A DNA stretch of 32,666 nucleotides from Hadesarchaea archaeon (lineage in GTDB: Archaea > Hadarchaeota > Hadarchaeia > Hadarchaeales > Hadarchaeaceae). The DNA is taken from contig JAUWBP010000002.1 in the NCBI GenBank assembly GCA_030601665.1, positions 1-32,666 on the forward strand. Reading direction: 5' to 3'. Numbering within the stretch: the stretch's first letter is position 1; each line of letters begins with the position of its first letter. This document shows, in pieces, positions 1 through 32,666 of this stretch. The notes under the pieces are model-generated. The model searched no databases, had not been told where the DNA came from, and worked only from the letters and a program-made list of their open reading frames with translations. Position numbers and translations under genes: made by a program.

Positions 1-1
1 C

Positions 2-235
2 CGAAGGCGGGAAGGCGGGAAAGAGTCGCGTCTGTCTGTGGAGAGCGAGACCGAAGAGATGATCTTCGAAAATGAGTGGTTGAGAATGAGACTCTCCTTC
101 GACTTTCGAATCAAAAGCATGAAATTGAAAAAGGATTTCCGGGGAGAGTTTTCCTTGGTCGGCCCAGCGGAGATGTACGTAATCCTCAAGGGGGTTACCG
201 CCTCCTTACCTTTCCTGCCTTTTGCCCGAAGCTAA
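2..235 (+). CDS. possible 3' end of an unidentified gene (partial)
   Basis: The frame is open from the left edge of the window to a TAA at 233-235, giving about 77 residues with no stop, so a gene could begin upstream of the window. Codon third positions look plausible for this genome. The peptide has an alternating charged/hydrophobic stretch (WLRMRLSFDFRIKSMKLKK), which suggests beta-strands. I do not recognise a family. An overlapping frame (76-441) is also open, so the coding frame is uncertain and the region may not be coding at all. Confidence 0.25.
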   Translation, partial: RRREGGKESRLSVESETEEMIFENEWLRMRLSFDFRIKSMKLKKDFRGEFSLVGPAEMYVILKGVTASLPFLPFARS

Positions 236-417
236 TATCTCTGTTGAGGCTACCAGCACCCATCAGAGGAAAACCAGTGCACGAAAAAACCAACTCCTCC
301 AATGTGCTTCATCTGCGACCTACGGAATCCGGCGTGACAGAAACGGCCTTCTACGAGGGGCCCGAGGCAGGCGAGTGTTCGCACGGTCAGGGAAACTTCC
401 ACGGCTATCTCGTGAAA
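236..417. other. unassigned stretch with no confident gene
   Basis: I see no gene I can support here. Several frames on both strands are open for 50-120 codons but have no good ribosome binding site or family motif. The stretch contains small inverted repeats, such as GCGA-GTGT-TCGC near 372-383. A decayed gene or a structured RNA is possible. Confidence 0.3.
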
Positions 418-457
418 GTTTTTATTGCAACTAGTAAATAATGTAAAATAGGAGTGC
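418..457 (+). promoter_or_regulatory. promoter and ribosome binding site of the ssnA-like gene
   Basis: GTTTTTATT (418-426) or TAGTAAATA (432-440) could serve as the TATA element. AGGAGTG (450-456) is a good Shine-Dalgarno sequence 8 nt before the ATG at 465. Confidence 0.5.
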
Positions 458-464
458 TAAAAAT

Positions 465-1793
465 ATGGCAAGTTTAGCGATAGAAAACGGGCTAATTGTA
501 ACTATGGATAAGGAACGGCGGATTCTCAAGCGAGGAAACGTAGCTATCGAGGATGGGAAGATCGTAAGTGTTGAAAAGGCAGGGGAAGCTAGGAGCAAGT
601 ACCGGGCCGAGGAGATCATAGACGCAACGGGAAAAATAGTAATGCCCGGCCTAATATGTGCCCATCATCACCTCTATTCTACCTTTGCAAGGGGCATGGC
701 CATTCCTGGCGAACCAGCGAAGAATTTCGTTGAAATATTGGAGAAGCTCTGGTGGAAATTGGATAACGCCCTGACCAAAGAAGATATCTATTACAGCTCC
801 TTGATCCCCCTAATCGAATGCGTAAGAAATGGGACTACCACAATTATTGACCACCACGAGAGCCAATCTTATCAGAAGGGAAGTTTGGAAGAAATTGCCA
901 GAGCAGTAGAGGAAGTTGGAATTCGTGGCTCCCTCTGCTTGGGAACCTCTGACCGCTACGGAAGGGGTAAAGAAGGGGTGGATGAAAATGAACGCTTTCT
1001 TTCTCTCCTCAGTTCTCGATCGTCCCAACTTCTGAAGGGGTTGGTTGGTCTGCATGCCACCTTTACAGTAAACGACGATACATTGGATAAGTCGGTTAAA
1101 CTGGCAAAAAAATACGGGGTTGGAATTCACGTTCACTGCGCTGAGGACAAGGCTGACGAAGATGAAAATTTGAAAAAATATAATATGAGAGTGGTTGAGA
1201 GATTGAATTCGCATGAAGCTCTGGGAGAGAAGTCCATCGCTGTTCACTGTGTTCACGTCGATGAAAAAGAGATGGATATTTTGAAATCCACGAGAACTAA
1301 CGTGGTTCACAACCCTGAATCAAATATGAACAATGCCGTGGGCTGTGCCGATGTCCTAGGAATGATGGGAAATGGAATCGAGGTTGGCCTGGGCACCGAT
1401 GGAATGAGTTCAGATATGCTCTCTCAAATGAGATGTTCCTATCTCATCCATCGCCACGTAAAAAAGGACCCTCGGGTTGCATTTTTGGAAGCACCTGCAA
1501 TGCTACTGGACAACAACCCTAAAATTGTGAAGAGGGTCGCTGGCTGGAGAGTGGGAGAAATTGCAAAGGGTGCCTTGGCAGACATCATTTTAATTGATTA
1601 CCTTCCCCCCACCATCTTAAATGAGAATAACTTCCTAGGCCATCTGATCTTCGGTTTGGTTGATGCAACCGTAGACACGACAATATGTAATGGAAAAATT
1701 TTGATGCGGGATAAGAAACTGGTAGACTTGGACGAGAAATCCATCACCAAAAAGACTTCTCAATTGGCTTCGGAACTTTGGAAACGTTTATAG
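465..1793 (+). CDS. ssnA: SsnA-type amidohydrolase (metal-dependent aminohydrolase)
   Basis: This is a 442-residue amidohydrolase-superfamily enzyme of the ATZ/TRZ/guanine deaminase group. It is predicted to hydrolyse or deaminate a nitrogen heterocycle in the cytoplasm. Visible metal ligands are H67 and H69 (AHHHLYSTFARG), H224 (IHVHCAED), H261 (VHCVHV) and D312 (GLGTDG). The segment around 109-179 (YYSSLIPLIE, IDHHES, GSLEEIARAVEEVGIRG, GVDENERF) follows the SsnA family closely. In enteric and clostridial genomes SsnA belongs to clusters linked to anaerobic purine/heterocycle use, but its substrate is not firmly known. The start is ATG with a strong AGGAGTG 8 nt upstream. Codon use is visibly more A/T-rich than in the paralogue at 2891-4240. 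It converges on the PreA-like gene with a 4-nt gap. Confidence 0.8.
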   Translation: MASLAIENGLIVTMDKERRILKRGNVAIEDGKIVSVEKAGEARSKYRAEEIIDATGKIVMPGLICAHHHLYSTFARGMAIPGEPAKNFVEILEKLWWKLDNALTKEDIYYSSLIPLIECVRNGTTTIIDHHESQSYQKGSLEEIARAVEEVGIRGSLCLGTSDRYGRGKEGVDENERFLSLLSSRSSQLLKGLVGLHATFTVNDDTLDKSVKLAKKYGVGIHVHCAEDKADEDENLKKYNMRVVERLNSHEALGEKSIAVHCVHVDEKEMDILKSTRTNVVHNPESNMNNAVGCADVLGMMGNGIEVGLGTDGMSSDMLSQMRCSYLIHRHVKKDPRVAFLEAPAMLLDNNPKIVKRVAGWRVGEIAKGALADIILIDYLPPTILNENNFLGHLIFGLVDATVDTTICNGKILMRDKKLVDLDEKSITKKTSQLASELWKRL

Positions 1794-1797
1794 ATGT

Positions 1798-2886
1798 TTA
1801 GAACCGGATCGCCCTCGTCGGGCAAACAGAAACACACATCCCACATCCATAACACTTAACTGGGTCGACCCTTGCAATTCGTCTCACCACTTTAGCCGCT
1901 TCGTAAACGCAGTACTGCTCGCAGAGCCCGCAGCCCGTGCATCTAGACGCTATGATCTCCGGTGGTTTAGCGGTAGTACGAAAAGGCTGCTCTGGCAGGT
2001 GGCGGAGCGCAATCCCCTTGAAATCCGCAATTGAGTTGTAGCCTTTGGCGCGCATGAACTTGACCATTCTATCTGCTATGAGCCCGTAGATTTTGTACCC
2101 TCGAATTATCGCTGCGGTTGAGAGTTGCACCGCTGAGGCCCCAAGCATGATGAATTCAATGGCATCGCGTTCATTACTGATTCCACCCACCCCGATGACC
2201 GGTATCTTCACCGCACGGCAAATGTCGGCCACACACCGCATCGCGAGCGGCTTGATGGCTGGGCCCGAAAGCCAACCGTAGCCGGAAACGCTTCCGAGCA
2301 TTGGCATCGTGTTTTCTATGTCAATTGCCAAGCCCGGCCCCAGCGCGTTTGTCGCCACTATTCCATCCGCCCCTGCCCCTTCCACCGCTCGCGCGAACTG
2401 GGCCACGTCGAATGCGCCCGGGCTGAGCTTCACGAACACTGGGATATCGACGACCTCTTTCGCCGCCTTCGTGGCTTCAGTCACTAGTTCCAAGTCCCTT
2501 CCGAGGTGTTGTGTCGATAGTTCAAGGGCATCCACTCCAGCCGCTTTTACCTTCGGGGCAACAGCTCGGATTTCATCGGCTTTGTAGCCCACGCTCGCTA
2601 TCAACGGCAGCCCCTTCTTTTTCGCCTTCGCATACTCGGAGCGGAGCCATTGCTCGAGTGGCAAATCGCTCCAGAGCTCAGCGTTCAGGATGCTATCTTT
2701 GACTTTCACCATGTTAGGGCGAGGCACATGGGCTGGGGAAACGCTCACCGTCTTCGCGACCAACCCGCCGGCGCCTCCATCAGCAGCTTTTACTAATGCA
2801 TCGCCATCGCGCACCGTCGGGCCAGCTGCAGGCAGAATGGGGTTGCGGAATTTTAAACCACATATTTCCACGGATAGGCTGACCAC
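1798..2886 (-). CDS. PreA/dihydroorotate dehydrogenase-like flavoprotein with two C-terminal 4Fe-4S motifs
   Basis: The protein has 362 residues. Residues 1-300 form an FMN-binding TIM barrel of the dihydroorotate/dihydropyrimidine dehydrogenase family (CGLKFRNPILPAAGP at the N-terminus, FVKLSPG, PVIGVGGISN, GASAVQLSTA). The last about 50 residues hold two ferredoxin motifs, CTGCGLCEQYC and CYGCGMCVSVCP. This arrangement is that of PreA-type dihydropyrimidine dehydrogenases, so pyrimidine or another cyclic amide redox is a reasonable inference. The family's N-x-S-C-P segment reads LELSTQH here and the following cysteine-bearing loop looks shortened, so the substrate or chemistry may differ. 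It starts at GTG (2884-2886), with GGAGATGA overlapping the stop of the upstream amidohydrolase. The 4-nt gap implies translational coupling. Confidence 0.8.
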   Translation of the reverse strand: MVSLSVEICGLKFRNPILPAAGPTVRDGDALVKAADGGAGGLVAKTVSVSPAHVPRPNMVKVKDSILNAELWSDLPLEQWLRSEYAKAKKKGLPLIASVGYKADEIRAVAPKVKAAGVDALELSTQHLGRDLELVTEATKAAKEVVDIPVFVKLSPGAFDVAQFARAVEGAGADGIVATNALGPGLAIDIENTMPMLGSVSGYGWLSGPAIKPLAMRCVADICRAVKIPVIGVGGISNERDAIEFIMLGASAVQLSTAAIIRGYKIYGLIADRMVKFMRAKGYNSIADFKGIALRHLPEQPFRTTAKPPEIIASRCTGCGLCEQYCVYEAAKVVRRIARVDPVKCYGCGMCVSVCPTRAIRF

Positions 2887-2890
2887 TCTA

Positions 2891-4240
2891 TCATCTCCGC
2901 CCTATCGCCCCAAGCTTCTGCCAGAGCTTCTCCGCCGATTTCCGCGACACCTTCACCGTCTCCGCTTCGTCGAGAGTCTGCATCTTTCGCTCGCGCATCA
3001 AGATTTTGCCACCGACGATGACCGTTTCGACATCATCGCCATCAATGGTGTTAACGATGTGTCCGACGACGCTCTCGGGACGCACGGGTGTAGGTGCGGT
3101 GGCTGGATTTATGATGATGATATCAGCTAGCTTCCCGGACTCAATCGAACCCAGCTCATTCCCCAACCCGTAGAGTTCCGCTCCACGGATCGTTGCCATC
3201 TCGAGTGCCTCCATGGATGAAATCACGCGGGGATCGCGGAGGGAAACCTTGTGCAACAGGAAGGCGGCACGGAGGTTCTCGAATCCGTCGAAAATATAAC
3301 CATCATTACCTAATCCCACAGGTATTCCCATCGAGAGCATTTTTACCACTGGTGCAACTCCGACCGCATTTAGCATGTTACTCAAGGGGTTGTGGGCCAC
3401 TTTTGCTCCGGTCTTTTTGAGGATTGCCAGCTCATCACCGTTGATTTGCACGCAATGAGCAAGCACGACATCTTGCGCGAGTAATCCTTCATCGTTCAGC
3501 CGTTCGATTGTGCGTTTGCCGAACTGCTCTAAACTGTGATAGAGGTCCACCAGCCCCTCGCAGGTGTGGATGGTTATGGGCACCTTGTAGCGACTCGCGA
3601 GCTCTCTGACATGGTGGAAAAGCTCGTCGGAACCCGTGAAAGAAGAGTGGATGCTGAACATCCCCTGCACCCGGCGCATGCGCTCCTTCTTGACCTTCCG
3701 GATGAATCGTTCATTCTCCTTCGTGCCCTTCGCCCCCTCAGCGTGGGTGTGACGCTCGGTTGCCTCAAACGCTATGATGCCCCGCATCCCCGATTGCTCG
3801 ACCGCGGCAGCGATCCGATCAAGCACGCCGGTTACGGCGTTCGGACCCGAGAAGGTGTCAGCAAACATGGTTGTACCAGTTTTGATGAACTCGAGGCAGG
3901 AGATAAGGGCACTCGCATACGCGTCCTCGCGAGTTATTGCCTCGTCCATTGGCCACCAGATACGCTGCAGAATCTGCGAGAAATCGGTAGGGGGCTCAAT
4001 CTTCAAAGGGGCGCCGCGCAAGAGTATGCCGTAGAGATGGGTGTGCGAGCAAATCAGGCCGGGCATGACTATTTTGCCGCGAGCGTCAATGACTTCTTCA
4101 GGCTTGCTTCTGGTTTTTGCTTCGCCGCGCTTGACCGAAACAATGCGGCCGTCCTCGACAGCAATCGAGCCATTAGCGATGATTCGACGATCCTTATCCA
4201 TCGTGAAAATCAAACCGTTTTTAATCAACAGGTCAACCAT
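2891..4240 (-). CDS. SsnA-like amidohydrolase, paralogue of the gene at 465
   Basis: This is an amidohydrolase of the ATZ/TRZ/SsnA group, 449 residues from the ATG at 4240. Metal-site motifs are HTH (H66/H68 in CSHTHLYG), IHTCEG, LAHCVQI and GLGNDG (GLGTDG in many relatives). It shares the same architecture and many blocks with the product of 465-1793 (NGLI-TMDK-RRI, GKIVMPGLIC). The ORF can be extended to 4273, but a TATA-like AGCTTAAAT lies at 4272-4280, 36 nt from the ATG at 4240, and the extension has no ribosome binding site. MVDLLIKNG is also a natural start for the family. The gene is cotranscribed with the PreA-like gene downstream. Substrate unknown; a nucleobase, hydantoin or related heterocycle is inferred from context. 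Confidence 0.75.
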   Translation of the reverse strand: MVDLLIKNGLIFTMDKDRRIIANGSIAVEDGRIVSVKRGEAKTRSKPEEVIDARGKIVMPGLICSHTHLYGILLRGAPLKIEPPTDFSQILQRIWWPMDEAITREDAYASALISCLEFIKTGTTMFADTFSGPNAVTGVLDRIAAAVEQSGMRGIIAFEATERHTHAEGAKGTKENERFIRKVKKERMRRVQGMFSIHSSFTGSDELFHHVRELASRYKVPITIHTCEGLVDLYHSLEQFGKRTIERLNDEGLLAQDVVLAHCVQINGDELAILKKTGAKVAHNPLSNMLNAVGVAPVVKMLSMGIPVGLGNDGYIFDGFENLRAAFLLHKVSLRDPRVISSMEALEMATIRGAELYGLGNELGSIESGKLADIIIINPATAPTPVRPESVVGHIVNTIDGDDVETVIVGGKILMRERKMQTLDEAETVKVSRKSAEKLWQKLGAIGRR

Positions 4241-4271
4241 CCAATCCCTAACAACAAAAACACCAGCACAC

Positions 4272-4280
4272 ATTTAAGCT
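4272..4280 (-). promoter_or_regulatory. TATA-like element of the SsnA-like/PreA-like operon
   Basis: On the minus strand this reads AGCTTAAAT, centred 36 nt from the ATG at 4240, the spacing expected for a short-leader archaeal transcript. Confidence 0.4.
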
Positions 4281-4342
4281 TTCGGTGAAATGGCGAATCA
4301 AAGGTGAACCGCTCCCAAAAAGAAAAAGGTTGCCCGTGGCGG

Positions 4343-4352
4343 TTTATTTAAA
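4343..4352 (+). promoter_or_regulatory. TATA box of the histone gene
   Basis: TTTATTTAAA lies about 38 nt upstream of the histone ATG (4386). It is nearly symmetric, so it could also fire leftward toward the amidohydrolase operon, although that operon has a closer candidate at 4272-4280. Confidence 0.6.
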
Positions 4353-4385
4353 CCCCGTAAATTACTTGAGTATGGTGATTTAGAT

Positions 4386-4598
4386 ATGCCAGAATTTTCA
4401 GCTTCCATAATGAATCAACTCATCCGAAAAGCGGGCGAAGTCCGCGTGTCGCGTAGCGCCGCCCTCGAGCTCAGCGCAGTCCTCGAGGAATATGCGATTG
4501 AGCTGTCAAAGGAGGCGATAAAGCTAACTAAACATCGCAGCGCGAAAACCGTAAACGAGAGTGATATTCGGGCAGCTGCATCAAGAATACGCGCATAA
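4386..4598 (+). CDS. archaeal histone (HMf-like)
   Basis: The protein has 70 residues, the usual length of a single-fold archaeal histone. The histone fold is clear: VRVSRSAALELSAVLEEYA (helix 1 end and helix 2), then KEAIKLTKHRSAKTVNESDIRAAASR, including the conserved KTV-x-x-x-DI loop and helix 3. It should dimerise and wrap DNA. There is a strong TATA box upstream. The cyclic amidohydrolase starts 23 nt downstream, so the two may share a transcript. Confidence 0.95.
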   Translation: MPEFSASIMNQLIRKAGEVRVSRSAALELSAVLEEYAIELSKEAIKLTKHRSAKTVNESDIRAAASRIRA

Positions 4599-4621
4599 CT
4601 TTGCCTTGACTAGGTGATGTT

Positions 4622-5956
4622 TTGGTCGATTTAGTTATTCGAAATGCGCGCTTAACCTTGCCCGAGGGAATCATCCGCGGAGAACTCGCGGTCGATAAAG
4701 GACGCATTTCTGAAATCGCTACGAGTGGGCTGCCCAAAGCCGATCTAGAAATCGATGCGAAAGAGAAAATTGTGATGCCTGGAGTTATCGACACCCACGT
4801 CCATTTCTATGATAGCCATTACCTCCCCCGAGAGGACTTTCAAAACGGTAGTGCCGCAGCCGCAGCGGGAGGCGTCACCAGCGTGATCATGATGCCCCTC
4901 GATACTCCGATGCTGACGCCAAGAACGATAAAAACTATCATCAAGCTCGGGCAGAATGAGAGCCTCATAGATTTCGCCCTCCACGCGGGAAACATGACCG
5001 CAGAGTCTATCAAAAATATTCCCAATATCGCCTCGCTCGGCATTAAATCATTCAAAGCGTTCACGTGTGCCCCCTATGGCATCAAAGACCGGATGTTGGA
5101 AGAGCTGATGACCGCGATAAAAAATGTTGACGGTACAATATTTGTCCATGCGGAGGACGACAAAGTTCTACAGAAACAAACCAAGCGGCTCCTTAAGGAA
5201 GGGCGGAAGGATCCATTAGCTCATACGGAATCACGCCCGAATGAAGCCGAAGAAAAAGCCGTTGCAAAAGTGATCAAGCTCACCCAAAGGACTGGCTGTA
5301 AATTGCATCTAGCCCACATCACGACACGTCAGGGTGCTGAGCTCGTCAAAAAGGCGAAGGTCAAGCGAGTGCCGCTAACTGCTGAAACATCTCCGCACTA
5401 CTTGTTTTTCACACAAAAAGACATGAAAAGGCTGGGGCCGTACCTGAAGGTGAACCCAGCGTTGAAGACGAGCGAGGATTGTACGGCGCTCTGGAAAGCA
5501 TTGTCCAAAGGAGTGATTGACATCGTCGCGACCGACCACGCTCCCGGCACTAAAGAGGAGAAGGAAATCGGGTGGAAAAATATCTGGACGGCGCAAATTG
5601 GGATACCTGGGGTAGAAACCCTGCTACCGCTCATGCTCGGCGAAGGCGTCGCAAAGGGCAGGCTGACGTTCGAGAGGCTGGTCGATGCCCTCTGCACCAA
5701 ACCCGCGCAGACCTTCGGCCTTTACCCGCGCAAAGGGGTCATCCGCGAGGGCTCTGACGCCGACCTCGTGCTCGTGGACCTCAAAAAAGAAGTAACGATA
5801 ACAGCTGAGAGATTGCACTACAAGGTTGGATGGACCCCCTACGAGGGAGTGGGAGTTAAAGGGGTGCCGGTGACGACAATCTCACGGGGCATTATAGTGG
5901 CTGAAGATGGGGATGTAGTCGGAAAACCAGGGCATGGACAGTTCCTGAGTAGATAG
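4622..5956 (+). CDS. cyclic amidohydrolase (dihydroorotase/allantoinase/hydantoinase family)
   Basis: The 444-residue enzyme should open a cyclic amide ring at a two-metal centre. Ligands are visible in order: H59 and H61 (DTHVHF), the carbamylated lysine K145 (SFKAF), H176 (FVHAED), H232 (LAHITT) and D305 (ATDHAPG). The C-terminal WTPYEG is shared with dihydroorotases and allantoinases. The dihydroorotase signature H-x-H-x-R-x-P-G, whose arginine binds the substrate carboxylate, is absent: the sequence is HVHFYDSHYLPRED. Relatives with MPLDTP and ESRPNEAE-like segments include allantoinases. It may therefore be an allantoinase or hydantoinase rather than the biosynthetic PyrC, though PyrC cannot be excluded. 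The start is TTG, preceded by AGGTGAT. It lies just after the histone gene and converges on the acyl-CoA synthetase genes with a 14-nt gap. Confidence 0.75.
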   Translation: MVDLVIRNARLTLPEGIIRGELAVDKGRISEIATSGLPKADLEIDAKEKIVMPGVIDTHVHFYDSHYLPREDFQNGSAAAAAGGVTSVIMMPLDTPMLTPRTIKTIIKLGQNESLIDFALHAGNMTAESIKNIPNIASLGIKSFKAFTCAPYGIKDRMLEELMTAIKNVDGTIFVHAEDDKVLQKQTKRLLKEGRKDPLAHTESRPNEAEEKAVAKVIKLTQRTGCKLHLAHITTRQGAELVKKAKVKRVPLTAETSPHYLFFTQKDMKRLGPYLKVNPALKTSEDCTALWKALSKGVIDIVATDHAPGTKEEKEIGWKNIWTAQIGIPGVETLLPLMLGEGVAKGRLTFERLVDALCTKPAQTFGLYPRKGVIREGSDADLVLVDLKKEVTITAERLHYKVGWTPYEGVGVKGVPVTTISRGIIVAEDGDVVGKPGHGQFLSR

Positions 5957-5970
5957 ATTCAAGCAAAATA

Positions 5971-7305
5971 TCAAACGCCTTTTTCAACCCTCGTGCGAGT
6001 TTTCCAGTAAGAGCGAAGCGCATCCAACGCTAGAACAGCTTTCTCTGGAGAGTCGTAAACGGGGATGTTTTTGCCCTTCACCGCCTCCCGCACCAGAACG
6101 CCAGCCCCCACTGCCATTGTCACGCTGACGACCGGCTTATCCTTAGACTTTTCCGCCACCTCCGCTATTGCTTGAACATCTTCGGGCTCGAGGAAACTCA
6201 ACTTGAGCTCGTTCATCACCACTACACCATCCACACCATGATCCGAAAGCACCTGTTCGAGGACGAACTTGTACCGATCGGCCTTCGCGCCGATGCCCAG
6301 GTCCACCCATTCCACAATGTTGATATCTTGATATTTCCTGGTGATCTTCTTCGTGACCTTATCAGAGAGCTTCGCCAACGCAAACTCCTTGCGGGAAAGG
6401 GCATCCGCAACCAAAGTCGCTGCTCCATCGGCATTGGTAACCACTGCCACCCGATCGCCCGGCATGGGGGGCTGTTTTGCCAATGCATCCGCAACTCCCA
6501 GGAGCTCCTCGACAATGTCAACCCGAATAGCTCCGACCTGTTTGAGATAAGCGGCGAATATTTTATCTCGCTCATCCTGCGCTGTGCCTCCCTTCATTAC
6601 GACGACAGGCTTCTTTTTCACCGCTTCACGAATCAACCCGAGAAACCTCCGCCCATCGCGAACGCTCTGCAAATAAATGCAAATTACTTTCGTTTCCTCG
6701 TCGTGCATTAAAAATTCGAGCAGGTCCGCCTCAGTGACATCGACACTGTCGCCAGTCGATGCAAACTTGCCCACACCCACACCGTGAAAACGGGCCCAAT
6801 CGAGTATCGCCATGCCAACTGCGCTATCCTGCGAGATCACTGCGATGCCTCCGCGTGAGGGCATGAAACCGCGCTCGAGTGTCGCGCACAGACCCTTCGA
6901 TGTGTTGATTACCCCCGCCGTCGCGTTCGGGCCGAGAATGCAGACCTTTCGCTTAGCGACCCCGCGCGCCAGTTCCTCACGCTGCTGTTGGTCAAAACCC
7001 CCGGCGACTAAAACAATCGCCTTCATTACAAGATTAAGTAAATTTCGCCAATTCTTCATGACGAGCTTTGAAGGGAGCACCACTACGGCGAGATCGCGTC
7101 CCTTTGGCACCTGATTCAAATTTTTGATGGCGCCCTCAAGTTTCCCGCTCAGGTCCACAACGTAGGTCTTGCCCTCGAAGCGATGCATATTGTGAACGAG
7201 CGAGTGAAAGAACGCTGGCGAAACTATACCTTCTCTAATCCCATCGGAGGCACCTACGAGCACGACTGACTTGGGCTCGAAAATCGCCTTAACTTCGTTA
7301 GACAT
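5971..7305 (-). CDS. NDP-forming acyl-CoA synthetase alpha-like subunit lacking catalytic residues
   Basis: The 444-residue protein has the layout of the alpha subunit of archaeal ADP-forming acetyl-CoA synthetase: a CoA-binding Rossmann domain (FEPKSVVLVGAS, residues 9-20) followed by two succinyl-CoA-ligase-type domains (CILGPNATAGVIN at 122-134, FASTGDSVDVTEADLLEFL). In active enzymes the phosphohistidine sits in an SHTG-A-LAG segment after the K-S-G-R strand; here that segment is missing, and VVVMKGG runs into TAQDERDKIFAAYLKQVGAIRV. The partner glutamate in L-Y-x-E-G is Q213 (YLQSV). ISQSGA reads ISQDSA, and the GPNC cysteine is alanine. It may be catalytically dead or have changed function. 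The start ATG overlaps the beta gene stop (TAATG). Confidence 0.8.
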   Translation of the reverse strand: MSNEVKAIFEPKSVVLVGASDGIREGIVSPAFFHSLVHNMHRFEGKTYVVDLSGKLEGAIKNLNQVPKGRDLAVVVLPSKLVMKNWRNLLNLVMKAIVLVAGGFDQQQREELARGVAKRKVCILGPNATAGVINTSKGLCATLERGFMPSRGGIAVISQDSAVGMAILDWARFHGVGVGKFASTGDSVDVTEADLLEFLMHDEETKVICIYLQSVRDGRRFLGLIREAVKKKPVVVMKGGTAQDERDKIFAAYLKQVGAIRVDIVEELLGVADALAKQPPMPGDRVAVVTNADGAATLVADALSRKEFALAKLSDKVTKKITRKYQDINIVEWVDLGIGAKADRYKFVLEQVLSDHGVDGVVVMNELKLSFLEPEDVQAIAEVAEKSKDKPVVSVTMAVGAGVLVREAVKGKNIPVYDSPEKAVLALDALRSYWKTRTRVEKGV

Positions 7306-8033
7306 TACTTGCTCTCCACAAGGATTATCCGGGCATCGGCTACCATTGCGCCCTTTCCGTCATCGAATGTAAAAATCGGGTTCAAATCCATCTCAGCTAT
7401 CTCGGAAAACTCATGTGCGAGCTGCCCGACCTTTTGAATGATGTCGACGAGCGCACCGACATCGGCCGGAGGCGTCCCCCGGATGCCCGCTAGGACCGGG
7501 TAGCCCTTGATCTCTTGAATCATTTCGCGCGCGTCCTCAGCACTGAGCGGGGCCAGCCTGAAACTGATGTCATCAAGCACCTCGACCCACACGCCGCCCA
7601 GTCCGAACATCACCGTGGCGCCGAAAGAGGGGTCCTGAAGAGCACCCACGATTACCTCGCGGGCGGGGGGGAGGTACTCCTGAATTGTCACCCCTAGGAT
7701 TTTTGCGTCTGGCTTGTATGCACGAGCGTTATCGATCAAATCGCCAAACGATTGTCTAATCTCCAGCTCCGAGCTCAACCCCACCCTGACGCCCTTCGCC
7801 TCGCTCTTATGGATGATGTCAGGGGAAGCAATTTTCAGAACGATAGGATAACGAACTTCTCGTGCAAATTTAACCGCTTCACTTATGTCGCGGGCTAGCT
7901 CCGTCCGGTTAACCGGCACCCCCCATGCAGCGAGAACCCGCTTAGACTCTAATTCCATCAGCTCACGTCTGCCCTCCTTGCGGGTTGAATTGAGGATTTC
8001 AGCCACTTTTCCCTTCTCTGCAGCCAAGCCCAT
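7305..8033 (-). CDS. NDP-forming acyl-CoA synthetase beta subunit (ATP-grasp)
   Basis: This is an ATP-grasp subunit of about 242 residues, near the usual 230-240. The family motifs ESKRVLAAWGVPV, YPIVLKIASPDIIHKSE, VMFGLGG, FRLAPLS and AEMDLNPI are intact. H75 (DIIHKS) matches the second phosphohistidine of the archaeal enzyme. It should bind nucleotide and pass a phosphate between the alpha subunit and ADP. The ORF can be extended to 8084, but a TATA box (CTTTATAG on this strand, 8065-8072) lies within the extension, 36 nt from the ATG at 8033, so I place the start there. It is cotranscribed with the degenerate alpha gene, overlapping by 1 nt. Confidence 0.85.
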   Translation of the reverse strand: MGLAAEKGKVAEILNSTRKEGRRELMELESKRVLAAWGVPVNRTELARDISEAVKFAREVRYPIVLKIASPDIIHKSEAKGVRVGLSSELEIRQSFGDLIDNARAYKPDAKILGVTIQEYLPPAREVIVGALQDPSFGATVMFGLGGVWVEVLDDISFRLAPLSAEDAREMIQEIKGYPVLAGIRGTPPADVGALVDIIQKVGQLAHEFSEIAEMDLNPIFTFDDGKGAMVADARIILVESK

Positions 8034-8064
8034 CACCCAAGAACAAGCTAAATTGTGGCAAGTG

Positions 8065-8072
8065 CTATAAAG
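8065..8072 (-). promoter_or_regulatory. TATA box of the acyl-CoA synthetase operon
   Basis: CTTTATAG on the minus strand, centred 36 nt upstream of ATG 8033. This implies a leader of roughly 10 nt. Confidence 0.55.
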
Positions 8073-8164
8073 ATTTTCCCTCAAATTACCAAAATCTGGG
8101 TATTTTTAACTCTTTTGACAGAAATAGCCATATATCCTTGCTTAAATAGTGAAATCAGGGAATA

Positions 8165-8190
8165 TAGTTTTAAAAACTAAAAATAAAGGG
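8165..8190 (-). terminator. candidate terminator of hypD (T-tract plus palindrome)
   Basis: Read on the minus strand, the sequence about 45-70 nt beyond the hypD stop is a T-rich tract (CTTTATTTTTAG) running into the 15-nt palindrome TAGTTTTTAAAACTA. Archaeal termination often uses such U-tracts. The palindrome could instead be an operator for the gene pair. Confidence 0.4.
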
Positions 8191-8236
8191 CATATTAAGG
8201 GACTAAGGATTAGCTCAGAAGTAGAGAGCAGGGAAT

Positions 8237-9328
8237 TTAGAACGCTATGGTTGGGTGTTTCATTCTAATGTTGCATGCACCCTCTGTGGTCACGGCGCAC
8301 GGTCCTACTGGGTGCTCTGGAGTGCACGCTTCGTTAAACAGCGGACATTCACGTGGGTTAATCAGCCCCCTGAGAACATCACCACATCTGCATCCCCTTG
8401 CGAAGTCTTCTACCTCCCCTATCTGAAAGTCAAATTTTTTATGTACATCATACCCTTCGAACTCTCGCCTGAGTTCTAGAGCGGATCTTGGAACCATTGG
8501 AAACCCACGCCATTTTTTATCAACGACTTTAAACACTTGAGCTATCTTCTCCTGTGCCACCACATTGCCCTCGGGACGGACCGCGCGGGTGTACCCAATT
8601 TCTACTTCGTGCCTGCCCTCGCGCAATTGCTTCAGTAGCATCCAGATACTAAGCAGGACATCTATGGGCTCAAACCCGGCAATTACCTGTGGCACCCCGT
8701 AGTGATCCGAGAGATGCTCGTAGGGTTTGGACCCAATTATCGTCGAAACATGCCCGGGACATATGAACCCGTCAAGTGCAACCTCGCCGGACCCGAGCAG
8801 GAACTCCATCGCCGGGGGGATCAGGCGGTGGCACACGAGCAAGCTGAAGTTCTCGGGGGGCCCGCGAAGAACCTCAGCGGCAGTCGTGGGTGCAGTTGTC
8901 TCGAACCCAACAGCCGCGTGAACGACCTCCCGCCCTGGATTTCGTCTCGCCATCTCGACTGCATCAGCCACGCCATAGACTATCCTGACATCCGCGCCGT
9001 CGGTCTTGGCCCCGGCCAACGATGTCCCCGTACCCGGGACGCGAAACATGTCCCCGAAGGTGGTAATGAGGTAACCGCGCCTGGCGAGCTCGATCGCTTC
9101 GGCGATTTCCGCGGTGCTCGTCACACAAACTGGGCACCCCGGGCCGCTGATCACTTCGAGCCAATTGGGAAGCAGGGAGCGGAGACCGAACTTGGTGATG
9201 GTTACCTCGTGACTCCCGCACACGTGCATGAATTTTACCCTGCGATTTGGGTAGAGCCCGCGTATCTCCCGCAGGATTCGGGCCGCTATTTCACGGTCTC
9301 TAAATTTTTTCAACGTTGCGCTCGCCAT
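8237..9328 (-). CDS. hypD: HypD, [NiFe]-hydrogenase maturation factor
   Basis: The 363-residue protein is full length for HypD. It acts with HypC and HypE to assemble the Fe(CN)2CO centre of [NiFe]-hydrogenases. Signature segments are HVCGSHE (C37), GPGCPVCV (C65/C68), GFETTAP, CPGHVSTIIG and GFEPIDVL. The C-terminal cysteines expected for the 4Fe-4S cluster are in CRCGDVL, ECPLFNEAC and GPCAVTTEGAC. The start is ATG GCG with no ribosome binding site and a TTAAAAA element nearby, so the message may be leaderless. No other hyp or hydrogenase gene is in this window. It is divergent from the phosphodiesterase at 9386. Confidence 0.95.
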   Translation of the reverse strand: MASATLKKFRDREIAARILREIRGLYPNRRVKFMHVCGSHEVTITKFGLRSLLPNWLEVISGPGCPVCVTSTAEIAEAIELARRGYLITTFGDMFRVPGTGTSLAGAKTDGADVRIVYGVADAVEMARRNPGREVVHAAVGFETTAPTTAAEVLRGPPENFSLLVCHRLIPPAMEFLLGSGEVALDGFICPGHVSTIIGSKPYEHLSDHYGVPQVIAGFEPIDVLLSIWMLLKQLREGRHEVEIGYTRAVRPEGNVVAQEKIAQVFKVVDKKWRGFPMVPRSALELRREFEGYDVHKKFDFQIGEVEDFARGCRCGDVLRGLINPRECPLFNEACTPEHPVGPCAVTTEGACNIRMKHPTIAF

Positions 9329-9385
9329 TTTTAAGACCCAAAACGTTTTTAATGCCTCATACTGCCTATAAGCTTCGGTGGACGA

Positions 9386-10042
9386 TTGAAAATTTTAGTG
9401 GCAGCCGACTTCCACGGAGCGCCTAATGCCGAAACCAATCTCTCCAAGTTCCTTAAACGCGGTTATGATTGCCTTGTGCTCATAGGCGACCTCACAAACT
9501 TCGGCCCAGCTAATCTATCGAAAAGCATGCTTGAGCGGATCAAGACAATGGGGATACCCACGTTCGCGGTGCCGGGCAACTGCGATCCGAAGGAGATTCT
9601 GCAGGTGCTCGAAAAGTACGGAGTTAACCTTCACAGCAAGTGCGAGCAGCTCGATAATATCACATTCGTTGGACTCGGGGGCTCAAACCTGACCCCCTTC
9701 AACACCCCATTCGAGCTCACCGAAGCGGAGATCCAAGAGGAACTTGCGGCGCTGACCTGCACCACCGGCACCAACTGGGTGCTAGTCACCCACGCCCCGC
9801 CCCACGGCACCAAGCTCGACCAGAGCGACGAAGGTACTCACGTGGGGAGCAAGAGCATTCGCAAGTTCATCGAGCAGAAGCAGCCCCTCGTGGCGCTTTG
9901 CGGCCATGTGCACGAAGCCCGAAATACCGAAAAGCTTGGGCGAACCCTGATGGTCAACCCCGGGCCAATTAGCAAGGGTTATGCTGCTGAGATAACTGTA
10001 GATAAAAATGACGAAATTCAGGCCAAACTGCTCGAGCTCTAG
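9386..10042 (+). CDS. calcineurin-like metallophosphoesterase (YfcE/MJ0936-type)
   Basis: The 218-residue protein has all five metallophosphoesterase motifs: D-x-H (AADFHG), GDLTNFG, GNCD, THAPP and GHVHEA, then NPGPIS. Such enzymes use two metal ions to hydrolyse phosphodiesters or phosphomonoesters, and the natural substrate is unknown. It starts at TTG 9386, preceded by GGTGG with 4-nt spacing. The zinc-ribbon gene follows after 23 nt and is probably cotranscribed. Confidence 0.9.
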   Translation: MKILVAADFHGAPNAETNLSKFLKRGYDCLVLIGDLTNFGPANLSKSMLERIKTMGIPTFAVPGNCDPKEILQVLEKYGVNLHSKCEQLDNITFVGLGGSNLTPFNTPFELTEAEIQEELAALTCTTGTNWVLVTHAPPHGTKLDQSDEGTHVGSKSIRKFIEQKQPLVALCGHVHEARNTEKLGRTLMVNPGPISKGYAAEITVDKNDEIQAKLLEL

Positions 10043-10065
10043 CGGTCGCAAAAATGATGAAATAA

Positions 10066-10254
10066 ATGCCTAAAATGACATGCTGCCCCCGTTGCGGTTC
10101 TTCAAAGCTCAAATGTGCTTCGGGGCTCCCCCATCTCTGGTCCCTTTATGACTGCCAAGAATGCGGGTACCGAGGTTCCCTGATCATCGAGGATGGGGCG
10201 CTCGCAAGAAAAATCAGAAAGCGATGGTTGGGTGAACAAGGGGATAAAGGCTAG
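10066..10254 (+). CDS. small zinc-ribbon protein
   Basis: The 62-residue protein has two CxxC knuckles, CPRCGS and CQECGYRG, joined by a 20-25 residue beta-strand segment. A basic helix follows (ARKIRKRWLG). This is a typical archaeal zinc ribbon that could bind nucleic acid or a protein partner. No specific function can be assigned. Its TAG stop shares the tetranucleotide CTAG with the stop of the convergent gene on the other strand. Confidence 0.7.
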   Translation: MPKMTCCPRCGSSKLKCASGLPHLWSLYDCQECGYRGSLIIEDGALARKIRKRWLGEQGDKG

Positions 10255-10571
10255 GTCGGCAGGCAAAATACTCTCTTGGTCATTTTCGAGATTTTCGCTT
10301 GCACCATTTCTTTTTCGACCCCTGCAAACTCATCTGCACTTAGCATCTGGCCGCGTTTGTCCATGTAGTAAATTCTCAAGCTCTTTCCGCTGAAAATACA
10401 GATAAAGTAGTGTGTTCCTCTCACCATCCACACCCTCAGGTCAGGCAACTTGCCTTTCCTCATCACCGACCCCATCTTTACCTGGCGTACATCGATGAGG
10501 TCTACACGTTTTTCCTTAAGCTCGCGCGCGGCGAAATTTCGAAGGGATTTCAAAACGGCTCTTGGCCACAT
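10251..10571 (-). CDS. hypothetical protein, egsA-linked
   Basis: The 106-residue protein is unrecognised. The N-terminal half is basic (LKSLRNFAARELKEKRVDLIDVRQVKMG). The centre looks like a beta-sheet with an exposed aromatic stretch (LRVWMVRGTHYFICIF, LRIYYMDKRG), and the C-terminus is a charged helix (ADEFAGVEKEMVQAKISKM). There is no signal peptide or membrane segment. It starts 15 nt after the egsA stop on the same strand, so it is almost certainly in the egsA operon. The ordered pattern of charged and aromatic residues suggests a folded, selected protein. Confidence 0.65.
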   Translation of the reverse strand: MWPRAVLKSLRNFAARELKEKRVDLIDVRQVKMGSVMRKGKLPDLRVWMVRGTHYFICIFSGKSLRIYYMDKRGQMLSADEFAGVEKEMVQAKISKMTKRVFCLPT

Positions 10572-10586
10572 AGCAAACCCGTCGAA

Positions 10587-11633
10587 CTAAATTACCCCTG
10601 TCGCGCGAGCCAGCCGTTCCGACACCCGCCTGCTTAAACCGCTACCGAGCACGGTATAGCGCTCGGGTCGTATGCGATGCGCCATGGTGAGAGCTCTAAC
10701 CACATATTTCGCCGGGATGCCGAGCTCCTTCGCGTTTGTCGGACATCCTATCGTCCGAAGCGCCTCTCGAGTTCTCTGCCAATCTTCCCCCTGTAAGTAA
10801 GCCATCAATATCGCCCCGACGCCACACTGCTCACCATGAAGAGCAGGTTTGGGAGCGATCTGATCGAGTGCGTGGCTAAACAAATGTTCTGCACCGCTCG
10901 CGGGACGGCTGCTCCCAGCGATCGCCATGGCCACACTGCTTGAAATCAAAGCCTTCACGACCTTGCGTACGCTCTCCTCGGTGTGGCGGTGTACGAGTTT
11001 TGCGTTCTCCATTATGATCTGAGCGCTCAAGAGCGAGAGGGCTACAGCGTATTCGCTGTAGGGTTCACCAAACAATCGATGCGCAAGCTGCCAATCGCGA
11101 ACCGCGGTGAAGTTCGCCACCAGATCACCGCACCCTGCTGCGAGCAGACGATGGGGCGCGCGTTTGATAATGAGCGTGTCAGCGACTATTGCGATTGGGG
11201 GATGGGTTTGGATCGATGTTGGCTTTCGCCCATCCTTGATCGATGCCCGGGAGGATGATATCCCATCGTGGGATGCCGCAGTGGGCACCGAGATAAAAGG
11301 CTTACCTCCATCGAACGAAGCCATTTTCGCTACATCGATGCATGTGCCGCCCCCGACCCCAAGCAGGAAATCAGCTTTGCCCTTGGCCAACTTTCGGACC
11401 CTCGCAACCGTCGCTAGATTTGCCTGCTTGATTAAATCATAGTCTACCTTAAACCCGGTGTGCTCGAGCAGACGCTTGACCCTGCTACCGACCAGTTTGA
11501 AGGTCGTTGAGTCGGCCACGACCAAAGCACGCTCACCAAGACTGAGGCGCTCAGAAACATCCACAACCCGCCCGATCACCCCCGGGCCTATCCAGACCTC
11601 GCGGGGGAGCTCGATGCGTTTGGGCTCTTTCAT
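10587..11633 (-). CDS. egsA: sn-glycerol-1-phosphate dehydrogenase
   Basis: The enzyme reduces dihydroxyacetone phosphate to sn-glycerol 1-phosphate, which sets the stereochemistry of archaeal membrane lipids. The protein has 348 residues, as expected. It has the iron-containing-dehydrogenase-like fold: IELPREVWIGPGV at the N-terminus, LLGVGGGTCIDVAK (nucleotide binding), SVPTAASHDGISS, metal ligands within AAGCGDLVANF (aspartate), SGAEHLFSHALD and HGEQCGVGA (histidines). The ORF track extends to 11831, but that overlaps psmB and its promoter. MKEPKRIELP at 11633 is the natural start, with a TATA box 38 nt upstream. It is divergent from psmB. Confidence 0.95.
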   Translation of the reverse strand: MKEPKRIELPREVWIGPGVIGRVVDVSERLSLGERALVVADSTTFKLVGSRVKRLLEHTGFKVDYDLIKQANLATVARVRKLAKGKADFLLGVGGGTCIDVAKMASFDGGKPFISVPTAASHDGISSSRASIKDGRKPTSIQTHPPIAIVADTLIIKRAPHRLLAAGCGDLVANFTAVRDWQLAHRLFGEPYSEYAVALSLLSAQIIMENAKLVHRHTEESVRKVVKALISSSVAMAIAGSSRPASGAEHLFSHALDQIAPKPALHGEQCGVGAILMAYLQGEDWQRTREALRTIGCPTNAKELGIPAKYVVRALTMAHRIRPERYTVLGSGLSRRVSERLARATGVI

Positions 11634-11666
11634 TTTACTTACCAGCTCTTCTGTTGGCGGATAAAC

Positions 11667-11676
11667 TTTATATACA
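11667..11676. promoter_or_regulatory. shared TATA element between egsA and psmB
   Basis: TTTATATACA reads as a TATA box rightward (psmB start at 11737, implying a leader of about 39 nt). It also reads leftward as TGTATATAAA, 38 nt from egsA ATG 11633. It is the only strong TATA candidate in the gap. Confidence 0.6.
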
Positions 11677-11736
11677 AATAATACCAGCTCTTTATTGCTG
11701 CTTCTAGTGCAGCATCTTTTCAAGCGAGGTATAAGC

Positions 11737-12360
11737 TTGGAGAAACCAAAACTCAAACATCTCAAAGGCACGACAACCGTCGGGCTTGCGTGCAGGGACG
11801 GCGTGGTGTTCGCCACCGATAGCCGGGCCACGATGGGTTACTTCGTGGCGAGCAAGCAGGCGCGAAAGGTGTTCAAGATAACCGACACCATCGGTGCCAC
11901 CACTGCTGGAGGAGTCGCGGATACCCAGAGTTTAGTGAACACGCTCCGAGCTGAGGCAGGATATTATCTGATGCGCGAGGGAATCCCCATAGGCGTGCGA
12001 GCAAGTGCTAGGCTCGTCGCCAATATCGTCCACGCGTACAGCCTATTCCCTTACATCGCGAACCTGCTGGTCGGGGGTACAGATGCCTCTGGTCCCAGGC
12101 TTTTCTTCGTCGACCTTGACGGTGCCCTAACTGAGGAAACCATGATAGCTACGGGATCAGGCTCGCCGGTTGCCTATGGTGTGCTCGAAACCGAGTTCAG
12201 GGAGGGTATGAGCATCGAGGAAGCCTCGCCCATCGTAATCAAGGCAGTGCGAACAGCGATAAAGCGCGACATCGCTACGGGCAACGAGATCACGGTCGCA
12301 GCGATAAACAAGCGAGGATATCGTGAGCTTTCACCCGAAGAGATAAAAAAATTGGCTTGA
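11737..12360 (+). CDS. psmB: 20S proteasome beta subunit
   Basis: This is the proteolytic subunit of the archaeal 20S proteasome. The precursor begins MEKPKLKHLKG and is expected to be cut before T12 (TTTVGLACRDG) to expose the N-terminal threonine nucleophile. The conserved ATDSRATMG, SKQARKVFKI (active-site lysine) and ATGSGSPVAYG segments are present. The mature chain is about 197 residues. I choose TTG 11737 because GAGGT lies 6 nt upstream and the propeptide then has normal length; the ORF track start (11695) has no ribosome binding site. It is followed after 27 nt by the aCPSF1 gene, a pairing common in Euryarchaeota. Confidence 0.95.
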   Translation: MEKPKLKHLKGTTTVGLACRDGVVFATDSRATMGYFVASKQARKVFKITDTIGATTAGGVADTQSLVNTLRAEAGYYLMREGIPIGVRASARLVANIVHAYSLFPYIANLLVGGTDASGPRLFFVDLDGALTEETMIATGSGSPVAYGVLETEFREGMSIEEASPIVIKAVRTAIKRDIATGNEITVAAINKRGYRELSPEEIKKLA

Positions 12361-12387
12361 TCCAAGCTCTGCTTAAAAGGTGACCGC

Positions 12388-14295
12388 ATGGCTGCGGATG
12401 AACTGTTGCAAGAAATAAAACGCATTATGCGAGAGGAGACTCCCTTCGCCAAGGCGATCTCCGACATCGATTTCGAGGGACCCAAGGTGGTGCTTTATTG
12501 TAATAAACTTGACCCGCTCATGGACAACGGTGAAGTGATAAAGGAGCTCGCGCGTAAGATTCGGAAGCGGATAATCCTACGCCCCGACCCCGGAATTCTG
12601 ACCGAGCCTGATGATGCCGAAAAGGACATCCGGCGCCTCGTCCCCGCAGAGGCCGGGATAACCGATGTAATTTTCAGCCGAGATGTAGGAGAAGTCACCA
12701 TCGAAGCGCAGAAGCCCGGAATAGCCATAGGTAAGGGAGGCTCCCTACTCCGCGAGATAATGCGGGAAATCAACTGGACACCCCGGATAGTCCGGGCGCC
12801 CCCCATTAAGTCTGACATCGTGCGAAACATCCGTCGCTCGATGATCCAAGCGGGTGCCAAGCGACGCGATATCCTGCGGAAGATCGGCAGGCGGATTCAT
12901 CGAGAGCCCAAGGCGAAAGGAGACTGGATCCGGTTCACGACCCTCGGGGGGTCGCGCGAGGTTGGACGTTCATCATTTTTGCTCCAAACCCCTGAAAGCC
13001 GGGTCGTGATCGACTGTGGTGTAAACGTCGCATCCGAGGATCGAGCTTTCCCCCACCTCGAAGTCCCCGAAATCAGGCTGCAAGAACTGGACGCGATGAT
13101 TCTCACCCACGCTCACCTAGACCACTGCGGTTTTATTCCCTACCTCTTCAAGTACGGGTTCGAAGGTCCCGTCTACTGTACTCCCGCCACGCGTGACCTC
13201 GCCGTGCTCCTACAGCTGGATTACGTGGACATAGCAGAGCGCGAGGATCGACCGCTCCCTTACAACAAGCGAGACATCATCAATTTCCTTCGCCACTGCA
13301 TCCCACTCGAGTACGGCGATGTCACCGACATCGCGCCCGACATCCGGATTACCCTCCACAACGCAGGGCACATTTTGGGCTCCTCCATCGTGCACGCCCA
13401 CATCGGTGAGGGGCTTTACAACCTCGTGTACACGGGCGACTTCAAGTTCGACCGCACGCGTCTCTTCTCCCCCGCCGTTTGCATGTTCCCTCGCTTGGAG
13501 ACCCTCGTCATGGACAGCACCTATGGGGGTTCTGAGGACATCCAGCCCTTTCGCGCGGACGCCGAAAGAGAATTCATTCGAATCGTGACCGAGACCACGA
13601 AGCGAGGGGGCAAGGTCGTCGTACCGGCATTCGCGGTCGGGCGCGCGCAGGAGATAATGGTCCTGCTCGAGGATTTCAGTAGAAAAGGAATGCTTGACGG
13701 GATACCCGTTTACTTGGACGGGATGATATGGGAAGCGACGGCTATCCACACGGCTTACCCAGAATACCTGTCCCAAGAGTTGCGGGAGCGGATATTCCGG
13801 GCAGATGAAAATCCATTCCTGTCCAAACTCTTCGAGAGAGTGAAAGGCCCTGACCAGCGAGCGCGGGTAATCGACGGAGGCCCGGCGGTGATCGTGTCGA
13901 CGGCGGGGATGATGGCCGGAGGGCCCGTGCTCGAGTACTTCAAGACCCTCGCGCCCGACCCACTCAACACCCTTATCTTCGTCGGGTACCAGTGCGAGGG
14001 CTCCCTCGGGCGTCGCATCCAAAAGGGATGGCGCGAAGTCCCCCTGCGCGGCGAGAAGGGGAGGGTAGTGGAGGCGAAGGTTAACATGGAAATCCGAACG
14101 GTCGAGGGATTCAGCGGGCACTCAGATCGAGCCCAGTTGCTGAACTTCGTGCGGAGGGCCTCACCCAAACCTCAGCGTGTCATATGTGTCCACGGCGATG
14201 AAAACAAATGTACCGATTTGGCAAGTGCGCTGTACAAACTTTTCAGGGTCGAGACGAAGGCGCCCCGGAATTTGGAGACCATTAGGCTCCACTAG
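12388..14295 (+). CDS. fttA: beta-CASP ribonuclease with KH domains (aCPSF1/FttA)
   Basis: This 635-residue archaeal CPSF73 homologue cleaves RNA 3' ends and acts as a transcription termination factor. The N-terminal KH region (residues 1-145) contains GKGGS at 115-119. The metallo-beta-lactamase core has HAHLDH (H241-H246), NAGHILGSS, YTGDFKFD and DSTYGG. The beta-CASP part has VPAFAVGRAQE and STAGMMAGGP, and GFSGHSD carries the last metal ligand near residue 595. AGGTGA lies about 7 nt before the ATG. It is cotranscribed with psmB. Its TAG stop overlaps the stop of the convergent ZPR1-like gene in a shared CTAG. Confidence 0.95.
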   Translation: MAADELLQEIKRIMREETPFAKAISDIDFEGPKVVLYCNKLDPLMDNGEVIKELARKIRKRIILRPDPGILTEPDDAEKDIRRLVPAEAGITDVIFSRDVGEVTIEAQKPGIAIGKGGSLLREIMREINWTPRIVRAPPIKSDIVRNIRRSMIQAGAKRRDILRKIGRRIHREPKAKGDWIRFTTLGGSREVGRSSFLLQTPESRVVIDCGVNVASEDRAFPHLEVPEIRLQELDAMILTHAHLDHCGFIPYLFKYGFEGPVYCTPATRDLAVLLQLDYVDIAEREDRPLPYNKRDIINFLRHCIPLEYGDVTDIAPDIRITLHNAGHILGSSIVHAHIGEGLYNLVYTGDFKFDRTRLFSPAVCMFPRLETLVMDSTYGGSEDIQPFRADAEREFIRIVTETTKRGGKVVVPAFAVGRAQEIMVLLEDFSRKGMLDGIPVYLDGMIWEATAIHTAYPEYLSQELRERIFRADENPFLSKLFERVKGPDQRARVIDGGPAVIVSTAGMMAGGPVLEYFKTLAPDPLNTLIFVGYQCEGSLGRRIQKGWREVPLRGEKGRVVEAKVNMEIRTVEGFSGHSDRAQLLNFVRRASPKPQRVICVHGDENKCTDLASALYKLFRVETKAPRNLETIRLH

Positions 14296-14861
14296 CGTGA
14301 CGGACCTCCCCTGAGTGATGCCAACTCCCGTTTGGTCAGCTCGCGTTTCTTAGCCCGCTTATCCACAATCGTGCTGTGTCCGAATGGGTCCATGAGAATC
14401 AGCCTAACCCTACGCTTCCCTACATACACCTCATCGAGCTTTTTGATTTTTACCTCACCCCGTCGACGCCTCGGAGCATCAACTTTTTCGATTGCCAGCT
14501 TTATCGCCGCCTTGACGCGATCGAGCACTCCCTCGACATTCGACACATAGCCCTGGCTCGCTGGCCCTGGCTCCACGGTCACCCCAAGCTCCGGCAACTT
14601 GATCGTTCCCGTGCTCGATTTCACGACCCTGACCTTGAGGTCTTCTTCAGATGTGATTTGAAACTCGTGGCGTGCAGGGGGCCGCTCGCCCAATGACATG
14701 ACATCCGCATGCTTGAACTTGCAGCTGGTGCAGCTCGCAGAGGTCTCCATTATCTCACCGAAATATGGAATGTTGTCGACTCTGCCCCTGACGCGAAAGG
14801 TGCCCTTAGCTCCGCATATTGGACAACGATCAATAGGGAGTAAAAACTCCCTCTTCCGCAT
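14292..14861 (-). CDS. ZPR1-type zinc finger protein
   Basis: The 189-residue protein has a ZPR1 zinc finger of the form C-x2-C...C-x2-C (CPICG, CTSCKFKH), followed by the ZPR1 beta domain (TGTIKLPELGVTVEPGPASQGYVSNVEGVLDR) and a C-terminal DPFGHS. Eukaryotic ZPR1 assists eEF1A folding; the role of the archaeal single-module form is not established. It starts 14 nt after sepF stops, with GGTGA just upstream of its ATG, and is the last gene of the PUA-sepF-ZPR1 operon. Confidence 0.9.
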   Translation of the reverse strand: MRKREFLLPIDRCPICGAKGTFRVRGRVDNIPYFGEIMETSASCTSCKFKHADVMSLGERPPARHEFQITSEEDLKVRVVKSSTGTIKLPELGVTVEPGPASQGYVSNVEGVLDRVKAAIKLAIEKVDAPRRRRGEVKIKKLDEVYVGKRRVRLILMDPFGHSTIVDKRAKKRELTKRELASLRGGPSR

Positions 14862-14875
14862 GAGTTCACCGAAAG

Positions 14876-15259
14876 TTATGCGGCGGTTCTTTTAAATTGG
14901 ATATTGATTAACCTGGGAGTGGCTATTACCTTTGACTCCGTCAAGCGACCCACGTCCCCACCTATGACCTGGCAAATCCCCTTCAGCTGGTCGATCGCTC
15001 GCTTGAGCTCTGCTGGGTCCTGGTTCATTAGCGTAGTGATGTCGAGAATCATGATGTTGCCAGCTCGAAGCTCGTCCGCGACCTCTTGAACGTCAACGAG
15101 ACTGTGAAGGTCCATGCTCTTGACGTAGATGGGCTCGAGCGCGTGAATACCCCTTGGCCTACCAACAGCCTCTTCCTCAAGCTCCATGATCGGTATTTCA
15201 TCGACCGTTTCAGGCCTTACCCCGGACTTTGCCTTGAACAACTTTTTTAAGGATCTCAA
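14876..15259 (-). CDS. sepF: SepF, cell division protein
   Basis: The 127-residue SepF homologue is the membrane anchor of FtsZ in archaea. The N-terminus MRSLKKLFK is short and amphipathic, fitting a membrane-targeting helix. The SepF core is clear: YVKSMDLHSLVDVQEVADEL, NIMILDITTLMNQDPAELKRAIDQLKG, GGDVGRLTESKVIATP. It starts at TTG with a perfect AGGAGG 7 nt upstream; an ATG in another frame 5 nt earlier is too close to the Shine-Dalgarno sequence. A TTAAATAG element (about 15297-15304) may give it its own promoter. FtsZ, its expected partner, is encoded 2.2 kb away on the other strand. Confidence 0.9.
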   Translation of the reverse strand: MRSLKKLFKAKSGVRPETVDEIPIMELEEEAVGRPRGIHALEPIYVKSMDLHSLVDVQEVADELRAGNIMILDITTLMNQDPAELKRAIDQLKGICQVIGGDVGRLTESKVIATPRLINIQFKRTAA

Positions 15260-15299
15260 ACATTCGCCTCCTAATAAATGGTCGAGGCTTTCAAGCTAT

Positions 15300-15785
15300 T
15301 TAACCTTTCGCTAGAAACCGCCACATTTCATCTCCGACATGGTGCAGGTTCTTGATCACTTTCCCCCTCGAGCCCTGCATCTCAGCCCCGGGCACGAGCG
15401 CTTGCCCAACTGCGATGGGCTTGCCGTGTCGTTCGTCCACGATCGCCACGTTCTCCCCTAGAGTGACTCCCCCGTCCGCAGAAACCACCCCCGGGGCCAT
15501 AATATCGGCTCCGTTGGCGACATGAGGCACCGCCCCCATGTCAACGACCACCCGCTTTAACGGAATTCGATCGAGTGATTTCAACGTCGGAAAAATCTTG
15601 TCGCTCGATCTGACCAAGAGCGCTTCACCCGCAGCCAAGATGATCTCCCCTCCCTCCTCCAGCTCCAAAGCCTCGATCGGCCCCTTCAAAAGTTCAGCAG
15701 CGGACTCACCAAAGCGATCGATGACTTCCCGTGTAAGTTGCCTGAGCAAAGCTTTTCGTAAATGATAACGGCGCTTTATCGGCAT
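15300..15785 (-). CDS. PUA-domain RNA-binding protein (MCT-1/Tma20-like)
   Basis: From ATG 15785 the protein has 161 residues. An N-terminal pre-PUA region (MPIKRRYHLRKALLRQLTREV) precedes a PUA domain (LKRVVVDMGAVPHVANGADIMAPGV, GENVAIVDERHGKPIAVGQAL). Archaeal proteins of this layout resemble eukaryotic MCT-1/Tma20, which act in translation. The longer ORF to 15959 runs through the divergent LSm gene and the shared promoter and is not credible. A TATA element centred at 15812 is 27 nt from this ATG, so the message is probably leaderless. Confidence 0.85.
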   Translation of the reverse strand: MPIKRRYHLRKALLRQLTREVIDRFGESAAELLKGPIEALELEEGGEIILAAGEALLVRSSDKIFPTLKSLDRIPLKRVVVDMGAVPHVANGADIMAPGVVSADGGVTLGENVAIVDERHGKPIAVGQALVPGAEMQGSRGKVIKNLHHVGDEMWRFLAKG

Positions 15786-15805
15786 CAAACAAAAGTGGCT
15801 CGATA

Positions 15806-15818
15806 CGCTTAAATACGC
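15806..15818. promoter_or_regulatory. shared TATA element between the PUA gene and LSm
   Basis: The plus strand reads CGCTTAAATACGC and the minus strand GCGTATTTAAGCG. Its centre is 27 nt from the PUA gene start and 32 nt from the LSm ATG, so one element appears to serve both directions. Confidence 0.6.
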
Positions 15819-15843
15819 AGCTAGCGAGAAGTTGATGATTTTC

Positions 15844-16068
15844 ATGGCGCAGCGACCTCTCGATGTGCTCAACCGTGCCCTTGAATCGTCGGTGCTCGTG
15901 GGGCTCAAGGGCGGACGAGAGCTAAGGGGAAAACTGAAAGGCTTTGATGTGCACGTCAATTTGGTGCTGGAGGATGCAGAGGATATCCAAGGTGGCGAAG
16001 CGGCGAAACGTTACGGGACAATGGTGATCCGAGGCGACTCGGTCGTCTTCATCTCTCCGGCTGAGTGA
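15844..16068 (+). CDS. archaeal LSm (Sm-like) RNA-binding protein
   Basis: The 74-residue protein has both Sm motifs: Sm1 ([31 protein letters not shown]) and Sm2 ([13 protein letters not shown]). It should form a ring that binds U-rich RNA. I start at ATG 15844 ([13 protein letters not shown], typical for the family) rather than at TTG 15832. It is followed immediately by the eL37 gene, as in many archaea. Confidence 0.95.
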
Positions 16069-16073
16069 GGGAC

Positions 16074-16259
16074 ATGGTCAAAGGTACCCCATCGATGGGC
16101 AAACGCCACAAAGTCGTGCACATCCGTTGTCGGCGCTGTGGAAGGCGCGCCTATCACGTTCAACGAGGCGTGTGCGCGGCTTGCGGCTATGGTCGATCGC
16201 GTCGCATCAAGCACTACAACTGGAAGGTAAAAACTATTCAGGGTTTGCGGCTCCGATAG
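16074..16259 (+). CDS. rpl37e: ribosomal protein eL37
   Basis: The protein has 61 residues and belongs to the large ribosomal subunit. The N-terminus [11 protein letters not shown] and the zinc motif [10 protein letters not shown]...CAACGYG are those of archaeal eL37, with a basic tail. The ORF track begins at GTG 16065, overlapping the LSm stop (GTGA). The family start MVKGTPS lies at 16074. The GTG cannot be excluded because the Shine-Dalgarno-like GAGGGA is very close to the ATG. Confidence 0.93.
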
Positions 16260-16310
16260 CCATACGGAAGTGTCAAACGTTGGATACTGCCTCCTCTTGC
16301 GCTAATTAAG

Positions 16311-16318
16311 AATTTAAG
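16311..16318 (+). promoter_or_regulatory. TATA element of tRNA-Ala
   Basis: AATTTAAG is centred about 29 nt before the first tRNA base. Confidence 0.5.
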
Positions 16319-16343
16319 CATGGAGTTTCCAACATTGATTGGT

Positions 16344-16469
16344 GGGCCGGTGGATCAGCCTGGAAATGAAGGGGAAACATCTCCTCGTCAACAGAATGAT
16401 CGTCCGCTTGGCAAATTATAATATCTAAATTGCGGGAGGTCGCGGGTTCGAATCCCGCCCGGTCCACCA
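16344..16469 (+). tRNA. tRNA-Ala(GGC) with a D-loop insertion and an anticodon-loop intron
   Basis: The acceptor GGGCCGG (16344-16350) pairs with CCGGTCC (16459-16465) and keeps the alanine identity pair G3-U70. The T-arm is GCGGG-TTCGAAT-CCCGC, and CCA is encoded (16467-16469). The anticodon stem TCCGC/GCGGG encloses TTGGCA, an inserted AATTATAATATCTAAAT (17 nt, 16414-16430) at the canonical 37/38 site, and T. The D-stem GATC/GATC (16353-16356, 16398-16401) is separated by 41 nt instead of about 9, so roughly 31-32 nt (about 16365-16396) are inserted in the D-loop. The insert folds into TGA-AGGGGA/TCTCCT-CG-TCA around an AACA loop. Removing both inserts leaves a normal tRNA of about 77 nt. 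Confidence 0.85.
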
Positions 16470-16484
16470 CTCAAAATGAGTAAG

Positions 16485-16491
16485 TTTTATT
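16485..16491 (+). promoter_or_regulatory. TATA element of tRNA-Val
   Basis: TTTTATT lies about 28 nt before the first base of tRNA-Val, in the 46-nt spacer between the two tRNAs. Confidence 0.45.
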
Positions 16492-16515
16492 GCTCTTGAT
16501 TCCAAACACAAGTCT

Positions 16516-16620
16516 GGGCTCGTGGTCTAGTGGTTATGAGGGAGTTGGCGTAGCCGCACCCTAACAAACGTCGCCTTGACATGGCGAAGTTCCGGGGTTC
16601 GAATCCCCGCGGGCCCACCA
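16516..16620 (+). tRNA. tRNA-Val(GAC) with a D-arm intron
   Basis: The acceptor GGGCTCG (16516-16522) pairs with CGGGCCC (16610-16616). The T-arm is CGGGG-TTCGAAT-CCCCG and CCA is encoded. The anticodon arm TCGCC-TTGACAT-GGCGA (16571-16587) gives GAC and has no insert. The D-arm begins GTCT-AGTGGTTATGA and is interrupted before C25. Removing 29 nt (16540-16568, or equivalently 16539-16567) restores TATGACG and a 76-nt tRNA. The insert contains the potential helix GTTGG/CTAAC. An intron at about position 24/25 is non-canonical. Confidence 0.85.
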
Positions 16621-16657
16621 TCTATTTTTGTGTATAGTGTGAGTTTTTAACGATCTG

Positions 16658-17449
16658 ATGAAGCTAGTCCTCGCCTCCACGAGAGACCCGGCAGCCAAAA
16701 ACATCACCGCGCGACTGCTGGAGCTCTACGACTTTGAAAAATCACCAACATCGCCGAACGCACACAGGTGTGGGGATGTTATGCTAGTAACGACTGCGAG
16801 CAGCATAACTCAAATCACCGAGCCACCCATGGACGTGGAGGAAGTCATCGTTGCCTCCAGACATGCCAGCGAATCAGGTAGACCCACGCTCACTGTGCAC
16901 GTGCCGGGTAAACTCGAAAAGATGGAGCTCGCTGAAGCTTCCCCGCCGACGGTAAAAACTGCCCTCAAGGCCCTTTTGGATATGCGCGACGAACTCGGGG
17001 TGACCTACGATGTCTCCCTCGAGGCCACCCACCACGGCCCAACGCAGCTCAATGTCCCGGTGACATTCGTGGAGGTTGGCAGCTCACCCGAACAGTGGCG
17101 CGACGAAAAGGCCGGAGAAGCTGTTGCTCGAGCCATCATGGCCGCGGCAACCACGTCGATAAAGTGTCGCCATGCTATAGGTCTCGGTGGCCCACACTAT
17201 GCCCCCCGCCACACCGACGTGGTCCTGCACACCGACGTTGGGGTAGGACACATCCTTCCAAAGTACGCGAGCATTGATGAAGCGCTGCTCGAGCAGGCGA
17301 TCGTTCGCACCAGAGGGGGCATCGAGCTGCTTGTACTCGACTGGAAGGGCATGAGCAGCGAACAACGTCAGATTTCCCAGCGGGTTGCCAGCAAGCTGAG
17401 CATTCAGGCACTGCGCCGGAGAGAAATCCTTTCCCAAGCAAAGGTTTAA
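16658..17449 (+). CDS. dtdA: D-aminoacyl-tRNA deacylase, archaeal type
   Basis: The 263-residue archaeal/plant-type deacylase (DTD2) removes D-amino acids from mischarged tRNA. Family blocks are SRHASESGRPTLTVHVPG, EATHHGPTQLNVPVTFVEVG, EQWRDEKAGEAVARAI, GLGGPHYAPRHTD and HILPKY. It starts at ATG 16658. CTATTTTTG (16622-16630), just after tRNA-Val, may be its TATA element and also the tRNA termination signal. The ftsZ promoter overlaps its stop codon. Confidence 0.95.
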   Translation: MKLVLASTRDPAAKNITARLLELYDFEKSPTSPNAHRCGDVMLVTTASSITQITEPPMDVEEVIVASRHASESGRPTLTVHVPGKLEKMELAEASPPTVKTALKALLDMRDELGVTYDVSLEATHHGPTQLNVPVTFVEVGSSPEQWRDEKAGEAVARAIMAAATTSIKCRHAIGLGGPHYAPRHTDVVLHTDVGVGHILPKYASIDEALLEQAIVRTRGGIELLVLDWKGMSSEQRQISQRVASKLSIQALRRREILSQAKV

Positions 17450-17496
17450 ATTAACTCGAGGGAAATTTATTAACATAAGTGATAAGGGGGATTTGT

Positions 17497-18636
17497 TTGC
17501 GGAATGCTGAGTCGGCTGTGTTTACTCCTGAAACGGGATTTGAACTCACGAAGCCGGGAATTTCACCCGTCGCTAGGGTCAAAGCGCCCGAGGCGGTTTC
17601 CACGCTTACCAACGAAGAGCTCGAACAGGTTTTACAACAGGCGCAGGCTCGGATTGCCATCGTCGGTTGCGGCGGCGCAGGTTGCAATACCATCTCTCGC
17701 ATGGTGGGGGTTGGCATCCAGGGCGCTGAGACGATAGGCCTCAACACCGATGCTCAAGACCTGCTTTACACGACTGCCGATCGAAAGATCCTCATTGGGC
17801 GCGATATAACGGGGGGCCTCGGAGCTGGCAACGACCCAGAGAGGGGAGAAGCCGCCGCGCGCGAGAGTGAATCGATTGTGAAGGATCATATCTATGGCAC
17901 CAACATGGTCTTCGTGACCTGCGGTCTAGGAGGGGGGACTGGGACCGGTGCGGTACCAGTCGTGGCAGAGATCGCGAAAAAGCTCGGGGTGCTTACCATT
18001 GGCGTCGTTACCCTGCCGTTCACCGTCGAGGGGACGCGCCGGAGGCAGAACGCCGAACAGGGACTCCTGCGCCTGCGGGGGGTCGCTGATACGGTAGTTG
18101 TGATCCCTAACGACAAGTTGCTCCAGCTTGCCCCAGACCTTCCCATTGGCGCGGCATTCAAGGTAGCCGATCAACTCCTGATGGATGCGATCAAGGGGAT
18201 AACGGAGATGATTACAAAACCCGGGCTCATCAACCTAGATTTCTCCGACGTGCGCGCGGTGCTCCAGAATGGCGGGGTTGCGATGTTAGGCATTGGCGAA
18301 TCAGACACCGACAATCGCGCCAAGGAAGCCGTCGAAGAGGCGTTGACCAGCCCGCTGCTAGACGTCGACATCACCGGGGCAAAAGGAGCGCTTGTAAACG
18401 TGGTCGGGAGCCTTGACATGACGCTCGAGGAGGCGGAGCGGATAGTCTCCCAAGTCTCCGAAACCTTAGACCCAGAAGCTCAAATCATTTGGGGCGCGCA
18501 GATCTCTGAGGATATGAAGAACGAGGTGCGGGTAATGGTCGTGCTCTCCGGCGTCCATTCACCCTATGCGCTTGGCCCGGGCGAGCAACCCCCGCGGGTT
18601 GGCGGGCTCACCGATCTCGGATTGGAGTCCTTGTAA
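17497..18636 (+). CDS. ftsZ: cell division GTPase FtsZ
   Basis: This tubulin-like GTPase forms the division ring. Starting at TTG 17497 it has 379 residues. GTP-binding motifs are IVGCGGAGCNTI, LNTDAQDL, the tubulin signature GLGGGTGTGAVP and PNDKLL. The T7 loop region is NLDFSDVRAVLQNGG. The C-terminus is short (GLTDLGLESL). AAGGGGGA lies 5-6 nt before TTG 17497, which I prefer over GTG 17479. A TATA-like GGTTTAAATT overlaps the end of dtdA. The secE gene follows directly with no gap. Confidence 0.95.
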   Translation: MRNAESAVFTPETGFELTKPGISPVARVKAPEAVSTLTNEELEQVLQQAQARIAIVGCGGAGCNTISRMVGVGIQGAETIGLNTDAQDLLYTTADRKILIGRDITGGLGAGNDPERGEAAARESESIVKDHIYGTNMVFVTCGLGGGTGTGAVPVVAEIAKKLGVLTIGVVTLPFTVEGTRRRQNAEQGLLRLRGVADTVVVIPNDKLLQLAPDLPIGAAFKVADQLLMDAIKGITEMITKPGLINLDFSDVRAVLQNGGVAMLGIGESDTDNRAKEAVEEALTSPLLDVDITGAKGALVNVVGSLDMTLEEAERIVSQVSETLDPEAQIIWGAQISEDMKNEVRVMVVLSGVHSPYALGPGEQPPRVGGLTDLGLESL

Positions 18637-18810
18637 ATGCGCAGGTTCCTCTCGAACTGTAAGCGAGTGCTGCGGATAGCACGAAAGCCGGGCAAAGATG
18701 AATACCTACAGGTGGCGAAAATCACCGGGCTTGGGATTACACTCATAGGTTTCATTGGGTTCCTGATATTACTCGTCGGCGTTTTCCTCGGCACGACGAC
18801 AGCCCCGTAA
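18637..18810 (+). CDS. secE: preprotein translocase subunit SecE
   Basis: This 57-residue ORF is too short for the ORF track. It begins with the ATG that directly follows the ftsZ TAA. The sequence has a basic amphipathic N-terminal part ([31 protein letters not shown]) and one transmembrane helix ([20 protein letters not shown]). This is the single-span archaeal SecE/Sec61-gamma, and its position between ftsZ and spt5 is a conserved archaeal order. Confidence 0.92.
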
Positions 18811-18819
18811 GGTGATGGG

Positions 18820-19299
18820 ATGGAGGAAGTCCAGAAGCTGAGCGTGTTCGCTGTCCGTTCAACCATAGGTCAAGAGAAGAACACCACAGACATGATTGCT
18901 ACACGCGCGAAAAATTTTAACTTACCAATCAAGGCCGTGCTCGCGCCCCCTGGGATAAGGGGCTATATATTTGTTGAGGCCATAGGCAAATCCACCGTGG
19001 AGCAAGCACGAGTCGGAATCAAGCACGCGAGGGGTGTCGTCTCGGGGGAAATCCCGATGGGCGAGGTCGAGCACTTTCTCGTGCCGAAGCCTGTCGTCGT
19101 GGGCATGGAGATCGGTGACATCATCGAACTCACCTCAGGTCCCTTCCGAGGGGAGCGCGCAAGAATAATCCGTATCGATGAACCGAAGGAGGAGGTCACC
19201 GTCGAGCTCTTCGAGGCAACCGTGCCGATCCCGGTCACGGTTCGAGGTGACTTCGTGAAGGTGATTCAGAAAAAAGAAAAGGAGGAGGATGCTGAGTGA
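18820..19299 (+). CDS. spt5: transcription elongation factor Spt5 (NusG)
   Basis: The 159-residue protein has an NGN domain (VFAVRSTIGQEKNTTDMIATRA, PPGIRGYIFVEAIG; residues 8-90) that should bind the RNA polymerase clamp with Spt4. A KOW domain follows (GDIIELTSGPFRGERARIIRIDEPKEEVTVELFEA; 98-145), with an acidic tail. GGTGAT lies 3-4 nt before the start. Its stop overlaps the next start (GTGA). Confidence 0.95.
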   Translation: MEEVQKLSVFAVRSTIGQEKNTTDMIATRAKNFNLPIKAVLAPPGIRGYIFVEAIGKSTVEQARVGIKHARGVVSGEIPMGEVEHFLVPKPVVVGMEIGDIIELTSGPFRGERARIIRIDEPKEEVTVELFEATVPIPVTVRGDFVKVIQKKEKEEDAE

Positions 19300-19586
19300 A
19301 AACAAGCGATGTAAAGCCGGAAATGCGACGCGTCGATTTAGACATGAAAATCGTCGAGATCGAGGAACCACGCTCGTACGCCAGCCGGACCGGGAAAGAA
19401 GGCAGGGTGACCACCGCGATCGGAGAGGACGACTCAGGGCGTATAAAGATCTCAATCTGGGACAAAGATATTGATCGCGTCAAGGTAGGTAACACGGTCA
19501 AAATCCGTAACGGCTATGCGAGACTCTTCCGCGACGAGGTCCATGTCAGTGCGGGCATGTACGGCAAGCTTGAAGTCGTCGAGTAG
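19296..19586 (+). CDS. OB-fold nucleic-acid-binding protein (RPA/SOSS-B-like)
   Basis: The 96-residue single OB fold has blocks DLDMKIVEIEEPRSYASRTGKEGRVTTAIGEDDSGRIKISIWD and VGNTVKIRNGYARLFRDEVHVSAG. These match small archaeal single-stranded DNA-binding proteins related to RPA and SOSS-B. The GTG start overlaps the spt5 stop by 4 nt, which suggests a role tied to transcription or DNA repair. No zinc finger is attached. Confidence 0.85.
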   Translation: MKTSDVKPEMRRVDLDMKIVEIEEPRSYASRTGKEGRVTTAIGEDDSGRIKISIWDKDIDRVKVGNTVKIRNGYARLFRDEVHVSAGMYGKLEVVE

Positions 19587-19599
19587 TCGGCTACACCAC

Positions 19600-19647
19600 A
19601 GCGCTTTTTAGCGCTTGAAGCCTACTTTTTGAGAGGATTACACCTCT
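19600..19647 (+). promoter_or_regulatory. promoter and hairpin leader of the L11 operon
   Basis: The perfect inverted repeat AGCGCT-TTTT-AGCGCT (19600-19615) contains the TATA-like CTTTTTAG. A second hairpin, AGAGG-ATTACA-CCTCT (19632-19647), ends 3 nt before the Shine-Dalgarno AAGGTAG. The first could be a terminator for the spt5-OB unit, a promoter, or both. The second would lie in the L11 leader. Confidence 0.4.
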
Positions 19648-19659
19648 GGTAAGGTAGTC

Positions 19660-20139
19660 ATGATGAAATCGAGGGTTAAGGTATTAGTTGAAGGTGGGAA
19701 AGCCAGTCCCGGGCCGCCTCTGGGTCCAGCCTTGGGGCCGCTCGGCATCAACATTGGGCAGGTAGTAGCGAAAATCAACGAGCAGACCGCCACATTCGAG
19801 AGCATGAAGGTCCCAGTGAGCGTGATCGTGGACAAGAAGACCAAGCAATTTGAAATCGTGGTTGGTTCTCCCCCCATAGCCGCGCTGGTCAAAAAGAAGT
19901 TGGCTCTCGAGAAGGGGGCGAAGACCTCAGGCACGGAAGTCGTCGGGAACCTCACCCTAGCTCAAGCGGTCGAAATCGTGAAGCTGAAGGTTGAGGGCAC
20001 GCTGGCCAAAGGGCTGAAGGCCGCGGTCAAGGAGATCCTCGGGACATGCGTGAGCATGGGCGTGACGGTCGATGGGAAGGACGCCCGCGAGGTGCAGCGT
20101 GAAGTGGATGAGGGGAAACATGACGAGGTGTTAAAGTAA
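19660..20139 (+). CDS. rpl11: ribosomal protein uL11
   Basis: The 159-residue protein binds the GTPase centre of 23S rRNA. The N-terminal domain has GGKASPGPPLGPALGPLGINIGQVV, and the C-terminal rRNA-binding domain includes TLAQAVEIVKLK and ILGTCVSMGVTVDGKDAREVQ. Two consecutive ATGs exist (19660, 19663); the Shine-Dalgarno spacing slightly favours the second. It is the first gene of the stalk operon and overlaps the L1 start (TAATG). Confidence 0.97.
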   Translation: MMKSRVKVLVEGGKASPGPPLGPALGPLGINIGQVVAKINEQTATFESMKVPVSVIVDKKTKQFEIVVGSPPIAALVKKKLALEKGAKTSGTEVVGNLTLAQAVEIVKLKVEGTLAKGLKAAVKEILGTCVSMGVTVDGKDAREVQREVDEGKHDEVLK

Positions 20140-20786
20140 TGCCGGTCTCCAGCGAAAACTTGCTCAAGGCGATTAAGGAGATGAGGGGGAGCAGCCCGCA
20201 GCGAAAATTCGCGCAGGGTGTCGACCTATCGATTAACCTGAGAGACATCGACCCGAAGAAACCAGAAGGGCGCATCGACCTGGACATTACTCTCCCCCAC
20301 GAGGTCGGCAAGCCGTATAAAGTCTGCATTTTCGGTGAGGGGGAGCTCGCGCGCCGGGCACGTGATGCCGGTGCAGACCTCGTGCTTGGACGCGAGGATA
20401 TCGAGACCCTCCAGCAGGAGCGAAAGCGAGCGAAGAAGCTGTCCGACGAATTTCACTTTTTCCTCGCTCAAGCCGATTTTATGGTCAGGATAGGTAAAGC
20501 GCTCGGACCTGTGCTGGGGCCGAGGGGAAAAATGCCAAAACCGATTCCACCCACGACCGACCCAAAGCCACTCATCGAACACCTCAAGAAGACCTTGAAA
20601 GTGCGAACGAAGGACCAGCCGACCCTGCACGCTCATATCGGTGTTGAAAACATGAGTGATGAGGAGCTCGCCACGAACGCGCGAGCGGTGCTCGATGCAA
20701 TCGAACACAGGCTGGATGGCCTCAGCAAGGTCCGCTCGATCCACCTCAAGACGACGATGGGGAAACCAGTGAAGGTCGAGGTGTGA
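20139..20786 (+). CDS. rpl1: ribosomal protein uL1
   Basis: The 215-residue uL1 is a component of the mobile L1 stalk. Family blocks are RKFAQGVDLSINLRDID, FFLAQADFMVRIGKALGPVLGPRGKMPKP, and the C-terminal VRSIHLKTTMGKPVKVEV. In some methanogens L1 represses its own operon by binding the mRNA; I found no obvious copy of that site here. The start overlaps the L11 stop by 1 nt. Confidence 0.97.
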   Translation: MPVSSENLLKAIKEMRGSSPQRKFAQGVDLSINLRDIDPKKPEGRIDLDITLPHEVGKPYKVCIFGEGELARRARDAGADLVLGREDIETLQQERKRAKKLSDEFHFFLAQADFMVRIGKALGPVLGPRGKMPKPIPPTTDPKPLIEHLKKTLKVRTKDQPTLHAHIGVENMSDEELATNARAVLDAIEHRLDGLSKVRSIHLKTTMGKPVKVEV

Positions 20787-20788
20787 GA

Positions 20789-21787
20789 ATGGCTGTAAAA
20801 GCTGAACGAGTTGCACCTTGGAAGCAGGAAGTCGTCAGCGAGCTCATCGAGAAACTCAAACACTACCCGGTGGTCGGGGTGCTCGACGTCGCGGACCTCC
20901 CTGCCGCGCAGTTCCAGCAGATGCGCCGGAAGCTGAGGGAACAGGCAGATATCATCGTCTCCAAGAACACCTTGCTAAGGCTCTCGCTCGAGCAAGCAGC
21001 CGAGCGAAAGGACCCGAAGCTCGAGGAGTTAATCGACCACTTGAGCGGCCCAACTGCCCTGATCCTCGCCCACCTGAACCCTTTCAAACTCAACAGAATC
21101 CTCCGCGAGAGCAAGACCAACGCCCCCGCGAAGCCGGGTTCCCGTTCCCCTCACGATATCGTAATCCCTGCCGGGGAAACCGGCTTCGCCCCGGGGCCCA
21201 TGGTTGGGGACCTTCAGCGCGTCGGGGTCAAGGCCAGAATCCAAGGGGGGAAGGTCGTCATCCTTGAGGACTGCCCAATCCTGAAGGAGGGAGACGTAAT
21301 ATCTAAGGAAATCGCCAACGTCCTTGCGAAGTTTGGAATCATGCCGCTCGAGCTCGGGCTGAAGCTCCGAGCCGTTTATGAGGCCGGCATGGTGTTTTCT
21401 GGTGAAGTTCTAGAGATAGACGAAAAGATGGTCATCGGGCAGGTCCAAGAAGCCAGCGTGAGCGCCCTGAACCTCGCGGTGAACGTGAATTACCCGACCT
21501 CCGTGACTATCAGCCTGATGATCGTGAAGGCGAGCGCCGCCGCTCGGAACCTAGCGCTGAACGCCTATCTACCTGTCTCCCAAATCATGCCCGTGTTGCT
21601 GGCTCGCTCCAGCGCGGAAATGCTGGGCCTTGCAGCGGCCGTGGGTGCGAAGGATCCGCGCGCGTTGGACGAGGATTTAATGAAAATGTTGGGAGTGGAG
21701 CCACCTGCGAAGGCCAAGCCGGAAGAGAAACCTAAAGAGGAACCCACGCCAGAGACAAAGCCAGAAGAAAAGCCTAAAGAGGGGTAA
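20789..21787 (+). CDS. rpl10: ribosomal protein uL10 (P0)
   Basis: The 332-residue P0 is the stalk base that carries P1/L12 dimers. The N-terminal rRNA-binding domain is clear (EVVSELIEKLKHYPVVGVLDVADLPAAQFQQMRRKLR), followed by the archaeal insertion domain (VIPAGETGFAPGPMVGDLQRVGVKARIQGGKV) and the helical spine that binds L12. The tail is Lys/Glu/Pro-rich and ends KPEEKPKEG, without the G-L-G-A-L-F-G end seen on L12 here and on many archaeal P0 proteins. I start at ATG 20789 with GAGGTG 5 nt upstream; GTG 20783 overlaps the L1 stop. Confidence 0.95.
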   Translation: MAVKAERVAPWKQEVVSELIEKLKHYPVVGVLDVADLPAAQFQQMRRKLREQADIIVSKNTLLRLSLEQAAERKDPKLEELIDHLSGPTALILAHLNPFKLNRILRESKTNAPAKPGSRSPHDIVIPAGETGFAPGPMVGDLQRVGVKARIQGGKVVILEDCPILKEGDVISKEIANVLAKFGIMPLELGLKLRAVYEAGMVFSGEVLEIDEKMVIGQVQEASVSALNLAVNVNYPTSVTISLMIVKASAAARNLALNAYLPVSQIMPVLLARSSAEMLGLAAAVGAKDPRALDEDLMKMLGVEPPAKAKPEEKPKEEPTPETKPEEKPKEG

Positions 21788-21838
21788 AAGTAAGGATAAA
21801 TGTCAAGATGTGCCATTCGAACGATGGAGGGATAACAG

Positions 21839-22135
21839 ATGGAATATGTCTACGCCTCGCTCGTGCTGCATGCGGCTGGAAAGAAAGTGGACGATGCAGG
21901 GCTAGCGAACATTCTAAAGGCAGCGGGAGCTCAGGTGGACGAATCCCGAATTAAGGCAATGGTTGCAGCACTTGAGGGAGTGAACATCGACGAGGCGATC
22001 AAGAGTGCTGCAGTCCCTGCGGTAGCTGCACCTGCGGCGGCTCCAGCGAAGGCCGAGAAAAAGAAGGAAGAGAAAGTCGAAGAGGAGAAGAAGGAAGAGG
22101 AAGCATTAGCCGGTCTTGGCGCGCTGTTCGGTTGA
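21839..22135 (+). CDS. rpl12: ribosomal protein P1 (archaeal L12)
   Basis: The 98-residue stalk protein recruits translational GTPases. It has the N-terminal dimerisation domain ([30 protein letters not shown]), an Ala/Pro hinge, an acidic/basic linker and the conserved C-terminal GLGALFG. GGAGG lies 8 nt before the ATG. It is the last gene of the stalk operon, 51 nt after L10. Confidence 0.97.
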
Positions 22136-22194
22136 TACCAAGCCCCAGCTCTCGGTTATTTTCCTGAGCGAAAATCGTTTAGCTTTGACCAGCG

Positions 22195-22204
22195 AAATTT
22201 TTAA
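22195..22204 (+). promoter_or_regulatory. TATA box of alaS
   Basis: AAATTTTTAA is about 40 nt upstream of the GTG start at 22240, in the 104-nt gap after the stalk operon. A T-rich GGTTATTTTCC at about 22154-22164 may end the L12 transcript. Confidence 0.5.
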
Positions 22205-22239
22205 CCTCTGCCCCGATATCTGCTTGGCGAGGCGAGCGC

Positions 22240-24972
22240 GTGAAGGACATCTACAAGGCAGCTCTCTTCAAGCAAGAGGGCTTCGAGCGTAGGCAGTGCC
22301 AAAGCTGCGGGCGCACCTTCTGGACACTCGAGTCAGGACGAAAGACATGCGGCGATACCCCCTGCGACGAGTACACATTTATTAACAACCCCCCGATGAA
22401 GCGAAAATATTCGCTGGCGGGAATGGAACGAGCCTTCCTGAAGTTCTTCAGGCGCCAGGGCCACGAGGTCATCAAGCGCTACCCCGTGGTCGCGCGGTGG
22501 CGTGACGACATCTTCCTCACAATCGCCTCAATCGCGGACTTCCAGCCCTGGGTGACCAGCGGCTTGGTTCCGCCCCCCGCAAACCCATTGGTCGTAAGCC
22601 AGCCCAGCATCCGACTTAAGGACATCGATAACGTCGGGCGGTCGGGGCGGCACTTCACCCTCTTCTTCATGGGCGGCCACCACGCCTTCAACTCACTCCG
22701 ACAACGGGTCTACTGGAATGACGAAACCGTTGCCCTCTGCCATAAGTTCTTGACGAAGGAGCTAGGGATCCCTCCTGATGAAATTTCTTACATCCAAGAC
22801 TTCTGGGAGGGTGGAGGCAACGCGGGGGAGGACTTCGAGGTAAACGTACGCGGGCTGGAGCTCGCGACGCTCGTGTTCATGCAATACATGAGCGAAAACG
22901 GCAAGTACTCGCCGTTGCCTTTGAAAATCGTCGACACGGGCTATGGTCTGGAGCGACTCGCCTGGCTATCGCAGGGTACCGCCTCGAGCTATGATGCCAT
23001 TTTTGGTCCAATGGTCAAGCACCTGTGCAAGCTAGCTAGCGTTAGTGCACCACCTGCCGATGTACTCCGTGAGAACTCAAAACTCGCTGGGATAATGGAC
23101 ATCGAAACGGGACGAGACTTGCTCACGCTCCGCAACAAGGTCGCGGCCCGCACGGGTGTGAGCGTGGAGGAGCTCAACAAACTCCTAGCGCCTCTCGAAG
23201 CCATCTACGCCATCTCAGACCACCTCCGATGCCTTGCCTTCATGTTCGGGGACGGGATAACTCCGAGCAATGTCAAGGAAGGCTACCTCGCGCGCGTGGT
23301 GCTCCGGCGCACCCTACGCATGATGCGAGAGCTTAAAATTCACAACCCTCTCGCGGAGCTCATGGCGCTCGAGCTCAAGCACTTGGGTCCACAGTTCCGC
23401 GAGTTGAGAGAACGAGAGGGTTACATCATCGAGGTAATCGAGCTCGAGGAACGACGATACCGGGATGCAATCTCGCGGGGGAGCAAGCTAGTCGAGCGGC
23501 TAGCAGGTGGGCTTCGCGCCGAGGGCAAACCCCTACCCCGCGAAAAGCTCATCGAGCTCTACGACAGCCATGGGCTACCACCAGAAATCGTGAGGGAAGT
23601 CGCCGGTAAGGAAGGCGTCATGGTGGAGGTTCCAGAGGATTTCTACATCAAGGTTGCGAAGTTACATAGTCGGGCCCGACATGTGCCCGCGGCTGTGGCC
23701 CCCGTCCCGAAGGGGCAGCTCCGCCGCCTGCCCCCCACTAAAGCCCTTTACTACAAGGACCCGTACGCCTTGGAGTTCGGGGCGAAGGTGCTGCAATGCT
23801 TCGGCGGCTACGTCGTGCTCGACCAGACTACCTTTTACCCCGAGGGCGGAGGGCAACCAAGCGACGTGGGCTCGCTTGAAGGTAGTAGAGGCAGAGGGGA
23901 AGTTCTGGATGTAAAAAAAGCCGGCGATGTCATCCTGCACCACGTGAAGCCGAACCCCTTCAAGACTGGGCAGCACGTGCGTGGGAAAATCGACTGGGCG
24001 CGCCGTAGCTCGCTCATGCGCCACCACACGGGAACCCACATTCTGCTGGGGGCAGCCCGGCGCGTGCTGGGCGATCACGTCTGGCAGCATGGGGCACAGA
24101 AGGGAGTCGAGCGTACCCGCTTAGATCTCTCTCACTTCAAGCGCATCGAGCAAAAGGAGCTGCGGGAGATCGAGCGCTTGGCTAACGCGGTTGTTATGGC
24201 GGACCGACCCGTTGGTACGAGCTGGATGGACCGAAACGAAGCGGAACGAAAATATGGTTTCGACCTTTATCAAGGAGGCATCGTGCCCGGCAAAAAAGTT
24301 CGGGTGGTGGAAGTGGAGGGGTGGAACGCCCAAGCCTGCGCGGGGACCCACTGCACGCGCACGGGTGAAGTCGGGTTCATCAAGATTGCACGAACTGAGC
24401 GAATTCAAGACGGCGTCGAGCGAGTCGAGTTCGTGGTAGGGGATGCCGCGCTGAAGTTCGCGCAGGCGCAGGAGAGACAACTCGCCAAGGCGGCTGAGGT
24501 CCTGCGCACCACTCCTGAGCGGGTAGCAGCAGCGACCCAGGAGCTCTTCGACGAGTGGAAGACCGCGCAGAAGGAACTCGACCGGTTGCGCGGGCGGCTG
24601 GCTGAACTCCGACTCATCGAGCTCCGTTCAAAAGCGAGGCAGGTGGGGAAAGTTCGCGCGATATGCGAGGAGATCGAGGGTGCCAGCGCGGATGAGCTGA
24701 TCAAGATCGCGAGCGCCCTGACGAGAGAGGATAAGAGGCTAGTCGTCGTGCTGGGAACGCGCGATGCCACGGCCAAGCTGGTGGCGATGGCCGGAGAGGA
24801 AGCCGTGCGCGCGGGGGCTGACTGCGGCGGGATAGCTGCAGAGGCCGCGCAGGTGCTGGGTGGCGGGGGTGGTGGAAAGCCGGAGCTCGGCCAAGGGGGA
24901 GGCCCGAAAGCGGATTACCTGGTCGCCGCGCTCAGGAAAACACTTGAAACGTGCAAAAAGCAACAAGCGTAG
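22240..24972 (+). CDS. alaS: alanyl-tRNA synthetase (archaeal type)
   Basis: The 910-residue class II synthetase charges tRNA-Ala through the G3-U70 pair. The N-terminal extension with CQSCGRTFW...CGDTPC is archaeal. The catalytic core includes RLKDIDNVGRSGRHFTLFFMGG and the tRNA-recognition region around SDHLRCLAFMFGDGITPSNV. The editing domain has HHTGTHILLGAARRVLG and the zinc motif CAGTHC. The C-terminal oligomerisation/C-Ala region ends in a Gly-rich GGGGGGKPELGQGGGPKADY. The start is GTG with an upstream GGCGAGGCGAG. It is followed after 8 nt by leuS. The tRNA-Ala gene 6 kb upstream carries the matching G3-U70. Confidence 0.97.
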   Translation: MKDIYKAALFKQEGFERRQCQSCGRTFWTLESGRKTCGDTPCDEYTFINNPPMKRKYSLAGMERAFLKFFRRQGHEVIKRYPVVARWRDDIFLTIASIADFQPWVTSGLVPPPANPLVVSQPSIRLKDIDNVGRSGRHFTLFFMGGHHAFNSLRQRVYWNDETVALCHKFLTKELGIPPDEISYIQDFWEGGGNAGEDFEVNVRGLELATLVFMQYMSENGKYSPLPLKIVDTGYGLERLAWLSQGTASSYDAIFGPMVKHLCKLASVSAPPADVLRENSKLAGIMDIETGRDLLTLRNKVAARTGVSVEELNKLLAPLEAIYAISDHLRCLAFMFGDGITPSNVKEGYLARVVLRRTLRMMRELKIHNPLAELMALELKHLGPQFRELREREGYIIEVIELEERRYRDAISRGSKLVERLAGGLRAEGKPLPREKLIELYDSHGLPPEIVREVAGKEGVMVEVPEDFYIKVAKLHSRARHVPAAVAPVPKGQLRRLPPTKALYYKDPYALEFGAKVLQCFGGYVVLDQTTFYPEGGGQPSDVGSLEGSRGRGEVLDVKKAGDVILHHVKPNPFKTGQHVRGKIDWARRSSLMRHHTGTHILLGAARRVLGDHVWQHGAQKGVERTRLDLSHFKRIEQKELREIERLANAVVMADRPVGTSWMDRNEAERKYGFDLYQGGIVPGKKVRVVEVEGWNAQACAGTHCTRTGEVGFIKIARTERIQDGVERVEFVVGDAALKFAQAQERQLAKAAEVLRTTPERVAAATQELFDEWKTAQKELDRLRGRLAELRLIELRSKARQVGKVRAICEEIEGASADELIKIASALTREDKRLVVVLGTRDATAKLVAMAGEEAVRAGADCGGIAAEAAQVLGGGGGGKPELGQGGGPKADYLVAALRKTLETCKKQQA

Positions 24973-24980
24973 GGACAGGC

Positions 24981-27872
24981 ATGGCAAAGTTTCAGGAGCT
25001 GGACGCCAAATGGCAGCAGGCATGGCGCGATGTCAAACTCTTTGAGGCGGAACCGGATAAGCGACCGAAGTTCTACCTGACCGTTGCCTACCCATACGTC
25101 TCGGGTCCCATGCACGTGGGGCATGGGCGTACCTACACTGTGCCCGATGTGATCGCGCGCTATAAGCGGATGCGGGGGTTCAACGTGCTCTTTCCCATGG
25201 CCTACCACTTCACGGGAACCCCAATCGTCGGGGCCGCCAAGCGGGTCGCCCGCCGGGAGCCGGAGTTCGTAAAAGTGCTAACCGAGCGCTACGGCGTCGC
25301 GGAATCTGAATTATCAGAGTTCGAGAACCCTCACCACTTCGCCGCCCACTTCGCCCGCGAGAGCGACCTGAGCTACCGAAAGGGGATGGAATGGCTGGGG
25401 TACTCGATCGACTGGCGCCGGGAGTTCACCACAGTCGATCCCCACTATCAGAAATTCATCACCTGGCAGTACCGCAAGCTGTACGATGCTGGGCTGATCG
25501 TCAAGGGCAAGCACCCGGTGAAGTGGTGCCCTAGATGCGGGAACCCGGTGACCGACCACGACCTGCTTGAGGGTGAGGGCGTCGGGATAGTCGAGTTCAC
25601 CCTGCTGAAGTATCGAGCCGGCGAGTACATACTTCCCGCCGCCACGCTTCGACCCGAGACCGTCTTCGGCGTCACCAACCTCTGGCTGAACCCCGACGTG
25701 AAATACGTCAGTGCTCAAGTCGGCAGCGAGCGATGGATCGTCAGCGAGCAGGCGGTCGAGAAGTTGCGCCAGCAGGGATACAGCGTCGAGGAGGTTTCTC
25801 CGATCCGCATAGACTTCAGTTGGGAGGTCGAGGTTCCACTCACCCACAAGCACGTTTCCATCCTGCCCGCGAAGTTCGTCGACCCAGAGAGCGCCACGGG
25901 GGTGGTAGGATCGGTCCCCTCGCACGCCCCCTATGACCATGTGGCCCTGCTGGAGCTCCAGATGCACCCGGAAGCGCTCAAGCCCTACGGCATAAGCCCC
26001 CAGGCGGTCGCGGAGCTCAAGCCCATCTCGCTCATCGAGGCCGAGGGATTCGGCGAGTCTCCCGCGATAGATGTCGTCAACCGGATGGGGATCAAGAATC
26101 AGACCGACCCCAAGTTAGAGGAGGCCACCGCCGAGGTCTATCGTAATGAGTTCGCCAAAGGTCGAATGCGTGAATGGGTATCGAAGTATGGAGGCATGCC
26201 CGTCTCGCGGGCCAAGCTTGCCGTTCGCGATGATATGCTCGCCGACAACGAGGCCGCAACGATATATGAGTTCTCGGCGAAGCCCGTCGTCTGCAGGTGC
26301 AACACACCTGTGACGGTGAAAATAGTCGAGGACCAGTGGTTCCTGAACTACGCCGACGAGGGCTGGAAGGAAAAGGCGCGGGGCTGCCTGGCGCGGATGG
26401 ACTTGGTGCCCCCCGAAACGCGAGGGCAGTTCGCGCACACAATCAACTGGCTCCACGAGTGGCCGTGCACTCGCAACATTGGGATGGGGACACCCGCACC
26501 CTGGGACCCGAAGTGGATGATCGAATCACTCAGCGATTCCACTATCTACATGGCCTACTACACCATCGTCCACATCCTGAAGACCATCGACCCCGCAAAA
26601 CTCACCGACGAGGTCTTTGACTACGTATTCCACGGCAAGGGCGACGCGGCCTTGATCTCATCCACCACGGACATCCCCCAAGAAACCCTCGAGCAGATGC
26701 GCCGCGAATTCGAGTACTGGTACCCGCTCGACTACCGAATGTCAGCGAACGAGCTGATTCCAAACCACCTCACCTTCCACATTTTTCATCACGCGCTGAT
26801 CTTTCCCGACCGCTGCCCCCGCGGCATCGTCTCATTCGGCATTGCGGTGCTCGAGGGGGAGAAGATGTCCTCGTCGAAGGGGAACATCATCGCGATCAAC
26901 GAGGCGGTTCGCAAGTACGGTGCGGATACGGTGCGGCTATATTTGATGTCGACCGTGGAGCCCTGGCAAGATCTAGATTGGCGAACCAACGAGGTCGAGG
27001 CGATGCAGAGGAACCTCGAGCGATTCTACTCGCTAGCGGAGAGTATCATCGTCCCACCAGCTGCAAAGCGCCCGAGCTTCGCCCAACCCGAGCGATGGAT
27101 GCTCAGCCGACTTCAGGAACACATCCGGGTGGCGACCGAGGCGCTCGACGCATTTGAGACGCGCAAGGCCGCACAGCATGTTTTCTTCCAGCTCATGCAT
27201 GATCTGCGGTGGTATACCAAGCGTGCACGGCAGCCCAAGGCGCGCACCCACATGCTGAAGCGAGTCCTCGAGGTGTGGCTTCGCCTGCTCGCCCCATTCA
27301 CGCCACACATCTGTGAGAACCTCTGGGAGCGCATGGGAGGAAGCGGCTTCATCTCAGCAGCCCCATGGCCAAAAGTGGAGGAAGGATTGGTCGACAAGGG
27401 TGCCGAGTTGATCGAAAGCTACCTCAGGCGCGTGCTTGAGGATGTGGGGAAAATCCTTCGCGTGACAAAGGTGAAAAAACCGAAGCGGGTTTGCCTGTAC
27501 GTGGCGCAGGATTGGAAATGGCAGACCTATCGCATTGCCATGAAGCGTGTAGGAGAGGGAAAGGTCGACTTAGGTGCGCTGCTTCGGGAAATCGGGGAGA
27601 CACTCGGGCTCAGGTTACACAAATCCGACCTGTCGAAGTTCCTCCAGCAGACGGTGAAGGAGCTTCGCGGGATGCCCTCGGAGGAGCTTGAGATCTTGGA
27701 AACCATCGAGACGGATGAATTACAGATCCTGCTTGAGGCCGCCGACTTCATCCGAGAGCAGCTGAACGTGAAAGAGGTGCGTGTGTTTAAAGCCGATGAC
27801 GCCGCGAGATACGACCCGCAGGACCGTGCTAGGCTCGCGGTTCCGATGAGGCCAGCGATCTTCATTGAATGA
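24981..27872 (+). CDS. leuS: leucyl-tRNA synthetase (archaeal/eukaryotic type)
   Basis: The 963-residue class I synthetase has a HIGH-like motif HVGHGRT, a zinc-binding CPRCGNPVTDHD, a CP1 editing domain (ATLRPETVFGVTNLWLNP, DPESATGVVGSVPSHAPYD) and a KMSKS-like KMSSSKGN. The archaeal C-terminal anticodon-binding and tail domains are present. I start at ATG 24981 (MAKFQELDAKWQ), 8 nt after the alaS stop with AGGGACAGG upstream; the track start at 24951 overlaps alaS. Its stop overlaps the DUF434 gene start (ATGA). Confidence 0.97.
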   Translation: MAKFQELDAKWQQAWRDVKLFEAEPDKRPKFYLTVAYPYVSGPMHVGHGRTYTVPDVIARYKRMRGFNVLFPMAYHFTGTPIVGAAKRVARREPEFVKVLTERYGVAESELSEFENPHHFAAHFARESDLSYRKGMEWLGYSIDWRREFTTVDPHYQKFITWQYRKLYDAGLIVKGKHPVKWCPRCGNPVTDHDLLEGEGVGIVEFTLLKYRAGEYILPAATLRPETVFGVTNLWLNPDVKYVSAQVGSERWIVSEQAVEKLRQQGYSVEEVSPIRIDFSWEVEVPLTHKHVSILPAKFVDPESATGVVGSVPSHAPYDHVALLELQMHPEALKPYGISPQAVAELKPISLIEAEGFGESPAIDVVNRMGIKNQTDPKLEEATAEVYRNEFAKGRMREWVSKYGGMPVSRAKLAVRDDMLADNEAATIYEFSAKPVVCRCNTPVTVKIVEDQWFLNYADEGWKEKARGCLARMDLVPPETRGQFAHTINWLHEWPCTRNIGMGTPAPWDPKWMIESLSDSTIYMAYYTIVHILKTIDPAKLTDEVFDYVFHGKGDAALISSTTDIPQETLEQMRREFEYWYPLDYRMSANELIPNHLTFHIFHHALIFPDRCPRGIVSFGIAVLEGEKMSSSKGNIIAINEAVRKYGADTVRLYLMSTVEPWQDLDWRTNEVEAMQRNLERFYSLAESIIVPPAAKRPSFAQPERWMLSRLQEHIRVATEALDAFETRKAAQHVFFQLMHDLRWYTKRARQPKARTHMLKRVLEVWLRLLAPFTPHICENLWERMGGSGFISAAPWPKVEEGLVDKGAELIESYLRRVLEDVGKILRVTKVKKPKRVCLYVAQDWKWQTYRIAMKRVGEGKVDLGALLREIGETLGLRLHKSDLSKFLQQTVKELRGMPSEELEILETIETDELQILLEAADFIREQLNVKEVRVFKADDAARYDPQDRARLAVPMRPAIFIE

Positions 27873-28528
27873 GTGATCTCATGGCCAATGTTTCAGATGC
27901 CGTGCGGGATCTTCGCTACCTACTCAATCGAGGTTACCCCCGCGACTCAGCCGTGAACTTCGTCGCGAACCACTACCGACTCCCGCTTAACCAACGCCAC
28001 CTGCTGGCACGCTGCGTGTTTTCGAGGCGGGAGGTGGCTAAACATCGCCGAAAATCTGTCAGAGCAAGTGCCGTTCGAGGCAAGCACCTAGGTGTTGATG
28101 GCTACAACGTCTTGATAACCCTCGAAAGCATCCTCATCCGCAAACAAGTCGTGCGATGCGACGATGGCTACGTCCGAGACCTACGTGCGATTTTCGGCAA
28201 GTATCGCGTATCCCCCGCGACCTCCCGAGCGCTTACCGCACTTTTGCGAATCATCGCCAGGGCAAAGCCGAGTTACGTCGAGCTCTTATTCGACAAGCAA
28301 GTGAGCATGAGCGGTGAGCTCGCGGGCATGGTGAGGCAGCGACTCGAGCAAATGAAGCTGAAGGGCGATGCTCAAGCGACTGGTGGGGTTGATTTGAAGC
28401 TCAGCTCATTTGACGTGGCCGCAAGCAGTGACCGCGCGATAATTGGGCGGGCAAAGGAAATTTGGGACATCCCGGCCGAGTTCCTGAAAGGGAGGACAGC
28501 AAAGATTGTCAATTTGACGGTACTTTAA
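27869..28528 (+). CDS. DUF434/DUF5616 family protein
   Basis: The 219-residue conserved archaeal protein has no known activity. An N-terminal helical segment (AVRDLRYLLNRGYPRDSAVNFVANHYRLPLNQRHLLARCVF; residues 11-50) matches DUF434. The second domain starts with HLGVDGYNVLITLES, whose acidic residue after a beta strand resembles a PIN/NYN-like nuclease start. Further acidic or catalytic-looking residues are in ELLFDKQVSMS and FDVAASSDRAIIG. A nuclease-like fold is my inference only. It overlaps leuS by 4 nt (ATGA), so it is translated with the synthetase. Confidence 0.8.
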   Translation: MSDLMANVSDAVRDLRYLLNRGYPRDSAVNFVANHYRLPLNQRHLLARCVFSRREVAKHRRKSVRASAVRGKHLGVDGYNVLITLESILIRKQVVRCDDGYVRDLRAIFGKYRVSPATSRALTALLRIIARAKPSYVELLFDKQVSMSGELAGMVRQRLEQMKLKGDAQATGGVDLKLSSFDVAASSDRAIIGRAKEIWDIPAEFLKGRTAKIVNLTVL

Positions 28529-28550
28529 GCTTATTAACCACAAAAACGAA

Positions 28551-28560
28551 TAATATTTAA
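28551..28560 (+). promoter_or_regulatory. TATA box of the small zinc protein gene
   Basis: TAATATTTAA is 44 nt before ATG 28599. A strong GGAGGTG (28583-28589) follows in the predicted short leader. Confidence 0.55.
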
Positions 28561-28598
28561 CCTAAAAGATGAACAAATGCTAGGAGGTGGGGTGTAAA

Positions 28599-28796
28599 AT
28601 GGCTAGGGCTAAAAGGAGAAGGGCGCTAACTACCGACGAACCCGGATACATATGTCTTAGATGCAGGAAAACAATGGAAACAACAGATTTTCCATCAACG
28701 AATGTCGTAGTACAGACCCCAGGGTTTGCATCGTTTAAACATGCCAACGCTTATGTGTGCCCAAAATGTGGCTTGGTTGAACTTTACGTCGAATAG
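28599..28796 (+). CDS. small two-CxxC zinc protein, unknown function
   Basis: The 65-residue protein has a basic N-terminus (MARAKRRRALT), CLRCRK, a polar middle (METTDFPSTNVVVQTPGFASFKHANAY) and CPKCGLVELYVE. The two CxxC pairs fit a single zinc ribbon with an unusually long insert. It has its own TATA box and an excellent Shine-Dalgarno sequence, which suggests strong expression. The gene is more A/T-rich than its neighbours. I start at ATG 28599 rather than GTG 28587, which lies within the Shine-Dalgarno. No family name can be given with confidence. Confidence 0.7.
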   Translation: MARAKRRRALTTDEPGYICLRCRKTMETTDFPSTNVVVQTPGFASFKHANAYVCPKCGLVELYVE

Positions 28797-28915
28797 GGAA
28801 AATTAACTTCCGTTTGACGTTTTATGCATCTGGGCGGGGAAATATTCGGTTTATCTTAATTTCCAAACCATGGTAGTTTCGCAAAACCTGATTTGACCAC
28901 GCTTTAATGAGATAG

Positions 28916-29452
28916 CTATGCCAACGATTTCAGGACCGATCCAAGTTTCCTGAAATCCGCCTGCAGCCTTTGCTTCGTTTCGGCACCATAGAGGGCTGCG
29001 GCTGGATGGTAGGTGAGGAATAGCTTGAAACTCGCGCTGGCGTAGGTGCGGTCCAGCAACCTGCCGTGTTCCTTTCCTATCACCACGTATCGACCGAGCA
29101 ATGTGCGCCCAGCTATTCGGCCGAGGGCGACGACGAGCTTTGGCTTTATCATTGCGACCTGCTTTTGGAGGTAGTTTGTCGTGCAAGTTTCGATTTCATC
29201 GTCAGCCGGGTCGCGGTTTTGGGGCGGGCGACACTTGACAACATTGGTGATGTAAACTTCCTCGCGCCGAAGCCCTGCAATTTGAAGGAGCTCGTTCAAA
29301 AATTTTCCTGACGAGCCGACGAATGGCTTCCCCTGAATGTCCTCGTTGTATCCGGGGCCCTCGCCCACGAACATGACTTGAGCATCGAGAGGGCCATCAC
29401 CTAGGACGGCATTCTTGCGTGAGCGATGGAGCCTGCAAAGCGTGCACACCAT
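28916..29452 (-). CDS. udg: type-4 uracil-DNA glycosylase (4Fe-4S)
   Basis: The 178-residue enzyme removes uracil from DNA. Motif A is GEGPGYNEDIQGKPFVGSSGKFL and motif B is in TYHPAAALYG. The four cluster cysteines are in CTLC at the N-terminus and in CRPPQNRDPADDEIETC. This is the heat-stable archaeal/bacterial family. The recognisable N-terminus probably extends upstream (TEELAKRV precedes MVCTLC in frame), but no ATG, GTG or TTG is available there, so I keep ATG 29452. It lies 37 nt after the exonuclease gene and is probably cotranscribed. Confidence 0.92.
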   Translation of the reverse strand: MVCTLCRLHRSRKNAVLGDGPLDAQVMFVGEGPGYNEDIQGKPFVGSSGKFLNELLQIAGLRREEVYITNVVKCRPPQNRDPADDEIETCTTNYLQKQVAMIKPKLVVALGRIAGRTLLGRYVVIGKEHGRLLDRTYASASFKLFLTYHPAAALYGAETKQRLQADFRKLGSVLKSLA

Positions 29453-29489
29453 TACCCTTTTCGCGAGCTCCTCCGTGGGAATCCCTCTA

Positions 29490-30005
29490 TTAGGAGCGCT
29501 CCAGCTGGGGCTCGAGCCTCTCGTAGACGCGCTTGAGTAACAATAGGTCTTCCTTGCAGTGGTCGACTATCAGCTTCCGCGCCTCGTGGTCGCCCCGCGC
29601 GACCAGCTTGAAAAGGGCCGATACGTCAGCCCCGTGAAACTCGAGTATCCTCCGAAATCCGAAAAATCGCGCAACTGATTCAAGCCTGTAGCTGGAGAGA
29701 AGCAAGTGCCCGCGGGACCACTCGCAGAGGTCGAGCATCGGGATTTCGATCAACTTGCTGAGATCAACTTGGTGGAAGGCCGCGCGCGCAAGCAGGAAGG
29801 GAATGTCGAAACCTGGGCCGAACCAAGTCACGAGTTTGTTGCAGCCCTCCAGCTCATCGCGGAGCCATTCGAGCACCTTTCGCTCCTCCTCAGGAGTATC
29901 CGCAAACTTAACTTCTGGTTCCTCCCCTTTCAGCAGGCCGACCGCCACGACCATACCCCGATCGGCTTTTACGGCGCTGGTCTCGATGTCCAAAAACATT
30001 ATCAT
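29490..30005 (-). CDS. DEDD-type 3'-5' exonuclease (RNase H-like, PolB-exonuclease-related)
   Basis: The 171-residue RNase H-like exonuclease has motif I FLDIETS (D-x-E), motif II WFGPGFDIPFLLARA and motif III HCKEDLLLLKRVYE, the DEDDy-like set expected for a two-metal 3'-5' exonuclease. I start at ATG 30005, which follows GGGGGAG at the end of yjbQ by 5 nt; the longer ORF overlaps yjbQ. It lies between yjbQ and the uracil glycosylase, so a role in DNA repair is plausible but inferred. Confidence 0.85.
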   Translation of the reverse strand: MIMFLDIETSAVKADRGMVVAVGLLKGEEPEVKFADTPEEERKVLEWLRDELEGCNKLVTWFGPGFDIPFLLARAAFHQVDLSKLIEIPMLDLCEWSRGHLLLSSYRLESVARFFGFRRILEFHGADVSALFKLVARGDHEARKLIVDHCKEDLLLLKRVYERLEPQLERS

Positions 30006-30007
30006 TA

Positions 30008-30418
30008 TCACTCCCCCATCACGAAGACCACGAGTCTGCGGGTTCGGGGACCATCCTGCTCGATTACGAGAAAACTCTGCCAAGTGCCTCGAACCACTCG
30101 CCCATCGGCAATCGGCAGAACCCGCGATGATCCAATAAATGCCGATTTTAGGTGCGCGTGGGCGTTGTCGTCGATGCTATCATGCTGGTAGCCCCCACGT
30201 GCGGGCGCGAAATCTTCGAGCTTGTTCAACAAATCCTGTTTGAGGCCGCCTTCGTTCTCGTTCAACACGAGCGAGGCCGTCGCGTGAGGCAGCTGGGCGA
30301 TGAGCAGCCCGTTCTTGATGCCAGATTTGCGAACTGCGTCAAGTATTTGGTCAGTGATATCGATGATCTCGCGCTGCTTCCGAGTCGAGAAACTGAACTC
30401 CTTGAACCACGTACGCAT
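30008..30418 (-). CDS. yjbQ: YjbQ/UPF0047 family protein
   Basis: The 136-residue protein belongs to the YjbQ (UPF0047) family. Some members have weak thiamine-phosphate synthase activity, but the true role is not settled. Conserved blocks are PHATASLVLNENE, HDSIDDNAHAHLKSAFIGSS and RGTWQ, with the family histidines. A TATA-like element centred 32 nt upstream of the ATG suggests a leaderless message. The exonuclease gene starts 2 nt after its stop. Confidence 0.9.
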   Translation of the reverse strand: MRTWFKEFSFSTRKQREIIDITDQILDAVRKSGIKNGLLIAQLPHATASLVLNENEGGLKQDLLNKLEDFAPARGGYQHDSIDDNAHAHLKSAFIGSSRVLPIADGRVVRGTWQSFLVIEQDGPRTRRLVVFVMGE

Positions 30419-30446
30419 CGAAACCCAAACTTACTGATACTTCGCC

Positions 30447-30454
30447 TATTTTAA
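30447..30454. promoter_or_regulatory. shared TATA element between yjbQ and the epimerase gene
   Basis: TATTTTAA rightward and TTAAAATA leftward. The centre is 36 nt from the epimerase ATG and 32 nt from the yjbQ ATG. Confidence 0.55.
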
Positions 30455-30485
30455 CATACGCACGGAAATAGAGGAAAGGGAGCGA

Positions 30486-31421
30486 ATGCGAGTCCTCGTA
30501 ACAGGTGGAGCTGGCTTTATAGGCTCGCACTTGGTCGACGCTTTGTTGGCCAGGGGTGATGCGGTTACCGTGCTTGACAATCTCTCCAACGGTAGCATGG
30601 AAAACCTAAAAAATCACACAACCAATCCGGCTCTCCGGTTCATTCAAGGCGACATTAGAGATGCCAAAGCGATCGAAAACGCTGTGGCTGGTGTCGATGC
30701 AATTATTCATGATGCAGCGATGATAAGTGTACCCCTTTCGATCAAGGACCCAGAACTCGCCCACAGCGTGAACGCCGGGGGCACGCAGGCGCTGCTCAAT
30801 GCCAGTTTGGAGCGCGGCGTCAAGCGATTTGTCTACGCTTCGTCCTGTGCAGTCTATGGTGAACAAGCCAAACTCCCGATAAGCGAGGATGCGCCGCCCA
30901 ATCCGCTTTCACCCTACGCGAGCTCCAAGCTCGTTGCGGAGCAAAGCTGCCGCACTTTCAATGAGTTGGAAGGGTTGGAAACCGTGTGCCTGCGCTATTT
31001 CAATGTCTACGGGGCTAGACAGACTGGCGAGTATGCAGGGGTCATGACAAAATTTATGGAACGCCTCCGCGCCAACCAACCCCCCATGATTTACGGCGAC
31101 GGCGAGCAGACACGCGATTTCATCCATGTTGGCGATGTCGTCGATGCCACCTTGCTGGCGCTGGAACGTAACAGAGTAGCCGGAAAAACGTTAAACGTCG
31201 GGACCGGCAGGACTACTAGCATCAACGAGCTCTGCAAGATATTTTTGAGATTAACAGGTAAAACCGGACTCAAGCCCACCTACGAGGCCCCTAGGTCCGG
31301 AGATATCAGGCACAGCCAAGCCGACATCGCGAAGATAAGAAAACTCCTTGGCTACGATCCGAAAGTATCGATCGAGCAGGGGGTTGAAAAATTGTTGAGG
31401 GCCTTCGAGGTTGTGGAATGA
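30486..31421 (+). CDS. NAD-dependent sugar epimerase/dehydratase (GalE-like, extended SDR)
   Basis: The 311-residue extended short-chain dehydrogenase acts on a nucleotide sugar. The NAD motif is VTGGAGFIGSHLVD, followed by LDNLSNGS and GDIRD. The catalytic residues are in SSCAVYGE (Ser/Thr side) and SPYASSK (Tyr-x3-Lys). RYFNVYGARQ and DFIHVGDVVDA are typical of UDP-glucose/GlcNAc 4-epimerases. The exact sugar cannot be told from sequence. It overlaps the GT2 gene by 4 nt (ATGA) and heads a glycan operon. Confidence 0.9.
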   Translation: MRVLVTGGAGFIGSHLVDALLARGDAVTVLDNLSNGSMENLKNHTTNPALRFIQGDIRDAKAIENAVAGVDAIIHDAAMISVPLSIKDPELAHSVNAGGTQALLNASLERGVKRFVYASSCAVYGEQAKLPISEDAPPNPLSPYASSKLVAEQSCRTFNELEGLETVCLRYFNVYGARQTGEYAGVMTKFMERLRANQPPMIYGDGEQTRDFIHVGDVVDATLLALERNRVAGKTLNVGTGRTTSINELCKIFLRLTGKTGLKPTYEAPRSGDIRHSQADIAKIRKLLGYDPKVSIEQGVEKLLRAFEVVE

Positions 31422-32074
31422 CGAAAGACTGGATCGTGATGCCGGCCTATAACGAAGAGCGCTCGATAGGCAAGGTACTCGATGCCCTGAAGCGTGAGGG
31501 ATGGCACAAGATTATTGTTGTGGACGATGGATCGCACGACCGAACCGCTGAGATTGCTCGTTCGAAGGGGGCTCTTGTCGTCAGCCACGAGAAAAACATG
31601 GGGCTAGGGGCAGCGCTCCGGAGTGGCTTGGCAAGGGCCCGAAAGCTGGGTGCAGACCGCGTGATCACTTTCGACGCCGATGGGCAGCACGACCCAAAAG
31701 CAGTCGAATCCCTCGCAAAGGCCTTGAAAAATGCCGACCTCGTGATCGGCGTTCGGCGGCACTTGGAAATCCCTCTCCACAAGCGGGTCGGCAACTCCGG
31801 CCTGAACTTGATAACGTGCTTGTTCAGTGGAGTACTCACGGACTCACAATCGGGTTCGAGGGCTTTCAACAAGCGGGCGCTCGAGCTAATCCGAATCAGA
31901 AGCAACCGCTACGCAGTTTCCTCCGAGATAATAATCCAGGCGAGAAAGCTGGGGCTGAGGCTTCAATGGGTGCCGGTCGAGTGCTTTTACACTAAATACT
32001 CCAAGGCGCGGGGAACCACCATCCTCAGCGGGTTCAGGATATTTTTGGCCCTGCTGAAGCAGAGGTTGAGCTAA
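31418..32074 (+). CDS. family 2 glycosyltransferase (dolichyl-phosphate sugar synthase-like)
   Basis: The 218-residue GT-A enzyme has MPAYNEERSIGKVLDAL, VVDDGSHDRT, NMGLGAALRSGL and the metal-binding TFDADGQHDP. No transmembrane segments follow the catalytic domain. It resembles DPMS/DPG synthases that load a sugar on a polyprenyl phosphate, the first step for N-glycosylation or surface glycans. It overlaps the genes on both sides, by 4 nt and 1 nt. Confidence 0.88.
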   Translation: MTKDWIVMPAYNEERSIGKVLDALKREGWHKIIVVDDGSHDRTAEIARSKGALVVSHEKNMGLGAALRSGLARARKLGADRVITFDADGQHDPKAVESLAKALKNADLVIGVRRHLEIPLHKRVGNSGLNLITCLFSGVLTDSQSGSRAFNKRALELIRIRSNRYAVSSEIIIQARKLGLRLQWVPVECFYTKYSKARGTTILSGFRIFLALLKQRLS

Positions 32075-32666
32075 TGCGCATCTTGATGGCCTCAGATCTC
32101 TTCTACCCTTCTCTGCTGGGCGGTGGGGAAACGCGAATGTACGAGACGGCAAGAAGATCGGCTAAAAAACATGAAATTCATGTCCTCACTCGAAGATTCA
32201 AAGGGTTGCCAAGCTACGAGGCGCATGAAGGCATGCACATCCATAGGGTCTTCGTCCCCTCCGAGGGGGTAAAGCTTGAGTCACCCACTGATGGCTCCAC
32301 TTTCATGGCGGGCGCTCTGCTCAAGGGGCTAAACTTGGGGGATTTTGATCTCTACGCCCCGCAGCAGTTCTTTCCCATTTTTCCCTTGTGGTTAATCGCA
32401 AAGGTAAAACGGAATCCATTCGTTGCGACTATTCACGATATCTATCGTGAGACATGGCTGCAGAAATATGGACTCAAGGGGCACTCCATGGCTGCTTTTG
32501 AGAGGGTGATGCTGAAACTTCCGTACACCAAGGTAATCACGGTCTCGAACTCCTCGAAGAAGAAGTTGATCGAGAGCGGTGTTCCCGAACACGTGATAGA
32601 AATAATTCCAAATGGCGTCGATTTAGGGAAGTATGACGAGGTAAAGGTCAGGAAATCCGATAAACC
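32074..32666 (+). CDS. family 4 glycosyltransferase (GT-B), truncated by the window end
   Basis: The visible 197 residues are the N-terminal domain of a GT4 enzyme. They include MRILMASDLFYPSLLGGGE (acceptor-side glycine loop), ARRSAKKHEIHVLTRR, VATIHDIYRETW, ITVSNSSKKKLIESGVP and IPNGVDLGKY. The donor-binding domain lies beyond the window. The start ATG overlaps the GT2 stop (TAATG). The ORF track misses it because it has no stop in the window. Confidence 0.88.
   Translation, partial: MRILMASDLFYPSLLGGGETRMYETARRSAKKHEIHVLTRRFKGLPSYEAHEGMHIHRVFVPSEGVKLESPTDGSTFMAGALLKGLNLGDFDLYAPQQFFPIFPLWLIAKVKRNPFVATIHDIYRETWLQKYGLKGHSMAAFERVMLKLPYTKVITVSNSSKKKLIESGVPEHVIEIIPNGVDLGKYDEVKVRKSDK

Follow-up and report, generated by a model that had tools for sequence, protein, structure and literature searches.

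A D-stem insert in a Hadarchaeota tRNA-Val(GAC) gene has the features of a non-canonical bulge-helix-bulge intron

An interrupted tRNA-Val gene

What is the 29-nt insert that breaks the 3′ strand of the D stem in a tRNA-Val(GAC) gene of Hadarchaeota, and could it be spliced out? The gene lies at 16516-16620 (+) of the window, which is the whole 32,666-nt stretch of DNA analysed, contig C61 of the MAG G000 (881 kb, 80% complete, 111 contigs). An FtsZ gene adjoins it, with 73-98% identity to Hadesarchaea/Hadarchaeum MAGs, which places the organism in Hadarchaeota. The Rfam tRNA model matches the interrupted gene at 16516-16617 with 52 bits. ARAGORN in bacterial mode reports no tRNA in the window, and would thus miss tRNA-Val(GAC).

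Read along the gene, the exon sequence GGGCTCGTGGTCTAGTGGTTATG is followed by the insert AGGGAGTTGGCGTAGCCGCACCCTAACAA and then by ACGTCGCC... of the second exon. Without the insert the gene reads GGGCTCG TG GTCT AGTGGTTA TGAC G TCGCC TTGACAT GGCGA AGTTC CGGGG TTCGAAT CCCCG CGGGCCC A CCA. Its anticodon loop, TTGACAT, is uninterrupted, so the 29-nt insert is not an intron of the canonical 37/38 type. An earlier note, made from the sequence alone, had described a 29-nt interruption of the D-stem 3′ strand without an anticodon-loop intron, whose removal restores a normal tRNA-Val. The sequence, the Rfam match and intronless relatives agree with this description, and the restored form exists as a gene in G007, G009, G010, G012 and G014. 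A group I or II self-splicing intron was ruled out by size (29 nt against the hundreds of nucleotides of a catalytic intron). This is the sole tRNA-Val(GAC) gene found in the sequenced 80% of G000, and it must therefore be usable. The parts of the gene are as follows.

16516-16538 (+): 5′ exon of tRNA-Val(GAC), tRNA positions 1-23 (Rfam match; intronless homologues)
16539-16567 (+): 29-nt insert AGGGAGTTGGCGTAGCCGCACCCTAACAA, probable intron at 23/24 (exactly absent in G009, G007, G010, G012 and G014; register favoured by G003)
16540-16568: the same intron in the alternative 24/25 register
16568-16620 (+): 3′ exon, tRNA positions 24-76, CCA encoded, no 37/38 intron (sequence; BLAST q24-76)

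A predicted bulge-helix-bulge motif in the precursor

With a cut between positions 23 and 24, the precursor forms a 3-4-3 bulge-helix-bulge (BHB) motif. The exon sequence GUUA pairs with the intron sequence UAAC, and the 4-bp helix separates two 3-nt bulges at the junctions, UG^A and AA^A (^ marks the cut). The motif is flanked on the intron side by a GGG/CCC stem and on the other by a short, weak outer helix, whose three pairs include G-U pairs. The earlier note had pointed instead to a GTTGG/CTAAC pairing within the insert, which is not the splicing helix. The elements of the fold are listed below.

16533-16536 (+): GUUA, exon strand of the central 4-bp helix (fold; covariation)
16537-16539 (+): 5′ bulge UG^A, where the 5′ cut is predicted (BHB rule)
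16540-16561 (+): intron hairpin, GGG/CCC closing stem and inner GGC/GCC (stem kept in relatives with other sequences)
16562-16565 (+): UAAC, intron strand of the central 4-bp helix (fold; covariation)
16566-16568 (+): 3′ bulge AA^A, where the 3′ cut is predicted (BHB rule)

Among registers that give the same product, only 2 of 20,000 intron shuffles reached the observed BHB score (P about 1e-4); when nine registers were allowed, 0.0004 of shuffles did so. Covariation agrees with the fold. The model has ten pairs; across an alignment of 10 distinct sequences, 98% of their cells are paired and six have changed on both sides, with double changes in three pairs. Neither the covariation score nor the number of doubly changed cells was reached in 500 shuffles, counts that are not independent probabilities, as the sequences are related and three are isoacceptors of one genome. 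Slid registers, used as a control, pair in 26-46% of cells. The clearest case is in the central helix, where a U-A pair is replaced by C-G (GUUA/UAAC to GUCA/UGAC) in another family, with a U-G intermediate in G015.

The free precursor in G000 favours a competing fold over the BHB by about 6 kcal/mol. In this fold (16530-16558) the exon sequence GUGGUUAUG pairs with CGUAGCCGC of the intron. The competing helix is kept in G000, G008 and G013, the last of which has an intron identical to that of G000, and the BHB costs merely 0.3-1.8 kcal/mol in G002, G003 and G024. The helix could delay or regulate splicing, or it could be due to chance. We also considered whether the insert comprises two introns. 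In G000 and G008 such a parse scores near or above the one-intron parse, but solely by way of nested pieces of 9-20 nt, and we rejected it because relatives show one compact hairpin.

The most likely splice site

In G000 the insert starts with the same base, A, that stands at position 24, and cuts at 23/24 and 24/25 are therefore equivalent there. The homologous gene of G003 separates the two. It reads TATG^GGGGG...AACAA^ACGTC, with G as the first base of the insert, so that the U11-A24 pair is restored by a 23/24 cut and lost with a 24/25 cut. The splice site is thus most likely 23/24, with the predicted intron at 16539-16567. The earlier note placed the site just before C25, one base away. 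A real intron cut there, at 24/25, is compatible with the G000 sequence, yet we consider it very unlikely, as pairing by hand yields no 4-bp BHB helix in that register and the cut would leave G24 in G003.

Occupied and empty sites in Hadarchaeota

We compared tRNA-Val genes across Hadarchaeota, as the earlier note had proposed for close relatives. The 23/24 intron was identified in 9 of 27 genomes, with G011 left out of the count. Besides G000 these are G013, G008, G002, G003, G006, G015, G019 and G024. The site is empty in the other 18, among them five members of the same genus (G007, G009, G010, G012 and G014), and the gene is uninterrupted in most Hadarchaeota. The uninterrupted genes equal the G000 gene minus its insert, save for a few substitutions, so the absence is exact. 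G009, whose flanks are about 97% identical to those of G000, is the closest empty site.

The introns range from 16 to 31 nt and retain the BHB pairing. Relative to G000, the intron of G013 is identical, and that of G008 differs by 1 nt; G024 is a genome of another family. It carries the 23/24 intron in each of its three Val isoacceptors (GAC, CAC and TAC; L302, L303 and L158), and the Val(TAC) genes of G013 and G015 have it too. One locus of G015 (L289) combines a 23/24 intron with a 37/38 intron. One match each to the pattern GGTTATG-N12-40-TAACAAACG was found in 8 of 28 Hadarchaeota genomes, and none to its reversed control.

Proposed splicing

In combination, the fold and the distribution among relatives make it very probable that this insert, at the non-canonical position 23/24, is a genuine archaeal BHB tRNA intron, removed by the splicing endonuclease EndA and the ligase RtcB. 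In the precursor, GUUA of the D loop would pair with UAAC of the intron and leave the bulges UG^A and AA^A between the intron hairpin and the weak outer helix. Both bulges would be cut by EndA, for which a single-subunit, alpha4-type form is predicted in Hadarchaeota. RtcB would then join the exons, which would give back an intact D stem and a normal tRNA-Val(GAC).

Alternatively, the mature RNA might retain the insert, which is capable of folding by itself, and so have an enlarged D arm. Such an RNA would have a broken D stem, however, and the reading does not account for relatives that lack exactly the insert, nor for BHB pairing that is kept while the length varies between 16 and 31 nt; we regard it as extremely improbable. 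An assembly error or a pseudogene is equally hard to credit. The MAG is indeed a draft of 111 contigs, but the independent MAGs G013 and G008 carry an identical or nearly identical insert; the earlier note had also argued against an assembly error. The mature exons are intact, and no other Val(GAC) gene was found in G000.

Other tRNA introns of the genome

The earlier note had called for a comparison of all tRNA genes of the genome, in the belief that the lineage tolerates non-canonical introns. Our census is a lower bound, drawn from searches and from stretches around tRNA genes in draft genomes. We resolved 26 tRNA genes in G000, plus one degenerate tRNA-Ala-like sequence. Thirteen of the 26 hold about 19 introns, or about 0.7 per tRNA. 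Nine introns are non-canonical, and seven of these are in D arms (Glu, Ala, Val, Arg-CCG, Arg-GCG, Leu-GAG and Lys-CTT); tRNA-Thr-TGT and tRNA-Phe have introns at 30/31. Further D-arm introns occur in G013 and G024, so the expectation of a lineage with such introns holds. A full 4-bp central helix is present in 8 of the 9 non-canonical introns (shuffle P <=0.003, with only registers of identical product allowed). The Asn, Met and Pro(CGG) genes were divided into exons and introns by hand. Automatic two-intron splits of Asn, Met and some class II tRNAs were rejected as over-fits, and the hand reading gives a single 37/38 intron or none.

The neighbouring tRNA is also interrupted in its D arm, as the earlier note had stated.

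16344-16469 (+): tRNA-Ala(GGC) with two introns, at ~16366-16396 (D loop, relaxed motif) and 16414-16430 (37/38)

The D-loop intron of this gene has a shuffle P of 0.02, and the gene is missed both by ARAGORN and by the Rfam model. The degenerate sequence mentioned above (L024, G000:C84:6353-6422) resembles a tRNA-Ala(TGC) with a broken T arm and a mismatched acceptor.

Splicing enzymes and known systems

In a PF01974 search, 23 of 28 Hadarchaeota genomes had a single EndA gene and none had two. No match was found in the other five, which include G000, an 80% complete MAG. As a positive control, G030, G036 and G037 gave two matches in this search, which would therefore probably have detected a beta subunit as well. 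The Hadarchaeota EndA proteins are about 180 aa long and co-linear with the alpha4 enzyme of M. jannaschii (PDB 1A79), likewise a single subunit of ~180 aa, over query residues 17-180. A 9-residue insert of A. pernix EndA (3p1z), which we take to be the Crenarchaea-specific loop, is absent from the alignment, and none of 20 aligned Hadarchaeota sequences has an insert in that region. Thus, the enzyme appears to be alpha4-like, a predicted homotetramer encoded by a single gene, with neither a beta subunit nor the Crenarchaea-specific loop. An RtcB ligase is encoded in G000 (G000:C57, E 8.5e-181).

In reviews, euryarchaea with alpha4 or alpha2 enzymes are described as having a single BHB intron, in the canonical place (PMC4090602), in contrast to the many non-canonical introns of Hadarchaeota. 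Relaxed motifs are removed efficiently only by heterotetrameric and epsilon2 enzymes (PMC6379350), and loop-bearing EndA enzymes accompany diverse introns (PMC12397907). Exceptions to the link between enzyme and introns exist, because korarchaea and three euryarchaeal methanogens also have non-canonical introns (PMC3218864). The Val intron combines a standard motif with an unusual place, and a strict enzyme should accept it; the relaxed D-loop intron of tRNA-Ala is a harder test for an alpha4 EndA. Hadarchaeota may join a non-canonical intron load like that of Thermoproteales, with some motifs relaxed, to a plain, loop-less alpha4 EndA, a combination that we put forward tentatively and with some doubt. 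If true, it would be at odds with the rule that a heterotetrameric or loop-bearing enzyme is required for diverse introns. With a single-subunit endonuclease alongside rich introns, Hadarchaeota offer a direct test of the co-evolution proposed between enzyme type and intron diversity.

The closest likeness is to the non-canonical BHB introns of Thermoproteales and other Crenarchaeota, which are also short, lie in D arms and anticodon stems, occur several per gene and form a BHB at the junctions (PMC3218864, PMC4090602, PMC8450103). Those archaea belong to another phylum and, unlike Hadarchaeota, have a heterotetrameric EndA bearing the Crenarchaea-specific loop. Reported loads are 0.84 introns per tRNA in Thermoproteales and 0.21 for the archaeal mean (PMC8450103). 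Position 23/24 is absent from those named in PMC4090602 (20/21, 22/23, 25/26 and others, in a list that ends in "etc."). Outside Crenarchaeota, the Asgard lineages Atabeyarchaeia and Freyarchaeia share a high intron load and non-canonical positions, with 92-95% of tRNA genes interrupted, against about half in G000 (PMC11291895). We found no report linking Hadarchaeota to such introns in the open-access literature searched. The Val intron would place another phylum among the few archaea rich in non-canonical tRNA introns. Common tools overlook such genes, as ARAGORN did throughout the window and the Rfam model did for the neighbouring tRNA-Ala.

Turnover and origin of the intron

At the single Ala-Val locus, both the presence and the position of introns vary between close relatives. 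From the 3′ end of tRNA-Ala to beyond tRNA-Val, G009 and G000 align over 323 bases with 9 mismatches and 30 gap positions, and the gaps are essentially the 29-nt intron. Upstream of the Ala gene, identity is 92.5% over 1.3 kb. Where the G000 tRNA-Ala has two introns, that of G009 (L137, G009:C86) has a T-arm insert at ~53/54 by hand reading, and that of G013 a different intron again, at about 43/44. A similar T-arm insert was seen in a tRNA-Ala on the L037 contig, apparently the same as G002:C51. Around the Val gene of G013 (L148, G013:C85) the upstream spacer resembles those of G007, G008 and G010 and the downstream flank those of G000 and G009, a mosaic that suggests recombination inside the tRNA locus.

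On an AlaRS tree of 24 genomes the Val intron needs seven state changes, a count that does not distinguish gain from loss on a tree with several weakly supported inner branches. Gain or loss is precise, and recombination at the tRNA locus probably accounts for some of it. Families f1 and f3 use the same Val site, which points to an old site or to a hot spot with repeated gain or loss. The closely related genomes with and without the intron are natural pairs for the study of both processes.

The earlier note had suggested a recent invasion. We give a minority share of our belief to a recent invader spread by transposition, as opposed to an old intron with repeated loss. Positions do turn over between close relatives, both in presence of the Val intron and in the Ala genes of G000, G009 and G013; the G013 flanks look mosaic, and the GAC and TAC introns of G015 are similar. 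The site shared by f1 and f3, with sequences that are different yet co-varying, speaks against such an invader. The tRNA-Gly(GCC) gene of G000 offers an identical GGTTATG^AC exon target and has no intron there. Moreover, a looser pattern searched over 394 archaeal genomes matched no non-Val tRNA gene; its one further match, GTTATG...TAACAAAC in G052, reads as coding DNA and was rejected. A comparable case is the tRNA-Thr locus of Caldiarchaeum, whose intron content also differs between close relatives, although there a mobile element adjoins the tRNA (PMC3293823).
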